The notes below the pieces were generated by a model, which saw only the letters and a list, made by a program, of their open reading frames with translations, did not search any database and was not told the DNA's origin. From assembly GCA_947473305.1 (NCBI GenBank), contig CANJCB010000024.1, positions 1-57,974 on the forward strand: DNA of 57,974 nt, written 5' to 3'. Below, piece after piece: positions 1 to 57,974 of this stretch; the first letter of the stretch is position 1; each line of letters starts with the position of its first letter. The translations under genes were made by a program, and so were the position numbers. Source of the DNA: Rhodospirillales bacterium (lineage in GTDB: Bacteria > Pseudomonadota > Alphaproteobacteria > ATCC43930 > CGMCC-115725).

Positions 1-147
1 ACTGGTTCAACAACAGGCGTCTGCTGGAGCCTATCGGAAACATTCCTCCCGCCGAAGCCGAGGAACGCTACTACGCCATGCTCGACGACATACAAGCGGC
101 AGCATAACTTAAACTAAACGGCCTCCACGAATCCCGGGGCGGTTCAG
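1..147 (+). mobile_element. Right end of an IS3-family insertion sequence (cut by window start)
   Basis: The window opens inside the 3' end of an IS3-family element. A transposase tail stops at 107. It is followed by about 40 noncoding bases ending in a C/G-rich stretch and ggcggttcag at 138-147, which looks like the right terminal inverted repeat of this family. The left end lies outside the window, so neither the terminal-repeat match nor a target duplication can be confirmed. The exact right boundary is inferred. Confidence 0.55.
3..107 (+). CDS. IS3-family transposase OrfB, C-terminal end (partial)
   Basis: The 34 visible residues begin WFNNRRLLEPIGNIPPAEAE and end with an Ala-rich tail before TAA at 105-107. 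The order W-x-N-x-R-R-L, then I-G-x-x-P-P-A-E-x-E, then Y-Y is the usual C-terminus of the DDE integrase-type transposase (OrfB) of IS3 elements. The catalytic residues lie upstream of the window, so it is not possible to say whether this copy is intact. It is the coding part of the IS end described at 1-147. Confidence 0.75.
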   Translation, partial: WFNNRRLLEPIGNIPPAEAEERYYAMLDDIQAAA

Positions 148-152
148 ATGGG

Positions 153-307
153 ATGAAATCCATCTGTTATAAAAGACACCGCTTACCGCCCGAAGTTATC
201 CGCCAAGCCGTTTGGCTATACTTCAAATTCACCCTGAGTTTGCGCGATGTGGAGGACATTCTCGCCGAGCGCGGGATTTACGTCTCCTAAGAGACGGTCC
301 GGTGCTG
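153..307 (+). pseudogene. IS6-family transposase, N-terminal fragment with nonsense codon
   Basis: Starting at ATG 153 the frame reads MKSICYKRHRLPPEVIRQAV, then L-Y-x-K-F-T-L-S-L-R-D-V-E-D and L-A-E-R-G-I-Y-V-S. This is the N-terminal region of IS6-family (IS26-like) transposases. TAA at 288-290 stands where the family usually has Tyr (VS-Y-ETVR); after it the frame resumes with ETVRC. Homology ends at about 307, where a second element's end begins. The DDE domain is missing, so this is a dead remnant of about 50 codons. The family call rests on recognised motifs only. Confidence 0.6.
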
Positions 308-335
308 TAATCTACCCCCTTCAGAGTGGTCCATC
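308..335 (+). repeat. IS3-like terminal sequence, copy 1
   Basis: This 28-bp stretch matches 913-940 at 26 of 28 positions in the same orientation, with a perfect 21-bp core (315-335 and 920-940). In the second copy the stretch is followed by an IS3 OrfA start, so it looks like the terminal sequence of an IS3-family element. Here it directly interrupts the IS6-family fragment. Confidence 0.5.
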
Positions 336-346
336 TGATGTTTTAG

Positions 347-637
347 ATTGGCCGCCTGCCCCGGAAACCGCGACGCTGCCATTGCTGCTTCCAGGGCCGC
401 TTCGCTCCACCTCCGACCGTCAATGGCGAGGGAGGAAACAAAGTCCTAATATTCTACCCGGACCACTCGAAGCAGGCCTATCTGTATTCTAGAGTGGCAG
501 AATATCAAAAATACAGCGCGAGTTTGCTACTGACGGACCTGAAGCCTACCGTGGCGCCCAAAACCGGAGTTTACCTTGGGAATGTCTGGCAAAAATCACG
601 GTGCCGGGAAACAACTTGGTTAGTTACCATTATTTAA
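347..637 (+). pseudogene. Open 3' gene fragment without a start codon, unknown protein
   Basis: A frame is open from 347 (just after TAG at 344-346) to TAA at 635-637, about 96 codons, with no usable ATG. The first third translates an IS end. From about 443 the translation looks protein-like, with segments such as KVLIFYPDHSK, AYLYSRVAEYQKYSASLL and LKPTVAPKTGVYLGNVW. I do not recognise the family. The simplest reading is the C-terminal end of a gene whose 5' part was lost when an IS landed in it. It could also be a chance open frame. 638-681 is AT-rich and shows nothing else. Confidence 0.25.
403..430 (+). repeat. IS-associated 28-bp repeat, copy 1
   Basis: This segment matches 1106-1133 at 25 of 28 positions in the same orientation. 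In both places it lies to the right of the IS3-like terminal sequence, 95 bp from it here and 193 bp in copy 2. Both copies therefore appear to be differently deleted fragments of related elements. Confidence 0.45.
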
Positions 638-681
638 AATTTGATCCGCCTTTTAGGCGTTGAAAAAGAGCTAACTATATT

Positions 682-906
682 TTGAAAAGATTTTGCCAGC
701 TTTTTATGTTCTTAGTCGTCCTCACTTTTTCTGCAGGGGGGTGTACGGCTAACTATTATTTTGATCAGTCTGGTACGACAGTAATTAATCATCCTGTTGA
801 GAAGGGTTCCGAAAAACCCACTACAGTAATGCGCCCGGTTCGTGATCCTCACAACCCCTACGGACGAGATCACCCTCCATTCAATGGATCATCACGTACT
901 CGCTGA
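682..906 (+). CDS. Small predicted lipoprotein, unknown function
   Basis: This 74-residue frame starts with TTG. It opens with a typical export signal: M-K-R, then a hydrophobic run (about residues 7-17) ending A-G-G-C, so Cys21 could be lipidated. The rest is hydrophilic and Pro-rich (for example DPHNPYGRDHPPFNGSS), with no recognised domain. The ribosome-binding site is weak (aaagag near 665). Base composition is clearly more AT-rich than the main gene blocks, and it sits among IS fragments, which fits acquired DNA. A spurious frame cannot be excluded, but the ordered signal-lipobox-tail layout favours a real gene. Confidence 0.4.
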   Translation: MKRFCQLFMFLVVLTFSAGGCTANYYFDQSGTTVINHPVEKGSEKPTTVMRPVRDPHNPYGRDHPPFNGSSRTR

Positions 907-912
907 TCGGCC

Positions 913-940
913 TGATCTGCCCCCTTCAGAGTGGTCCATC
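913..940 (+). repeat. IS3-like terminal sequence, copy 2
   Basis: Second copy of the 28-bp sequence at 308-335 (26 of 28 identical). It lies 35 bp upstream of an IS3 OrfA-like start at 976, the spacing expected between the left terminal repeat and orfA in this family. It is therefore read as the left end of a broken IS3-family element. Confidence 0.5.
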
Positions 941-975
941 GACTATTTTAGTGTGGACCCTGAAGGAGAGGAGAA

Positions 976-1038
976 ATGGGCAAGAAGCACGGGCCTGAAG
1001 AACTTATCGGCAAGCTGTTCCCGGCGGTGACAAAGTAG
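976..1038 (+). pseudogene. IS3-family transposase OrfA, N-terminal remnant
   Basis: ATG 976 has a good ribosome-binding site (ggagagg about 5 bases upstream) and opens MGKKHGPEELIGKLFPAVTK before TAG at 1036. M-x-K-K-x-x-x-P-E-E-x-I-x-K-L is the start of the helix-turn-helix OrfA of many IS3 elements. The remaining roughly 70 residues and all of OrfB are missing. The following sequence (1039-1140) belongs to another piece of IS-like DNA, so the element is a mosaic remnant. Confidence 0.5.
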
Positions 1039-1105
1039 GCCACTGAAGCGGCGGCATTTTGCGGCTGCGGCGGAGTAAAACCCGGGCAGTGCACTGGGGC
1101 ACCTA

Positions 1106-1133
1106 CGCTCCACCTCCAGCCGGCAATGGCGAG
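1106..1133 (+). repeat. IS-associated 28-bp repeat, copy 2
   Basis: Partner of 403-430 (25 of 28 identical, same orientation). It lies just downstream of the OrfA remnant. Between 1039 and 1387 no convincing gene is visible: the stretch holds this repeat, a tandem 11-bp repeat, an AT-rich segment (about 1240-1285) and a tRNA-like fragment. Confidence 0.4.
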
Positions 1134-1211
1134 GAGGGCTAGGGCTTTTGCGGCGCGCAAGGCCAGGGCAACATGCCAGAACGGTGTTTTCGGAGTGTTT
1201 GTCCGAGGAAC

Positions 1212-1234
1212 ACTTGGGGGTAGACTTGGGGGTA
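1212..1234 (+). repeat. Tandem 11-bp repeat, two copies
   Basis: The unit acttgggggta occurs at 1212-1222 and again at 1224-1234, a 12-bp period. G-rich tgggggta pairs of this kind are common around the start of tyrosine-integrase genes next to attachment sites. Here no integrase gene follows. The link to integration is inferred from the neighbouring tRNA-like fragment at 1290-1312. Confidence 0.45.
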
Positions 1235-1289
1235 TAGAAGGTATTTATTTTATAATATTTATATTTATCAATGGCTTAAGATAAAGAAT

Positions 1290-1312
1290 TGGCGGAGGGG
1301 GTGGACTCGATC
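1290..1312 (-). other. Possible attachment-site remnant: tRNA-Ser-like 3' end
   Basis: On the minus strand this segment reads like the T-loop to CCA end of a tRNA: GATCGAGTCC (close to GTTCGAATCC), then ACCCCCTCC, discriminator G and CCA. A G discriminator with a CUCC-type acceptor strand is typical of tRNA-Ser. The rest of a tRNA is absent. Duplicated tRNA 3' ends are the usual trace of integrase-mediated insertion, and the G-rich tandem repeat nearby supports this. The two T-loop mismatches could be decay. The identity is an inference. Confidence 0.35.
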
Positions 1313-1387
1313 ATTGTCATAGAAAATATATGATGTCATTGAAGGTATTTCCATTGTTCCCTTTTATCGACAGCTATCCCGAGGGAG

Positions 1388-1681
1388 ATGCCTGTCGGCC
1401 TGACTGAGGCCTTCGCACGATTGCGGAGGAATGCGGACTCTGCGTGGGCTTTGTGCTCAGACGCCGCCAGTGATGAAACCGCCCTTTTCCTGCGGTTGCA
1501 GGACGAACTGCGGCACTTCTTCACGCGGACCATCACTAGGGTAAGCGCTTCAGAAGGCGCTCGAGGCCGGTGGTCCTCGGCTGGGGGTGTCTAGGCCGCA
1601 GCGCTGGGGCCGGTTTTCGAAAGGTAGCTGCAACGCGCCAGGATCAGGCTCGTGGAGTTGCTGAACGAGGTGTTGAGGTAA
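1388..1681 (+). pseudogene. Decayed reading frame of unknown function
   Basis: ATG 1388 opens a 68-codon frame (LTEAFARLRRNADSAWALCS and onwards) that stops at 1592-1594. The same frame continues in protein-like fashion through a second stop (1625-1627) and ends with RIRLVELLNEVLR at 1679-1681. Two in-frame stops within an otherwise consistent amphipathic sequence suggest a broken gene. I recognise no family. The Shine-Dalgarno-like gaggga lies only one base before the ATG, which also argues against current translation. Confidence 0.25.
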
Positions 1682-1789
1682 ATTGCTGGCGACAGTCAGA
1701 ATCTTGCCTGCCAGGTCCGCGAGGGGTCCGCTTCGAAATGTGAGGAAAAATAAAGAGGGCGAAATCGACCATAGAACCGCAGAAACGCT

Positions 1790-1865
<76 letters not shown>

Positions 1866-1938
1866 TCTCAAGGGGGCGGACAATATTCCGCGGCTCTCAT
1901 AGAATCAACCGAAAGACCGCCTATCGGCTTCGGCCCCG

Positions 1939-1966
1939 TTGACATCCCTCCCCTCCTTGATAGGCT
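1939..1966 (+). promoter_or_regulatory. Candidate sigma70 promoter for the polyamine-type transporter operon
   Basis: A perfect TTGACA (1939-1944) is followed after 16 bp by TAGGCT (1961-1966), which keeps T, A and the final T of the -10 consensus. Transcription would start near 1973, about 35 bases before the first permease ATG at 2009. The cctatc/gatagg inverted repeat (1920-1925, 1958-1963) flanks the -35 region. This rests on pattern matching only. Confidence 0.35.
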
Positions 1967-2008
1967 TCGCATGCGGCGCTTCTCTGCGGCCTTCAAACTC
2001 GGTTCCTC

Positions 2009-2911
2009 ATGACCACATCGGCTCTCTCATCGGACATCGGCGGCGGCGCTGCGGGGCGCGGCAGGAATCGCTTCGGCGAGTTCCGCAATACGCGGGTCTA
2101 TTGGCTCTTTCTGGTGCCGGGCGCCCTCCTCCTGGTCCTCCTCTACCTGCTGCCGGTGGGGCAGGTGCTGTGGCTCAGCGTCACCGAGCCCAAGTTCGGC
2201 TTCGACAATTACGTGCAGATGGTCGAGAATCCTGCGGTTCAGCGGGTCGTCTGGGCGACTTTGCGCATCTGCGTGACCACCACCGCGATCACCGTGGTGC
2301 TCGGCTATGCGGTGGCCTATGTGCTGGTGCATGTGAACGAGCATACCCGCCGGCTCCTCATGCTGGCCGTTCTCGTGCCCTTCTGGCTGTCGCTCCTGGC
2401 GCGGGCCTTCGCCTGGGTGACGCTGCTGCGCGGCAACGGGGTCGTCAATACGGCGCTCATGAACTGGGGGATCATCGGCCAGCCGCTGGAACTGATGCGC
2501 AACGAGTTCGGCGTCATGGTCGGCATGATCCACTATATGCTGCCCTATGCGATCCTGCCGTTGCTGGCGAATCTCGACGGCATCGACCGGCGGCTGATCA
2601 GCGCGGCGCGGGGCCTGGGCGCATCGCCGACCGTGGCTTTCCTGAAAATCTTCCTGCCTCTGAGCGTACCCGGCATCGCGGGCGCGGCAACCCTGGTCTT
2701 CGTCTTCGCGCTGGGCTTCTATGTGACCCCGGCCATCCTGGGTGGCGGCAAGACCCTGATGCTGGCGGAGATGATCAAGGTGAACATCATCGATACCGTG
2801 CGCTGGGCCCTGGCAGCGACGCTCTCCTCCTCGCTTCTCATCGTTATCCTGCTCACCCTCGGGATCATGACCCGGCTGGTGGGCGCCAAGCGGCTCTTCG
2901 GCACGCCATGA
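2009..2911 (+). CDS. ABC transporter permease, PotB-like (spermidine/putrescine type)
   Basis: The 300-residue protein is an inner-membrane permease of the polyamine-type (PotB/PotC) importer family. A short Gly-rich cytoplasmic N-terminus is followed by a first membrane segment around residues 31-53 (VYWLFLVPGALLLVLLYLLP). About five more segments follow. The cytoplasmic EAA coupling loop sits near 198-215 (ISAARGLGASPTVAF), ahead of a conserved P-G-I-x-G-A motif. No clear Shine-Dalgarno precedes ATG 2009, so the start could be leader-dependent or slightly different. It is the first gene of a permease-permease-ATPase operon and overlaps the next gene by ATGA. The substrate is unknown; polyamine-type systems also carry other cationic or small organic compounds. 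Confidence 0.9.
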   Translation: MTTSALSSDIGGGAAGRGRNRFGEFRNTRVYWLFLVPGALLLVLLYLLPVGQVLWLSVTEPKFGFDNYVQMVENPAVQRVVWATLRICVTTTAITVVLGYAVAYVLVHVNEHTRRLLMLAVLVPFWLSLLARAFAWVTLLRGNGVVNTALMNWGIIGQPLELMRNEFGVMVGMIHYMLPYAILPLLANLDGIDRRLISAARGLGASPTVAFLKIFLPLSVPGIAGAATLVFVFALGFYVTPAILGGGKTLMLAEMIKVNIIDTVRWALAATLSSSLLIVILLTLGIMTRLVGAKRLFGTP

Positions 2912-3702
2912 CCCGCAGCAGCCTGGGCTTCAAGGCCACCTTCGCCCTCACCTGCCTGGTGCTGTTCTTCCTGCTGGCGCCGATCTTCATCGTCGCCCCG
3001 GTTTCCTTGACACCGGAGCGCTACCTCTCCCTGCCGACAAGCGAGATCTCGTTCCGGCATTATATCGCCATCTTCGGGAACGAGGTCTGGCTCAAGAGCC
3101 TCGGGCGCAGCCTCCTTGTCGCGTTCTTTTCGACCGGCCTGTCGCTGTTGATCGGGATCTTCTATGCGATCGCCTGCTGGCGTTTGGGCCCACCCTGGTC
3201 GGGGATCTTCACCGGCCTGGCGCTGATGCCCCTGATCGTGCCCACCATCGTCAACGGCGTCGCCTTCTTCCGCGCCTGGATCGCGCTCGACCTGTTGGAC
3301 ACCTATCCGGGCGTGATCCTCGCCCATACGATCACCAGCATTCCCTACGTGGTGATCGGCTGCTCGGTGGCGCTGGCCAATATGGACCGGCGTCTGGAAC
3401 AGGCTTCCCGCAGCCTGGGCGCCTCGGTCTGGCGCACCTCGCGTTCGGTGATCGTGCCGAACATCCTGCCGGGGATCGTTTCGGGAGGGGTCTTCGCCTT
3501 CATCCACGCCTGGGACGAGATTGTCGTTCTCCTCTTCATCTCGAGCCGCCACGTCTATCTCCTGCCGCGCGCGATCTGGGACGGCATCAACGAAAACGTC
3601 GACCCGACGATTGCGGCGATTGCGACCGTGCTGGTGATCATCACCATCGCGGTATTATTGACGGACTATTTCCTGGCGCGGCGGCGGGCGAGCCCGAGTT
3701 GA
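2908..3702 (+). CDS. ABC transporter permease, PotC-like
   Basis: This is the second permease subunit, 264 residues. The N-terminal membrane segment (about residues 10-30, ATFALTCLVLFFLLAPIFIV) is followed by the PotC-family pattern P-x-S-L-T-x-x-x-Y-x-S-x-P. The EAA-type loop reads LEQASRSLGASVWRTSR and is followed by IVPNILPGIVSGGVFAFI. Its ATG overlaps the stop of the PotB-like gene (ATGA at 2908-2911), so the two are probably translationally coupled and form a heterodimer. 3703-3790 is noncoding and contains a gagccg/cggctc inverted repeat (3739-3771) that could attenuate the downstream ATPase gene. Confidence 0.9.
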   Translation: MTRSSLGFKATFALTCLVLFFLLAPIFIVAPVSLTPERYLSLPTSEISFRHYIAIFGNEVWLKSLGRSLLVAFFSTGLSLLIGIFYAIACWRLGPPWSGIFTGLALMPLIVPTIVNGVAFFRAWIALDLLDTYPGVILAHTITSIPYVVIGCSVALANMDRRLEQASRSLGASVWRTSRSVIVPNILPGIVSGGVFAFIHAWDEIVVLLFISSRHVYLLPRAIWDGINENVDPTIAAIATVLVIITIAVLLTDYFLARRRASPS

Positions 3703-3790
3703 TAAGCGCCACGGTATTTCACAGCATGACGGGACAGCGAGCCGGGATGACCGCCAGCCAATAGGCGGCTCACGGCGCAGGGAGACAGAT

Positions 3791-4879
3791 TTGCAACAGG
3801 TCGCGCACAGCCTTTCGATCGAGGCCGTCACCAAGACTTATGGCCCCGTTCACGCCGTGGACAATGTCAGCCTTTCCGTGGAGGCCGGCCAGTTCCTGAC
3901 CCTGCTTGGCCCCTCGGGGTCGGGCAAGACGACATTGCTCATGATGATCGCCGGCTTCGTCGAGCCGACTGCGGGCGAGATCCTGCTCGACAGGAAATCC
4001 ATCACCGGGTTGGTCCCGGAAAAACGCAACTTCGGCATGGTCTTCCAGGGCTATGCGCTCTTTCCCCATATGAGCGTCGCCGACAATGTGGCTTTCCCCC
4101 TGAAGGTCCGGAAGGCATCGAAGGCGGAGATCGACGAGCGGGTGAAAACGGCGCTCGACCTCGTGCAGCTCTCCACCCTGGCGGACCGCCTGCCAAAGCA
4201 GCTTTCCGGCGGGCAGCAGCAGCGCGTGGCGCTTGCCCGGGCGCTGGTCTTTTCCCCCGACCTCCTGCTTCTCGACGAGCCTTTGAGCGCCCTCGACAAG
4301 AAGCTGCGGGCGGAACTGCAGTCGGAATTGAAGGAAATCCATCGCCGGGTGGGCACTACTTTCGTCAACGTCACCCACGACCAGGAGGAAGCGCTCTCCA
4401 TGTCAGACCGGATCGCGGTCCTGCGCGACGGGAAGGTCGTCCAATACGGCGCCCCCACAGACCTCTACGAGCGGCCGGCAACGCGCTTCGTGGCCGATTT
4501 CTTCGGTGCCGCAAACTTCCTCCCCGCGCTGATCCTGGACCGGGACGAAAGCGGCTTTGCCTATGAGGTTGCCGGGTCCAGGTTCGAGCATCGCCAGGCC
4601 GCCGCACCTCCGGCGGCCGGCCAATCGGTCCTCCTCTCGGTGAGGCCGGATAAGGTCCGGCTCCAGCCTGCGGCGACCGAAGGCGCAAAACTCCTCGGTA
4701 CCGTGCGGGTGGCAACCTATGTAGGGCGGCAGTTCCATGTGGTCGTGGACCTCGGAGCCCTCGGACGCTTCAATGTCACCCTGCCCACGGCCCTGGCGGT
4801 AGGCGATCTTCTGGAGCCCGGCGCGGAAGTCGCCTTGACCTGGGAGCGAGATGCTACGGTCATGGTCGAACACGACTGA
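3791..4879 (+). CDS. ABC transporter ATP-binding protein, PotA-like
   Basis: This 362-residue ATPase powers the importer encoded just upstream. Visible motifs are Walker A GPSGSGKTT (about residues 38-46), the Q-loop FQGYALFPHM, the signature LSGGQQQRVALARAL, Walker B LLLLDEPLSALD and the switch His in VTHDQEE. The C-terminal third (from about 240) is the TOBE-type regulatory region usual for PotA/FbpC-type ATPases. The start is TTG 3791, preceded by agggaga at the right distance. An 88-bp gap separates it from the permeases, and only about 48 bp separates it from the next binding-protein gene, so all are likely transcribed together. Confidence 0.92.
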   Translation: MQQVAHSLSIEAVTKTYGPVHAVDNVSLSVEAGQFLTLLGPSGSGKTTLLMMIAGFVEPTAGEILLDRKSITGLVPEKRNFGMVFQGYALFPHMSVADNVAFPLKVRKASKAEIDERVKTALDLVQLSTLADRLPKQLSGGQQQRVALARALVFSPDLLLLDEPLSALDKKLRAELQSELKEIHRRVGTTFVNVTHDQEEALSMSDRIAVLRDGKVVQYGAPTDLYERPATRFVADFFGAANFLPALILDRDESGFAYEVAGSRFEHRQAAAPPAAGQSVLLSVRPDKVRLQPAATEGAKLLGTVRVATYVGRQFHVVVDLGALGRFNVTLPTALAVGDLLEPGAEVALTWERDATVMVEHD

Positions 4880-4927
4880 AAATGGGAACGCACGGGAACA
4901 ACCGGGAATAAAACGGGAGGTCTTGGG

Positions 4928-6523
4928 ATGATCTACAAAGCATTCCCGCTGGGCGTCGCCATGTTCTGCCTGGTGGCAAGCGGCCTGACCCATGAAGCCA
5001 AAGCCCAAGCCCAAGAGACTCCGAAGCGCGGCGGGACCGCGATCTTCTCCATCGGACAGGACCCTCAGGGGGTCAATCCCGACACCTCCGTCAACCCGCC
5101 GGACCGGCTCATCGGCTGCACCACCTACGAGGGCCTGGTCAATATCTCGCCCGACTACAAGATCTTGCCCTTGCTGGTGAAATCCTGGGCTGTGACGGCT
5201 GACGGGCTCACCTATACCTTCGAGTTGAAGGACGTCGACTGGCATGACGGCAAGAAGCTCACCGCCGAGGACGTGAAATACACGCTGCTGGAGGTCGCGA
5301 CGAAATATTCGCCGGTCTTCGCGCCTTCGGGCCGTGCCATCGAGAGCATCGACGCTTCCGTGCCGACACGGGTGGTGGTGAAACTGAAGCAGCCCTTCGG
5401 CCCTTTCATGATCTCGCTCACCTGCACCCAGGGCGCGGCGATCCTGCCCTCCCATCTTCTCAAGGGAACCGATCCCCTGAAGAACAAGGTGTCTCTGGAT
5501 TCGCCCGTGGGCACCGGCTCCTTCAAGCTCGCCGAATGGAAGCGCGGCGACTTCGTCCGCATGACCCGCAACGAGAAATACCATCAACCGGGGAAACCCT
5601 ATCTCGACGCCGTGATCGCCAAGGTCATCCCGACCGTCGCGGGCCGGCTCAACGCGCTCCAGGCGGGCGAGATCGACCTCCACCAATATTTTCCCGGCCA
5701 TGAGATCGAAGCGGTCCAGAAGGACCCGAAACTCAAGATCGAGCGCAGCGACGCCTCGCCCGGCATCAACCTCCTCGCCATGAACGTAAACCGGAAGCCC
5801 TTCGACGACGTCCGGGTGCGTCGCGGGCTCTTCATGGCCGTGGATCGCGACTACATCTTCAAGAACGCCTTCTTCTCGGTGGGCGGTGTCGGATTGAAGC
5901 CCTATACCTCCGACATTCCCTGGGCGGCCAATCCCGACATCGATTTCAGCAAGATGTATCCCTACGACATCGCCAAGGCGAATGCGATGCTCGACGAGAC
6001 CGACTTCAAGCGCGGAGCCGATGGAAAACGCGGCACGGTCCATATCGCCGTCTTCGCGACCCAATATCCCGAATTCCAGCAGGCGGCGCTTGCGATCAAG
6101 AGCATGTGGCAGGCGATCGGCGTCGATGTGGTGATGGACGCGCTGGAGGACACGAACCTCATCAAGACGGTCTATGTAGACCGCAACTTCGATATCATGA
6201 TCCACAGCGGGCTCAGCTTCTCCGATCCCGCGCTGGGCCTGGCGCGGGCGTTCGTCACTTCCTCCATCGGCAAGCCTTTCGGCAATCCGACCGGCTATTC
6301 CAATCCGGAGGTCGACAAGCTCTTCGAGGACGGCGAGCGCGGGACCGACTTCGACGAACGCGGCAAGTTCTACAAGCAGGCGCAGGTCATCCTGGCCCGC
6401 GACCTGCCCGCTCCCATGCTGCGGCAATTCTTTAACATCGACGGCGCGTCGAAGCGGCTGAAAGGGCTCTGGGGCAAGGCCCAGGGCAATGGCACCTGGA
6501 GCGACGCCTGGCTGGATCAATAG
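4928..6523 (+). CDS. ABC transporter substrate-binding protein, family 5 (dipeptide/oligopeptide type)
   Basis: The 531-residue protein has a Sec signal peptide (hydrophobic core about residues 8-20, cleavage after A-K-A) and the SBP family 5 fold. Typical motifs are W-H-D-G-K-K-L-T-A-E-D-V-K-Y in the first lobe and a distal region with lattice-like repeats of P-Y-D-x-x-K-A-x-x-L-L-D. Family members bind dipeptides, oligopeptides, opines or nickel in the periplasm. No DppB/C/D/F-type genes are in the window, so it either works with distant permeases or has been recruited to the polyamine-type importer at 2009-4879. A gggagg Shine-Dalgarno lies 8 bases before the ATG. Confidence 0.9.
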   Translation: MIYKAFPLGVAMFCLVASGLTHEAKAQAQETPKRGGTAIFSIGQDPQGVNPDTSVNPPDRLIGCTTYEGLVNISPDYKILPLLVKSWAVTADGLTYTFELKDVDWHDGKKLTAEDVKYTLLEVATKYSPVFAPSGRAIESIDASVPTRVVVKLKQPFGPFMISLTCTQGAAILPSHLLKGTDPLKNKVSLDSPVGTGSFKLAEWKRGDFVRMTRNEKYHQPGKPYLDAVIAKVIPTVAGRLNALQAGEIDLHQYFPGHEIEAVQKDPKLKIERSDASPGINLLAMNVNRKPFDDVRVRRGLFMAVDRDYIFKNAFFSVGGVGLKPYTSDIPWAANPDIDFSKMYPYDIAKANAMLDETDFKRGADGKRGTVHIAVFATQYPEFQQAALAIKSMWQAIGVDVVMDALEDTNLIKTVYVDRNFDIMIHSGLSFSDPALGLARAFVTSSIGKPFGNPTGYSNPEVDKLFEDGERGTDFDERGKFYKQAQVILARDLPAPMLRQFFNIDGASKRLKGLWGKAQGNGTWSDAWLDQ

Positions 6524-6536
6524 GAGCGTGGGAAGC

Positions 6537-7412
6537 ATGACGCCGGAGGGGCTCGAACTCGTCTGGGACGCGCAATGCGGGATCGCGGAAAGCTGCACTT
6601 GGGACGAACGGAACCGCCGCGTGCTCTTCTGCGATTCGACCGGGGGCCGCATCCTCGCCTATGGGGTCGACGACGGTTCCAAGCAGGCCTGGCGCTTTCC
6701 AGAAAGGGTCGGAAGCTTCGGCATCTGCGACTCCGGAAAGCTGGTGGTCGCCCTCCTCCACCGGGTCGTTCTCTTCGATCCGAAGACGGAGAAGATGAGC
6801 GAATTCACCGAACCGGTGGACCAGCCCAAGACCAGCAAGCTCAACGACGGCAAGGTCGGGCCGGACGGCTGTTTCTGGGTCGGCAGCATGGACCTCGACC
6901 CCAGGCGGCGGCCGATCTGCGATCTCTTTCGCGTGACGCCCGACGGCAAGATCGAAAAGAAGGCCGGCGGCTACAAGGTCTCCAACGGTCTCGCCTGGTC
7001 GCCGGACGGACGGACCATGTACCATTCCGACACCCAGGATTATTGGATCGACGCCTGGGATTTCGAGCCCTCGACCGGCCATATCTCGAACCGCCGCCGC
7101 TTCGCGACTTTAAGCGAAACCGACGGGCGGCCGGACGGCGCCCAATGCGATGTGGAGGGCAACTATTGGTCGCCCGGCGCCTATGGCGGGCGGATCAATT
7201 GCTTTTCGCCGTCAGGGGAACTCACCTTGACCATCGAACTGCCGTTCCCCACGCCGACCATGTTGGGCTTTGCGGAAGACAGCCTCTATATCACCACCCT
7301 GCGCCAGCACTTGAGCGAAGAGCTGAAGCAGAAATACCCCACCATGGGCGGCCTCTTCCGCATGAAGGCCCCTGCCGTCGGCGCCCCGGTCGCCCGGTTC
7401 GCCGACGTTTAA
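6537..7412 (+). CDS. SMP-30/gluconolactonase/LRE family protein
   Basis: A 291-residue six-bladed beta-propeller hydrolase, probably a cytoplasmic lactonase acting on sugar lactones or similar. Family motifs in order are the N-terminal E-x-x-x-W-D-x-R, Gly-rich FPERVGSFGICDSG, LNDGKVGPDGCFWVGSMD (Asn and Asp as metal ligands), KVSNGLAWSPDGRTMYHSDT (further ligands) and RPDGAQCDVEGNYW. I chose ATG 6537 because it follows aggag/gggaag and gives the family's usual N-terminus. An in-frame ATG at 6489 would overlap the preceding gene. It lies 13 bp after the binding-protein gene and so belongs to the same operon. Confidence 0.9.
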   Translation: MTPEGLELVWDAQCGIAESCTWDERNRRVLFCDSTGGRILAYGVDDGSKQAWRFPERVGSFGICDSGKLVVALLHRVVLFDPKTEKMSEFTEPVDQPKTSKLNDGKVGPDGCFWVGSMDLDPRRRPICDLFRVTPDGKIEKKAGGYKVSNGLAWSPDGRTMYHSDTQDYWIDAWDFEPSTGHISNRRRFATLSETDGRPDGAQCDVEGNYWSPGAYGGRINCFSPSGELTLTIELPFPTPTMLGFAEDSLYITTLRQHLSEELKQKYPTMGGLFRMKAPAVGAPVARFADV

Positions 7413-7425
7413 GATTGGCGTTGAA

Positions 7426-7457
7426 GTCCCTCTCCGCCCTTCAGGGGGGAGAGGGAC
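7426..7457. terminator. Hairpin between convergent genes, probable bidirectional terminator
   Basis: A perfect 10-bp inverted repeat (gtccctctcc at 7426-7435, ggagagggac at 7448-7457) lies in the 56-bp gap between the lactonase gene (plus) and a binding-protein gene (minus). The loop can pair further (ccc/ggg). There is no U-tract. 19 bp of one arm and loop recur inverted at 31059-31077, so this may also belong to a dispersed palindromic repeat family. Confidence 0.5.
7428..7446 (+). repeat. Dispersed 19-bp intergenic repeat, copy 1
   Basis: This 19-bp segment, inside the 7426-7457 hairpin, is identical to the reverse complement of 31059-31077. Both copies lie just downstream of transporter-related genes in short intergenic gaps, the location typical of REP-like elements. 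Only two copies were noticed in this window. Confidence 0.5.
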
Positions 7458-7468
7458 CATCAGGGAGT

Positions 7469-8578
7469 TTAGGACGCCAGGAAGTCCAGGAAGGCCTGCT
7501 GGGCCTTGGCCTGGTTCTCGGCGTACCATTTCACGTCGAAGACGACCTGATGCGCGAGCGCATCGGGATCGCTTGGATTCTGCGACTTGAGTTCGGCCGG
7601 CACCGAGGCCGCCGCGGCCGGGTTCACCGGGCCGCAACCGATAAGCTTGAGGATCTCGACCTGCTGTCCCGGATCCTGCATCGAGGCGATGAGCTTCATC
7701 GCCGCTTCCCGGCCCGCCGGATTGCCCTTCGGCACCACCCAGGCGTTCGGCTGGAACATGCCCTGGTTCAGCACCGTCTTGATCCGGCCCTTGGTATCCT
7801 GGCCCAGAAGATAGGCCCGGGTGTTCCAGGTCTGGCACATGGTGACTTCGCCGTCGCGAATGAGCTGCTGGCTCTCGGCAGCCGCATTCCAGAAGATCGT
7901 GTCCTTCTTGATTTCCTGGATCTTCTTGAAGGCCCGCGGCAGGTCGATCGGATAGATCTTGTCCCTGGGCACGCCATCCGCGAAAAGCGCCGCCTCGACC
8001 ACGCCCTGAGGATCGCGGCGCATGGCCCGCTTGCCGGGAAAATCCTTCAGGTTCCAGAAATCGGCCCAGCTCTGAGGCTTCTTGTTCGGGAACTTCGCGT
8101 CGTCATAGACGAAGATATGGCTGAAACCATAGCCCGCGATCGCATGGTCGTTCCAGAGGCCCGGCAGCACCTTGTTCTTGTCGACGATGGAATAGTCGAT
8201 GGCTTCCAACAGGCCGGCCGCCCCCATCTCGATGCCGACGCCGAGATTGCTGTCGCCCACGTCCCAGGAGACCTTCTTCGATTCGACCATCGCCCTGATC
8301 TTGCCGGCGGAAGGTCCGGTCGTGTCGATCGGCATCTTCATCCCGGTCGCCTTCTCGAAGGGCTCGCCATAAGCCTTCTTATAGGCCGCGACCGCGTCGC
8401 CGCCCCAATTCGACATCACGACCTCGGTCGTCGCCGCCGAAGCCGATCCGGAGCCCAAGGCCGCCGGGCCGGCAAAACCCAGGAATGCCGCGACCGCCAT
8501 GAACTGCCGCCGGTCGATCGTCCCCGCATCGAACTTCGCCTTGGCTATGGCGAGGCCGTCTTTTGCAACTTCATCCAT
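7469..8578 (-). CDS. Extracellular solute-binding protein, PotD type (spermidine/putrescine family)
   Basis: A 369-residue periplasmic binding protein, read from ATG 8578 (gggagag Shine-Dalgarno about 6 bases upstream). A longer start at 8632 would add 18 residues without family support and would overlap the upstream gene. The N-terminus carries a twin-arginine-like signal (IDRRQFMAVAAFLGFAG) and then a mature start at TTEVVMSNWGGDAV, the typical first beta-strand of PotD/PotF proteins. Later motifs are WADFWNLKDFPGKRAMR and the G-V-x-x-D-K-I-Y-P segment. It is likely the true partner of the PotB/C/A-like importer at 2009-4879 although on the opposite strand. It shares its operon with the Rieske oxygenase upstream. 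Confidence 0.92.
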   Translation of the reverse strand: MDEVAKDGLAIAKAKFDAGTIDRRQFMAVAAFLGFAGPAALGSGSASAATTEVVMSNWGGDAVAAYKKAYGEPFEKATGMKMPIDTTGPSAGKIRAMVESKKVSWDVGDSNLGVGIEMGAAGLLEAIDYSIVDKNKVLPGLWNDHAIAGYGFSHIFVYDDAKFPNKKPQSWADFWNLKDFPGKRAMRRDPQGVVEAALFADGVPRDKIYPIDLPRAFKKIQEIKKDTIFWNAAAESQQLIRDGEVTMCQTWNTRAYLLGQDTKGRIKTVLNQGMFQPNAWVVPKGNPAGREAAMKLIASMQDPGQQVEILKLIGCGPVNPAAAASVPAELKSQNPSDPDALAHQVVFDVKWYAENQAKAQQAFLDFLAS

Positions 8579-8598
8579 GTGAATGCTCTCCCAGAACG

Positions 8599-9783
8599 TC
8601 AAGCCCGCCCGACCACTTGGTCGAGAATCCAATTATTGATCGCGTTGATCCCGGTCTCCGTCCGCCCGAGCCGTCCGGCGCGGGCATAGGGCGACTCGAT
8701 CCCCGCCTGCTGGCGCAGCGCGATGTCCACATCCTCGCCGACGACCATGTCATTGCGATGATAGTAGTTTTTCACGATATCCTGGAAGTCGTTCCGCGCC
8801 ACCGTCGATTTCGGGAAGAGCAGGCTCACGGTCAGGCGCGACTTCGTCGGGGACAAGGGCTCCGAGTTGAAGACCAAAGCCCCGTCGTTGCCCAGGGTCA
8901 TCATCATGTTCGGATGAACCGCCGTGAAGATCGTCCCCTTTGCCTTGTCCGGATCGATCTGCGGCATCGCCGGGAAACCCTGCTGGCCGGGAAGCAGGAG
9001 CTGGCTACCCTCGTGCACGACGAGGCTCAGGCGATAGTGGCCTTGAGGCTCAGGCTGCGGCGAGCGGATGCCCTTCCATTGCGCCAGCGAATCCCGATGC
9101 ACGGTCGGTATGTGATAGGCGTCGCTGTAATTTTCGACGAAGTATTTCCAGTTGGCGTCCATGTTGAACACCATCTCTTTGACGCAGACCATCTCCTCGA
9201 GTTGGTGCGATTTCAGCCGTTCCCCGAAATCGCCCAGCTGGTCCGAGAGCTTGGTGTCGTTCTTCTCGAACTTCACGAAAATAAAGCCGCCCCAGGTGTC
9301 GCACTCCATCTCGACGAGGCCGAATTCCTGCTTGTTCGTGGCATCGATCAGCGGCTTGCCGTCAGGACCCTCGAATTCCGGCGCGCCGATCAATCCGCCG
9401 TCGAGCGCATAGGTCCAGGCGTGATAGGGACAGCGGAAGCCCTTGCAGTTTCCCTCGCCCGTCGCGACCAGCGCGCCGCGGTGCCGGCAGGTATTGGCAA
9501 AGACACGGACCTTGCGGTCATCGCCGCGAACGATCAGCAGCGGGATGTTCATGAAATTCTTGGTGAAGAAGTCTCCCACATTGGGCACCTTCTCCACCCG
9601 GTCGAGCAGCGACCAGCCCGGCAGGAACAACTTCTGCATTTCCGCATTGAAGAAGCGCTGCGACGTATAGCACCAGAGCGGCAAGGAGCGGCTTTGGGCG
9701 GGGTCGCGCACCTGCTCGTAGTGGCGCGGGTCGAGTACGTCTTCAGGTTCGGCGATACCGTAATTGCTGATGTCGTCCGGCAT
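8599..9783 (-). CDS. Rieske ring-hydroxylating oxygenase, large (alpha) subunit
   Basis: The 394-residue protein carries a Rieske [2Fe-2S] site in its N-terminal third (C99-x-H101 and C118-P-Y-H121) and a mononuclear iron site in the C-terminal domain (ENYSDAYHIPTVH, with H224 and H229 plus a distal Asp). Family enzymes hydroxylate or demethylate aromatics and quaternary amines, using electrons from a separate reductase. No beta subunit, ferredoxin or reductase gene is adjacent. The gene starts at ATG 9783 behind ggaga and runs 20 bp ahead of the PotD-type gene. An amine or betaine substrate taken up by that binding protein is an attractive guess but only inferred. Confidence 0.92.
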   Translation of the reverse strand: MPDDISNYGIAEPEDVLDPRHYEQVRDPAQSRSLPLWCYTSQRFFNAEMQKLFLPGWSLLDRVEKVPNVGDFFTKNFMNIPLLIVRGDDRKVRVFANTCRHRGALVATGEGNCKGFRCPYHAWTYALDGGLIGAPEFEGPDGKPLIDATNKQEFGLVEMECDTWGGFIFVKFEKNDTKLSDQLGDFGERLKSHQLEEMVCVKEMVFNMDANWKYFVENYSDAYHIPTVHRDSLAQWKGIRSPQPEPQGHYRLSLVVHEGSQLLLPGQQGFPAMPQIDPDKAKGTIFTAVHPNMMMTLGNDGALVFNSEPLSPTKSRLTVSLLFPKSTVARNDFQDIVKNYYHRNDMVVGEDVDIALRQQAGIESPYARAGRLGRTETGINAINNWILDQVVGRA

Positions 9784-9969
9784 TCCAGGTCTCCATTCTT
9801 TCGCCGCCTGCGCGACGTTGGAGAAACGATAGGGATGCGGGGCCGTTGGAGTCCAGCGTTAGCGGTAGGCGCTTCAGGAAAAGTTGAGCAGATGCAGGGC
9901 TGCCATTCCCTGGTGAAGATCCCTGCGTCCCTTATATGAATGGGCGCAGCAGCAGGAGACCGCACTTTC

Positions 9970-10992
9970 ATGCTCGACACGATCCTCACGAACGAGCCGC
10001 CGCCGGTCGACGAAAGCCGGTCGAAGAAGCTGCCCTCCCACATCCTGCGCTACGTCTATCAGTCGAGCCGCTGGCATCAGGTGGCGCTGGTGGCAATGAC
10101 GGTCGTGGTCTTCCTCCTGGAAGTTGTGCCGCTGGAATTGCAGCGCCGGGTCGTCAACGACCTGGTGAAGCATCGGGACTATGAGCTCGTCATCCTGCTC
10201 TGTGCCGCCTACGCCGGGACGGTGCTCGTGCAAGGCGGCATCAAGATGGTGGTCAACATCTACCGCGGCTGGGTCGGGGAGCGCGCCGTGCGCGACCTGC
10301 GGATCCGGGTGAGGTCCCTGCTCGGCGGGCTTCCCCAGGAACAAATAGGCTCCGACGCGCAAGGGGTCGGCATCGCCATGCTGGTGGCGGAGGTCGAGCC
10401 GGTCGGCGGTTTCGTCGGCTCCAGCGTGTCGGAACCCCTGCTCCAGGGCGGCATTCTTGCCTCGGTCCTGAGCTATATCTTCCACCTCGACGCCTGGATG
10501 GCGCTGGCGGCGCTCCTGCTCTTCGTGCCCCAGTTCGTTTTCGTGCCCCTCATGCAGGGCGCGATCAACCGTCGGACCCATACAAGGGTCTCGATCCTGC
10601 GGCACCTCAGCGTCGATGTGATCTCCTCCGAGGAGAACGACGCCACCCGTAAGACCGATCGGGAATATATCGACCACGCCTTCTCCCTCAACATGGGGAT
10701 CTATCGCATCAAGTTCTCGATGAACTTCCTGATGAACCTGTGCAATCACTTCCAGGTCATCTCGGCCCTGCTGCTGGGCGGCTGGTGGGTTTATACGGAA
10801 CGCCTGGAGATCGGCGGCGTGGTGGCCTTCATCTCCGCCATCGGACGGCTCAACGATCCCTGGGGCGATCTGGTCAACTATTTTCGCGACGTGAACAACG
10901 CCCAGGTTCGCTACGACCTGCTTTCCGGGGCGATAAACCAGCTCGCCGACGGCAAGCCGCTCGAACAGGTCGAGATCCCGAAAGACCTCTGA
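9970..10992 (+). CDS. ABC exporter-type transmembrane domain protein lacking an ATPase domain
   Basis: About 340 residues matching only the six-helix membrane domain of type-I ABC exporters. An N-terminal coupling helix region (HILRYVYQSSRWHQVALVAM) is followed by hydrophobic segments near residues 36-55, 70-92, 150-200 and 255-300. There is no Walker A, signature or Walker B sequence before the stop at 10992, and the next gene is convergent and unrelated, so the nucleotide-binding half is missing by design or loss. I prefer ATG 9970 because aggaga lies 10 bases upstream; ATG 9940 lacks a ribosome-binding site. It could pair with an ATPase encoded elsewhere. The transported compound is unknown. 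Confidence 0.75.
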   Translation: MLDTILTNEPPPVDESRSKKLPSHILRYVYQSSRWHQVALVAMTVVVFLLEVVPLELQRRVVNDLVKHRDYELVILLCAAYAGTVLVQGGIKMVVNIYRGWVGERAVRDLRIRVRSLLGGLPQEQIGSDAQGVGIAMLVAEVEPVGGFVGSSVSEPLLQGGILASVLSYIFHLDAWMALAALLLFVPQFVFVPLMQGAINRRTHTRVSILRHLSVDVISSEENDATRKTDREYIDHAFSLNMGIYRIKFSMNFLMNLCNHFQVISALLLGGWWVYTERLEIGGVVAFISAIGRLNDPWGDLVNYFRDVNNAQVRYDLLSGAINQLADGKPLEQVEIPKDL

Positions 10993-10997
10993 TTCCC

Positions 10998-12554
10998 CTA
11001 TTCCGCAGGCTTCGCAACCGCGTCGGGCGCCAGGACAGGCGGTGGAGGACGCTTAAGCCGCAACAGGAAAAGCACGGGGATGGCGCAGAGCAATTCCAGG
11101 GACATCAGCTTGAAATCGTCCATATAGGCGATCATCACCGCCTGGCGGGTGACCTCCTGATTGAGCAAGGCCAGGCCATGCTCCGTATGGAGGTTCCAGA
11201 AGGCCTGGACCGCGGGATGGGTCAAGGCCTGGTTGTAAGGCGTGACCTGGGCCGCAAGCTGCTCGTGATTGACCTGGATGTTGCGGGACAGGATCGTCTG
11301 GAAAACGGAGATCCCGGTGCTGCCCCCGATATTCCGCACGAGGCTGTAGAGGGTGGCGCCTTCCGTCCGCAGTTGAGGCTGCAACGTCATGAAGGCCGCC
11401 GTCGAGAGCGGCGCGAAGATGCAGCCGACTCCGATCCCCTGGATGATCGAGGCGATGACGATGGGCGTCTCATCCGTATCCGGCGACAAACTCCCCATCA
11501 GCCGCATGCCGATGGAGGTGAGAATAAAGCCCATCAGCAGGAAAACCCGAGGATCGATCCGGTTCAGCAGCCGCCCGATGATATAGAGCGAGGCCATGTT
11601 GGCGACGCTGCGCGGCATCACCACCCAGCCCGAGAAATAAGCCGAATATCCCAATTGGTTCTGAAGCATCGGCTGGACGAGCGAGATCGTCGAATTGAAG
11701 ATGCTCGCCATGATGAAAATCAGGATGCAGGAACTGACGAAGGTTCTGTCCTTCAGCATCCTGGGGTTGATGAAAGCGTTCTTCGCCGTGGCGGAATGGA
11801 CCGCGAAGACCCAGAAAGAACCGGCGGCAATCGCGGCTTCCAGAATGGTCTCGCCCGTATCGAACCAGTCGTTCTGCTGCCCCCGGTCGAGCATCATCTG
11901 CAAGGCGCCGACCGCAAGACTGAGGGTCGCGAAGCCGAAGAAATCGAAGGGCCTGGGCTCCATCACCCGCTGCTCGCGAAAGCAGAGCAGGAGACCGAGA
12001 AAGGCCAGGATGCCGAAGGGCACGTTGATGTAGAAGACCCAGCGCCAGCTATAGCTCTCGGTGATCCAGCCCCCCAGTGTCGGGCCGAAGAGCGGCGCCA
12101 CCGTGATCCCCATCCCCCAGGTGGCCATGGCGCGGCCATGCCGCTCCCGAGGATTGATGTCGAGCAGCACCGCTTGCGCCAAAGGCTGAAGCGCCGCGCC
12201 GCAAACTCCCTGCAGCAGCCGGAAGATCACCATTTGCGGGAGCGTCGTGGCCGCGCCGCAAAGCACCGAGGCGAAGGTGAAGCCCGCTACCGAGGCGAGC
12301 AAGACGCGCTTGCGCCCGAAGCGCCGGGCGAGCCAGCCGCTCAGGGGGATCATGACGGCGGCGGCGACGATGTAGGATGTCAGGACCCAGGTGATCTGGT
12401 CCTGGGCCGCCGAAAGGCTCCCCTGCATATGGGGCATCGCCACATTGGCGATCGAGATATCGACGGATTGCATGAAAGCCGCCGTCATGACCGCGATGGT
12501 CACAAGGGTACGGTTGCCGTAAGCTGCGGAGCCCTGAAGCGGCAGCGCCGCCAT
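10998..12554 (-). CDS. MFS transporter, DHA2 (EmrB/QacA-like) family
   Basis: A 518-residue inner-membrane proton antiporter with about 14 predicted helices. DHA2 features are visible: motif D1 around residues 25-45 (MQSVDISIANVAMPHMQGSL), W-V-L-T-S-Y-I-V, the helix 2-3 loop GWLARRFGRKR (motif A) and motif C in helix 5 (GITVAPLFGPTLGGWI), which is typical of drug exporters. A membrane-fusion partner (EmrA-like) is not adjacent. The gene converges on the ABC membrane-domain gene with only 5 bp between stops. Its substrate is unknown. Confidence 0.92.
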   Translation of the reverse strand: MAALPLQGSAAYGNRTLVTIAVMTAAFMQSVDISIANVAMPHMQGSLSAAQDQITWVLTSYIVAAAVMIPLSGWLARRFGRKRVLLASVAGFTFASVLCGAATTLPQMVIFRLLQGVCGAALQPLAQAVLLDINPRERHGRAMATWGMGITVAPLFGPTLGGWITESYSWRWVFYINVPFGILAFLGLLLCFREQRVMEPRPFDFFGFATLSLAVGALQMMLDRGQQNDWFDTGETILEAAIAAGSFWVFAVHSATAKNAFINPRMLKDRTFVSSCILIFIMASIFNSTISLVQPMLQNQLGYSAYFSGWVVMPRSVANMASLYIIGRLLNRIDPRVFLLMGFILTSIGMRLMGSLSPDTDETPIVIASIIQGIGVGCIFAPLSTAAFMTLQPQLRTEGATLYSLVRNIGGSTGISVFQTILSRNIQVNHEQLAAQVTPYNQALTHPAVQAFWNLHTEHGLALLNQEVTRQAVMIAYMDDFKLMSLELLCAIPVLFLLRLKRPPPPVLAPDAVAKPAE

Positions 12555-12719
12555 CAGTCTGTCGCCAGAATGGTCGTCCGCTCGCCCGCCTCTCCCGGGG
12601 CGGCGATTTGTTCCGCGCTGAAGGCGGGCATGAGGCGTCTCTCGGTTTCGTCTCGTTTTATTGCAGTAATTCTACATGACGCCGCCGAGAAAGCGCGACT
12701 TTTTCACTGACTAGTTACA

Positions 12720-13565
12720 TCAATCCGGCGCAAGCGGGATCGTGACCATCAAGCCGAACTGGGCAGGAAATCCGGGCGGTGGCGCCGGAAAAGGCTGGCT
12801 CGCCACCAGGGCGTCCCAAGCCGCCTTGTCGAGGATCTGCGCGCCGGAGGGCTGCATGAGTTCGATTTTCAGGAGGCGCCCGCTGTTGTCGACGATAAGC
12901 CGGTAGACGACATAACCCCGGAGATTGAGAACGCCCGCCCGAGGCGGATATACGATCTTGGTTCGGATGATTTCGTAGATCTTGTTGAGATAAGGGTCAC
13001 CGGTTTTATCCAGGTCCCCGATCTCGGCTTCGGGCATCACAGACCGTGGCGCGGCCGGCGTCGGTCTGGGCGTGGCAACCACGGGCTTCGGCGGCGGCGC
13101 CGGCGGCTTCGCCGTATCGAGCGCAGGACCCGGAGCGGGCTTCGGAACGGGGGGTTGCGGCTGCGCAACCGGCGCTGGCTGCTCGACCACAGGCGCGGGC
13201 TTGGGTTCCTCCACAGGCGCCGGTTCGGGAGGCCGTTCGGCGGCCCGCGTCGTCGTCTCGTCGGGTCCCGACTGGCGGGCGGGCAAGGGCGGCGTCTCCG
13301 GCGGCGGTTTTGGGACAGAGACAGGTGGAGGTGGGGGTGGAGGCGGCGGTGGCGGCGGCGGGGCGGGCGGAAGGGGCTTGGGCAGTTCCAAGACGAGCGC
13401 GACGGGAATCGGCGCCGTGGGAGGCGGATCGAGGAAGACGGTCCAACTCCTCAGCGCCGCCACCAACAGCAGAAGATTGAGGATCGCCGCGAGGCCAAGC
13501 GCGGGCCAGCGCATCCGTCCATCGGATACGGCCAGGGGGATTATGCGTGACCTCGTTTCGGACAT
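12720..13565 (-). CDS. TonB family protein with long Pro-rich linker
   Basis: The 281-residue protein (start ATG 13565) has the TonB plan. A short cytoplasmic tail leads into one membrane helix (LGLAAILNLLLLVAALRSW), then a periplasmic linker of some 130 residues dominated by Pro, Ala, Glu and Lys with a run of more than ten prolines. The C-terminal TonB domain includes YLNKIYEIIRTKIVYPPRAG, L-R-G-Y-V-V-Y-R-L-I-V and SGAQILDKAAWDALVAS. Such proteins transfer ion-motive energy to outer-membrane receptors. No ExbB/ExbD or receptor gene is nearby, so it is an orphan. An upstream extension to 13751 is open but not TonB-like. Confidence 0.85.
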   Translation of the reverse strand: MSETRSRIIPLAVSDGRMRWPALGLAAILNLLLLVAALRSWTVFLDPPPTAPIPVALVLELPKPLPPAPPPPPPPPPPPPPVSVPKPPPETPPLPARQSGPDETTTRAAERPPEPAPVEEPKPAPVVEQPAPVAQPQPPVPKPAPGPALDTAKPPAPPPKPVVATPRPTPAAPRSVMPEAEIGDLDKTGDPYLNKIYEIIRTKIVYPPRAGVLNLRGYVVYRLIVDNSGRLLKIELMQPSGAQILDKAAWDALVASQPFPAPPPGFPAQFGLMVTIPLAPD

Positions 13566-13680
13566 CTCGTTGCAGGAACCTACAAGGAACGAAGGGCCAC
13601 CGCCATGTCGCACGGCTATCCCGATCGTCGCAGGCGGTGATAGAGTGACCCGTCGCCTCCTGCGGGAAGACTTGTACCTT

Positions 13681-14763
13681 ATGGCGAGAACGCGTCGCTT
13701 TTTCCTTAATGCCGGCTTCGCCGCATCCGCGGGATTAGCCTTCCCCGGCATTTCGTGCGGGCAAGCGGCGGAAAAAGTCGTCGTCAGCCTGGCGACCGGG
13801 CCTCGCGGCCAGACCGCCTATATGGATATGGCCCAGGCGAAGGGCTATTGGGTCAAACGCGGTCTCGACGTAGAGATCGTCCGGGGCAACGGCGCCGCCG
13901 CGACCATCGGCGCGGTCGGCAGCGGCCGGGCTCAATTCGGCCTCGTCCAGATGCCGGCCATCATCCTGAGCCGGACACCCGGAGCGGCGGTCACCTGTAT
14001 CGCGATTGCCCAATACGACAGCACGCTCGGCGTCGGCTTCCTCCAGGGTTCCCCGATCCGGGAACCCAAGGACATCGAAGGCCGCACCCTCACCGCGCTC
14101 AGCGGCGGGATCGCGGGGCCTTTGCTCCCGCTCTACGCACAGCGCAACGGGATCGACGTCACCACGGTCAAGATCGTCAACATCGACAGTCCGCTCAACG
14201 ACCAGATGGTGCTGCAGAAGAAGGCGGACGGGCTGCTCGGGACAGTCTACGCCAATGTTCCGGCCTATGCATCAGAGGGTCACAAGATTCACTTCATGCC
14301 CTACCGGAAGGCGGGGATCGAGCTTTACGGCCTGTCGCTGATCGCGGGAAGACGGCTCTGCGACCGACGTCCGGACCTGTGCCACAGCTTCGTCGATGGG
14401 CTCATGGAAGGGATCCGGGACACGCTCCTCAATCCCGACGAGGCCCTGGACATCTATCTGAAGGCCAATCCCGAGATGGGGGTCTCCAAGAACGGACAGG
14501 ATTTCGCCCGGCTGGGCATCGGCATCTTCCTGACCACCCTGGGCGAGGGCGAGATCGAAAGCCACGGGCTCGGCTGGGCGGACCCGGCTCGACTCGGTGC
14601 AATGGCCGACCTCATCGCCGCTTACCTCGCGCAACCCGGCGCGCCTCCGGTCGATCCCGCCAAGCTCTTCCGCAACGATTTCACCGGCCAGATTTCGCTG
14701 TCGCCCGCGGAACTCGATCAAGCCCGGCGCAACATGAGGCCGTTCCTCAAATATACGGTGTAA
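13681..14763 (+). CDS. ABC transporter substrate-binding protein, NMT1/TauA type
   Basis: A 360-residue exported protein with an arginine-containing signal (MARTRRFFLNAGFAASAGLA), an alpha/beta periplasmic fold and the NMT1/SsuA-like motifs G-Y-W-V-K-R-G-L-D-V-E-I and SGRAQFGLVQ, which usually bind thiamine pyrimidines, sulfonates, nitrate or aromatic acids. The start is ATG 13681. Its permease and ATPase are not in the window. It is convergent with the hydrolase operon at 14794-20499 and separated from it only by a terminator hairpin, so it may bind that pathway's substrate. The link is inferred from position. Confidence 0.88.
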   Translation: MARTRRFFLNAGFAASAGLAFPGISCGQAAEKVVVSLATGPRGQTAYMDMAQAKGYWVKRGLDVEIVRGNGAAATIGAVGSGRAQFGLVQMPAIILSRTPGAAVTCIAIAQYDSTLGVGFLQGSPIREPKDIEGRTLTALSGGIAGPLLPLYAQRNGIDVTTVKIVNIDSPLNDQMVLQKKADGLLGTVYANVPAYASEGHKIHFMPYRKAGIELYGLSLIAGRRLCDRRPDLCHSFVDGLMEGIRDTLLNPDEALDIYLKANPEMGVSKNGQDFARLGIGIFLTTLGEGEIESHGLGWADPARLGAMADLIAAYLAQPGAPPVDPAKLFRNDFTGQISLSPAELDQARRNMRPFLKYTV

Positions 14764-14787
14764 GGCCGACGCCGAAGCGTCAGCCTT
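14762..14787. terminator. Bidirectional hairpin terminator with UUCG-type loop
   Basis: aaggccgacgc (14762-14772) and gcgtcagcctt (14777-14787) form an 11-bp stem with one mismatch, which on the minus-strand transcript is a G-U pair. The loop is CGAA on plus and TTCG on minus, an unusually stable tetraloop. It lies between the convergent NMT1-type gene (stop 14763) and the deacetylase gene (stop 14794). Confidence 0.6.
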
Positions 14788-14793
14788 TCGCCG

Positions 14794-15717
14794 CTATTGC
14801 TGCGCCTTCCAGGCGTCGAGGATCTCGGCCCCCGTGGCGTTCCAGACGCCGGCCCGCCGCATGACCATATCCAGCGCCTTTTCCAGATAGGCGATGCGAT
14901 AAGGCTGGCCGGTGATCCAGGGATGGAGCGAGAGGCTCAGGATCCGGCCGCCCTCGCGCCCCGCCTCTTCGTAGAGCATCTCGAACTGGTCCACGATGTG
15001 ATGGACCAATTCGTCCTCCGAGAAGTGGAACTGGATGGAGATCGCATAATCGTCGATCTCCGCCGACAGCGGCATCGCATGGATGGCCCTCGATTTGGCG
15101 CGAAACTTATAGGGCATGTCGTCGTTCGCCCAGTCGCAGAGATAGTCGATCCCCTGCTCCGCCAAGAGATCGGGCGTCGTATAGCTCTCCGACCGCGCGG
15201 GCGAAAGCCAGCCGCGCACCCCCTGCCCCGATCCCTTCCGCAACACATCGAGGGATTGGGCGATGGTCGCTTTCTCGTCTTCTTCCGACATGCCGCCGTG
15301 ATGGATCCTATCCATGTGTAGGCCATGGGCGATCACCTCATGCCCCTGCCCCACGATCTCCCGCAGGAGATGGGGATAGCGGGCGGCGACGGCGGCATTC
15401 GCGGCGACGGAGGCTTTCAGATCCCGCTTTTTCAGCGCATCCAGGATCCGATAGATCCCGACCCGGTTGCCGTAGTCGCGCAGCGTGTAATGCCGGAGAT
15501 CGGGATAGGCCATGACCATGCCGCCAGGCGCCTTGAACGGCTTGCCCTGCATGTCGAGCGGAAACCATTCCAGCACCGGAACGATCCAAAGCGCGACCCG
15601 CGCGCCGTTCGGCCATTGCACGGGCTTCCGGCGCGGCAGCATCGACCAGTCGTAGCGATCCTGATCCATCCCGTAGTGGCGATGGGGATAGCGCATGTAA
15701 TCGTCGGGCATACCCAT
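14794..15717 (-). CDS. Polysaccharide deacetylase (NodB-fold) family protein, PuuE-like
   Basis: About 307 residues with a NodB-like barrel. It shows the Y-G-N-R-V-G-I-Y-R-I-L-D-A-L pattern, a HEVIAHGLHMDRIHHG motif and a SLSLHPWITGQPYRI C-terminal motif. The canonical metal-binding T-F-D-D-G motif of polysaccharide deacetylases is missing; its place is held by ALWIVPVLEW. This is as in the metal-independent allantoinase-like (PuuE) branch, so a cyclic amide or ureide is a likelier substrate than a polysaccharide. The start ATG 15717 overlaps the stop of the preceding paralogue (TGATG), so the two are probably co-translated and may form one enzyme. Confidence 0.85.
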   Translation of the reverse strand: MGMPDDYMRYPHRHYGMDQDRYDWSMLPRRKPVQWPNGARVALWIVPVLEWFPLDMQGKPFKAPGGMVMAYPDLRHYTLRDYGNRVGIYRILDALKKRDLKASVAANAAVAARYPHLLREIVGQGHEVIAHGLHMDRIHHGGMSEEDEKATIAQSLDVLRKGSGQGVRGWLSPARSESYTTPDLLAEQGIDYLCDWANDDMPYKFRAKSRAIHAMPLSAEIDDYAISIQFHFSEDELVHHIVDQFEMLYEEAGREGGRILSLSLHPWITGQPYRIAYLEKALDMVMRRAGVWNATGAEILDAWKAQQ

Positions 15718-16631
15718 CAGAGGCTCCCCACCGGCTGAGAGGCCTTGGCGAAAGTGTCGAAATCGTTCGCGATGAAATGCTGGGCGATCTCGCGGCCCGT
15801 GGCCAGCCAGACCTTGTCGTGACCGGCGATATAGGCGATCGCCTCCTCGAAGGCCTTGATGCGATGAGGCGAGCCAATGAGATAGGGATGGAGCGGAATG
15901 CACATGACCGTGCCCGATTCCGCCCCTTCCTCATAAAGCCGGTCGAATTGCGCGCGGATGATATCGCCGTAGCGGCGGGGGCTCACGAGGTTCACCAGAT
16001 AGGCGATGACATCGTTCATCTCCAAGGAATAGGGGATGCTCGCGAGCTTGCCCTTGGCGGTCTTCACCGGGCAGGGCTGATCGTCGTGGAAGAGGTCGCA
16101 GATATAGGTCAGGCCCATTTCCGCCACCAATTCGATGGTGCGGTCGGTGTAGCTCAAGGCCGGAGCCAGCCAGCCGTCGAGCTTCTGGCCGGTGTGCTTC
16201 TTGATCGTATCGATCGAATCCTGGATGAGTTCCCGCTCCTGCGCCTCGCTCATATTGAAGGTGTAGCGGGTGTTGTAGGTGCCGTGGCTGTAGAATTCCC
16301 AATCGTGCTTGGCGCAGGCCTCGATGATCTCGGGGCAATGGTCGCACATGGCGACATTGAGCGAGACCGAGCCCCGAATGTTGTGACGCGCCATGGCATC
16401 GAGCATCCGCCAAAAACCGGTTCGGTTGCCGTAGTCGCGCGCCGAATAGGCCAGCACATCTGGCAGCGGCCGGGTCCAGGGCGCGCGACTGGCGTTGGTC
16501 GGCGGCTGGAACTCGTAGAACTCGATATTGGGCGCGATCCAGAAGGCGACGCGCGCGCCATTCGGCCAAGTGATCTTCGGCCGCGTCCTGTCATAGGGCA
16601 GATAGTCGTAAAGACCGGGATCGCTCTTCAT
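15717..16631 (-). CDS. Polysaccharide deacetylase (NodB-fold) family protein, PuuE-like
   Basis: The 304-residue paralogue of the next gene. Both share the W-P-N-G-A-R-V-A-x-W-I start, the D-Y-G-N-R fold core (YSARDYGNRTGFWRMLDAM), a His/Gly motif (WEFYSHGTYNTRYTF) and the final C-I-P-L-H-P-Y-L-I-G segment. It too lacks T-F-D-D-G. Known relatives include PuuE allantoinase and other hydrolases of N-heterocycles. It sits 11 bp after an isochorismatase-type gene and overlaps the following deacetylase gene by one base. Whether the pair is a heterodimer or two steps of a pathway cannot be told from sequence. Confidence 0.87.
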   Translation of the reverse strand: MKSDPGLYDYLPYDRTRPKITWPNGARVAFWIAPNIEFYEFQPPTNASRAPWTRPLPDVLAYSARDYGNRTGFWRMLDAMARHNIRGSVSLNVAMCDHCPEIIEACAKHDWEFYSHGTYNTRYTFNMSEAQERELIQDSIDTIKKHTGQKLDGWLAPALSYTDRTIELVAEMGLTYICDLFHDDQPCPVKTAKGKLASIPYSLEMNDVIAYLVNLVSPRRYGDIIRAQFDRLYEEGAESGTVMCIPLHPYLIGSPHRIKAFEEAIAYIAGHDKVWLATGREIAQHFIANDFDTFAKASQPVGSL

Positions 16632-16642
16632 CGCAGGCAGCC

Positions 16643-17320
16643 TCAGCTATTGGACGGGCGATAGTCGCGCATATGGGCAATGGCCTCCGCGACCGGGATC
16701 ACATCGGCGTATTTGATCGCGATATCGTAGAGGTTCGCGAAATGCGGGCTCTCGTGCTTGTCGGCGACGCATTCCTCGGGAACGATGGTGCGATAGCTGC
16801 GCGAGAGGCTGTCCACCACCGTCGCCCGCACGCAGCCCGAGGTCGAGCCACCGGTCAGCACGACGGTATCGACCCCGTGGAAATTGAAGACCGAGCCGAG
16901 GTTCGTCTCGAAGAAGGCCGAGGCCATCCGCTTGTTGACGATGATGTCCTTCACCTTGTCGATCTCGCAGCGGTCGTCGAATTCGGAGCGCCGGGAGTCG
17001 ACCTTGATGTTCTGAAGCGAATCCGGGGTATTGGTCCGGGTGCCCCAGACGCCGCAATCCTCGCCCGATTCCATATAGGCGACATAGGTCCAGACGACCG
17101 GGCAGCCACCGGCGCGGAAGAGCCGCGCCAGCTCATTGATATAGTCGATCTGCTTGGGGTCCGTTTCATAGGCGGTTACGAATTCGCCCACCGCCGTATA
17201 GGCCTTTTGTACGTCGATATTGATAAGGGCCGGCTTCCGCCCAAAGCCGAAGCGCGGGCGAGTGGGCTTTGCCTTGATCTCCTCGTAGAGCTGGCGGGCG
17301 GTCTTGTTCGAAAGCTCCAT
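16643..17320 (-). CDS. Isochorismatase-family cysteine hydrolase (N-carbamoylsarcosine amidase-like)
   Basis: A 225-residue cytoplasmic hydrolase. The Asp-Lys-Cys triad is visible as D36 (INIDVQ), K129 (VNKRMASAFF) and C162 (GGSTSGCVR). The G-S-T-S-G-C-V-R context and the length resemble N-carbamoylsarcosine amidase and related amidases rather than true isochorismatases. It would release ammonia (and CO2) from a carbamoyl or amide group. A strong ggagg site precedes ATG 17320, and it lies 21 bp after the acyl-CoA synthetase gene in the operon. Confidence 0.9.
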   Translation of the reverse strand: MELSNKTARQLYEEIKAKPTRPRFGFGRKPALINIDVQKAYTAVGEFVTAYETDPKQIDYINELARLFRAGGCPVVWTYVAYMESGEDCGVWGTRTNTPDSLQNIKVDSRRSEFDDRCEIDKVKDIIVNKRMASAFFETNLGSVFNFHGVDTVVLTGGSTSGCVRATVVDSLSRSYRTIVPEECVADKHESPHFANLYDIAIKYADVIPVAEAIAHMRDYRPSNS

Positions 17321-17341
17321 GATCTCTCCTCCGATGGCCGT

Positions 17342-18877
17342 TCAGGAGGTTTCCTTGTCGGCCTCAACCTTCAATTCGCGGTGCATGATCTTGCCAGTGC
17401 CGTTCTTGGGCATCCGGTCGATGAGGCGGAAGGACTTCGGCACCTTGTAGGGGGCGAGTTCCTTGGCGCAATAGGCCTTCAGCCCCTCCACATCGATGGT
17501 CTCGCCCGATCGCTGGACGAGATAGGCGGTGACCGCCTCGCCCCAATAGGCGTCCTTCTTGCCGATGACGGCGGCTTCCGCGACGCCGGGATAGTGGTAG
17601 AGCAATTCCTCGACCTCGCGGGGGAAGACATTCTGGCCGCCGGTGATGATGACGTTCTTCTTGCGGTCGACGATATAGAGGTAGCCCTCTTCGTCCCGCC
17701 GTCCGAGATCGCCCGAATAATACCAACCGTCGCGCAGGACTTCGGCGGTCTGCTCGGCTTTGTTCCAATAACCGTTGAAGAGCCAGCCGTTGCGGCAGAC
17801 CACTTCGCCGATCTCGCCTTGCGGGACGGGCTTGCCGTCGTCGTCGAGGATCTTGAGTTCCACACCCGTCAAAGGCAGGCCGACGCAAGATTTCTTGCGG
17901 AGCTGATCTTCGGGCCGAAGGTTCGAAATGCCGCCCGCCTCGGTGCTGCCATAGCCCTCGAAAAGCCGCCCCTCCCCGAAATGGGCGACGATGCGCTCCT
18001 TCGTTTCTTGGGGCAACGCCGCCGCGCCCGAGCCCACCATCCGCATGGAGCTGACGTCGTATTTCGCCAGCGTCGCGGCTCCGAGGTTGAACATCGCGTG
18101 GAAATGCGTGGGCACAAAAAAACCGACCGTGATCTTCCGGTCGGAAATCAGCCTCAGCGTCTCCTCGGCTTCGAATTTCTGAAGCATATGGACGCTGCCG
18201 CCGAACCAGATCGGCGCGAGGCCGTTGATGAAACCCGCCCCGTTGAAGAAGGGCGCAATCGCGAGTCCCCTCACCGAAGGCTGGTAGCAGCCCGCGTTCA
18301 CCCCATGGGTCATCAGCATATGCATCACCCGGGACTGATGCGAAAGCATCACGCCCTTGGGCTCGCCGGTGGTGCCCGAGGTATAGGGGATCGAGAAGAC
18401 GTCCTGCTGTCCGACGGTCCAATCGGGCTCCACGGCACGCGCCTGCTGCAGCACATCCTCGTAGTCGCCGCCGATCACGATGATCTGTTTCACCGTATCG
18501 AGCTTGGCGGCGCGGGCCTGTTCCTCCAGCGTGTGGTGGACGAAAAGGACGCGGGCCTCGGCATCGTTGCAGATGTAGGAGACTTCGCGCGGTGTCGCTT
18601 GGGGGCTCACCATGGCGCTGGCGACGCCCACATCCGCCATGCCGCAGACGATCTCCAGATATTCGACGCAATTGGGCGACATGATCGCCACATGCTCGCC
18701 GTGCGTCAGACCCAGGCCCCGGGCTAAGGTCCCCGTGCGATTGAAGCGCTCGACCATCTGGGTATAGGTGAAGCTGCGCGTGTCGTCGGTCACCGCGATC
18801 CGTTCGGGCGTGCGCGTCTGGGACGCACGCACGCCGGTCGAAACGAGAATGGCATGGAAGCCGGGATGATTGGCCAT
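17342..18877 (-). CDS. AMP-forming acyl-CoA synthetase
   Basis: A 511-residue ANL-superfamily enzyme that activates a carboxylic acid to its CoA thioester through an acyl-adenylate. Motifs in order are P-loop YTSGTTGEPKGVM (about residues 165-178), the A5 motif YGSTEAGG, the A7/A8 hinge YSGDLGRRDEEGYLYIVDRK and KNVIITGGQNVFPREVE, and the catalytic lysine in GTGKIMHREL. The substrate cannot be read from sequence. Its place between two amidase-type genes suggests it activates the acid released by deamidation. Confidence 0.92.
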   Translation of the reverse strand: MANHPGFHAILVSTGVRASQTRTPERIAVTDDTRSFTYTQMVERFNRTGTLARGLGLTHGEHVAIMSPNCVEYLEIVCGMADVGVASAMVSPQATPREVSYICNDAEARVLFVHHTLEEQARAAKLDTVKQIIVIGGDYEDVLQQARAVEPDWTVGQQDVFSIPYTSGTTGEPKGVMLSHQSRVMHMLMTHGVNAGCYQPSVRGLAIAPFFNGAGFINGLAPIWFGGSVHMLQKFEAEETLRLISDRKITVGFFVPTHFHAMFNLGAATLAKYDVSSMRMVGSGAAALPQETKERIVAHFGEGRLFEGYGSTEAGGISNLRPEDQLRKKSCVGLPLTGVELKILDDDGKPVPQGEIGEVVCRNGWLFNGYWNKAEQTAEVLRDGWYYSGDLGRRDEEGYLYIVDRKKNVIITGGQNVFPREVEELLYHYPGVAEAAVIGKKDAYWGEAVTAYLVQRSGETIDVEGLKAYCAKELAPYKVPKSFRLIDRMPKNGTGKIMHRELKVEADKETS

Positions 18878-18894
18878 GAGCGGAAACCGTCTCC

Positions 18895-19524
18895 TTAAGC
18901 GGCGGCCTCGCGGCGAGGCGTGAATTGGATTTCATCGGAGCGCAGAGTTCGGCCCATCAGGAGATCGACGATCTCCCCCGTCGCATTGCCAAGGCCCTCG
19001 TTCCAACTTCCAGCGGCGTCCGAGATGAGGGCAACGTCGAAACCCTTGTCGAAGGCGGCGAAGCCGGTCGCCAGCACGCAGGCATAGGTCACGACCCCGG
19101 TCAGCAGAATCGTCGTCACCCCCCGCTCCTTCAGATCCCGTTCCAGCGTGGTGCCCTCAAAGGAGGAATAGCCGATCTTGTCGACGATCAACTCGCCCTC
19201 GCGAGGACACAGGGGATCGACCACTTCGGCCCCCCAGCTCCCGCGCATCAAGCGCTCGCCAAAACTGAACCAGCGTTTGGGCAGGAGCTTGTGCTGATTC
19301 TCGGCCGCCTCCCCCTTCTCGCGGACGATGCGGGTGAAGACAACTGTCATCCCCGCCTCCCGCGCCCGGCCGAGGAGTGCCGCTAACGGCGCGGTCGGGG
19401 CCATGAGGCCGGAGATATCCATGCCGGCCTTGCCATAAAAGCCTTCAGGCTCGCAGAAATCGTTCTGCATATCGACAACGACCAGCGCGGTCTCGGCTGC
19501 ATCGAAAGTCAGCTTTTCGGCCAT
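18895..19524 (-). CDS. Isochorismatase-family cysteine hydrolase
   Basis: A second isochorismatase-fold amidase, 209 residues. The triad is D18 (VVVDMQNDF), K116 (IVDKIGYSSFEGT) and C149 (VVTYACVLAT). V-D-M-Q-N-D-F and the K-x-x-Y-S-S-F segment resemble the ureidoacrylate amidohydrolase/nicotinamidase-like branch. It is only distantly similar to the 16643-17320 protein, so two different amide bonds may be hydrolysed in this pathway. The gap to the downstream synthetase gene is 17 bp. Confidence 0.9.
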   Translation of the reverse strand: MAEKLTFDAAETALVVVDMQNDFCEPEGFYGKAGMDISGLMAPTAPLAALLGRAREAGMTVVFTRIVREKGEAAENQHKLLPKRWFSFGERLMRGSWGAEVVDPLCPREGELIVDKIGYSSFEGTTLERDLKERGVTTILLTGVVTYACVLATGFAAFDKGFDVALISDAAGSWNEGLGNATGEIVDLLMGRTLRSDEIQFTPRREAAA

Positions 19525-19602
19525 CAGCGCCTCATGCTCCGTCTTTTCGCAGGGGATGATAGTCGCCCATCCCGTCGCCCGCCATACGCCTGGGTATCGT
19601 TT

Positions 19603-20499
19603 TCAGAGCTTGAAGATCTTGATCGCGTTGTCCCGCAGGATCTTCTTCAGAGGATCGGGCCGGAAGTTCAACCCCGCCATGTCGTCCATGGCGCGCTCGG
19701 GATCGATCACCGCCCAGTCCGTCCCGAACAGGAATTTATCCTGGCCATAGGTATTGGCGTAGTGGATCGCCTGTTGTGGCCAATGTTTGGGCGCATAGGC
19801 GTCGCCCGCCATATAGACGTTGGGATGCTTCCAGCAGACGCTGATCATCTCGTCGGTCCAGGGGTATCCCAAGTGGATGCCGATCAGGATCAACTCGGGA
19901 AAATGGATCGCGACTTTGTCGAGGGTCATGGGCCGACCGACCGAAGGAAGCCGCCGGTCCTTCTGGTAAACGAGGCAATGGCCGACCTGCATCATGATCG
20001 GGATCTCAAGCTCGGCGCAGCGGGCGTAATAGGGATAATAGATCGCCGCATCCGGCGCCTCGTAGAACCAATGCGGATAGAGATGGGCGCCGACGAAGCC
20101 GTATTCTTTCACCGCCTTGTCGAGTTCCTTCAATCCCGCGATACCCCGCGTCGGATCGATGCCGGCGAGGCCTGAGAAACGGTGAGGATATTTCTGGCAG
20201 GCCTCGGCCACCCATTCGTAGGGGATCTCGGTCGAGCCCTTGATCCGCATGTCGCCGCAACGGGTCGCGATCAGCAAGGACCGCTCGATCCCGGCGCGAT
20301 CCATCTTTTCCAGATATTCCTCGAGGGTCACGCCCCGGCGATAGCCTTCCTTGAGCCCGACCTTGCTGCGGAAGGCATCGTCGGTCGGGATGCGTCCCTG
20401 CTCGAAGGCCTCGGGCACGGACATATTGACCACGATATCGATGGCGCCGTAGCCGGTGCGGGTCTTGGCGGGATCGAAACGGAAATCGGGACTGGGCAT
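19603..20499 (-). CDS. Amidohydrolase-2 family protein with altered N-terminal metal motif
   Basis: The 298-residue protein has the TIM-barrel layout of the amidohydrolase-2 (ACMSD-like) family: V-G-A-H-L-Y-P-H-W-F-Y in the middle, ILIGIHLGYPW and the C-terminal F-G-T-D-W with the conserved Asp. The usual N-terminal D-x-H-x-H pair is replaced by AIDIVVNM, so two metal ligands are missing. The enzyme may use a different metal site or be a decarboxylase or hydratase variant. It is the first gene of the minus-strand operon running to 14794, with a strong gaggagg before ATG 20499. Confidence 0.85.
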   Translation of the reverse strand: MPSPDFRFDPAKTRTGYGAIDIVVNMSVPEAFEQGRIPTDDAFRSKVGLKEGYRRGVTLEEYLEKMDRAGIERSLLIATRCGDMRIKGSTEIPYEWVAEACQKYPHRFSGLAGIDPTRGIAGLKELDKAVKEYGFVGAHLYPHWFYEAPDAAIYYPYYARCAELEIPIMMQVGHCLVYQKDRRLPSVGRPMTLDKVAIHFPELILIGIHLGYPWTDEMISVCWKHPNVYMAGDAYAPKHWPQQAIHYANTYGQDKFLFGTDWAVIDPERAMDDMAGLNFRPDPLKKILRDNAIKIFKL

Positions 20500-20574
20500 A
20501 GGGCGGCCTCCTCGAACGACGTTTCCCGAGGATTACGCCAGCCAGCCCGCAAGCGGAAGCGCCAAATCGGCAGG

Positions 20575-21474
20575 CTAGGGCTTCCGATCGTATACGGCAG
20601 CGATCTTCTCCAGCATGCGCCGCTGGACCTTCGCTCCCGGCACGCCTCCCAGCAACCGCATCGCCAGCAATTGCATCCGGGCGGCAACCGACCCCGGCAA
20701 ATGCCGTCTTGCGTAGTTATAGGCACGGGTCGCATTGCGCCGCACGGCTTGGGCGCGGTAGCGCGGGTCCCAGGCCTCGACCATGTCGCGGACGATCAGG
20801 ACGGAGTCCCGGAAGAGCCGTGCCTTGCTGTCAGTGATCCTGCCCGGGGCCACCCGGGGCGCGTAACAATAGATGTCCTCCACCTGGACGAAGCTGGTGG
20901 TCATCGCCAGCAGTAGCCCCAGGGACATGTCCTGGACGAAATATTGCTCCGGCAAGGGCAAGACCCGGTCATAGACCTCCTTCCGGCCGAGCGAGGCGCT
21001 GACCACGAAAAGCTGGGAGCGGATCATGGCGGCGAGAGGATCGGCGACTTTCCCCCAGGTCGGACCGGGTTTGGCCTCCGGCAAATCCGCTTGGATCGCA
21101 CCGAGATCGTAATTCCCAAGACCACCGAAGATATAGCCGCAACCCGTCTCGTTCAGGAGGCGCATCAAGACGCGGGTGCTCCCCCGCACGATGATGTCGT
21201 CGCCATCCACCAGGCGGACATAGGGGGGGTGCCGGACAAGCCCCAGGCCCACGTTCGTCGCCTTGACCACACCGGCGTTGACCTGATGGACGATGCGGAT
21301 ATCGGGGCCGGTCGCCGCGAAGTCATCGAGGATCCTGCCCGACTCGTCCTTCGAGCCATCGTTGACCACGATGATCTCGCCGCCGCTTTCCGCCCGCTCG
21401 GCCGCAACGGCGGCGAGCACTGCCGGAAGAAAAGGCGCCTTGTTGTAGACGGTCAGGATGTAGGAAACGGTCAT
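20575..21474 (-). CDS. Family 2 glycosyltransferase
   Basis: A 299-residue GT-A fold enzyme. Its N-terminus YILTVYNKAPFLPAVLAAV binds the nucleotide, IIVVNDGSKDESG and VRLVDGDDI supply the metal/nucleotide Asp residues, and the C-terminus is Arg-rich and basic. ATG 21474 is chosen because it starts exactly at the conserved first beta-strand. Family members transfer sugars to cell-surface polysaccharides or glycolipids. There are no other glycan genes around it. It is transcribed away from the redox operon at 21576 and lies 75 bp upstream of the amidohydrolase gene, so it may or may not be part of that operon. Confidence 0.9.
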   Translation of the reverse strand: MTVSYILTVYNKAPFLPAVLAAVAAERAESGGEIIVVNDGSKDESGRILDDFAATGPDIRIVHQVNAGVVKATNVGLGLVRHPPYVRLVDGDDIIVRGSTRVLMRLLNETGCGYIFGGLGNYDLGAIQADLPEAKPGPTWGKVADPLAAMIRSQLFVVSASLGRKEVYDRVLPLPEQYFVQDMSLGLLLAMTTSFVQVEDIYCYAPRVAPGRITDSKARLFRDSVLIVRDMVEAWDPRYRAQAVRRNATRAYNYARRHLPGSVAARMQLLAMRLLGGVPGAKVQRRMLEKIAAVYDRKP

Positions 21475-21530
21475 GGCTTGTGAAGATAACGCTTTCACCC
21501 GATCTTGAACCCAGTCGTAACACGAAAACG

Positions 21531-21561
21531 GATAAGATCGCGCCGCCCGATCGATCGTATC
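21531..21561 (+). promoter_or_regulatory. Inverted repeat just upstream of the redox operon
   Basis: gataagatcg (21531-21540) and cgatcgtatc (21552-21561) are inverted repeats matching at 9 of 10 positions with an 11-bp centre. The right arm touches the aggag ribosome-binding site (21562-21566) of the first redox gene. It could be an operator for a dimeric regulator or a 5'UTR hairpin that controls translation. Confidence 0.35.
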
Positions 21562-21575
21562 AGGAGAAATCAGAC

Positions 21576-21779
21576 ATGCCCTGGGGAGCGGCCGGCCTGC
21601 TTCTGGCAGAGATCTATCTGGCCCTGGGACTGGTGGTGGCGATTGGCTTCGTGAGCCTGGGCCTTACTCGCGCTTTTCCCCATTCCGGTCCGTTAACGCT
21701 GGGAGCGAGACTGCTCATTCTGCCCGCGTCGGCCTTGCTTTGGCCGCTGGTCCTGCGGCGATGGGCGAGCCCCAGATGA
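21576..21779 (+). CDS. Small two-helix membrane protein, first gene of redox operon
   Basis: A 67-residue, very hydrophobic protein. One membrane segment spans about residues 4-28 (AAGLLLAEIYLALGLVVAIG and following) and a second spans about 45-60, with a basic C-terminus (RRWASPR). The start at ATG 21576 has a strong caggaga 10 bases upstream. No known family was recognised. Its stop overlaps the next start by ATGA, and the two following junctions are also ATGA, so four proteins are made in step. The role is probably that of a structural subunit of the membrane complex, inferred from context. Confidence 0.75.
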   Translation: MPWGAAGLLLAEIYLALGLVVAIGFVSLGLTRAFPHSGPLTLGARLLILPASALLWPLVLRRWASPR

Positions 21780-21907
21780 AGCTCCGGCAAAGACGTCGGC
21801 ATCGTATCGCCTGGCTGATCGTGGCCCCCCTGGTCGCGGTCCTTTTCCTGGCGGCGCTGGCGGTGAAACCGCCCGTGCCCATCGCCCCCCTGGAGTCCGG
21901 GCGATGA
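21776..21907 (+). CDS. 43-residue single-helix membrane protein, second gene of redox operon
   Basis: A very short frame overlapping both neighbours by ATGA (21776-21779 and 21904-21907). The protein begins with a cluster of Arg, Lys and His (MKLRQRRRHR), runs into one helix (IAWLIVAPLVAVLFLAALAV) and ends with a short Pro-rich tail (KPPVPIAPLESGR). This is a typical N-in, C-out anchor peptide. Exact overlaps on both sides make it very likely to be translated although it is easily missed. The function is unknown; small subunits of this shape are common in cytochrome-type membrane complexes. Confidence 0.7.
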   Translation: MKLRQRRRHRIAWLIVAPLVAVLFLAALAVKPPVPIAPLESGR

Positions 21908-22953
21908 GCGCCGGTTTCCGGGCAGTCCAATGGAACCGCTACAAGATCGGCTACGACATCGTGGTCGTGGCGCTTGTCGCGAGCTACCTCAGCCTTTTCA
22001 TCAACGCGGCACCGCTGCTCTGGCCGCAGGACAACCCCGTAAACCCGCAGATCCAATGGATGCGGGCGCTCGGAAGCTGCGCTTTCCTCATGCTGACGGC
22101 GATCCTCTGCATCGGGCCTTTGGCAAGGCTCGACACGCGTTTTCTGCCCTTGCTCTACAACCGGCGGCATCTTGGGGTTGCGACCGCCTTCGTGGCGCTC
22201 GCCCACGCCTGGTCGGTGCTCGACTGGTATCACGCCCATGGGAAGATCGACCCCCTGCTTTCGATCCTCGTGAGCAACTCCCGCTATCTGAGCTTTCAAG
22301 GCTTCCCCTTCGAGGCGCTGGGGCTCGCGGCGCTTCTTCTGCTCGTCGTCATGGCGGCGATCAGCCATGACTTCTGGCTCGCTTTCCTGACCCCGCCGGT
22401 CTGGAAGACGATCCATATGCTGGTCTATCCCGCCTATGGTTTCTTGGTGATGCATGTGGCGCTGGGAGCGATGCAGGGACAGGCGGGGCTGACGCTTCCC
22501 CTCCTGCTTATCTTCTCTTTCGGGGCCGTGACAGGTCTCCATCTCTTTGCCGGCTGGCGCGAGGCCCCCGCCGATGAGGGCCAGGACGCGCGGGATGGCT
22601 GGCTCGACGTGGGCCGGCCCGAAACCATTTCCGACGGCGCGGCATGCATCGTCGCGCCGCGCGACGGAGAGCGCATTGCCGTTTTCCGCAACGGTGACCG
22701 GCTCTCGGCGCTCTCCAACGTCTGCGCGCATCAGAACGGCCCCCTCGGGGAGGGTTTCGTCATCGACGGCTGCGTCACCTGTCCCTGGCATGGTTTCCAA
22801 TACCGGCTGGAGGACGGTTGCGCCCCTCCTCCCTTCACCGAAAAGCTCAATACCTTCAGGCTTCGGCTCGTCCGGGGGATCGTCCAGGTGGATCCCAACC
22901 CGCTGCCACCCGGCACCTTCGTCGAACCGCTCAATGTGGGAGCCGCGATATGA
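21904..22953 (+). CDS. Fusion of ferric-reductase-like membrane domain with a Rieske [2Fe-2S] domain
   Basis: A 349-residue two-domain protein. Residues 1-220 hold about six membrane helices with a ferric-reductase-like cytochrome-b arrangement. Candidate heme ligands are H101, H110, H171 and H184. Residues 232-335 form a Rieske domain with C274-A-H276 and C293-P-W-H296. Rieske plus b-type membrane domains pass electrons across or along the membrane, but the two are rarely joined in this order. The start at 21904 and stop at 22953 each overlap a neighbour by ATGA. The donor and acceptor are unknown. Confidence 0.82.
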   Translation: MSAGFRAVQWNRYKIGYDIVVVALVASYLSLFINAAPLLWPQDNPVNPQIQWMRALGSCAFLMLTAILCIGPLARLDTRFLPLLYNRRHLGVATAFVALAHAWSVLDWYHAHGKIDPLLSILVSNSRYLSFQGFPFEALGLAALLLLVVMAAISHDFWLAFLTPPVWKTIHMLVYPAYGFLVMHVALGAMQGQAGLTLPLLLIFSFGAVTGLHLFAGWREAPADEGQDARDGWLDVGRPETISDGAACIVAPRDGERIAVFRNGDRLSALSNVCAHQNGPLGEGFVIDGCVTCPWHGFQYRLEDGCAPPPFTEKLNTFRLRLVRGIVQVDPNPLPPGTFVEPLNVGAAI

Positions 22954-23672
22954 AGCCTTTTTTCATCGGCTGGATGGGATTGCCGAAAGGGCTGAGGCTT
23001 TTCATCGCCGGGGCGGTCGCGATACTGGTCCTGTCCCAGGCGGCCATCGCAGCACTCCTCTATCTCGGCCAGCCGCCGCGCGCGACCGGCGTCTGGGGCG
23101 ACGGCGAGCAGAGCTTCGAGGGCACGCTCCTCACCCTTCCCTATCCCATGGTCCGGCTCGCCCCAGCCGACGGCAAGCCGGCCCGTACGATCCTGCTGGT
23201 CGACGAATGGAAATTCGGCCTGCCGCTCGGATCCGACTTCAAGGACGGCGACAAGGTCGGGGTGCGCGGCTATTCCATCGAACGTAACGGTGTCACCGTT
23301 CTCCAGGTCTCGGCGCCCTTGGACCGTTTGGCGGCAGGAGCCGCCATGCCTGGCATCGACCGCGGCGAGCAAACCCTCACGGGCGAAATCGTCGACAGCA
23401 AATGCTGGACGGGCGCCATGAACCCCGGCGACGGCAAGGCGCATAAGGGCTGCGGGTCGCTCTGCCTCCTGGGCGGGATTCCCGCACTCTTCATCCCGGC
23501 CAATGGATCGGGCTGGTATGTGTTGGCGGATGGCGAAGGCCAATCGCTCGGCGAAGATATCCGCGCAAGGATCGGCGAGCGGCTGACACTCAAAGGCCGT
23601 TTGTTCGGCGAGGGGGACCTTCGCATCCTGCGGGTAGATGCCGACAGCCTCCTGAACTCCCCCACAGGATGA
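22950..23672 (+). CDS. Membrane-anchored exported protein with Cys/His motif, partner of Rieske fusion
   Basis: A 240-residue protein with one N-terminal helix (about residues 15-38) that puts the rest in the periplasm. The C-terminal part contains GEIVDSKCWTGAMNPGDGKA followed by HKGCGSLCLLGGIPALF. C152, H165, C168 and C172 could bind a metal or cofactor. The residues around 140-230 look like an OB-type beta domain, but I cannot name a family with confidence. The ATGA overlap with the Rieske fusion gene implies a stable partnership. It is the last gene of the four-gene operon. Confidence 0.78.
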   Translation: MKPFFIGWMGLPKGLRLFIAGAVAILVLSQAAIAALLYLGQPPRATGVWGDGEQSFEGTLLTLPYPMVRLAPADGKPARTILLVDEWKFGLPLGSDFKDGDKVGVRGYSIERNGVTVLQVSAPLDRLAAGAAMPGIDRGEQTLTGEIVDSKCWTGAMNPGDGKAHKGCGSLCLLGGIPALFIPANGSGWYVLADGEGQSLGEDIRARIGERLTLKGRLFGEGDLRILRVDADSLLNSPTG

Positions 23673-23803
23673 AACCTGGCGCGGGGTACTCGCGGATTTC
23701 TGAAAGCGGTTCCCTCCTTTTTATCATTTGCGGCCAAGGTCGATCCGCGAACATTATCGCGGCTGAGAATCGATCAACGCCAAAACGAGCAGGGTGAGCG
23801 GCA

Positions 23804-24289
23804 ATGCAGGACCTTATCCCTCTCGCCGAAAAGGCGGGCGGTCTGCTCAAGGAACGTCGGCAATCCATCGCCGTCGCAGAGTCATCGACCGGAGGGCTGA
23901 TCGCCGCCTCACTCCTGGCGGTACCAGGCGCTTCGGCCTATTTCCTCGGCGGCGCGGTGGTCTATACCCGCCAAGCCCGGGAAGCGCTGCTCGCCATCGA
24001 GGTCTCGCAACTCGAAGGCATGCGGCCTTCGACCGAAGCCTACGCATTGCTTCTCGCCCGGACCGTGCGCGCGAAATTCGGATCCGCCTGGGCGCTGGCC
24101 GAGACTGGAGCCACCGGCCCGACCGGCAACCGCTACGGCGATGCGGCGGGACATTCCTGCCTCGCGGTCGCAGGCCCGCTGGAGAGATCCATCACCCTCG
24201 AAACCGGCAGTCCCGACCGGGTCGCCAATATGCATGCCTTCGCGGCTGCGGCACTTGATCTTCTGTCGCAGTGTCTTGCCACAAAATAA
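23804..24289 (+). CDS. CinA family protein (nicotinamide-nucleotide amidohydrolase domain)
   Basis: The 161-residue stand-alone CinA C-terminal domain. It shows AESSTGGLIAASLLAVPGAS at about residues 25-44, then V-V-Y-T-R-Q-A-R and AETGATGPTGNRYGDAAG, the signature of PncC-type enzymes that deamidate nicotinamide mononucleotide during NAD recycling. The N-terminal CinA/MoeA-like domain is absent, which is normal for the short form. It starts at ATG 23804 after gagcggc and is followed 16 bp later by metY. The upstream gap 23673-23803 contains a ccgcga/tcgcgg inverted repeat (23745-23762) and no gene. Confidence 0.9.
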   Translation: MQDLIPLAEKAGGLLKERRQSIAVAESSTGGLIAASLLAVPGASAYFLGGAVVYTRQAREALLAIEVSQLEGMRPSTEAYALLLARTVRAKFGSAWALAETGATGPTGNRYGDAAGHSCLAVAGPLERSITLETGSPDRVANMHAFAAAALDLLSQCLATK

Positions 24290-24305
24290 TGAAAAGGTGA
24301 GAGAA

Positions 24306-25601
24306 ATGCCCACGAGCAGCAAGAACCCCGAGACCATCGTCCTGCACGGCGGCTCCTATCGCGCGGATCCCTCGACGGGTTCGGTCGCGGTGCCGATCCA
24401 CCAGACCACCAGCTACCAATTCCGCAACAGCGAGCACGCGGCCAATCTCTTCGCGCTGAAAGAGTTCGGCAATATCTACACACGGATCATGAATCCGACC
24501 CAGGACGTCTTCGAGCAACGTCTCGCGGCGCTGGAAGGCGGGGCTGCGGCGCTGGCGCTCGCCTCCGGCCAGGCGGCCTCCCTGTTCTCGATCCAGAACA
24601 TCTGCCATGCCGGCGATAATTTTGTAAGTTCTACAGACCTTTATGGTGGGACCTGGAACCTCTTTCTTCACACGATGAAGACCATGGGGATCGAGGTTCG
24701 CTTCGTCGATCCTTCCGATCCTGAGAATTTCCGCCGCGCCACCGACGCCCGGACCCGCTGCTATTATGCGGAAACCCTGCCCAATCCGAAGCTCCAGGTT
24801 TTCCCCATCGCCGAGGTCGCCAAGATCGGGCGCGAGCTGGGCGTGCCGCTCATCATGGACAATACGGCCTGCCCCATCCTCTGCCGGCCCTTCGATCATG
24901 GCGCTGCCATCGTCGTCTATTCGACGACCAAATATATCGGCGGCCACGGCACCTCCATCGGTGGCGCGATCGTCGATAGCGGGTCTTTCGCCTGGGAAAA
25001 GCACGCCAGCCGCTTCCCCATGCTGACCCAGCCGGATCCGAGCTATCACGGTGCGGTCTGGACCGAGGCGGTGAAGCCCATCGGACCCGTCGCCTATATC
25101 ATCAAGGCGCGGGTGACCCTGTTGCGCGACATCGGCGCGGCCATGAGCCCCTTCAACGCCTTCGCCTTCATCCAGGGGCTGGAAACCCTGCCGCTCCGGA
25201 TGCGCGCTCATTGCGAGAATGCCTCGGCTGTGGCCAAGCATCTTTCCGGCCATGCGAAGGTCGCAAAGGTGATCTATCCCGGCCTTATGACGGGAGAGAC
25301 GAAGCGCCGGGCCGACGCTTATCTGAAGCGCGGCTACGGCGGCCTTCTGGGTTTCGAGCTCAAGGGCGGGATGGAGGCTGGCAAGCGCTTCATCGACGCG
25401 CTGCAGATGTTTTACCATGTCGCCAATATCGGTGACGCCCGAAGCCTCGCCATCCACCCCGCCTCCACCACCCATTCGCAGCTTTCCGCCGAGGAACAGG
25501 CCCAGACCGGCGTCACCGAAGGCTATGTGCGGCTGTCGCTCGGGATCGAGCATATCGACGACATTCTCGCCGACCTCGACCAGGCACTCGCCGCCGCATA
25601 A
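24306..25601 (+). CDS. metY: O-acetylhomoserine aminocarboxypropyltransferase (sulfhydrylase)
   Basis: A 431-residue PLP enzyme of the Cys/Met metabolism family. It makes homocysteine (or cysteine) from O-acetylhomoserine and sulfide. Evidence includes the N-terminal T-I-V-L-H-G-G motif, VPIHQTTSYQF, R-I-M-N-P-T, SGQAASLFSIQNI, D-N-T in the PLP-phosphate region and the Schiff-base lysine K209 in VVYSTTKYIGGHGTSIGG. The C-terminal ATxTHSQLS-type motif reads SLAIHPASTTHSQLSAEEQ. The length fits MetY (about 425-435) and not the shorter MetZ. A ggtgagag site precedes ATG 24306. Confidence 0.93.
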   Translation: MPTSSKNPETIVLHGGSYRADPSTGSVAVPIHQTTSYQFRNSEHAANLFALKEFGNIYTRIMNPTQDVFEQRLAALEGGAAALALASGQAASLFSIQNICHAGDNFVSSTDLYGGTWNLFLHTMKTMGIEVRFVDPSDPENFRRATDARTRCYYAETLPNPKLQVFPIAEVAKIGRELGVPLIMDNTACPILCRPFDHGAAIVVYSTTKYIGGHGTSIGGAIVDSGSFAWEKHASRFPMLTQPDPSYHGAVWTEAVKPIGPVAYIIKARVTLLRDIGAAMSPFNAFAFIQGLETLPLRMRAHCENASAVAKHLSGHAKVAKVIYPGLMTGETKRRADAYLKRGYGGLLGFELKGGMEAGKRFIDALQMFYHVANIGDARSLAIHPASTTHSQLSAEEQAQTGVTEGYVRLSLGIEHIDDILADLDQALAAA

Positions 25602-25682
25602 GAGCCATGCCGAAAAACTTTGCAGCCCGGAGGTCACTTCATCTTACATGCTGAGGAGACAACCACTTCGACCGGTCCAGCC

Positions 25683-26522
25683 ATGACGCAAACTCCGGAA
25701 AAAGATCTGCCCTTCGTCGAAGGCGAGCTGACCTATCTCGTTCCTATGAGCGAGAAGCCCTACACCTATACCTTCGATCGTCCGGGTGACCCGAAACGGA
25801 CCAACCAAGTGTTCGAGAACCGGAAGCTTCCGATCCACGACGCACGTGCTCTTCCCGGTCACCTCTCGATAGATCGGGAAGGGTTCGAACTCCTAAAGCG
25901 GCCCAGCACCGTCCGCGACTTCTACGACGAAGACGAGTTGCGGCGGATCTATTATCCGGAAACCCAGCGGATCATCGCCGAGGCGACGGGCGCCAATCGC
26001 GTCGTCGTCTTCGATCATACGATCCGCCGCCGTCTGCCCGGCGTTGCGGATCGCACGGCGGGGCAGCCGCGCCAGCCCGCCACCCATATCCATAACGACT
26101 ACACCCTGAAGTCCGGCCCGCAACGGGTGCGCGACGTGATGGGCGACGAGGCCGAGACGTTACTGAAGCACCGGTTCGCCCTGATCAATCTCTGGCGCCC
26201 GATCACCGGCCCGTTGCGCGACGCACCGCTGGCCTTTTCCGACGCACGTACCGTGGCCGACAGGGATTTCATAGCTTCGGAACTCATCTATCCGGACCGG
26301 ACGGGGGAGATTTTTCAGGTGGTCTGGAGCCCGTCCCACCGCTGGTTCTATGTGCCGGAGATGCGGCCCGACGAAGCCTTGCTCATCAAGTGCTACGATT
26401 CGCTGACCGACGGCACCGCACGCTTTTCCGCTCATACGGCCTTCGTCGATCCCACCGCACCGAAAGACATCCTGCCTCGCGAAAGCATCGAGATCCGCAC
26501 GATCGCCTTCTACGACGCATAA
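25683..26522 (+). CDS. CmcJ/NvfI-like oxidoreductase family protein
   Basis: A 279-residue protein similar to CmcJ-like proteins (named after the cephamycin 7-alpha-methoxylation partner) and related fungal oxygenases. Visible conserved pieces are RPSTVRDFYDEDELRRIYYP, VVVFDHTIRRR, the H-x-H-x-D-Y-T stretch (THIHNDYT), INLWRPITGPLRDAPLAF and W-F-Y-V-P-E-M-R-P-D-E. HIHND together with a later His resembles a 2OG/Fe(II) dioxygenase metal site. I chose ATG 25683; an in-frame ATG at 25620 is possible, and the nearest good Shine-Dalgarno (gaggag, 25652-25657) fits neither perfectly. Bacterial members are mostly uncharacterised. Confidence 0.8.
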   Translation: MTQTPEKDLPFVEGELTYLVPMSEKPYTYTFDRPGDPKRTNQVFENRKLPIHDARALPGHLSIDREGFELLKRPSTVRDFYDEDELRRIYYPETQRIIAEATGANRVVVFDHTIRRRLPGVADRTAGQPRQPATHIHNDYTLKSGPQRVRDVMGDEAETLLKHRFALINLWRPITGPLRDAPLAFSDARTVADRDFIASELIYPDRTGEIFQVVWSPSHRWFYVPEMRPDEALLIKCYDSLTDGTARFSAHTAFVDPTAPKDILPRESIEIRTIAFYDA

Positions 26523-27749
<1,227 letters not shown>

Positions 27750-27758
27750 GCCCGTCAA

Positions 27759-28466
27759 TTAGACCGAGAGGGCGACGCTCAGATGGCGTTCCATGAGGGC
27801 AGTATCGTTGCGGAAAGTTGTGGACGGCCCCCGATGGACGACCTTGCCCCGGTCCAACACGACGACGGTCTCGCAAAAATCCAGCGCCCGGTCGATCTGC
27901 TGCTCGACGAGGAGGACGCTCATGGAAAGGCTCGACAGGGCCGCCATGAGCTGATCGCAGATGACCGGGGCCAATCCTTCCAAAGGCTCGTCGAGAAGCA
28001 GGACCTTCGGCTGCCCCAGAAGCGTCCGCGCCACGGTCAGCATCTGCTGCTCCCCACCGGAGAGCGATGAACCAGGGTTCCGACGGCGCTCCTTGAGGCG
28101 CGGGAAAAGGGCATAGGCCTCGTCGAGCGCAGCGCGCGGACGGCGCTTCAAGCCGGTGATGAGGTTTTCCTCCACCGAGAGCGAGGGGAAAATATTGCGG
28201 GTCTGCGGCACATAACCGAGCCCCCCGGCTGCTCGGGCGAAGGACTTCAGGCGCGTCAGTTCCATTCCGTCGAGTTGGATGGATCCGCCGTGAAAGGTCG
28301 TCTGACCGACGAGGGTCGCCAGCGTCGTGGTCTTCCCCACCCCGTTACGCCCCAAAAGCGCCACGCGGGCTCCTGGCGAGACGGAGAAGGAAACGTCCTC
28401 CAGGATCCGCGTCTCGCCATAACCCGCGGTGATTCCGACGACATCGAGCTTTCCTTCAGCCGGCAT
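27759..28466 (-). CDS. livF: Branched-chain-type ABC transporter ATP-binding protein (LivF)
   Basis: A 235-residue ATPase, the second energy subunit of a Liv-type importer. Motifs are Walker A GRNGVGKTT, Q-loop YVPQTRNIFP, signature SGGEQQMLTVART, Walker B VLLLDEPLEGLAP and a switch region in VLLVEQQID where LivF proteins lack the His. It overlaps the livG stop by 11 bp and converges with pobA, with 9 bp between the stops. Liv-type systems carry amino acids, amides, urea or aromatic acids. The pob/pca surroundings suggest an aromatic acid. Confidence 0.93.
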   Translation of the reverse strand: MPAEGKLDVVGITAGYGETRILEDVSFSVSPGARVALLGRNGVGKTTTLATLVGQTTFHGGSIQLDGMELTRLKSFARAAGGLGYVPQTRNIFPSLSVEENLITGLKRRPRAALDEAYALFPRLKERRRNPGSSLSGGEQQMLTVARTLLGQPKVLLLDEPLEGLAPVICDQLMAALSSLSMSVLLVEQQIDRALDFCETVVVLDRGKVVHRGPSTTFRNDTALMERHLSVALSV

Positions 28467-29214
28467 CGGCGCGGACTCCGAGATAAACTTCCCGCACCCG
28501 GGGGTCGGCCATGATCTCGCCCGGTGTGCCGTCGCAGAGCAGCTTCCCCTGCGACAGCACCACGACCCGACGCGCGAAGCGCGAGACGAGGTCCATGTCG
28601 TGCTCGACCATCAACACGGCCAAACTCGGCGGCAGGCGGTCCAGAGCGTCGAGAATGCGCTGGCTCTCCCCATGGGGCACCCCCGCCGCAGGCTCGTCGA
28701 GAATGAGGAACCGGGGCTTCAAGGCCAAAGCCAGCGCTATCTCCAACAGCCGCTGCTGCCCATAGGCCAGCATACCCACGGGCCGCTCCGCGACAGCCCC
28801 CAGCCCCATCTCGTCGAGATAGGTCCTGGCCTCGTCTTCGACGCCCGCCATGCGCTTCACGGAGGAAAAGACCCGATAGGTTTTCCCCTCCCGTTCCAGG
28901 ATCGCGAGTTCCAAATGCTCGCGGGCGGTCATGCCGCGGAAAAGGCGCGCGATCTGGAAGGAGCGCACGAGACCGCGCTTGACCCGGGCCGGCGCCGCCA
29001 GCCTGGTGATATCGCGACCGTCGAGATGGATCGCGCCGCCGCTGGGCGGCAGGACTCCTGTCACCATGTTGACGAAGGTCGTCTTGCCCGCCCCATTGGG
29101 ACCGATGAGCGCGAGACGTTCGCCTTCCTCGATGTAGAGGGTGATATCTGAGCAAGCATCGAGGCCGCCGAACTTCCTCGACAGATGCCTGATCTCCAGC
29201 ACACCGCCGATCAT
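28456..29214 (-). CDS. livG: Branched-chain-type ABC transporter ATP-binding protein (LivG)
   Basis: A 252-residue ATPase with Walker A IGPNGAGKTTF, the LivG-specific LVRSFQIARLFRGMTAREHL segment after the Q-loop, a signature in the form LAYGQQRLLEIALAL, Walker B FLILDEPAAGVP, the switch VEHDMD and the final V-R-E-V-Y-L-G. The frame is open much further upstream, but ATG 29214 gives the family N-terminus and overlaps the livM stop by ATGA. Confidence 0.93.
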   Translation of the reverse strand: MIGGVLEIRHLSRKFGGLDACSDITLYIEEGERLALIGPNGAGKTTFVNMVTGVLPPSGGAIHLDGRDITRLAAPARVKRGLVRSFQIARLFRGMTAREHLELAILEREGKTYRVFSSVKRMAGVEDEARTYLDEMGLGAVAERPVGMLAYGQQRLLEIALALALKPRFLILDEPAAGVPHGESQRILDALDRLPPSLAVLMVEHDMDLVSRFARRVVVLSQGKLLCDGTPGEIMADPRVREVYLGVRADAG

Positions 29215-30182
29215 CGCTTGGCCTCCGCGCGCTTGCGGAATCGAGCAATCGCGGGATCCAGGACCGCCACGATGCCGCCCGGCACGAAAAGCACGATGGC
29301 GACCAGCATCGCGCCGATTACCAACATCCAGCGGAAAGGATCGGCGGCGGAGAGGATATGGTGGATCGTCATGAAGCCCACCGTGCCGATGATCGCGCCG
29401 CAAAGCCGCCCGGCGCCGCCCAGTACCAACATGACCAAGGCCTCGGCGGACCAGGAAAAACTGACGCTGTCGAGACCGACGATCCCGCTGGTGACCGCGG
29501 TGACGGCCCCGGCAACTCCCGCAAAGACACCGGAAATCCCATACATGACGATCAGATAGCGTCGGGGACGCCCCCCCAGGGCGACGACGCGCAAGGGATC
29601 CTCCTTCACGCCCCGGCAGGCAAGGCCGAAGGGCGAGCGCACGATCCGGCGCGCCACCAGGATGCCGATGACCAGCACGGTCAGCGCGAAGAGGTAGCCG
29701 GTGCGGCCATACATATCGAAACGGAAAGTCCCGAAGACCGGCGCGGCGGACACTCCCCCCAGCCCGTCGCTGCCGCCCGTATAGTCCCGCGCCTTGTTGA
29801 CCACCTCGCGGACGATCTCGCCCACCGCGATGGTCAGCATCAGGAGCGTCAATCCCCGCGCCCGCAGGATGAGCGTCCCGGTGACGAGCGCCACCAGCCC
29901 GCCCACGACGCCGCCGATCCCGAGCAGGACAATGGGATCCTGCACCAGCCGGATCGAGGCGATCCCCGCCGCATAGGCCCCCGCGCCGAAAAGCGCCGCC
30001 TGCCCCATCGACGGAATGCCGCCATAGCCCAGGATCAGATCCAGCGACAGCACATAAAGCGCCGTCGCGGCGATGCGGGTCATGAAGCCCAGGTCTTCGG
30101 GGAAGACGAAGAAAGCGGCGACGCCCAGCACGGCGACGAGGGCAACGCCCATCTGATCGATAAGCGCCCCCTTCCCGGTCAT
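29211..30182 (-). CDS. livM: Branched-chain-type ABC transporter permease (LivM)
   Basis: A 323-residue inner-membrane permease with 8-10 helices. LivM hallmarks are L-D-L-I-L-G-Y-G-G-I-P-S-M-G-Q-A-A-L-F-G-A-G-A-Y near residues 47-70, ARGLTLLMLTIAVGEIV, the coupling loop C-R-G-V-K-E-D-P-L-R and VMLVLGGAGRLCGAIIG near the C-terminus. Both ends overlap neighbours by ATGA, so livH, livM and livG are translationally coupled. Confidence 0.93.
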   Translation of the reverse strand: MTGKGALIDQMGVALVAVLGVAAFFVFPEDLGFMTRIAATALYVLSLDLILGYGGIPSMGQAALFGAGAYAAGIASIRLVQDPIVLLGIGGVVGGLVALVTGTLILRARGLTLLMLTIAVGEIVREVVNKARDYTGGSDGLGGVSAAPVFGTFRFDMYGRTGYLFALTVLVIGILVARRIVRSPFGLACRGVKEDPLRVVALGGRPRRYLIVMYGISGVFAGVAGAVTAVTSGIVGLDSVSFSWSAEALVMLVLGGAGRLCGAIIGTVGFMTIHHILSAADPFRWMLVIGAMLVAIVLFVPGGIVAVLDPAIARFRKRAEAKR

Positions 30183-31048
30183 GCGGCCCTCTTGTCGAAG
30201 AAGCCATTGGGCCAGCGGAAGAGGATCAGGACGAGCGCGCCATAGAAGAAGAAATCGCCGAAATTGGGGAAGAGGTACTTGGCCCCCGTGTCGAGGATCC
30301 CCAGCGCCAGCGAAGCCGCGACCGACCCCAGGATGCTGCCCGCTCCGCCCACCGCGACCACCGCCAGCAGGATCACGATATAGCGGATCGCGTAATAGGG
30401 CTCCAAGGGCAGCAGTTCCGCGCCAAGCACGCCACCTAAGGCCGCCAAGCCCGATCCCAGCGCGAAGGTCGCCGCATAGAGCGTCTCGGTCTTGATCCCC
30501 AGGGCCGCCGCCATCTTGGGATCGTCCACGGCGGCCCGCAGCCTGATCCCGAAATCGGTCTTCTCCAGCAGCGCCCAAAGCCCGAGGATCGTCGCCACGC
30601 CCATCCCGATGACGAAGATCCGATGCGCCGAGATGATCTTGGGGCCGAGCGATACCGGGCCGCTCAAAAGTTCGGGCAAGGGGATCTGCTTCAAGGTCGG
30701 GCCGAAGATGATGTTCATGGTGGCGACCACCATGAAAGCGAGCCCGATGGTCAGCAGCACCTGGGGCAACTCGTTTTCAACGCCATAGAGCCGCCGGTAG
30801 AGAAGCCGTTCGAGAGGAAGCGAGATCAGCACGGTAACGACGATGGCCAGGATCAGAGCGCCTGCGTAACCGAAGCCCAGGGACTGGATGGCATAGGAGG
30901 CCGTATAGCCTCCGATCATGGCGAAGGCGCTATGGGCCAGGTTCACCACGCGCATCAGGCCGAGCGTGACCGAAAGCCCGACCGAGATGATGAACAGGAT
31001 CATCCCATAGGCGATCCCGTCCACCACGATGCCGAAGACTGTTTCCAA
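30179..31048 (-). CDS. livH: Branched-chain-type ABC transporter permease (LivH)
   Basis: A 289-residue permease. LivH signs are GIAYGMILFIISVGLSVTLG with L-M-R-V-V-N-L-A-H-S-A-F-A-M near the N-terminus, the loop FGIRLRAAVDDPKMAAALGI and A-V-V-A-V-G-G-A-G-S-I-L-G-S near the C-terminus. It pairs with LivM to form the channel. It lies 76 bp after the binding-protein gene, with an intergenic inverted repeat between them. Confidence 0.93.
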   Translation of the reverse strand: METVFGIVVDGIAYGMILFIISVGLSVTLGLMRVVNLAHSAFAMIGGYTASYAIQSLGFGYAGALILAIVVTVLISLPLERLLYRRLYGVENELPQVLLTIGLAFMVVATMNIIFGPTLKQIPLPELLSGPVSLGPKIISAHRIFVIGMGVATILGLWALLEKTDFGIRLRAAVDDPKMAAALGIKTETLYAATFALGSGLAALGGVLGAELLPLEPYYAIRYIVILLAVVAVGGAGSILGSVAASLALGILDTGAKYLFPNFGDFFFYGALVLILFRWPNGFFDKRAA

Positions 31049-31058
31049 AGCTAGGCCA

Positions 31059-31077
31059 CCCTGAAGGGCGGAGAGGG
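31059..31077 (-). repeat. Dispersed 19-bp intergenic repeat, copy 2
   Basis: The reverse complement of 7428-7446, with all 19 bases identical. Here it lies between the Liv-type binding-protein gene and livH, and the surrounding palindrome is not complete (only a short accct/agggt arm pair remains). Shared position in intergenic gaps suggests a small dispersed element. Confidence 0.5.
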
Positions 31078-31089
31078 TTCAACAAGCAA

Positions 31090-31133
31090 AAGCGCTGGGG
31101 TGACCTTACCTCGCTTCACAAAGTTCAGCGCTT
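31090..31133 (-). terminator. Possible attenuator hairpin between binding-protein and permease genes
   Basis: aagcgctg (31090-31097) and cagcgctt (31126-31133) are perfect 8-bp inverted arms separated by 28 bases. They overlap the last codons of the binding-protein gene. Binding proteins are usually made in excess over permeases, and a partial terminator at this point is common. The long loop and lack of a U-tract make this weak. Confidence 0.3.
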
Positions 31134-32300
31134 GTAACCAAAATCCGGCTGGTCGGCGACGATGGTCACTTCGGTGTTCTGATACTTGCCGTCCACCTTC
31201 TCCAGGGTGCGCAGATAGACGTTCTGCACCAGATGGCGGCTGTCGGGATCGATCATCACGGGACCGCGCGGGCTTTCCCACTTCATGCCCTTGATCGCCG
31301 CGATCTGCTTGACGCCGTCCGACTTGCCCTTGGTCGCCTCGACCATCTTGTAAATGACATGAGCGCCGTCATAGGCGTCGACCGTGGTGAAAGTGACCTT
31401 GTCGTTATTGCCGAACATCTCCTTGTGCTTGGCGAGGAACGCCTGATTCGCCGCCGACTTATGGGCGGCGCTGTAATGGAAGCTGGTCACGAGGCCCAGC
31501 GCCGGCTCGCCCAGGGCCGGAAGATCGGGTTCCATGACGAGATCGCCGGTGGAGAAGAACTTCATCTTCTGCCGGAGGCCGTTGTCGCTGAACTGCTTGA
31601 CGAAAGTGACCGCCGTCGGCCCCGCCGGCAGGAAGGCGAAGAGCGCGTCGGCATTCGAATCCTTGATGCGCTGCATGAAGGCCGCGAAATCGGTGGCCGC
31701 GACCGGCATGCGGATGCTCTCGGCGATCTTGCCGCCCGCCTTCTCGAAGGTCGCCTTGAAGGCGGTCTCGGCGTCGATGCCGGGACCATAGTCGCTGACC
31801 GCGGTCACGACCGTCTTGGACCCGCCGCTCGCCACGTAATTCGCCAGCGGCACGGTGTTCTGCCAGAGCGTGAAGGAGGTCCGCACGAAGAAAGGCGACT
31901 TCTCGGTGATCGCGGAGGTCGCCGCGTTGAAGATCACGGCCGGAATCTTCGCTTCGTCGATCAGGGGGGCCACGGCCAAAGCGTCGGGCGTGAAATAGAA
32001 GCCCGCGAGGAAGGCCACCTTGTCCTTGACGATCAATTCCTGGGCGAGGGCCTTCGACTGCGCGGGATTGGCGGCGTCGAGGTCTTTATAGATGAATTCG
32101 ATGGTATCGCCGCCAACGGTCTTGCCGTGCTGCGCCTGATAGACCTCGACCCCTTCCTTGAAGGTCAGGCCGCTCAAGGCAAAGGGGCCGGACATCGGAC
32201 CGATCACGCCGACCTTGATGGTGCCGGCGTCAGCGGTCCCCATGCCGAGGGCCACCGTGAAAACGGCGCCAAGAAGCGCCTTGCGCAAATTTCTTGTCAT
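31125..32300 (-). CDS. Branched-chain-type ABC transporter substrate-binding protein
   Basis: A 391-residue periplasmic protein with a Sec signal (basic MTRNLRK, hydrophobic core to residue 18, cleavage near T-A-D-A-G) and the type-I binding-protein fold: IKVGVIGPMSGPFALSG at the start, E-F-I-Y-K-D-x-D-A-A-N-P, PAVIFNAATSAIT, AVSDYGPGIDAETAF and FVKQFSDNGLRQK. It captures the substrate for LivH/M/G/F. The nearby pob and pca genes point to 4-hydroxybenzoate or protocatechuate, an inference from context. It is the first gene of the minus-strand liv operon. Confidence 0.92.
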   Translation of the reverse strand: MTRNLRKALLGAVFTVALGMGTADAGTIKVGVIGPMSGPFALSGLTFKEGVEVYQAQHGKTVGGDTIEFIYKDLDAANPAQSKALAQELIVKDKVAFLAGFYFTPDALAVAPLIDEAKIPAVIFNAATSAITEKSPFFVRTSFTLWQNTVPLANYVASGGSKTVVTAVSDYGPGIDAETAFKATFEKAGGKIAESIRMPVAATDFAAFMQRIKDSNADALFAFLPAGPTAVTFVKQFSDNGLRQKMKFFSTGDLVMEPDLPALGEPALGLVTSFHYSAAHKSAANQAFLAKHKEMFGNNDKVTFTTVDAYDGAHVIYKMVEATKGKSDGVKQIAAIKGMKWESPRGPVMIDPDSRHLVQNVYLRTLEKVDGKYQNTEVTIVADQPDFGYKR

Positions 32301-32351
32301 GGGTTCCCCTCCCTGCCGGGCGGAGCCGAGCGCCTCGCCCTTTGCCCCGGG

Positions 32352-32380
32352 ACCGTAAAGGGCGGTCTCCCGGGCGTCAA
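32352..32380 (-). promoter_or_regulatory. Candidate promoter of the liv operon
   Basis: On the minus strand TTGACG (32380-32375) is followed after exactly 17 bp by TACGGT (32357-32352). Five of six -35 bases match, but only three of six -10 bases. The start would fall near 32345, about 45 bases before ATG 32300. The -35 hexamer is the first of five identical ones in the tandem array at 32375-32429. Confidence 0.4.
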
Positions 32381-32429
32381 GCCAGCGTCAAGGCGGCGTC
32401 AAGGCGGCGTCAAGCCAGCGTCAAGGCGG
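32375..32429. repeat. Five tandem 11-bp units in the liv/pca divergent promoter region
   Basis: Five consecutive 11-bp units start at 32375, 32386, 32397, 32408 and 32419. They are of two types, cgtcaagccag (A) and cgtcaaggcgg (B), in the order A-B-B-A-B, followed by a partial unit (cgtcacgg). Each carries TTGACG on the minus strand. The period equals about one DNA helical turn, so all copies face the same side. The array lies between the divergent liv operon (ATG 32300) and pcaF (ATG 32525), and could be a cooperative regulator-binding array or a row of -35 elements. Confidence 0.7.
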
Positions 32430-32524
32430 CGTCACGGAAGGGAGGTCGGCCTGGAAACGGCCAAAGCTTTACGCCATCATGCGCCCGTGCCGCCGATTTT
32501 CAAAAAGACCACGGGAGCGAAACG

Positions 32525-33724
32525 ATGCCGGAAGCCTATATTTGCGACGCCATCAGGACGCCGATCGGCCGCTACGGCGGGACGCTCTCCAGCGTGCGGG
32601 CGGACGATCTTGCCGCCTTGCCGATCGCGGCCCTCAAGGCCCGCAACAAGGATGTCGACTGGGGATCCATGGACGACGTCGTCTATGGCTGCGCCAACCA
32701 GGCGGGCGAGGACAACCGCAACGTCGCGCGCATGGCGCTCCTGTTGGCGGGACTGCCCGACACGGTGCCGGGCAGCACGATCAACCGGCTCTGCGGCTCG
32801 GGGATGAACGCGGTCGCGATTGCCGGCTGGAACATCAAGAGCGGCGAATCGGACATCATCATCGCCGGTGGCGTCGAAAACATGAGCCGCGCGCCCTTCG
32901 TCATGGGCAAGGCCGACAGCGCCTTCTCCCGCAACGCCGAGATCTACGACACCACCATCGGCTGGCGCTTCGTCAACAAGCTGATGAAGGAGGCCTATGG
33001 CACCGACGCCATGCCGGAAACCGCCGAAAACGTGGCCGAGGACTACCAGATCGCCCGCGCCGACCAGGATGGTTTCGCGCTCCGCAGCCAGCAGCGGGCT
33101 TCCAGGGCCATCGCCTCGGGCCGGCTCGCCCGGGAAATCGCTCCCGTGATGCTCCCGTCGCGCAGCGGCCCGATCACCGTCGACCGCGACGAGCATCCCC
33201 GGGACACCACCCTCGAGTCCCTCGCCAAGCTCCGGCCCATCGTCCGGGCCAATGGCACGGTGACGGCGGGCAATGCCTCAGGCGTCAACGACGGCGCTTG
33301 CGCCTTGATCGTCGCCTCGGAGAAAGCGGCCCAGAAGAACGGGCTCCGGCCCCGTGCCCGGATCGTCGCGGCGGCCTCAGCCGGGGTGGCGCCCCGCGTC
33401 ATGGGGATCGGCCCGGTTCCGGCTTCCCTGAAGGTGCTGGAGAAGGCCGGACTTTCCATCGGTCAGATGGACGTGATCGAACTCAACGAGGCCTTCGCCG
33501 CGCAAGGCTTGGCGGTGACCCGGCAATTGGGACTACCGGACGACGCGGAGCATGTGAATCCCAATGGCGGCGCGATTGCTCTCGGTCATCCCTTGGGCAT
33601 GAGCGGCGCGCGGCTCGTCACCACGGCGCTCTATGAATTGGAGCACCGCCAGGCACGCTATGCGCTCTGCACCATGTGCATCGGCGTCGGACAGGGGATC
33701 GCCCTGGTGATCGAGCGGGTCTGA
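32525..33724 (+). CDS. pcaF: 3-oxoadipyl-CoA thiolase
   Basis: A 399-residue thiolase that cleaves 3-oxoadipyl-CoA to succinyl-CoA and acetyl-CoA, the last step of the beta-ketoadipate pathway. Motifs are [19 protein letters not shown] at the N-terminus (PcaF-like), nucleophile C90 in [30 protein letters not shown] and [10 protein letters not shown] with the second catalytic Cys. It heads the plus-strand pca operon. ATG 32525 follows gggagcg. The CoA-transferase genes pcaI and pcaJ needed to make its substrate are not in the window. Confidence 0.93.
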
Positions 33725-33728
33725 CCCC

Positions 33729-34901
33729 ATGCCCTTCATCGATGCGGGCGGACTCTCCGTCCATTACGAGTTGAGCGGTCCCCCGGGCGGCGAGGTGGTC
33801 CTGTTCTCGAACTCGCTCGGGACCAATCTCCACGCCTGGGACGCCCAGGTGGCGGCGCTCCAGGACCGCTACCGGGTACTGCGCTACGACACGCGCGGCC
33901 ACGGGATGACCGAGGCAACATCGCCACCCTACACGATGGAGACGCTTGGCCGAGACGCCCTTGCGCTGCTCGATGCCCTCAAGATCGAGAAGGCCCATGT
34001 CTGTGGCCTCTCCATCGGCGGCATGGTGGCGCAGCGGCTCGCCACCCTGGCGCCAGAGCGGGTCCGGTCGCTGATCCTCTGCGACACGGGCAACAAGATC
34101 GGGCCGCCGACCCTTTGGGAAGATCGCATCGCCGCGGTCAAATCCCAAGGGCTGGCGGCGCTCGCCGAGGGCGGCATGCAGCGCTGGTTCACCGCCGGCT
34201 ATCTCAAGGACCACCCCGCCGAGGTGCGCGGCTATATGGCGATGATGAGCCGCAACTCGACCGAGGGTTATATCGGCTGCTGCGCGGCGCTGCGCGATGC
34301 CGACCTCGCGGAGCAGAACCGGCAGATCGAATGTCCCACCCTGGTCATCGTCGGCGACCAGGATGTGGCGACATCGCCCGCCCTGGCCAAGGCCCTGGCC
34401 GATGGGATCGAAGGCGCGCGGCTGGAGATCGTTTCGCCGGCGGCCCATATCGCCTCCATCGAGGCGGCGGACCAGATGAACCGGGTGATCCTGGATTTCC
34501 TGGCGGAGCAGCAAAGCGCCGATCTCTACGAACGCGGCCTTGCGACCCGGCGGGCGGTGCTGGGGGATGCCCATGTGGAGCGGGCAACCAGGAACGCCAC
34601 CGATCTCGACCGGGATTTCCAGGCCTTTATCACGCGCCAGGCCTGGGGCGAGGTCTGGACCGGCAAGGGTCTCGACCGGAGGACCCGCAGCATCGTCACC
34701 ATCGCGCTGCTGGCGGGTCTCGGCCACCATGACGAGGTGAAGCTTCATATCCGGGCGACCCGCAACACGGGCGCAACCTTGGAGGACGTCAAGGAAGCGC
34801 TGATGCATGTGGCGATCTATGCCGGCGTGCCGGCCGCCAATACCGCCTTCAAGCTCGCCAAGGAAACCTATCTGGAAATGGAAAAGGAAGGCTCGTCATG
34901 A
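33729..34901 (+). CDS. pcaL: Fused 3-oxoadipate enol-lactonase / 4-carboxymuconolactone decarboxylase
   Basis: A 390-residue fusion (PcaD-PcaC). Residues 1-262 form an alpha/beta hydrolase with oxyanion region F-S-N-S-L-G, nucleophile S95 in C-G-L-S-I-G-G, acid VGDQD and a His in SPAAHIASIE, which opens 3-oxoadipate enol-lactone. Residues 265-390 are the carboxymuconolactone decarboxylase domain (DRRTRSIVTIALLAGLGHHD and ALMHVAIYAGVPAANTAF). Fusions of this order are known as PcaL, first described in actinobacteria and also seen in some proteobacteria. It lies 4 bp after pcaF and overlaps pcaH by ATGA. Confidence 0.95.
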   Translation: MPFIDAGGLSVHYELSGPPGGEVVLFSNSLGTNLHAWDAQVAALQDRYRVLRYDTRGHGMTEATSPPYTMETLGRDALALLDALKIEKAHVCGLSIGGMVAQRLATLAPERVRSLILCDTGNKIGPPTLWEDRIAAVKSQGLAALAEGGMQRWFTAGYLKDHPAEVRGYMAMMSRNSTEGYIGCCAALRDADLAEQNRQIECPTLVIVGDQDVATSPALAKALADGIEGARLEIVSPAAHIASIEAADQMNRVILDFLAEQQSADLYERGLATRRAVLGDAHVERATRNATDLDRDFQAFITRQAWGEVWTGKGLDRRTRSIVTIALLAGLGHHDEVKLHIRATRNTGATLEDVKEALMHVAIYAGVPAANTAFKLAKETYLEMEKEGSS

Positions 34902-35605
34902 CGGACATCCTGTCCAGCTACAAGCGCGAGGTCGAAGGCGACCAGCCGCCCCTTCACTACCCCGATTACAAAAGCACGGTGAAGCGCAACCCTGCCCGCG
35001 CGCTTCTCCCGCTCGACCACACCCTGTCCGAGGTTACAGGGCCGGTGTTCCGGGAACGGCTGGCGGGGCCCGACCGGGCGGACCTCACCACCCAACACAA
35101 AGGCCAGCCCATCGGCGAGCGGATCAGCATCGAGGGCTGGGTGCTCGACGAAGATGGCAGGCCTGTCCCAAATACGCTCATCGAAATCTGGCAATGCAAT
35201 TCCTCGGGCCGGTATCTCCATCCCGTCGACCAGCACGACGCGCCGCTCGATCCCAATTTCTCGGGCGCGGGGCAGATCGTCACCAATGCCGAGGGCGGCT
35301 ATCGCTTCGTCACGATCAAGCCCGGGGAATATCCCTGGCGCAACACGCCCAACGCCTGGCGGGCGGCGCATATCCATTTTTCTCTATTCGGTCCCGCCTT
35401 CGCGACGCGGCTGATCTGCCAGCTCTATTTCCCGGGAGACCCGCTGCTGGAATGGGACCCGATGTTCCAATGCATCCCGACGCAAGCCGGAAAAGACCGG
35501 GTGACCGCCAAATACGATCCCACTCTCAGCAAGGCGGAATGGTCCCTGGGCTATCGCTTCAATTTCGTGCTGCGCGGGCGGGACTCGACGCCTTGGGAGG
35601 CCTGA
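34898..35605 (+). CDS. pcaH: Protocatechuate 3,4-dioxygenase beta subunit
   Basis: A 235-residue iron-binding subunit of the intradiol dioxygenase that opens protocatechuate to 3-carboxy-cis,cis-muconate. The Fe(III) ligands are visible in LIEIWQCNSSGRYLH (first Tyr), G-E-Y-P-W-R-N (second Tyr) and AAHIHFS (two His). P-N-F-S-G-A-G and the N-terminal PPLHYPDYKSTVKRNP are typical of the beta chain. It overlaps pcaL by ATGA and is followed 1 bp later by pcaG. Confidence 0.97.
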   Translation: MTDILSSYKREVEGDQPPLHYPDYKSTVKRNPARALLPLDHTLSEVTGPVFRERLAGPDRADLTTQHKGQPIGERISIEGWVLDEDGRPVPNTLIEIWQCNSSGRYLHPVDQHDAPLDPNFSGAGQIVTNAEGGYRFVTIKPGEYPWRNTPNAWRAAHIHFSLFGPAFATRLICQLYFPGDPLLEWDPMFQCIPTQAGKDRVTAKYDPTLSKAEWSLGYRFNFVLRGRDSTPWEA

Positions 35606-35606
35606 G

Positions 35607-36185
35607 ATGGCTCGCCTGACGCCAACCGCCTGGGCCACGGTCGGCCCGTTCTTCTCCTTCGGACTGGACCGGCCGGATTGGCGCGACCTGACGAAGGATG
35701 GAGCCAAGGGAGAAAAAATCCTTATCGAAGGCATCATGACCGACGGTGACGGCGCCCCGGTGCCCGACGGCATCGTCGAAATATGGCAGGCCAATGCGGA
35801 GGGCCGCTACGACCATCCGGACGACGCCCGGTCGGACAAGCCGCTCGATCCGAATTTCTCAGGCTTTGGCAGGGTCTTCACCGATGCGGAGGGAAAATAT
35901 TCCTTCCTGACCGTCAAGCCCGGCCCGGTGCCGGGGCGCGGCAATGCGCTCCAGGCGCCCCATGTCATGGTCTCGGTTTTCGCTAGGGGGATCATCAAGC
36001 GGCTGGTGACGCGGATCTATTTCGCCGACGACAGCCGCAACGACGCGGACCCCGTTCTCGGCCGGATCGAGGACAAGTCGCGGCGCGACACCCTGATCGC
36101 TCAGCCGCAAGGCGGCAACCCGGCGAAATACCGCTTCGACATCCGCCTCCAAGGCGAGGGCGAAACCGCCTTCTTCGATATCTGA
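35607..36185 (+). CDS. pcaG: Protocatechuate 3,4-dioxygenase alpha subunit
   Basis: A 192-residue non-catalytic partner of PcaH with the shared intradiol fold: TAWATVGPFFSFGL at the start, I-V-E-I-W-Q-A-N-A-E-G-R-Y in place of the beta-chain ligand loop, P-N-F-S-G-F-G-R, and QAPHVMVSVFARGI, where the beta subunit has the H-I-H iron ligands. Alternating alpha and beta chains make the active enzyme. The stop overlaps the pcaB start (ATG 36185). Confidence 0.96.
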   Translation: MARLTPTAWATVGPFFSFGLDRPDWRDLTKDGAKGEKILIEGIMTDGDGAPVPDGIVEIWQANAEGRYDHPDDARSDKPLDPNFSGFGRVFTDAEGKYSFLTVKPGPVPGRGNALQAPHVMVSVFARGIIKRLVTRIYFADDSRNDADPVLGRIEDKSRRDTLIAQPQGGNPAKYRFDIRLQGEGETAFFDI

Positions 36186-37546
36186 TGGCGTCCACGCCAC
36201 TCGACTCGGAGCTGACCCGCGATCTTTTCGGCACGGCGGAGATGCGCAGGGTCTTCTCCGAGGACGGCCAGCTCCAGGCCATGCTGGATGTGGAAGCGGC
36301 CCTTGCCCGGGTCCAGGCGAAACTCGGCATCATCCCGAAGGCAGCCGCCACCGCCATCACCAAGGCGGCCAGGGTGGAGAACCTGTCGGCGACGGAAATC
36401 GGCATCAGCACCACCAACGTCGGCTATCCGGTGGTGGCGCTCATCAAGGGCCTCGCCAAGGCGGCGGGACCCGAGGCCGGCGGCTATGTCCATTGGGGCG
36501 CCACGACCCAGGATATCCTGGACAGCGCCCTGGTCCTGCAGATGGCGCAGGGGCTCGATATCGTCGAGCGGGATGTGAAAGCCATTGCGACCGCGCTTGC
36601 GGAAAAGGCCCGCCGGCATCGCGGCGACGTGATGGCGGGCCGGACCCATCTCCAGCACGCTCTGCCGATAACCTTCGGCTATAAATGCGCGGTCTGGCTG
36701 TCACCCTTGCTCGACCATCTCGACAGGATCACGGAGATCAAGGCCCGTGTTCTCCGCGTGCAGTTCGGTGGCGCGGTCGGAACCCTCGCCTCGCTGGGCG
36801 CGGAGAAGGCCCATGCGGTCACGGCCGGTCTGGCCAAGGAATTGGGCCTCCGCACCCCCGACGCTCCCTGGCATGTGGCGCGGGAAACGGTGGTGGAAGC
36901 CGCGAGCTTCCTCGGGCTCCTCTGCGGCACCCTCTCAAAGATCGCCTTCGACGTGATCCTGCTCATGCAATCCGAAGTGGCCGAGGTCTTCGAGCCCCAT
37001 CAGGCCGGCCGCGGCGGCTCCAGCACCATGCCGCAGAAGCGCAATCCCATCGCCAGCGAATATGTGCTGGCGACGGCCCGGGGCGTCCATGCGCTGATCC
37101 CGCTGCTCTACAACGCCATGGCCCAGGACCAGGAGCGCGGCACCGGCCCCTGGCAGGCGGAGCAGATCGCCCTGCCGCAGATTTTCGTGCTGACCTCGGG
37201 CGCGCTGGCCCATGGGATCACGCTCGCCGAAGGTATGACCGTCGATACGGCGCGGATGCGGAAGAACCTCGATCTCACCGGCGGGTTGATCATGTCGGAG
37301 GCCGTCATGATGGGGCTCGCCCCGAAACTCGGGCGGGGTGCGGCGCACGAGCTGGTCGAACATGCGGTCAACCACGCCTTGAAGGCAAAGAAGCCGCTGG
37401 GCGACATCCTCGCCAAGAGCGCCGAGGTCAGGAAGCACCTGACCGAAAAGGAAATCGCCGGCCTCACCGAGCCCGAAAGCTATATCGGCGAGGCCCGGGA
37501 AGTGGTGGACCGGGTGCTGGCCCGGGCAAAACGCCGCCTCAAGTAG
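36185..37546 (+). CDS. pcaB: 3-carboxy-cis,cis-muconate cycloisomerase
   Basis: A 453-residue member of the fumarase/aspartase superfamily that forms 4-carboxymuconolactone. The superfamily signature GGSSTMPQKRNPIASEYVLA lies near residues 277-296. GRTHLQHALPITFGYKCAVW and the N-terminal FGTAEMRRVFSEDGQLQAMLDVE are typical of PcaB. It is the last gene of the pcaF-L-H-G-B operon and overlaps the end of the convergent phnN by 8 bp. Confidence 0.95.
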   Translation: MASTPLDSELTRDLFGTAEMRRVFSEDGQLQAMLDVEAALARVQAKLGIIPKAAATAITKAARVENLSATEIGISTTNVGYPVVALIKGLAKAAGPEAGGYVHWGATTQDILDSALVLQMAQGLDIVERDVKAIATALAEKARRHRGDVMAGRTHLQHALPITFGYKCAVWLSPLLDHLDRITEIKARVLRVQFGGAVGTLASLGAEKAHAVTAGLAKELGLRTPDAPWHVARETVVEAASFLGLLCGTLSKIAFDVILLMQSEVAEVFEPHQAGRGGSSTMPQKRNPIASEYVLATARGVHALIPLLYNAMAQDQERGTGPWQAEQIALPQIFVLTSGALAHGITLAEGMTVDTARMRKNLDLTGGLIMSEAVMMGLAPKLGRGAAHELVEHAVNHALKAKKPLGDILAKSAEVRKHLTEKEIAGLTEPESYIGEAREVVDRVLARAKRRLK

Positions 37547-38144
37547 TCTTCAGCGCCTCGACGAAAGCGGCGATGCCCGAGGCCAGATCGCGGGAATTAT
37601 CGACCCGGATCACGTCGGGGCCGGAAACCTCGACGGCGCCCGCGCGCTCCAGCCGCCTGGCAATATCCGCCGCCGTCTCCCGCCCTCTTGCGGCGAGCCG
37701 GGCCGCAAGCACCTCACGGGTGGCCGTCACCTCAAGGATCTTTACCGGCGGAAACCGCCGCCGCGCCTCGTCGAGCACCTGGCGCGAGACATTCGCCACC
37801 ACGTTTATGCCCGCCGCCAACTGCGCCTCGATGTCCCGCCGGATCCCATAGGAAAGACCGTGGGCCGCCCAGGAAAGGGCCAGACCCTTTGCGCTCTCAA
37901 GAGCCTCAAAGGCTTCCCCGCTCAAGGCTTCATGCGCCTCGCCGCCCGCATCGGCCGGACGGGTGATGACCCGCCGGGCGAAGATATAGGCGGGATTTCC
38001 CGCCAACGCCTGCCTCGCGCAATCGAGCAGGGTATCCTTGCCGGCGCCGCTCGGGCCGACGACGAGAAAGAGCGTGCCGCGGGACGGATGGGTCAAGAAA
38101 GCACCTCTTGGGGAATCGCCGGAGTATGACTTTTCGCAGCTCAT
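37539..38144 (-). CDS. phnN: Ribose 1,5-bisphosphate phosphokinase
   Basis: A 201-residue P-loop kinase of the guanylate-kinase-like group. The Walker A region is LFLVVGPSGAGKDTLLD, followed by RRVITRPADAGGEAHEA, A-H-G-L-S-Y-G-I and NVVANVSRQVLDEARRRFPP, the typical PhnN pattern. PhnN converts ribose 1,5-bisphosphate to PRPP in phosphonate breakdown. No other phn gene is in the window. The first 17 residues (MSCEKSYSG and onwards) are atypical; a TTG at 38096 (LTHPSRGTLFLVVG) would give a normal start. Confidence 0.9.
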   Translation of the reverse strand: MSCEKSYSGDSPRGAFLTHPSRGTLFLVVGPSGAGKDTLLDCARQALAGNPAYIFARRVITRPADAGGEAHEALSGEAFEALESAKGLALSWAAHGLSYGIRRDIEAQLAAGINVVANVSRQVLDEARRRFPPVKILEVTATREVLAARLAARGRETAADIARRLERAGAVEVSGPDVIRVDNSRDLASGIAAFVEALKTT

Positions 38145-38175
38145 GCGGAAAGGGGCGTTGCGGCGATTCTCGCGC

Positions 38176-38202
38176 TTTACAACCCTTTGCGAGGCTTACA
38201 CT
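38176..38202 (+). promoter_or_regulatory. Candidate promoter of the acyl-CoA dehydrogenase operon
   Basis: TACACT (38197-38202) is a good -10 element, 30 bases before ATG 38232. TTTACA (38176-38181) lies 15 bp upstream, a short spacing, and GCTTTA gives 17. It lies in the 87-bp gap between the divergent phnN and acyl-CoA dehydrogenase genes. The call is pattern-based only. Confidence 0.3.
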
Positions 38203-38231
38203 ATGGCCGCCGCGATAACGAGGCGAGACCC

Positions 38232-39389
38232 ATGGACTTCGATCTTAACGACGAACAGCGACTCCTGCAGGAAAGCGTCGACCGGCTGATGGCCGACCGC
38301 TACGACTTCGACCAGCGCAGCAAGGTTCACGGCAAGTCCGACGAGGGCTGGAGCCGGGAGATGTGGTCGCAATATGCGGAGATGGGCCTCTTGGGCCTGC
38401 CGTTCGACGAGGAACACGGCGGCATCGGCGGCGGGCCGATCGAGACCATGATCGTCATGGAGGCCTTCGGCAAGGCGCTGGTCCTGGAGCCCTATCTCGG
38501 CACGGTCATCCTGGGCGGCGGCTTCCTGCGCGAGGGCGGCAGCGCGGCGCAAAAATCGGCGCTGATCCCTGAAATCGCCTCGGGCGATCTCATCCTGGCT
38601 TTCGCGCAGATCGAGCGGCAATCGCGCTACGACCTCCACGACGTGGCGACCAAGGCTGAGAAAGATGGCTCCGGCTGGACCTTGAACGGCGCCAAGTCCG
38701 TGGTGCTCCATGGCGACAGCGCGGACAAGCTCGTCGTTACCGCCCGGGTCTCCGGCAACCGCCGCGACCGGGACGGGATCGGCCTTTTCCTGGTGGATGC
38801 GAATTCTCCCGGCGTCACCCGGCGCGGTTATGCGACCCATGACGGATTGCGCGCCGCCGAGATCACCTTCGAAAACGTCAAGGTCGGCGCGGAAAGCGCC
38901 ATCGGCGAGCCCGGCAAGGCCCTCCCCCTCATCGAGAAGGTCGTCGATCAGGCGATTGCCGCGATCTGCGCCGAGACGGTGGGCGTCATGGCCTCGGCCC
39001 ATGAGATCACCCTCGACTATCTCAAGACCCGCGCGCAATTCGGCACGGTGATCGGCAAGTTCCAGGTGCTGCAGCACAAGGCCGTGGACATGCTGGTCGC
39101 GCTGGAGCAGGCGCGCAGCATGGCGATGTATGCCACCATGATGGTTTCGGAGCCCGATGCCGGCCAGCGTCGCCGCGCCATCGCCGCCGCCAAAGTCCAG
39201 GCCGGCCGCTCCGGCCGCCTCGTCGGCCAGCACGCGGTCCAGTTGCACGGGGGCATCGGCATCACCATGGAATACAAGGTTGGGCATTACTTCAAGCGGG
39301 CCACCGCGCTCGACACGACCCTTGGCGACGCGGACTACCACCTGAAGCAGGTGGCCGATGCGGGCGGGCTCATCACCGCCGAAGACTAA
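38232..39389 (+). CDS. Acyl-CoA dehydrogenase family protein
   Basis: A 385-residue FAD enzyme. It has the N-terminal helical domain MDFDLNDEQRLLQESVDRLM, G-L-L-G-L-P-F-D-E-E-H-G-G-I-G-G, a weakened middle beta domain (ILAFAQIERQSRYDLHDVAT) and the C-terminal helical domain with T-R-A-Q-F-G-T-V-I-G-K-F-Q-V-L-Q-H, then QLHGGIGITMEYKVGHYFKR. The usual catalytic Glu position near the end is not obvious. The acyl-CoA substrate is unknown. ATG 38232 is chosen for its match to the family start, and the next gene follows 9 bp later. Confidence 0.9.
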   Translation: MDFDLNDEQRLLQESVDRLMADRYDFDQRSKVHGKSDEGWSREMWSQYAEMGLLGLPFDEEHGGIGGGPIETMIVMEAFGKALVLEPYLGTVILGGGFLREGGSAAQKSALIPEIASGDLILAFAQIERQSRYDLHDVATKAEKDGSGWTLNGAKSVVLHGDSADKLVVTARVSGNRRDRDGIGLFLVDANSPGVTRRGYATHDGLRAAEITFENVKVGAESAIGEPGKALPLIEKVVDQAIAAICAETVGVMASAHEITLDYLKTRAQFGTVIGKFQVLQHKAVDMLVALEQARSMAMYATMMVSEPDAGQRRRAIAAAKVQAGRSGRLVGQHAVQLHGGIGITMEYKVGHYFKRATALDTTLGDADYHLKQVADAGGLITAED

Positions 39390-39398
39390 GGAAACCCC

Positions 39399-41498
39399 AT
39401 GACCGAGACGCGGCAGCAGATTCGCATCGAACGCGAGGGCGACGTCGCCGTCCTGGTGATCGACAATCCCCCGGTCAACGCCATGACCCCCGATGGCATC
39501 GTCCAGTTGGTCGATGCCATCGAGGCCTGCGACGCCGATCCCGCGATCCGGGCCATGGTCATGATCGGCGATGGACGCAGCTTCATTGCCGGTTTCGACA
39601 TCCGGGAATTCGGCAAGAACCGCCCCGCGCCCCGAAAGCGCAGCTATGAGGCGCTCGACGACAGCCCCAAGCCGGTCGTCGCCGCGATCCATGGCTACGC
39701 CCTGGGCGGCGGGCTCGAAGTGGCGCTCGCCTGCCACTACCGGATCGCCGTGCCCAGCGCGAAGCTCGGCCTGCCCGAAGTGGCGCTTGGGCTGCTGCCG
39801 GGCGGCGGCGGGACGCAGCGTCTGCCTCGGCTCATCGGCGCGAAGGCAGCGCTCGATCTTATCACCAGCGGCCGGCATGTCCCGGCGGCGGAGGCCCTGA
39901 AGCTTGGCCTCATCGACGAATTGGTGGAAGGCGACCTTCGGCAGGCGGGCATCGCTTTCGCCCGCAAGGTCGCCGGTATCCTGCCCCCTCCCCGCGTCAG
40001 GGACCGCGAAGCGAAGGCCGAAGCGAGCGTCTTCGACGACATCCGCAAAAGCATCGCCCGCAAGGCCAAGGGCCAGCGCGCGCCCTATGCCTGCATCGAG
40101 GCGGTGGAAGCTGCTTTCGACCGTCCCTTCGAGCAGGGCGAAATCCGCGAGATCGAGCTTTTCCGCGAAATGGAAGGCTCCGACGAATCGAAGGCGCTAC
40201 GCTATGCCTTCTTCGCCGAACGCGAGGCCAACAAGCTGCCCGACGTTCCGAAGGACACGCCCGTCCGGCCGGTCGCCTCGGCGGCGGTCGTGGGTGCCGG
40301 CACCATGGGCGGCGGGATCGCCATGTGCTTCGCCGATTTCGGCGTGCCGGTGAAGATCATGGACGCCACCCCCGAAGCCCTCGACAAGGGCCTGGAGCGG
40401 GTGCGCGCGAATTACGCCGCCAGCGTCAAGCGCGGCAGCCTCTCCGAAGCGGAAGCCCAGGCGCGGATCGCCAGGATCACCCCCGCCCAATCCTATGAGG
40501 AGATCGGCGACGCCGATGTGGTGATCGAGGCCGTCTTCGAGAACATGGCGCTCAAGAAGACGGTTTTCGCCGATCTCGACCGGGTGATGAAGCCCGGCGC
40601 CTTGATCCTCACCAACAGCTCCGCGCTCAGCATCGACGAGATCGCGACGGCGACGAAACGGCCCCAGGATGTCAGCGGCGCGCATTTCTTCAGCCCCGCC
40701 AATGCCATGAAGCTCTTAGAAGTGGTCAGGGGCGCCAAAAGCTCGCCCGAAACCATTGCCAGCGTCATGCAATTGGGCCGCAAGATCGGCAAGATCTCGG
40801 TGGCCTGCGGCAATTGCGACGGCTTCGTGGCCAACCGCAGCCGCGTGCCCTTCGGCACGGAAATCAACATCCTCATCGAAGACGGCGCGATGCCGGAAGA
40901 AATTGACCGGGTCATGACCGATTTCGGCTATGCGACGGGACCGCTGGCCGTCGCGGATGTGGTCGGCCAGGATCTCAGCTACAGCGTTCGCAGGCGTCGC
41001 GAGGCCGAGAACCCTAATGCCCGCAAGGTGCCTATCCTCGACCGGATCTATGAGGCGGGACGCCTCGGCACGAAGAACGGCAAGGGCTGGTATCGTTATG
41101 AAAAGGGGGATCGCACCCCCCATACCGATCCGGAAGTCACCCAGATCATCGCCGAGGTTCGCGCCTCGCTCGGGATCACGCCCCGCTCCTTCACCCCTGA
41201 CGAGATCCTGCGCCGGGTGCTCTTCGCCTCGGTCAACGAGGCCTGCCGCATCATCGACGAGGGCATCGCCTATCGCGCCAGCGACATCGACGTCATGTGG
41301 CTCTACGGCTTCGGCTTCCCGCGCTGGCGCGGCGGCCTGATGTTCTGGGCCGATGGGATCGGCGCCAAGGCGATCTTTGACCAGGTGAGCCGCTGGGAGG
41401 AGGAACTGGGGCCGCGTTGGGCGCCGGCTCCCCTGCTGAAGGCGCTCGCCGAAAGCGGCACGCCCTTCCGCGAGGCCAAGCCTCCCGCCAAGAGCTGA
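39399..41498 (+). CDS. Enoyl-CoA hydratase / 3-hydroxyacyl-CoA dehydrogenase (FadB-type)
   Basis: A 699-residue bifunctional beta-oxidation protein. Residues 1-190 are the crotonase domain (GFDIREFGKNR; A-L-G-G-G-L-E-V-A-L-A-C-H; LPEVALGLLPGGGGTQRLPR). From about 295 the NAD-binding motif VVGAGTMGGGIAMCF opens the dehydrogenase part, with the catalytic His in A-H-F-F-S-P-A-N-A-M-K-L-L-E and two C-terminal helical repeats (the second with SDIDVMWLYGFGFPRWRGG). Together with the preceding acyl-CoA dehydrogenase it covers three beta-oxidation steps, which could process dicarboxylyl- or aryl-CoA intermediates. A separate thiolase is not in this operon, although pcaF lies upstream. Confidence 0.93.
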   Translation: MTETRQQIRIEREGDVAVLVIDNPPVNAMTPDGIVQLVDAIEACDADPAIRAMVMIGDGRSFIAGFDIREFGKNRPAPRKRSYEALDDSPKPVVAAIHGYALGGGLEVALACHYRIAVPSAKLGLPEVALGLLPGGGGTQRLPRLIGAKAALDLITSGRHVPAAEALKLGLIDELVEGDLRQAGIAFARKVAGILPPPRVRDREAKAEASVFDDIRKSIARKAKGQRAPYACIEAVEAAFDRPFEQGEIREIELFREMEGSDESKALRYAFFAEREANKLPDVPKDTPVRPVASAAVVGAGTMGGGIAMCFADFGVPVKIMDATPEALDKGLERVRANYAASVKRGSLSEAEAQARIARITPAQSYEEIGDADVVIEAVFENMALKKTVFADLDRVMKPGALILTNSSALSIDEIATATKRPQDVSGAHFFSPANAMKLLEVVRGAKSSPETIASVMQLGRKIGKISVACGNCDGFVANRSRVPFGTEINILIEDGAMPEEIDRVMTDFGYATGPLAVADVVGQDLSYSVRRRREAENPNARKVPILDRIYEAGRLGTKNGKGWYRYEKGDRTPHTDPEVTQIIAEVRASLGITPRSFTPDEILRRVLFASVNEACRIIDEGIAYRASDIDVMWLYGFGFPRWRGGLMFWADGIGAKAIFDQVSRWEEELGPRWAPAPLLKALAESGTPFREAKPPAKS

Positions 41499-41503
41499 CC
41501 CAA

Positions 41504-42409
41504 GTGCCGCTCGATCAATTGGAGACCATCCTCGGTGGCGGTCCGGCGCCGGTTTCGCGCTTCTATTTCTCGCAGCGCCTCCGGCTTCATTACCTCGATT
41601 GGGGCAACGAGGGCGCCCCGACCATGCTGCTGGTCCATGGCTGGCGCGATCATTGCCATAACTGGGACTGGCTGGCCTCGCGGCTGCGCAAGGACTGGCA
41701 CATCCTGGCGCCCGATCTGCGCGGCCATGGCGACAGTGAGTGGCAGACAGAGGGCAGCTATCCGCGCCATGTCTATACCTACGACCTGGCGCAACTCATC
41801 CATCAGCAGAAGATGAGCCCGGTCACGATCATCGCCCATTCCAATGGCGCAAATCTCTCCCTGCGCTATGCCGGGACCTATCCCGAGACCGTGCAGAAGA
41901 TCGTCGCCATCGAGGGACTCGGCACCAATCCTGTCGCCCGCAAGCGCGAGGACAAGGGGATCGTCGAGCGGATGCACGAATGGATCGAGGGTCGCCGCAA
42001 CCTCTCCCGCCGGGCCGAGCGCCGCTTCGCCTCCATCGACGAAGCGTTCATCCGAATGAAGGAAGCGAACAAAAGCTTCTCCGAGGAGAGGGCCTGGCAC
42101 CTGACCTTGCACGGCGTCACCCGGAACGAGGACGGCACCTATAGCTGGAAGTTCGATCCCTATCTGCGCTCCTGGGCGCCCTATGACATGCCCCGGGCGG
42201 AAGTGATGGAACTCTGGGGCCGCATCACCTGCCCCACCCTATTGATCGGCGGCGCCAAAAGCGGGCGACCCGACCCGCGCGCGGACGGGTCCGCGGCGCT
42301 TTTCCGCAATCCGAGGGTCGAGATGATCGAGGGCGCCGGCCATTGGGCCCATCACGATCAGTTCGAAACCGTGCTGGGCCAAATCACGGATTTCCTGAAG
42401 ACGCCATGA
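41504..42409 (+). CDS. Alpha/beta hydrolase
   Basis: A serine hydrolase of about 301 residues: L-L-V-H-G-W-R-D-H (oxyanion hole), APDLRGHGDSEW, a nucleophile elbow I-A-H-S-N-G-A-N and a catalytic His in IEGAGHWAHHDQFE. I prefer GTG 41504, six bases after the FadB-type stop. A start at ATG 41417 would overlap that gene by 82 bp and add 29 residues unlike the family. Esters, lactones or thioesters are possible substrates. The stop overlaps the next start by ATGA. Confidence 0.85.
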   Translation: MPLDQLETILGGGPAPVSRFYFSQRLRLHYLDWGNEGAPTMLLVHGWRDHCHNWDWLASRLRKDWHILAPDLRGHGDSEWQTEGSYPRHVYTYDLAQLIHQQKMSPVTIIAHSNGANLSLRYAGTYPETVQKIVAIEGLGTNPVARKREDKGIVERMHEWIEGRRNLSRRAERRFASIDEAFIRMKEANKSFSEERAWHLTLHGVTRNEDGTYSWKFDPYLRSWAPYDMPRAEVMELWGRITCPTLLIGGAKSGRPDPRADGSAALFRNPRVEMIEGAGHWAHHDQFETVLGQITDFLKTP

Positions 42410-43803
42410 CCGACAGCCGCCCGGCCGAGGGCCTGCCCGCCCGGCAAAGGCCCTGGGCGCTTTTCGCCGTGCTGCTGCCGGTCATCATGTCCGTGCTCGA
42501 CATGCAGATCGCCAATGTGGCCCTGCCGACGCTGTCGCGGCAACTCGACATCAGTCCGGCGACCTCGATCTGGATCGTCAATTCCTACCAATTGGCCCTG
42601 GTCGCGGGGCTCTTGCCGCTGTCGTCGCTGGGCGATGTGGTCGGGCACCGCAAGGTCTTCTGCGTCGGCATCGTCGTCTTTACGCTCGCATCGCTTGCCT
42701 GCGCGATGTCAACAACCTTGCCGATGCTGGCTGCGGGCCGCGTCGTCCAGGGACTCGGCGCGGGGGCGGTCGTCAGCGTGGATCTGGTGCTGATCCGCTA
42801 CATCTTCCCGCAGGAGCGGCTGGGTCGCGGCGTGGCGTTCCTGGGGCTCAGCATTGCCTGTGCCGCCTCTGCTGGACCGACCGTCGCCTCGGCGATCCTG
42901 GCGCTGGCGCCCTGGCCGTGGCTCTTCGCGGTCAATGTCCCGGTCGGCGTGGTTGCCATCGTGCTGGCCTTTCGCTTCATTCCGGCGATCCCCGGCTCCT
43001 GGCGGAAATTCGACTTGCCGAGCGCCATCTTGAGCGCGCTCGCCTTCGGACTGCTGATCACCGGTCTCGATGGGATCGCCCATCACGAGGACCTGCTCAT
43101 TGTCGCCGTGGAGCTCGGGGTGGCGCTGGTCAGCGGCATCCTGATGGTGCGGCGCCAGAAGTCGCTCGAAACGCCGGTCTTCGCGGTCGATCTCTTCCGC
43201 CGTCCGGTCTTCGCCTTGTCGATCTGCACCTCGGTCTGCGCCTATATGACCCAAGGGCTCGCCTATATCTCCCTGCCCTTCTATTTCCAGAACCTCCTGG
43301 GCCGGTCCCAGGCGGAGACGGGCTTTCTCATCACCCCCTGGCCGCTCGCCATCGTGGTGGTGGCGCAGATCGCGGGCAAGCTTTCGGACCGGCTTCCGGC
43401 CGGGCTTCTGGGCGGTTTCGGGCTCGCTTCGGTGGCGACGGGCCTGCTGCTCCTGGGCTTCCTGCCGGACGACCCCTCGACCGCCAATATCCTCTGGCGG
43501 GTGGCGATCTGCGGCGCCGGCTTCAGCCTGTTCCAGACGCCGAATGTCCGCTCGATCCTGGCGAGCGTGCCCAAGGCCAGGAGCGGCAATGCCACGGGGA
43601 TCAACGCCACCTTCCGCACCTTGGGGCAGGCGACGGGCGCCGCGCTCTGCGCCCTGATTTTTGGCTTTTTCACCCAGGCCGACGGCAGCCTGGGTGCCGC
43701 GCCCGTGACGGCCGTCCTCCTCGGGGTCTGCGTCGCCGCCTCGGGCTCCTTGCTCAGCTTCCTGAGGCTCGTTCCGGCGAAGCCCGCGACTGACACGAAA
43801 TAA
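42406..43803 (+). CDS. MFS transporter, DHA2-like
   Basis: A 465-residue inner-membrane transporter with about 14 helices. Motifs are LPVIMSVLDMQIANVALPTL in helix 1 (motif D1), S-L-G-D-V-V-G-H-R-K-V-F (motif A) and a weakened motif C region AFLGLSIACAASAGPTVASA in helix 5. It may export a product or take up a substrate of the coupled operon. It overlaps the alpha/beta hydrolase gene by ATGA, so the two work together or are at least co-translated. Confidence 0.9.
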   Translation: MTDSRPAEGLPARQRPWALFAVLLPVIMSVLDMQIANVALPTLSRQLDISPATSIWIVNSYQLALVAGLLPLSSLGDVVGHRKVFCVGIVVFTLASLACAMSTTLPMLAAGRVVQGLGAGAVVSVDLVLIRYIFPQERLGRGVAFLGLSIACAASAGPTVASAILALAPWPWLFAVNVPVGVVAIVLAFRFIPAIPGSWRKFDLPSAILSALAFGLLITGLDGIAHHEDLLIVAVELGVALVSGILMVRRQKSLETPVFAVDLFRRPVFALSICTSVCAYMTQGLAYISLPFYFQNLLGRSQAETGFLITPWPLAIVVVAQIAGKLSDRLPAGLLGGFGLASVATGLLLLGFLPDDPSTANILWRVAICGAGFSLFQTPNVRSILASVPKARSGNATGINATFRTLGQATGAALCALIFGFFTQADGSLGAAPVTAVLLGVCVAASGSLLSFLRLVPAKPATDTK

Positions 43804-43848
43804 CTTCCGCGTTAAAGTCTTCCGCAAATAACAAACGGAGGAAGCCTC

Positions 43849-44898
43849 ATGACCAAGAAGATTTCCCGTCGGACCCTCATCGGCACGGCCGCCGCCCTCG
43901 GCGTGGCGCCCGCGATCGTCGGCAGGAACGCCGCCGCCCAGGAAAAGATCCTCTACGTCAACACCTGGGGCGGGACCCTCGCCGCCGCCGAGGACGCGGC
44001 TTTCTTCCAACCCTTCACCAAGGAGACCGGGATCCAGATCCGCCAGGTCTCCCCCGTCTCCATCGCCAAGCTGAAGGCGCAGGTCCAGAGCGGCCAATAC
44101 GACTGGGACGTCAGCAACATCGACACGATGGAATATCTCCAGGCCAAGCACGAAGGCCTGTTGGAGCCCATCGACTTCTCGGTGCTGGACAAGTCCAAGA
44201 TGGCGCCCGAATGCGTCGATACCCACGGCATCCAATATGTGGCGACCAACACCAACCTCGTCTACCGCAAGGACAAGTTCCCGAACGGCGGGCCGAAGAG
44301 CTGGGCCGATTTCTGGGACGTTCAGAAGTTCCCCGGCAACCGGTCCTTCTATAACCAGCCCCATACGATCCTGGCCTTTGCGCTGGTGGCCGACGGCGTT
44401 CCGCTCGACAAGATCTATCCGATGGACCTGGACCGCGCCTTCAAGAAGCTCGACCAGATCAAGAAGAACATCAAGGTCTGGTGGACCCAGGGCGGCCAGT
44501 CCGAGACGCTGATCAAGGACGGCGAGGTCGATATGATCGCCATGTGGGGCGCCCGCGCCCAGCTTCTGATCGATCAGGGCGTGCCGCTGGAGATCGTCTG
44601 GAACGGCAGCCAGGTCGCCATCGGCTATCACTTCGTCCCCAAAGGCACTCCCCGGGCCAAGGAAGCCTGGAAACTCATCGAATACACCGGCCTGCCGAAG
44701 CCTCAGGCGGAGTTTTCCAAGCGCCTGCCCTATGGCCCCTCGAACCCCAAGGCCTTCGAGCATATGACCAAGGCGGAGGCCGAGCGGCAGTCCACCAACC
44801 CGGAACATATGAAGGTGAGCTTCGTCCCGAATTACACCTGGACGGCGGCCAACCTGCCCATGATCCGCGAGCGCTTCACCCAATGGCTGGCAGCCTGA
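43849..44898 (+). CDS. Extracellular solute-binding protein, PotD type
   Basis: A 349-residue exported protein with a Tat-like signal (KKISRRTLIGTAAALGVAPA, cleavage near N-A-A-A-Q) and the PotD-type fold: ILYVNTWGGTLAAAEDAAF, QSGQYDWDVSNID, SWADFWDVQKFPGNRSFY and G-V-P-L-D-K-I-Y-P-M-D-L-D-R-A-F. The same G-V-P-x-D-K-I-Y-P segment is in the protein at 7469-8578, a paralogue. No permease or ATPase follows. It is the first gene of an operon of small catabolic enzymes, with a ggagg site before the ATG. Confidence 0.92.
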   Translation: MTKKISRRTLIGTAAALGVAPAIVGRNAAAQEKILYVNTWGGTLAAAEDAAFFQPFTKETGIQIRQVSPVSIAKLKAQVQSGQYDWDVSNIDTMEYLQAKHEGLLEPIDFSVLDKSKMAPECVDTHGIQYVATNTNLVYRKDKFPNGGPKSWADFWDVQKFPGNRSFYNQPHTILAFALVADGVPLDKIYPMDLDRAFKKLDQIKKNIKVWWTQGGQSETLIKDGEVDMIAMWGARAQLLIDQGVPLEIVWNGSQVAIGYHFVPKGTPRAKEAWKLIEYTGLPKPQAEFSKRLPYGPSNPKAFEHMTKAEAERQSTNPEHMKVSFVPNYTWTAANLPMIRERFTQWLAA

Positions 44899-44900
44899 AG

Positions 44901-45407
44901 ATGATCCCGCATCTCCTGGCCGTGGAGGCGCTGACGCCTGAGGGGTTCGCGCCTTTCGGCCAGATCATCGCCACCCGGACGACGGGCGGCCAGGGCGTGA
45001 ACGCGGCTTACGATCCGGACGCCAATCCCGAGGAGGCGCAGCTCGTCCTGACCAACGGGCGGCCGAGGCTTTGGCTGATGCATTCCAAAGGCGTCGGGAC
45101 GAAGTTCACCCATATCGCCCGGCATCGGAAAGTGACCCAGTGCCTGGGCTCGATGGGTGGCAAGGAATGGCTGATCGCCGTGGCCCCGCCCGGCGACCCC
45201 TCCGATGCGGCGCGGCCGGGCCTGAAGGACATCCGCGCCTTCCGCATTCCCGGCGACCAGGCCATCATGCTGGATGTCGCGACCTGGCACGCTGGTCCCC
45301 ATTACATCCACGAGGATTGCCTGTTCTTCAACCTGGAGAACATGGATACCGGCGAACGCGACTTCCATCAGGTCGATCTCGGCATCGAATGCCGCTACCA
45401 GCTTTAG
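44901..45407 (+). CDS. allA: Ureidoglycolate lyase family protein
   Basis: A 168-residue cupin-fold protein matching AllA. It shows ALTPEGFAPFGQIIATR at the N-terminus, H-x-K-V-T-Q-C-L-G-S-M, K-E-W-L-I-A-V-A-P-P, A-F-R-I-P-G-D-Q-A-I-M-L-D-V-A-T-W-H-A-G-P and the final D-x-G-I-E-C-R. AllA splits ureidoglycolate into glyoxylate and urea in purine/allantoin breakdown. Classical allantoin genes are not nearby, so the substrate may be a relative. It starts 2 bp after the binding-protein stop. The symbol names the family; function is not proven. Confidence 0.8.
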   Translation: MIPHLLAVEALTPEGFAPFGQIIATRTTGGQGVNAAYDPDANPEEAQLVLTNGRPRLWLMHSKGVGTKFTHIARHRKVTQCLGSMGGKEWLIAVAPPGDPSDAARPGLKDIRAFRIPGDQAIMLDVATWHAGPHYIHEDCLFFNLENMDTGERDFHQVDLGIECRYQL

Positions 45408-45416
45408 AGAGGTCCC

Positions 45417-45725
45417 ATGGCGCAGTTTCTCGTGCTTGCCTATGACGGAACGGACAGCGATGCCAAGACACGGCGGGCTGGGGCGCGGGTGGCCCATCTC
45501 GACTACATCAAGCCCATGGTGGCGAAGGGCGAGATCATCGTCGGCGGAGCGATCCTCGACGATAAGGGCGCGCCCATCGGCTCCGCCGTGGTGACCGAAT
45601 TCCCCGACCGCGCCGCGGTCGATGCCTGGTTCGCCAAAGACCCTTATGTGACGCAAGGCGTTTGGAAGAAGATTGAGGTTCAGCCCATGAAGATCGCCGT
45701 CCGCGACGGCAAGATCGCGCCCTGA
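45417..45725 (+). CDS. YciI family protein
   Basis: A 102-residue ferredoxin-like protein with the YciI/muconolactone-isomerase-like plan: AQFLVLAYDGTD, R-x-x-H-L-D-Y-I with the conserved His, G-A-I-L-D-D-K-G, and FPDRAAVDAWFAKDPYVTQG with the Asp-Pro-Tyr region. YciI proteins are thought to be small isomerases, hydrolases or dehydrochlorinases, but few are characterised. A gagaggt site precedes ATG 45417, and the stop overlaps the next start. Confidence 0.88.
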   Translation: MAQFLVLAYDGTDSDAKTRRAGARVAHLDYIKPMVAKGEIIVGGAILDDKGAPIGSAVVTEFPDRAAVDAWFAKDPYVTQGVWKKIEVQPMKIAVRDGKIAP

Positions 45726-46315
45726 TGTCCTTCGTCGATCCCCGCCTCGTCGGCAAGCCGATCCCCGTCGTTTCAGTCGAGCAAATGGAGAAGGAACGCG
45801 TCGCAAGGCCGGCCGAGGCCAAGGGTTCCGGCCTCGCCTTCCTCGACCAGCGCATCCCCGGTTTTCAGCGCGAGATCGTCAATCTCGTCGGCATGGGGGT
45901 TACGGAAGCCGTCGCTGATCCGAACCTCGCGCCCAAGATCGCCGCCCCCGCGCATGGCTTTTCCCTCACCTATAATCGCGGCATGAAAAAAGGCCATGGC
46001 GCGGCGCTTCATCGCCATGCGACCGAGGAAGTCTTCATCGCCATGACCGGCCAATGGGACATCTATTGGCTCGAAGGCGAGACCGAGCGGCAAGTCCTGC
46101 TGGGTCCCGGCGACGTGGTCTCCCTGCCCATCGGCATCTATCGCGGCTTCCGCAACGCGACCGAGGATCTGGACGCGACGCTGCTCGCGGTCGTGGGCGG
46201 CCCCGATCCCGGCAAGGTCGATTGGCATCCGAGCGTGATCGAGGCGGCGCGCGAAACCGGTCTCGCCGTCGACGACGACGGCAATCTCTCAGTACAGAAA
46301 AAGGGGCAGTCATGA
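45725..46315 (+). CDS. Cupin-domain protein
   Basis: A 196-residue protein with a central cupin barrel at about residues 75-150: [25 protein letters not shown] holds the two His and Glu of cupin motif 1, and the second motif contains [19 protein letters not shown], where the His is absent. It may be an oxygenase or isomerase of a small acid or a sensor without catalysis. The substrate is unknown. The stop overlaps the SDR start by ATGA. Confidence 0.85.
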
Positions 46316-47055
46316 AGGTAGCGCTCGTCACGGGAGCCGGCACCGGCATCGGCAAGGCGGTGGCGCTCGCCTTCCTGGAAGCGGGATACGGAGTGGCCCT
46401 CACCGGCCGCCGCAAGGAGGCTCTGGACGCCGTATCGAAGACGGGCGGGGCCGCCGACAGGACCCTCGTCTTTCCGGCCGATGTGGGCAAGCCCGCCGGG
46501 GTCGAGGGTCTCTTCAAGGCGATCAAGGACCGTTTCGGCCGCCTCGACGTGCTGTTCAACAACGCGGGCATGGGGGCGCCCGCCGTGCCCCTGGAAGACC
46601 TGACCTACGAGCAGTGGCAGGCGGTGGTGGACGTGAACCTCACCGGGGCTTTCCTCTGCACCCGGGAAGCCTTCCGCATCATGAAGGCGCAAGACCCGCA
46701 AGGCGGGAGGATCATCAATAACGGCTCGATCTCCGCCCATGTGCCCCGCCCCTTCTCGGCGCCCTATACGGCCACCAAGCATGCGATCACCGGCCTCACC
46801 CGTTCGGCCGCGCTCGACGGGCGGAAATACAACATCGCCTGCGGTCAGATCGATATCGGCAACGCCGCCACCGAGATGACCGACAAGATGGCCGCCGGGA
46901 TCATCCAGGCGGACGGCAGCATGGCGGCCGAAGCCCGGATGGACGTGAAGCACGTGGCGACCTCGGTGCTTCACATGGCAAACCTGCCCCTGGACGCCAA
47001 TGTCCTTTTCATGACCATCATGGCGACAACCATGCCCTTCGTCGGGCGCGGCTAG
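46312..47055 (+). CDS. SDR family oxidoreductase
   Basis: A 247-residue classical short-chain dehydrogenase: nucleotide motif T-G-A-G-T-G-I-G, structural NNAGMGAP, Ser in I-N-N-G-S-I-S-A and the catalytic pair in Y-T-A-T-K-H-A. The Arg-rich end of the second strand (TGRRKE) suggests NADP preference. It ends the operon that begins with the PotD-type protein at 43849. The stop overlaps the convergent small gene by 4 bp. Confidence 0.92.
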
Positions 47056-47273
47056 CCTCCGCCCCTCAGGCGTTCGAGCCCCGCGAGGGCGGCGCGGGCG
47101 GCTTTCAGTTTCTTTCCCATGTCGGGCAGGAAGTTCACATGTCCCGCCGCATCGAGGAAACCCGCCTCGGTGTCGGGGGGAAGTTCTCGCACGATCCTGA
47201 GATAGATGTTCAGGATCCGCTCCAGATCGGCCGCCGTGAGCGGCCGGGTATCGACGCTACGTCCGTCATCCAT
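47052..47273 (-). CDS. Small hypothetical protein, 73 residues
   Basis: A mostly helical protein of unknown family. [20 protein letters not shown] and [19 protein letters not shown] would form two amphipathic helices separated by a short Phe-containing segment. There is no signal peptide or membrane segment. A strong ggaggg lies 5 bases before ATG 47273, and coding overlaps the SDR stop by 4 bp, so it is likely real. It lies 13 bp downstream of the VOC gene and is probably co-transcribed with it. Confidence 0.65.
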
Positions 47274-47286
47274 CCGAACCCTCCAA

Positions 47287-47652
47287 TCAGGCCGTCAGGA
47301 TCTCCAGTATATGCCCGTTGGGATCGCGGAAGTAGCAGCCGCGCCCGCCATGCCGGTGGTTGATCTTCATATCGTCGAGAACCTGAGGCCCGCTGCCATA
47401 AACGACCCCTTCCGCCTCGATCCGCCCGAAGATGGCGTCGAAGGTTTCGTCATCGACCCGGAAGGCCAAATGATGCGACTCGAACCTGTCGCTGGTATCG
47501 AAATCGAGGGTCAGGCTCTCGTTGACGCGCACCGCCGCGAAGCGCCCGCCCGCCCCTTCGTAGAGCAGCCCGAATATCCGCGAGAAGAAACGGGCGGAGG
47601 CCTCCCTGTCATGGGCCGGCACGATCGTGTGGTCGAGGATCAGGCTCATCAA
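47287..47652 (-). CDS. VOC (glyoxalase/bleomycin resistance) family protein
   Basis: A 121-residue single-module vicinal-oxygen-chelate protein: DHTIVPAHDREASARFFSRIF with the first His ligand, H-L-A-F-R-V-D-D with the second, and GGRGCYFRDPNGHILEILTA with the final Glu ligand. These ligands form a divalent metal site in a homodimer. The reaction cannot be assigned. A ggagg site precedes the ATG. Confidence 0.9.
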   Translation of the reverse strand: MMSLILDHTIVPAHDREASARFFSRIFGLLYEGAGGRFAAVRVNESLTLDFDTSDRFESHHLAFRVDDETFDAIFGRIEAEGVVYGSGPQVLDDMKINHRHGGRGCYFRDPNGHILEILTA

Positions 47653-47665
47653 AACCTCCGTCGCG

Positions 47666-48136
47666 TCAGTGGAACGAGAGTTTCATCCCCACATGGCTCT
47701 TCTTGAAGCCCATCCGCTCGTAGAACCGATGGGCGGCGATCCGGCTGTTGTCCGAAGTCAGCTGCACGACGCCGCAGCCCCTCTCCTTCGCCCGCTCGAT
47801 CGCATAGAGGCAGAGTTTCTCGCCGATGCCTTTCCCGCGCAAAGGGGCATCGACGCGCACGCCTTCGAGCTGCGCCCGCGTCATCCCCTGGTTGGAGAGG
47901 CCCGGCAGGATCATGAGCTGAAGGCAGGCCACCACCTCCGACCCGACCTCCCCGACCAGAAGCTCGCTGCCCGGTTGCGCCGCGATCTCGTCGAAAGCCT
48001 TGTAATAGCTCGCCGGCAAGGGATCGGTCAGCGCCTCGCGGGCGGCCCCCAGATGATCGTCGGCCAGAAGCCGGACGATCGCGGGAAGGTCTTCCCGCCG
48101 CGCGGGACGGAGCACCAGCTTGTCGAGATCGCTCAC
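47666..48136 (-). CDS. GNAT family N-acetyltransferase
   Basis: A 156-residue acetyltransferase with the GNAT core: VLRPARREDLPAIVRLLADD at the start, VVACLQLMILPGLS on strand 4, and the acetyl-CoA loop VDAPLRGKGIGEKLCLYAIE (R-x-x-G-x-G/A), then LTSDNSRIAAHRFYERMGF. The start codon is GTG (48136). The substrate is unknown. It is first in a three-gene minus-strand group with the VOC and small hypothetical genes. Confidence 0.9.
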   Translation of the reverse strand: MSDLDKLVLRPARREDLPAIVRLLADDHLGAAREALTDPLPASYYKAFDEIAAQPGSELLVGEVGSEVVACLQLMILPGLSNQGMTRAQLEGVRVDAPLRGKGIGEKLCLYAIERAKERGCGVVQLTSDNSRIAAHRFYERMGFKKSHVGMKLSFH

Positions 48137-48222
48137 GGAAAATCCCTTCGATACGGCTGCTTGTACAAGCCTCGCCGCGGATGCCAGAATGACCAGCAGA
48201 ATCGGGAGGCGGGAACAGGATC

Positions 48223-49110
48223 ATGGAAGATTTCACGCTGGGCAACATCCGCATCACGCGTGTGCCGGAGATGATCAATCCCAGCGCCGCCGCCCGCGAC
48301 TTCTTCCCCGAATACGAGGAGGAACTCTACAACCGCCACAAGCATTGGCTGGAGCCCAAGTTCATCGATCCCGTCACTCAGCAGCTTCTGATCTATATGC
48401 AGTCCTGGGTCATCCGCACGGAGAAGCACACCATCCTGGTCGATAGCTGCATCGGCAACGACAAGGACCGGGACGGGGTCGGACGCTTCCACATGCTCAA
48501 CACGCCCTATCTGCAGCGGCTGAAAGGCATCGGCGTCAATCCCGAGGACGTGGACTTCGTGCTCTGCACCCATCTCCATGTGGACCATGTGGGCTGGAAC
48601 ACGCGCTTGGAAAACGGGCGCTGGGTCCCGACCTTTCCCAATGCCAAATACCTGATGTCCCGCGTCGAGCACGATCATTGGCACCATCACGCCCAGCTGC
48701 CCGACACCAGCCGGCGCGACAAGAACATCTATAACGACAGCATCCTGCCCGTCGTCGAGGCGGGCCTGACCCGCTTCATCGACGGCGAGGACGCCATCGA
48801 AGACCGGCTGACCATCCATCCCTGCCCCGGCCATACGCCAGGGCACGTCCGTCTCGATCTCGCGTCCCTGGGCAAGCAGGCGATCTTCTCCGGTGACGTA
48901 GTGCAATGCCCGCTCCAGGTGCCGCTCTGGTTCTGGAACAGCAAGTTCTGCATCGATCGGGCGCAATCGGCCAAATCCCGGAAAGAGGTTCTGGCGACCT
49001 GTGCAGAGCGCCATGCCCTCTTCGTGCCGGCGCATTTCGCCGATCCCTTCGTCGCCTATATCAACGCCAAGGGCGACAGCTTTGAGCTCGACTTCGACGT
49101 CGGGCACTAG
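48223..49110 (+). CDS. MBL-fold metallo-hydrolase
   Basis: A 295-residue metallo-beta-lactamase-fold hydrolase. The di-zinc motif is THLHVDH (H117, H119, D121, H122), followed by CPGHTPGHVRL with a further His, FSGDVVQ with the bridging Asp and VPAHFADP with the last His. The ordering resembles AHL-lactonase-like and other small-molecule hydrolases. Its end overlaps the likely start of the next gene by 29 bp. Confidence 0.92.
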   Translation: MEDFTLGNIRITRVPEMINPSAAARDFFPEYEEELYNRHKHWLEPKFIDPVTQQLLIYMQSWVIRTEKHTILVDSCIGNDKDRDGVGRFHMLNTPYLQRLKGIGVNPEDVDFVLCTHLHVDHVGWNTRLENGRWVPTFPNAKYLMSRVEHDHWHHHAQLPDTSRRDKNIYNDSILPVVEAGLTRFIDGEDAIEDRLTIHPCPGHTPGHVRLDLASLGKQAIFSGDVVQCPLQVPLWFWNSKFCIDRAQSAKSRKEVLATCAERHALFVPAHFADPFVAYINAKGDSFELDFDVGH

Positions 49111-49768
49111 AAGCGCCGCCCGCAAACGGCGGCGGGCCCAGGAGCGTCCGCCGCCCGAACGCTGGCCGGACCTCAGCCGGGCGGCGCTCCTGACGCTGGT
49201 GGCCGGCATGGCTGACGCCATCGGCTATCTCACCATGGGCGGCATCTTCGCGGCGAATATGACCGGCAATACGGTATTGACCGGGCTGGCCGCCGCGAAA
49301 GGGGACATCGCCGGCGCGCTGCATCACTGCGGCCCCCTCCTCATGTTCTTTCTGGGCGCGATCACCGCCCGTGTCCTGCTCCGGGTAGCAAAGACCCTGA
49401 AAGCGCCGCTCGCCTGTCATGCGGTGGCCCTGGCGATTGCGACCTTCTTTCTGGAGGATCCCACCCTGGCGATTTCGGTGGTCGCCTATGCCATGGGCCT
49501 CCAGGCTTCGGCGATCACCCGCTTCGGCCGGACCGCGGCCAGCACCGTCGTCGTCACCAGCACCATCGCCCGGCTCGCCGATGCGGCCGTTGACCGCTGG
49601 GCGGGGCGCCCCCGGTCCGATCCGACCCCGGGTGGCGATCCTCGCCTTCTGCTGCTGACCTGGGCCTGCTACCTGCTGGGGGCCGTGGCCGGGGCCGCGA
49701 TCCTGCCGGTCATGGCGACACCTCTGCTGGTGCCGACGATCCTGGCTGTCATCGTGCTCTTCTTCTGA
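49082..49768 (+). CDS. YoaK/DUF1275 family membrane protein
   Basis: An inner-membrane protein with about six helices: LLTLVAGMADAIGYLTMGGI, F-A-A-N-M-T-G-N-T-V-L near the first loop, then hydrophobic segments and the conserved G-L-Q-A-S-A-I-T-R motif. These are typical of DUF1275, a family of unknown function. The start is uncertain. TTG 49082 with aaggg upstream gives a 228-residue protein overlapping the MBL gene by 29 bp. An ATG at 49001 is far longer and reads low-complexity Ser/Pro, and no ATG follows until within the first helix. Confidence 0.82.
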   Translation: MSSTSTSGTRSAARKRRRAQERPPPERWPDLSRAALLTLVAGMADAIGYLTMGGIFAANMTGNTVLTGLAAAKGDIAGALHHCGPLLMFFLGAITARVLLRVAKTLKAPLACHAVALAIATFFLEDPTLAISVVAYAMGLQASAITRFGRTAASTVVVTSTIARLADAAVDRWAGRPRSDPTPGGDPRLLLLTWACYLLGAVAGAAILPVMATPLLVPTILAVIVLFF

Positions 49769-49794
49769 GCCTTTGCGCTTGTAGGTTGGACCGC

Positions 49795-50745
49795 ATGCCG
49801 CTATGTGTCGCGCTCTTGGAGACCGCCTTGACCGCTCCTCAACCCCTCATCCTGCTGGTCGACGATGTCCGGATCAATCTGGACCTGCTGGAAGCGGTGC
49901 TTCAGGCGGAGTACCGGATCGTGCGCGCGGTGAATGGCCTCGAGGCGATCGAACGGGCCAAGGAGCTCAATCCCGACCTCATCCTGCTCGACGTGATGAT
50001 GCCGGAAATCGACGGCTTCGAGACTTGCCGCCGCCTCAAGGCCGATCCCCAGACCCAGGCGATCCCGGTGATCTTCGTCTCCGCCTTGAGCGAAATCGGC
50101 GACGAAGCCCAGGGACTCCAGGTCGGCGCCATCGACTACATCATGAAGCCGATCCGGCCGATCATCGTGAAGGCCCGGATCCGAAATCATATCGCGCTGA
50201 AACAGGCCCGCGACCAGCTCGAAGAAATGACGATCCGGGACGCGCTGACCGGGATCTCGAACCGCCGCCGCTTCGACGACATGCTCGCGCAGGAATGGTT
50301 GCGCGCCCGGCGGCGCAGCGCGCCCCTCGCGCTGCTTCTCGCCGATATCGACCATTTCAAGCTCTATAACGACCACTACGGGCATACCTCCGGCGATGTC
50401 GCCCTTCGCGAAGTCGCCCAGGCGCTCGACAAGGCGATCCGGCGGCCAGGCGATCTGGCGGCGCGCTACGGGGGCGAGGAATTCGCCTGCATCCTGCCCG
50501 ATACCGACAGCGTTGGAGCGGCGCAACTCGCCGAAAGGCTTTGCCAGGCGGTGTGCGATCTCGGGATCGTGCATGCCCATTCCTCGGCTGCCCAATGCGT
50601 CACGCTCAGCATCGGCGGCGTTTCTCTCGTTCCCTCGGTCGAGGACGAGCCCAGGATCCTGGTCGATCTGGCCGACGTCCAGCTCTATGAGGCAAAACGC
50701 GCCGGGCGGAATCGTGCTTCGATCCGCCAGGACGGCACATCGTAA
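49795..50745 (+). CDS. Response regulator with diguanylate cyclase output (REC-GGDEF)
   Basis: A cytoplasmic two-domain signalling protein of about 316 residues, like a short PleD. Residues 18-135 are a receiver domain with D66 as phosphoacceptor (LILLDVMMPE) and the K in D-Y-I-M-K-P. Residues 150-310 are a GGDEF domain (DIDHFKLYNDHYGHTSGD) with active-site G-G-E-E-F. The product-inhibition I-site R-P-G-D sits five residues before it. It should make cyclic-di-GMP when phosphorylated. Possible starts are TTG 49786, ATG 49795 and TTG 49828 (best Shine-Dalgarno). No histidine kinase is nearby. Confidence 0.92.
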   Translation: MPLCVALLETALTAPQPLILLVDDVRINLDLLEAVLQAEYRIVRAVNGLEAIERAKELNPDLILLDVMMPEIDGFETCRRLKADPQTQAIPVIFVSALSEIGDEAQGLQVGAIDYIMKPIRPIIVKARIRNHIALKQARDQLEEMTIRDALTGISNRRRFDDMLAQEWLRARRRSAPLALLLADIDHFKLYNDHYGHTSGDVALREVAQALDKAIRRPGDLAARYGGEEFACILPDTDSVGAAQLAERLCQAVCDLGIVHAHSSAAQCVTLSIGGVSLVPSVEDEPRILVDLADVQLYEAKRAGRNRASIRQDGTS

Positions 50746-50756
50746 GAGGGAATGAA

Positions 50757-51200
50757 ATGGAAGCATTGACGCTGGAAAAGGGCCTCAAGATCATTGAAGG
50801 CGCCTTCGCGAAATCCGCCGAGATGAAACTGAAGCCCCTGGTGATCGCGCTCTTCGACGCGCGCGGCTGCCTCAAGGCCTTCCAGTCCCAGGATGGCCAG
50901 GAAGCCCTCATCCGCAGCGATATCGCCCAGGCCAAGGCCTATGGCGCGCTGGCCATGGGCATCGGATCGCGCACCATCGCCAAGCGCGCCAAGGACGGCC
51001 CCGCCTTTATCGCGACGGCGCTCGAACTCGCGGGCGGAAGGCTGATGCCGGTGGCGGGCGGCGTGCTGATCCGCGACGCTGAGGGCCGTATCGCCGGCGC
51101 CCTGGGCGTGAGTGGCGACACATCCGACAATGACGAGCTTTGCGCCATCGCCGGGATCGAAGGCGCGGGCTTCAAGGCCGATCCCGGCAGCTCGACCTGA
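50757..51200 (+). CDS. GlcG/HbpS family heme-binding-like protein
   Basis: A 147-residue protein with the GlcG/HbpS fold: ALTLEKGLKIIEGAFAKSAE, V-I-A-L-F-D-A-R-G-C-L-K-A-F and AGGRLMPVAGGVLIRDAEGR, followed by GALGVSGDTSDNDE. Family members are linked to glycolate operons or bind heme; their molecular role is often unknown. ATG 50757 follows gaggga, 11 bp after the GGDEF stop, so the two may be co-transcribed. Confidence 0.9.
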   Translation: MEALTLEKGLKIIEGAFAKSAEMKLKPLVIALFDARGCLKAFQSQDGQEALIRSDIAQAKAYGALAMGIGSRTIAKRAKDGPAFIATALELAGGRLMPVAGGVLIRDAEGRIAGALGVSGDTSDNDELCAIAGIEGAGFKADPGSST

Positions 51201-51203
51201 CGG

Positions 51204-52244
51204 CTATTCGGCCGCGACCGCCTGCTTCTTGGCGAATTTCTCCCAATTGAGTTTCTCGACCTCGCTGTCCTTGCGAGGATCGAGGTTCGGCCAGCTCGGC
51301 ACACTGAGCCAGAGCCTCAGCAGGTGCCGGCGACGGTCCTTCTCGGGATAGTCGTCGAAATGGGCGCGGCCGTGAAAGACGGTGCGGTTCTTGACGAACT
51401 GCATGTCGCCCGGCTTCAGGAGCATGTCGAGGCAAAGGTCCGGGTGGTTGCTATAGGCGGTGAAGACGGCGAGCGCCGCCGCTTCCTCCGGGTTCAGCAC
51501 GATATCCCCCGCCTCGATCGCCCGCTGGATATAGGGTCCGCCGTGGAAGCAGGCGAGTTCGCCGTCCCGGGCGACGAAAGACGGGCGGCGCTCGCCGCTC
51601 AAGGGGTTGCGGCCCGCCGCTTCGGCATCACTATCGGGCATCCGCGTGAAAAAACCCCGATACATGACCGCCAGTAGCTCGGGGCAGGTATCGAGCATCA
51701 TGTTATGGACGGCATGGATGCTGACGAGACGGCTCGCCCCGCCGGATTTCGCCTGACGCAGGCTCAGCATGGAGAGGATGTCGCAGCTGTCGGCATGGGT
51801 CGTCTGCGCCCCGCCCGAATGATAACCCCGCCGCCGTAGTGGATCGGGCTCCTCGTCGCTTACATCCCTGATATGGCCGAGCCGGTCTCCCAGGAAACTC
51901 TGGGGCATGCCGACCCCAAAATGGCTGCCGATGCCCCAATAGATGAGCGCCAGCTCGTCTTCGCTGTAGCGCTCCGTGGAGAGCCCCTTGACCAAGGCGA
52001 AACCGCGCCCCTCCTTGACCTCGGCGAAGATCGCCTTCAGTTCGTCTTGCAGGGCGGTCAGCGGGAAATCGTCCCGCTTCATGGTATCCAAGGTAACGCC
52101 GCGCGCCTGAGCCCGCCTGAGGTCCCGCTCGATCTCATCGAGCGCCAAGGCCGAAAGCGAAACGGTCCAATCCTTGGATTGTGCGAGGTCCTTGCCCCGC
52201 CAGACCGATTTTCCGGTGGGACGGAAGAATTGCTGTCCGGTCAT
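51204..52244 (-). CDS. TauD/TfdA family dioxygenase
   Basis: A 346-residue 2-oxoglutarate/Fe(II) oxygenase. The iron ligands are in TTHADSCDILSML (H-x-D) and NRTVFHGRAHF (distal His), and the 2OG-binding Arg lies in R-H-L-L-R-L-W-L. The overall pattern (ALVKGLSTERYSEDELALIYWGIGSHFG) is close to the gamma-butyrobetaine/TfdA-like branch. It would hydroxylate or cleave a small acidic substrate. It starts at ATG 52244 behind gggag and converges with the GlcG-type gene, with 3 bp between the stops. Confidence 0.92.
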   Translation of the reverse strand: MTGQQFFRPTGKSVWRGKDLAQSKDWTVSLSALALDEIERDLRRAQARGVTLDTMKRDDFPLTALQDELKAIFAEVKEGRGFALVKGLSTERYSEDELALIYWGIGSHFGVGMPQSFLGDRLGHIRDVSDEEPDPLRRRGYHSGGAQTTHADSCDILSMLSLRQAKSGGASRLVSIHAVHNMMLDTCPELLAVMYRGFFTRMPDSDAEAAGRNPLSGERRPSFVARDGELACFHGGPYIQRAIEAGDIVLNPEEAAALAVFTAYSNHPDLCLDMLLKPGDMQFVKNRTVFHGRAHFDDYPEKDRRRHLLRLWLSVPSWPNLDPRKDSEVEKLNWEKFAKKQAVAAE

Positions 52245-52319
52245 CGCGTGCTCCCTCAGACCCCTTGCCCGAATGACGCAATCCTAGGCTGGTGAAACTC
52301 GCGGGTAAAGTCTTGGAAA

Positions 52320-52673
52320 TTAACGCCGCGAACCCAGGGTGGTCTGGACGACTTCGACGAGATCATGCGGGAGGAAGGGCTTACGCAGAACGGGGACGCC
52401 GGGCAGCATCGTGAGTTCGGCGGCATAGCCCGTGACGAAGATGATCTTGAGGTCCGGATAGAGTTTTCTGGCCTGGCTCGCGAGATCCGTGCCGGACATG
52501 ACCGGCATCCGGACGTCGGTATAGAGCAGCCCGATGGACGGATGGTCGGCGAGAATGTCCAATGCTTCCCGCCCTTGGCTCGCCGCATGGACGGTGAACC
52601 CCATATCCTTGAACAGGATGATCGACCAGTCCCGGACATCATCCTCGTCGTCGACGACCAAAACCTCACGCAT
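52320..52673 (-). CDS. Single-domain response regulator
   Basis: A 117-residue receiver domain without an output domain. The acidic pocket is VLVVDDEDDV, the phosphoacceptor D53 lies in LLYTDVRMPVMSG, the Thr/Ser is in IIFVTGYA and the Lys in LRKPF. Such proteins act as phosphate relays or sinks or bind a target directly. There is no kinase nearby. 52674-52779 is noncoding and AT-richer, with no clear element. Confidence 0.92.
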   Translation of the reverse strand: MREVLVVDDEDDVRDWSIILFKDMGFTVHAASQGREALDILADHPSIGLLYTDVRMPVMSGTDLASQARKLYPDLKIIFVTGYAAELTMLPGVPVLRKPFLPHDLVEVVQTTLGSRR

Positions 52674-52779
52674 CGGGCTGTCCTGCCATGCCTAATTCCC
52701 TCGTTCCGGCCGAAACGCACCCTAAACTTTACTAGCTGGTTTCTCAACCTCCCGGTCTATTGTCTGCGAAAGACGAGCT

Positions 52780-54108
52780 TTAGTTAAGATTTGCCAAAGA
52801 ACTTCCTTCTGCCACAAGCCTCCTGAGGAGCGGGGCGGGAGTCCAGGCCGCCCCGTATCTGGCGCGATAGCCCTCGATCCGTTCGAGAACGAAGGCGAGC
52901 CCCAATTCGTCGGCATAATGCATCGGCCCGCCCCGCGCCCTGGGGAAGCCGTAGCCGTTGAGCCAGATCGCGTCGATATCGCTGGGCCGGGCCGCGAGCC
53001 CGTCGTCGAGCAGGGCGATGCCGAGATTTATGACCTGCAGCATGCAGCGCTCGACGATCTCCGCATCGCTCGGTACCTGTCGCGCGATGCCGTTCTCATG
53101 GGCAAGGCTCTCGCAGATCGCCAGCACGTCCGCATCGGCGTGAGGGGTACGGTCGCCGGCCTCGTAGCGATAAAAGCCCTTGGCGGCCTTGACCCCGTTG
53201 CGTCCCCGGGCCGCGAGTGCCTCGGTCACCAGGAGATAGGGAAACGGCCGGGTCTCGTGCTGGAAAAGCTCCTTGCGGATCAGGGCCGGCACATCGACGC
53301 CGGACATGTCGCTCACGGCACAGGGACCCATGGCGAAACCATAACCCAGCATGGCCTGGTCGATCTGGGTCGGCGTGGCCCCCTCCAACAGTAGGACTTC
53401 GACCTCCCGGAAATAGCCGTCGAGCAGCATCTTGTTACCGACGAAACCGAAGCCGACGCCGACCACGACGCCGATCTTGCGCATCCGCTGGATGAGATCG
53501 CGGCAGGCGGCGATCGTCTCCGGGGAGGTTCCTCGCCCCCGGACGATCTCGACGAGTTTCATCACATGGGCGGGGCTGAAGAAATGGAGCCCGATGGACC
53601 GCTCAGGCCGGACGGCCGCGGCTACGATCTTTTCGAGATCCAAGGTCGAGGTATTGCTGGCGAGGATCGTGTCCGGCCCCGCGTGCCGACTGAGATCCGC
53701 GAAGATCTGCTGCTTCAGGGCGAGGTTCTCGAAGACCGCCTCGATGACGATTTCAGCGCCCGCAACCTGCTTCGTATCGGTCGCGGTCGTGACCAGGGCG
53801 CGACGTTCCTTCGCCTCCTCCGGCGTCGCATTGCCCCGCTTCACCGCCGAGTCGAGGTTGCGCTCGATGGCGGCGATCCCGCGCGCCACCGCCGCTTCGT
53901 CGACATCGATCAAGGTCACGCTCAAGCCCGCGTTGACCAGGCTGGTGGAAATGCCCGCCCCCATGGTGCCGGCGCCGATCACCGCCGCCTTCTTCAAGAC
54001 CCGCGCCTGCAACCCCTCCGGAAGCCCCGGCACGCGGCGCACGTCCTGCTCGGCGCGTCGCACATAGTCCGCTATCGGATCGGAGGAGTCCGTCATTGCT
54101 TCCGCCAT
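52780..54108 (-). CDS. 3-hydroxyacyl-CoA dehydrogenase with two C-terminal domains, no hydratase domain
   Basis: A 442-residue protein that resembles only the dehydrogenase half of FadB. The NAD motif is KKAAVIGAGTMGAGISTSLVN at about residues 40-60, followed by I-E-A-V-F-E-N, the catalytic His in LHFFSPAHVMKLVEI, and two helical domains, the second with PSDIDAIWLNGYGFPRARGG, which is nearly the same motif as in the FadB-type protein at 39399-41498. There is no crotonase domain and no frameshift sign, so it looks like a natural stand-alone form or a 5' deletion paralogue. The start may be ATG 54108 or 54096. Confidence 0.9.
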   Translation of the reverse strand: MAEAMTDSSDPIADYVRRAEQDVRRVPGLPEGLQARVLKKAAVIGAGTMGAGISTSLVNAGLSVTLIDVDEAAVARGIAAIERNLDSAVKRGNATPEEAKERRALVTTATDTKQVAGAEIVIEAVFENLALKQQIFADLSRHAGPDTILASNTSTLDLEKIVAAAVRPERSIGLHFFSPAHVMKLVEIVRGRGTSPETIAACRDLIQRMRKIGVVVGVGFGFVGNKMLLDGYFREVEVLLLEGATPTQIDQAMLGYGFAMGPCAVSDMSGVDVPALIRKELFQHETRPFPYLLVTEALAARGRNGVKAAKGFYRYEAGDRTPHADADVLAICESLAHENGIARQVPSDAEIVERCMLQVINLGIALLDDGLAARPSDIDAIWLNGYGFPRARGGPMHYADELGLAFVLERIEGYRARYGAAWTPAPLLRRLVAEGSSLANLN

Positions 54109-54242
54109 CTGAAAGAGTGCCGCTCGCCGCAGAGAGTGGTCGGCGGCAGGCGGGCCGTCAACAGGCTCGGCAGCCCAGGGAACGGTTTACACCCGGGACT
54201 TTCCGGGCTCATGATGGCGCGACCGAGCCTTAGAGGAACGCC

Positions 54243-55286
54243 ATGGACGGGCATGACGAAATCCACCTGATGGAGAACCCGGATTCGACCGAGGAAATCC
54301 CCATCCTCGATATCGCCCCCTTCCTCGCCGGGGAGCCCGGCGCCAGGGAGCGCATCGGCGCCCGGTTGCGCGAGATTTCCCAGACCGTCGGCTTCTTCTA
54401 TCTCATCGGCCACGGCGTGCCTCGGAGCCAGATCGACGACATCATGGCCGAGACCCGGCGGCTCCACGAATTGCCGATCGACTTCCGGCGCACCATCGCC
54501 CGGACCGACCGCATCGGCTATCGCGCCGCCGAGGATCGGGAAATGCAATCGGACGGCCTGCCGCCGCCCTTCCTCTCCGCCTTCGTGACGCTTCGGGAGC
54601 GCCCGCCGGGCGATCCCCGCACGGTGCCGGGCGATCCGTTGCGCATGCCCAACCACTGGCCGGACGGCATGCCGGAGTTCCGCGACAAGGTCGTCGCCTA
54701 TTGGAAGGCGGCCGAGCAGGTCCATATCGACATGCTGCCGCTCTGGGACACCGCGCTCGGCCTGCCCTCGGGCTATCTGCTGAAGCACTTCTTCAGCCAT
54801 CCCTATGCCGCGCTGTCGCTGCTGCATTACCCGCCGCAGAAATTCGCCAAGTCCCGGCAATACGGGTTGAAGCCCCATACGGACAACGGCTTCGTCACGA
54901 TCCTCGCCCAGGGCGACGTGCCGGGCCTCGCGGTGCGGATGCCGTCGGGTCACTGGCGGGTCGCGGAGGTGATCCCGGGCGCTTACATGGTCAATACCGG
55001 GAACATGATGGTCCGGATCACCAACGGGCGCTTCCTCTCGACGAAACACCGGGTGATCAACACCACCGAGGGTCCCCGCTGTTCGGTGCCGCTCTTCGTC
55101 GGGGCCGACCTCGACTCGATCATCGAATGCCTGCCGACCTGCCAGGATCCGGCCAACCCGCCGCAATTCCCCCCGATCCAATACGAGAAGCTCTATCGCT
55201 GGTACTATTACGGTGAGGGCGGCCGCGAGAAGGCGGTGGGGCCGGATGTGAAGTCCGAAGGACCCTGGCTGCCGCCCGCGCGCTAG
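54243..55286 (+). CDS. Isopenicillin N synthase-like 2OG-Fe(II) oxygenase
   Basis: A 347-residue non-heme iron oxygenase. The iron ligands are H212 and D214 (KPHTDNGFVT) and H269 (STKHRVI). R279 and S281 (PRCSVPLF) bind the 2OG carboxylate. The N-terminal IPILDIAPFLAG and GFFYLIGHGVP are typical of the IPNS/ethylene-forming group. The product is not predictable. It starts at ATG 54243 behind agagga. The 134-bp gap to the divergent dehydrogenase gene holds both promoters but no clear element. Confidence 0.93.
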   Translation: MDGHDEIHLMENPDSTEEIPILDIAPFLAGEPGARERIGARLREISQTVGFFYLIGHGVPRSQIDDIMAETRRLHELPIDFRRTIARTDRIGYRAAEDREMQSDGLPPPFLSAFVTLRERPPGDPRTVPGDPLRMPNHWPDGMPEFRDKVVAYWKAAEQVHIDMLPLWDTALGLPSGYLLKHFFSHPYAALSLLHYPPQKFAKSRQYGLKPHTDNGFVTILAQGDVPGLAVRMPSGHWRVAEVIPGAYMVNTGNMMVRITNGRFLSTKHRVINTTEGPRCSVPLFVGADLDSIIECLPTCQDPANPPQFPPIQYEKLYRWYYYGEGGREKAVGPDVKSEGPWLPPAR

Positions 55287-55287
55287 A

Positions 55288-56133
55288 TCACCAGAAGGTG
55301 TCGCGCCCCGGCTGATAGGCCCTGATCGTCTGCTCCGGATTGCGATTGACGAGGGGACGCCGATAGAGCGGGTGACTGACGCTCCGCACCTCGTGCTCGA
55401 TGACGAAGAGCGGCGGCCCACCCTCGGGATCGACGATATCCTCGAAGCGGTATTGATAGGGGTTGCTCTCCTCGGTCACGAGGGAGCGTTCCAGCAGGCC
55501 CCGGTGGGGGCCGGAGAAATCGGCCACATAGACCTGGATATGATGCTTGTCGTAAGCGGCGGGTTCGGCCTCGGTCTCCCGGAAGATGAGGCGCTGGTTG
55601 GCACCGGCGGTAATCCGCGCGGCGCCGCCCTCGACGATCGCAGGGGCTCCCATGATGTCCCGATAGAAGCGCGCGATCCCCGCCGCGGCTCCCTTGGGAA
55701 CCTCGAACTCGACATAGGCCATGCCGAGCCGCATGGCTCCGAAAGCCGGGCTCGGTTCATGGCACCTGAGACGGTTCCCCCAGGGGCATACCGTCTCGAC
55801 GAAATCGGCATGTTCCGCGAACGAAAACCGCGTGCCTTCGAGCGGCTTCCTGACCGCCGCGAGGCGCGCCAGCAGAGCCTCGCGGTTGGGGATCACCAGA
55901 CCGGTTACGCCGCGCAGAACCTGCGGCTTTCCGGTCGGCAGGTGGAATTGGCTCTCGCCGACATTGACCCACATGTTGTCGACGCCGGCCATCATATAGG
56001 GGTCGCGGGTCAACCCCAGGCCGGCGACATAAAACAGCGTGGCGGTCGGCTGATCGGCGACCTGGACGTTCACATGTTCGAGACCGACGATGTTGCCGAT
56101 ATCCTCGGCGCTGCGGTCGTATCGGTTATCCAT
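55288..56133 (-). CDS. VOC family protein (two-module glyoxalase fold)
   Basis: About 281 residues with two glyoxalase-type halves. The first begins IVGLEHVNVQVADQPTATLF and contains G-E-S-Q-F-H-L-P. The second has RLGMAYVEFEVP, HHIQVYVADFSG and VIEHEVRSV, where metal ligands may be incomplete. ATG 56133 is chosen because a perfect ggagg lies 5 bases upstream and itself overlaps an upstream ATG at 56145, so the longer start would be wrong. The function is unknown. It converges with the 2OG oxygenase gene, with 1 bp between the stops. Confidence 0.87.
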   Translation of the reverse strand: MDNRYDRSAEDIGNIVGLEHVNVQVADQPTATLFYVAGLGLTRDPYMMAGVDNMWVNVGESQFHLPTGKPQVLRGVTGLVIPNREALLARLAAVRKPLEGTRFSFAEHADFVETVCPWGNRLRCHEPSPAFGAMRLGMAYVEFEVPKGAAAGIARFYRDIMGAPAIVEGGAARITAGANQRLIFRETEAEPAAYDKHHIQVYVADFSGPHRGLLERSLVTEESNPYQYRFEDIVDPEGGPPLFVIEHEVRSVSHPLYRRPLVNRNPEQTIRAYQPGRDTFW

Positions 56134-56391
56134 AGGGGCCTCCATTCAAGGGAAAAACGAGACCACGAGCCAGCCTCGGCGCGCAAGCGTGTTGGACGGG
56201 CAGATGTGTATTTCGCATCGCACAATTTTTACTGTTGCGCGACAGTGGGCGAGGGCATCATAACCCTCTGGGGGGCGTGTGCGCGAAAACGGCACCGTCC
56301 AAGCGAGTTAAAAAGAGCGGATTCAGGGATGAGCATATCACGCAAAGGCCGGGCGGTTTCACGCTGGCTGTCCTCAGGGGACTGTTGAGCC

Positions 56392-57114
56392 ATGGGACAT
56401 ACGTTGTGGGAATACCAGCCCTTCCTGCTGAAGGGCATCCCGATCACCCTGACGGTGATGACGCTGGCCATGCTGCTGGCGATACCGACCGCGCTGATCC
56501 TGGCTCTCGGGCGTATGTCCAAATACGCCGTCATCCGCAGCCTCGCAGGTTTCGTGATCGAGACGTTCCGCGGCACTTCTGCCCTCGTGCAACTCTTCTG
56601 GGCCTTCTATGTCCTGCCCTTCTTTGGCCTGGAACTGACGCCGATGCAAGCTGGCATCATCGTGCTCGGGCTCAACGAAGGCAGCTATTTCTCCGAGGTC
56701 ATCCGGCCGGCGCTGGGCTCGGTCCTGGCGGGCCAGCGGGACGCCGCCATCGCGCTCCATCTGCCGACGCGCTACCGCTTCTTCCGGGTCGTGCTGCCGC
56801 AAGCGCTGCCGGTCATGATCCCGCCCTTCGGCAATGCGCTGGTCGGCATGCTCAAGTTCACCTCGCTCGTCTCGCTCGTGACCTTGCAGGACCTTTCCTT
56901 CCGGGCGGGCCTGATCCGAGCAACCCTGGGCGAGAGCGGCCCCACCTTTACCGAGACCCTGATCCTTTATTTCATCATGGCGCTCATGCTGGGCGGTCTG
57001 GTCAAGGTGCTGGAGCGTTGGGTCAATCGCCGGGCCGGCCGGCCGGTGGCTCCGCTGTCCTTGGCCTGGAAGCGCAATACGCCGGTGCCCACCTGGGCCC
57101 TCGGCGGAAGGTAG
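56392..57114 (+). CDS. Polar amino acid ABC transporter permease (His/Glu/Gln/Arg/opine type)
   Basis: A 240-residue inner-membrane permease with about five helices. Typical features are LLKGIPITLTVMTLAMLLAI, E-T-F-R-G-T-S-A-L-V-Q-L, GIIVLGLNEGSYFSEVIRPA and the EAA loop IALHLPTRYRFFRVVLPQAL. The 258-bp region before it (56134-56391) holds an actgt/acagt palindrome near 56233-56248, a gaggg/ccctc hairpin and a 19-codon frame at 56329-56388. No larger gene is seen there. It shares an operon with the next permease and an ATPase. Confidence 0.92.
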   Translation: MGHTLWEYQPFLLKGIPITLTVMTLAMLLAIPTALILALGRMSKYAVIRSLAGFVIETFRGTSALVQLFWAFYVLPFFGLELTPMQAGIIVLGLNEGSYFSEVIRPALGSVLAGQRDAAIALHLPTRYRFFRVVLPQALPVMIPPFGNALVGMLKFTSLVSLVTLQDLSFRAGLIRATLGESGPTFTETLILYFIMALMLGGLVKVLERWVNRRAGRPVAPLSLAWKRNTPVPTWALGGR

Positions 57115-57124
57115 GGAGAGCGCC

Positions 57125-57790
57125 ATGACCGGATTTCAATGGGACTGGGGCTATGTGTGGACGGTCATCCCGCATCTCCTCGAAGGTCTGAAAATCACCG
57201 TCGCGGCGACCGTCTTGGGTTCGGTCTTCGCCTTCCTGCTGGGGCTTATCTGGACGGCATTGCGGCTCGCCAATATTCCCATCATCAGCCCGCTCACGAA
57301 CCTTTGGGTGTCCTTCATCCGAGGGACGCCCTTCCTGGTGCAGCTCTACTTCGTCTTTTACGTCTTCCCGAATTATGGACTGACGCTGTCGGCCATGATG
57401 TCGGGCGTCGTCGGTCTCGCGCTTTTCTACAGCGCCCCGGTTTCGGAAGTGTATCGCGCCGGCATCGAGGGCGTGGCCCCCGGCCAGTGGGAAGCCTCGC
57501 TGACCCTGGGCCTGCCGATCCGCCGCGTCTGGTTCCGAATCGTCCTGCCTCAGGCGTTCCGCGTGGTGACGCCGATGCTCGGCAATACGACGATCTCCAT
57601 GTTCAAGGAAACGGCGCTTCTGTCCACGATCACCATCGCGGAACTGATGGCGCAGGCTATGGATATCGCGATGGCGCAATATCGTTTCATCGAGCCGCTG
57701 ACCATGGTCGGAGTGCTCTACTTCTGCGTCAGTTACATTTCCGCCAAGGGTGTGCGCGGATTGGAAAAATGGAGTGCGGCGCGTGGCTGA
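57125..57790 (+). CDS. Polar amino acid ABC transporter permease, second subunit
   Basis: A 221-residue permease of the same family: HLLEGLKITVAATVLGSVFA, S-F-I-R-G-T-P-F-L-V-Q-L, F-Y-S-A-P-V-S-E-V-Y-R-A-G-I-E-G-V and the loop GQWEASLTLGLPIRRVWFRI with VLPQAFRVVTPMLGN. It heterodimerises with the preceding permease. A gggagag site precedes ATG 57125, and its end overlaps the ATPase start (GTG 57783) by 8 bp. Confidence 0.92.
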   Translation: MTGFQWDWGYVWTVIPHLLEGLKITVAATVLGSVFAFLLGLIWTALRLANIPIISPLTNLWVSFIRGTPFLVQLYFVFYVFPNYGLTLSAMMSGVVGLALFYSAPVSEVYRAGIEGVAPGQWEASLTLGLPIRRVWFRIVLPQAFRVVTPMLGNTTISMFKETALLSTITIAELMAQAMDIAMAQYRFIEPLTMVGVLYFCVSYISAKGVRGLEKWSAARG

Positions 57791-57974
57791 TATCTTGACC
57801 GAAGCCCGTCCTCCCTCCGTGTCCCCCGGCCGGACGATCGCCTCGATGCGGGGGATCGTGAAGATCTATGGGACGCGGACGATCCTGGACCATGTGGAAC
57901 TGGACGTTTCGGCAGGCGAGAAGGTCGCGCTGATCGGACCCTCGGGTTCGGGCAAGACGACCATCCTGCGGCTG
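57783..57974 (+). CDS. Polar amino acid ABC transporter ATP-binding protein (partial, cut by window end)
   Basis: The first 64 codons from GTG 57783. After a short unconserved tail come I-A-S-M-R-G-I-V-K-I-Y-G-T-R-T-I-L-D-H-V, then GEKVALIGPSGSGKTTILRL with a complete Walker A. This is the start of a GlnQ/HisP-type ATPase; the rest lies outside the window. The overlap with the permease gene indicates coupling. The binding protein is presumably further right. Confidence 0.9.
   Translation, partial: MADILTEARPPSVSPGRTIASMRGIVKIYGTRTILDHVELDVSAGEKVALIGPSGSGKTTILRL

Follow-up and report, generated by a model that had tools for sequence, protein, structure and literature searches.

A conserved four-gene operon around a ferric reductase–Rieske fusion as a candidate transmembrane electron-transfer system in Alphaproteobacteria

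Introduction

What does a membrane protein that carries a ferric-reductase-like heme domain and a Rieske domain in one chain do together with three further genes, and between which partners could it transfer electrons? This question is raised by four consecutive genes at 21576-23672 of a 57,974-nucleotide stretch of DNA from a Rhodospirillales bacterium, which was analysed as a whole and is called the window below. A preliminary description, made from the letters of the window, had proposed that the four products form one membrane redox complex of a make-up without a described counterpart. Here we combine domain searches, structural models and a comparison of related loci to ask which parts of this proposal hold and which donors and acceptors come into consideration.

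Results

The four genes form a compact unit

All four open reading frames are present in the window with the sizes that had been claimed for them. Based on the open reading frames and hydropathy, gene 1 (21576..21779, +) encodes a small membrane protein of 67 aa with two hydrophobic stretches and gene 2 (21776..21907, +) a single-span membrane protein of 43 aa with a basic N-terminus. Gene 3 (21904..22953, +) encodes the 349-aa fusion of a ferric reductase domain (FRD) of the MsrQ/STEAP-like type with a Rieske domain, and gene 4 (22950..23672, +) a membrane-anchored protein of 240 aa with beta-rich domains that are predicted to be periplasmic. Upstream of gene 1 lies a divergent glycosyltransferase-2 gene and downstream of gene 4 a CinA-domain gene, so that the four genes stand as a compact unit of their own. 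For genes 1, 2 and 4, neither Pfam, at its curated cut-offs, nor NCBIfam produced a match. A search of genes 3 and 4 with PADLOC likewise gave no match, and a link of these two genes to defence systems was dropped.

Consecutive genes overlap by ATGA at 21776, 21904 and 22950, that is, at all three junctions. The full ATGA coupling described before is therefore real in the window, but it is not general among the 80 nearest loci. Our genome-contig scan returned at least 580 stretches that encode a relative, some of which may be Rieske-only since a Rieske motif was among the search patterns; the 80 loci are the best, full-length ones, chosen for nearness to the query, and proportions among them are thus not general. 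Within these best 80 of at least 580 stretches, a 4-base overlap joins genes 2 and 3 in 53 of 79 loci and is possible between genes 3 and 4 in 35 of 59, if the start codon closest to the overlap is taken, and a gene 2 homologue is found in all 80. Gene 1 has a homologue in 79 loci, the exception (L125) starting too near its contig end. Moreover, in 11 of 79 loci no stop separates genes 1 and 2, which there share a single open frame (L103, L110, L111, L114, L133-L137, L143 and L146, mostly under record names of the rhodobacter or roseobacter type); this speaks for a joint action of the two products.

Gene 3 combines an MsrQ/STEAP-type membrane domain with a ferredoxin-type Rieske domain

The fusion of a b-type-like membrane domain with a Rieske domain was confirmed by Pfam. 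A Ferric_reduct domain (PF01794; residues 57-181, 22072..22446, +) was matched with E 1.4e-9 and 38.5 bits against a cut-off of 28, which places gene 3 in the FRD superfamily, and a Rieske [2Fe-2S] domain (PF00355; residues 233-318, 22600..22857, +) with E 2.2e-13 and 50.3 bits. The membrane domain is thus a member of a known family. In an alignment of 60 proteins R87, H89, H101, H155, H171, H184 and H213 are invariant. This retains three of the four histidines that had been put forward as heme ligands, H101, H171 and H184, but removes H110, which is His in 15 of the 60 proteins, Phe in 19 and mostly Tyr, Ile or Ala in the others. An arginine takes the place of the first heme histidine in YedZ and STEAP proteins; YedZ and STEAP1 keep three of the four heme histidines and have a conserved Arg in TM3 (PMC3591440). 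The pattern given there for short FRDs of the YedZ/MsrQ/STEAP1-like type (Arg for the first TM3 His, together with equivalents of H115, H209 and H222) is found in gene 3 as the TM3 pair R87 and H101 (22162..22206, +) and the TM5 heme candidates H171 and H184 (22414..22455, +), matched by their spacing of 14 and 13 residues, respectively. In the AlphaFold2 model of gene 3 (pLDDT 89.3), the membrane domain is closest to STEAP2 (Z 17.3, rmsd 3.3, 200 aligned residues), followed by STEAP1, STEAP4 and the membrane domain of NOX5 (Z 15.8). Residue pattern and model together predict an MsrQ/STEAP-type heme domain that would bind heme b.

The Rieske ligands proposed earlier, C274/H276 and C293/H296, are invariant in all 60 proteins. 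They have the C-x-H and C-x2-H arrangement of dioxygenase-ferredoxin-type Rieske domains, and the predicted model shows the corresponding ferredoxin-type fold, with carbazole dioxygenase ferredoxin as a structural match (Z 16.1, rmsd 1.9, 107 aligned). The two boxes read CAHQ and CPWH. Rieske proteins of the bc1 type carry additional cysteines in these boxes, and the lack of these in gene 3 suggests a low potential.

On which side of the membrane this domain lies was computed from the charges of the loops, whose limits were set by hand. Averaged over the 60 proteins, K+R amounts to 2.5 in the N-terminus, 4.5 in loop 2-3, 1.6 in loop 4-5 and 3.1 in the C-terminal linker, compared to 0.6-0.9 in the other three loops, and this distribution places both termini and loops 2-3 and 4-5 inside and predicts a cytosolic Rieske domain. 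The linker is also acidic (mean D+E 3.4), which weakens the call at the C-terminus. Dual Sec/Tat export, of the kind described in PMC5449189, is not favoured for the Rieske domain, as the last helix of gene 3 has no twin arginine in front of it and the charge bias points to an inside C-terminus.

Gene 4 carries an invariant Cys3-His site

The cysteines and the histidine singled out in gene 4 (C152, H165, C168 and C172) proved to be invariant in 48 of 48 aligned proteins, as are D149 and K151, giving a motif D149-K151-C152 ... H165-C168-C172 at 23394..23465 (+). The AlphaFold2 model (pLDDT 91.2) consists of one N-terminal helix, residues 13-39, which hydropathy also marks as the membrane anchor (22986..23066, +), and two beta-rich parts; H165, C168 and C172 share a helix (164-174), spaced i, i+3 and i+7. 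Residues 47-131 are predicted to form an OB fold (best VIA-align match Z 8.4, rmsd 3.3, 78 aligned), a call of fold class only, with many SSB-type rows at Z 7-8 and the C-terminal domain barely probed by VIA-align. By sequence, no relative was found among solved structures (best E 0.22), and Foldseek returned nothing at E <= 0.001. The charges on both sides of the anchor are nearly alike (K+R 1.65 before and 1.48 after, D+E 1.88 and 2.54), so that the evidence for the orientation of gene 4 comes chiefly from relatives of its C-terminal domain that look secreted. Gene 4 is thus predicted to be a membrane-anchored periplasmic protein, and we infer that its Cys3-His site is a putative redox centre based on thiols or on a metal (Cu, Zn or Fe).

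These relatives are short proteins of about 140 aa that correspond to the Cys/His domain (L165-L178; for example L169:6822-8398). The motif pattern was located in 12 of the 14 loci examined, and the relative in L178 lacks the first Cys of the motif. In 6 of the 12 located loci, strict patterns detect a gene for an SCO-type CxxxC protein close by and on the same strand, and in 5 of the 12 one for a second, cysteine-rich protein (CELTGNCPxNCGxGKRQLGLL). The same strict patterns found neither protein in 96 operon loci, window included, and a copper link of the operon is therefore a lead only.

Distribution and linkage of the genes

Full-length gene 3 is present in 5 of 61 related genomes, the window genome included. 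In the class as a whole, the gene-3 profile matched 17 of 385 genomes (E <= 1e-40). Genes 1 and 2 stand beside the fusion in all 17 of these (gene 2 being recognised by tblastn or profile in 13 and by eye reading of the translations in 4), and all four genes are side by side in 15. A fusion that mostly occurs without the other three genes, which the preliminary description had named as evidence against its proposal, is thus not what the class sample contains. In the remaining two genomes, G254 and G418 of one genus, genes 1-3 are retained and the position of gene 4 is taken by a Rieske/FMN_red-type gene. The gene-4 profile matched 26 of the 385 genomes, G254 and G418 not among them; 15 matches are full-length and the other 14 short, with open frames of 138-232 aa. 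Every full-length gene 4 in the class sample lies beside genes 1 and 3 (15 of 15, the window's own included) and beside gene 2, as seen by tblastn in 11 and by eye reading of translations in 4. This linkage supports well that the four genes are one functional unit, which is also favoured by the single open frames of genes 1 and 2. Gene 4 is not obligatory, since one clade lacks it next to gene 3. Of the 80 loci, gene 4 is found in 59 (in L100 partially, at the end of the contig) and a Rieske match directly after gene 3 in its stead in 12; the other 9 have neither there, including L075, where the contig stops.

In a phylum sample, 51 of 398 genomes matched gene 3 at E <= 1e-18. Full-length gene 3 occurs in 7 of the 398 (E 4.7e-149 or better), all in the window's class, and more distant FRD-Rieske fusions did not appear among the matches listed, the rest of which begin at profile position 178 or later and cover essentially the Rieske part. 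The gene order is conserved beyond chance, being shared between families of the class and with four Planctomycetota records (L085, L112, L121 and L132, of which L121 is titled the complete chromosome of a MAG). Its occurrence in these four suggests horizontal transfer or, for those that are metagenome bins, a binning error; they group together within the mainly alphaproteobacterial gene-3 tree. This tree was built from 60 sequences, that of the window plus those from 59 of the 80 loci, and its midpoint root serves for drawing only. One branch (100/99) sets the gene-4-bearing rows apart from the others. The window protein groups beside 19 rows without gene 4 (99/96) and is the sole gene-4 bearer there among the rows used; its closest known relatives, G001 and G011, which are 62-64% identical and have gene 4, are absent from the tree. 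In one MAG, gene 3 comes in two same-frame pieces with one codon between them (L113:9478-9480), an apparent in-frame stop or a sequence error.

Rieske-linked enzymes are frequent neighbours

We surveyed up to 9 kb on each side of the 80 loci, using Pfam on one member per protein cluster. A Rieske domain combined with a Glu_synthase domain is encoded near the operon in 26 of the 80 loci (N-terminal Rieske on a glutamate-synthase-like enzyme in L096:6962-8569), and a TPP enzyme with a Rieske match inside the enzyme in 19 (N-terminal Rieske on a pyruvate-oxidase-like enzyme in L111:1898-3883). The best NCBIfam model for the TPP enzyme is pyruvate oxidase, at 388 bits, which is under the cut-off of 742. 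A Na/H exchanger gene is found near the operon in 16 loci. In the gene-4-less clade, a Rieske match follows within 200 bases after gene 3 in 12 of the 80 loci, 11 of them in one protein cluster, and PF03358 (FMN_red) was found in the one cluster member checked; L087:2098-3204 is an example of such an N-terminal Rieske domain on an FMN-reductase-like protein. The Rieske/FMN_red-type genes of the two gene-4-less class genomes encode proteins 65-66% identical to the cluster protein.

The window genome has 30 Rieske matches with a longest open frame of 492 aa, and the large Rieske fusions of the other loci were not seen among them. Two short Rieske genes of this genome (C22 and C15) were considered as donors and rejected, as they encode lone Rieske proteins of ~100 aa and not FMN_red fusions. 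Elsewhere in the window, 8599-9783 (-) encodes the alpha subunit of a Rieske ring-hydroxylating oxygenase.

Five Rhizobium plasmid records match gene 3. The two examined annotate it as 'Rieske 2Fe-2S domain-containing protein' and genes 1, 2 and 4 as 'hypothetical protein', and carry TPP enzyme, CoA-transferase and OpgC genes upstream of the operon. A set of TPP enzyme, CoA-transferase, OpgC-like and TPR genes also lies upstream in loci of rhizobia and a relative (L196:1712-8618, L197:1704-8616 and L077:1854-8433, the gene names of L077 coming partly from direct reading of the sequences). One Rhizobium plasmid has a CopD-family gene 6.6 kb downstream.

Discussion

With moderate confidence, we interpret the operon as encoding an MsrQ/STEAP/NOX-type conduit for electrons across the membrane, which leads from a cytosolic Rieske domain via heme b to the periplasmic gene 4 product. 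Gene order, linkage, domain content and conservation are observed, and topology and fold are computational predictions; the loading with cofactors, the direction of flow, the identity of donor and acceptor and the assembly of the products are what we infer from these data. The Rieske domain of gene 3 would lie in the cytosol, where NOX has its FAD/NAD(P)H module, and would receive electrons from a cytosolic flavoprotein. From there they would pass to heme b, held by H101, H171 and H184 in the membrane domain, and on to the periplasmic face, where gene 4, with a one-helix anchor and its domains outside, could serve as acceptor or relay through the Cys3-His site. Genes 1 and 2 would be small accessory subunits that act together. 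One clade has no gene 4 next to gene 3, so the acceptor cannot be gene 4 wherever the fusion occurs.

A cytosolic flavoprotein as donor is suggested by analogy with two described arrangements. For MsrQ, the flavin reductase Fre has been put forward as the electron donor, with a periplasmic protein as acceptor (PMC5676040), and MsrQ-like clusters link partners in the cytosol, NAD-binding or NuoF-like, to an FMN protein outside it (PMC8238504). MsrQ has also been described as drawing electrons from the respiratory chain (PMC5449189) and as binding quinone (PMC8238504), so that a quinol donor may stay in play.

How new is such a system? MsrQ (YedZ) of MsrPQ is likewise an FRD heme protein with an Arg for the first heme His (PMC3591440) and, in the reading proposed here, resembles the operon in donor and acceptor type. 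Unlike MsrPQ, the operon has a C-terminal Rieske fusion and two extra small membrane proteins, and the partner is a Cys3-His OB-fold protein rather than the molybdoenzyme MsrP; gene 3 scores 17.9 bits with the MsrQ equivalog model NF003831, whose cut-off is 130, and none of the four proteins has a molybdoenzyme domain. The flavinylation-associated MsrQ-like systems also use a PF01794 protein to link a cytosolic donor to an adjacently encoded extracytosolic redox protein (PMC8238504). In contrast to these, the operon has a Rieske instead of an NAD-binding domain and gene 4 as a different extracytosolic module, and Pfam detected no FMN-binding domain in the four proteins. With STEAP and NOX proteins gene 3 shares the membrane fold, but a Rieske ferredoxin domain replaces the cytosolic NAD(P)H/FAD module, and Pfam shows solely Ferric_reduct and Rieske families in gene 3. 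The combination itself was listed in 2013 among FRD extensions as architecture model M4, whose legend also assigns FMN; the passages on this model name FRD and Rieske, with neither an operon nor gene 4 nor a function (PMC3591440). The claim that no described system has this exact make-up therefore needs narrowing, as the FRD+Rieske architecture and the MsrQ-like kind of electron transfer (PMC8238504) are on record. It stands for the operon of four genes, for gene 4 and for the Rieske fusions among the neighbours, of which searches of open-licence literature found no description. Membrane domain and FRD+Rieske architecture are thus known, and the system of four genes and the outer partner have apparently not been described so far. 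If our interpretation is correct, this would be a transmembrane electron-transfer system in which a Rieske ferredoxin takes the place that a flavin/NAD(P)H module has in NOX and STEAP, and the periplasmic partner would be a protein outside Pfam and NCBIfam. Such a system may, in Alphaproteobacteria and some Planctomycetota, connect enzymes of central metabolism with the periplasm, and it yields concrete candidates for donor and acceptor.

The Rieske-fused neighbours raise a further, tentative idea. The FMN reductase, the pyruvate-oxidase-like TPP enzyme and the glutamate-synthase-like protein, unrelated enzymes of the cytosol, might each have gained a Rieske domain as a plug to a common bus, through which they would exchange electrons with one FRD-Rieske conduit, to be exported quinone-free to periplasmic Cys3-His OB-fold redox proteins, which would represent a new class; we consider this possible, with clearly less confidence than the conduit itself.

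Three other readings of the operon were weighed. The first, a special case of the electron conduit and not its opposite, is a role in periplasmic metal reduction or handling, in which a STEAP-like heme would reduce Cu(II) or Fe(III) and gene 4 would bind the metal, perhaps for oxidase assembly. We rate it as rather doubtful: the membrane domain is indeed nearest to STEAP metalloreductases, half of the located short gene-4 relatives have an SCO-type neighbour and the one CopD-family gene points the same way, but the strict SCO-type pattern is missing from all 96 operon loci and a Pfam scan of nine neighbour proteins revealed no metal transporter.

Electrons could also flow in the reverse direction. 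Quinol or a periplasmic donor would then deliver them to gene 4 or the heme, and they would leave through the Rieske domain in the cytosol, where Rieske-linked enzymes, for instance Rieske oxygenases or the Rieske/glutamate-synthase protein, would receive them. Domains of the glutamate-synthase type are electron consumers and oxygenases are supplied by Rieske ferredoxins, so the frequent glutamate-synthase-type neighbours speak for this direction. It is nevertheless improbable in our judgement, because the fusion is accompanied by an FMN-reductase-type protein in the gene-4-less clade and by a nearby pyruvate-oxidase-like enzyme in many loci, either of which could plausibly supply electrons, and because the low potential expected from a CPWH box without the extra bc1-type Cys would make transfer from quinol uphill. 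Finally, a NOX-like bacterial oxidase producing superoxide at the periplasmic face, to which the fold likeness of gene 3 to NOX5, NOX2 and SpNOX (Z 13-16) could point, is very improbable given the lack of an FAD/NAD(P)H module in gene 3, the four-histidine pattern broken by R87 and the conserved membrane-anchored partner, which suggests a protein acceptor.

Apart from the conduit proposed for the operon, the short gene-4 relatives, together with the cysteine-rich protein and the SCO/SenC-like protein encoded near them, possibly constitute an undescribed copper or oxidase-assembly trio.
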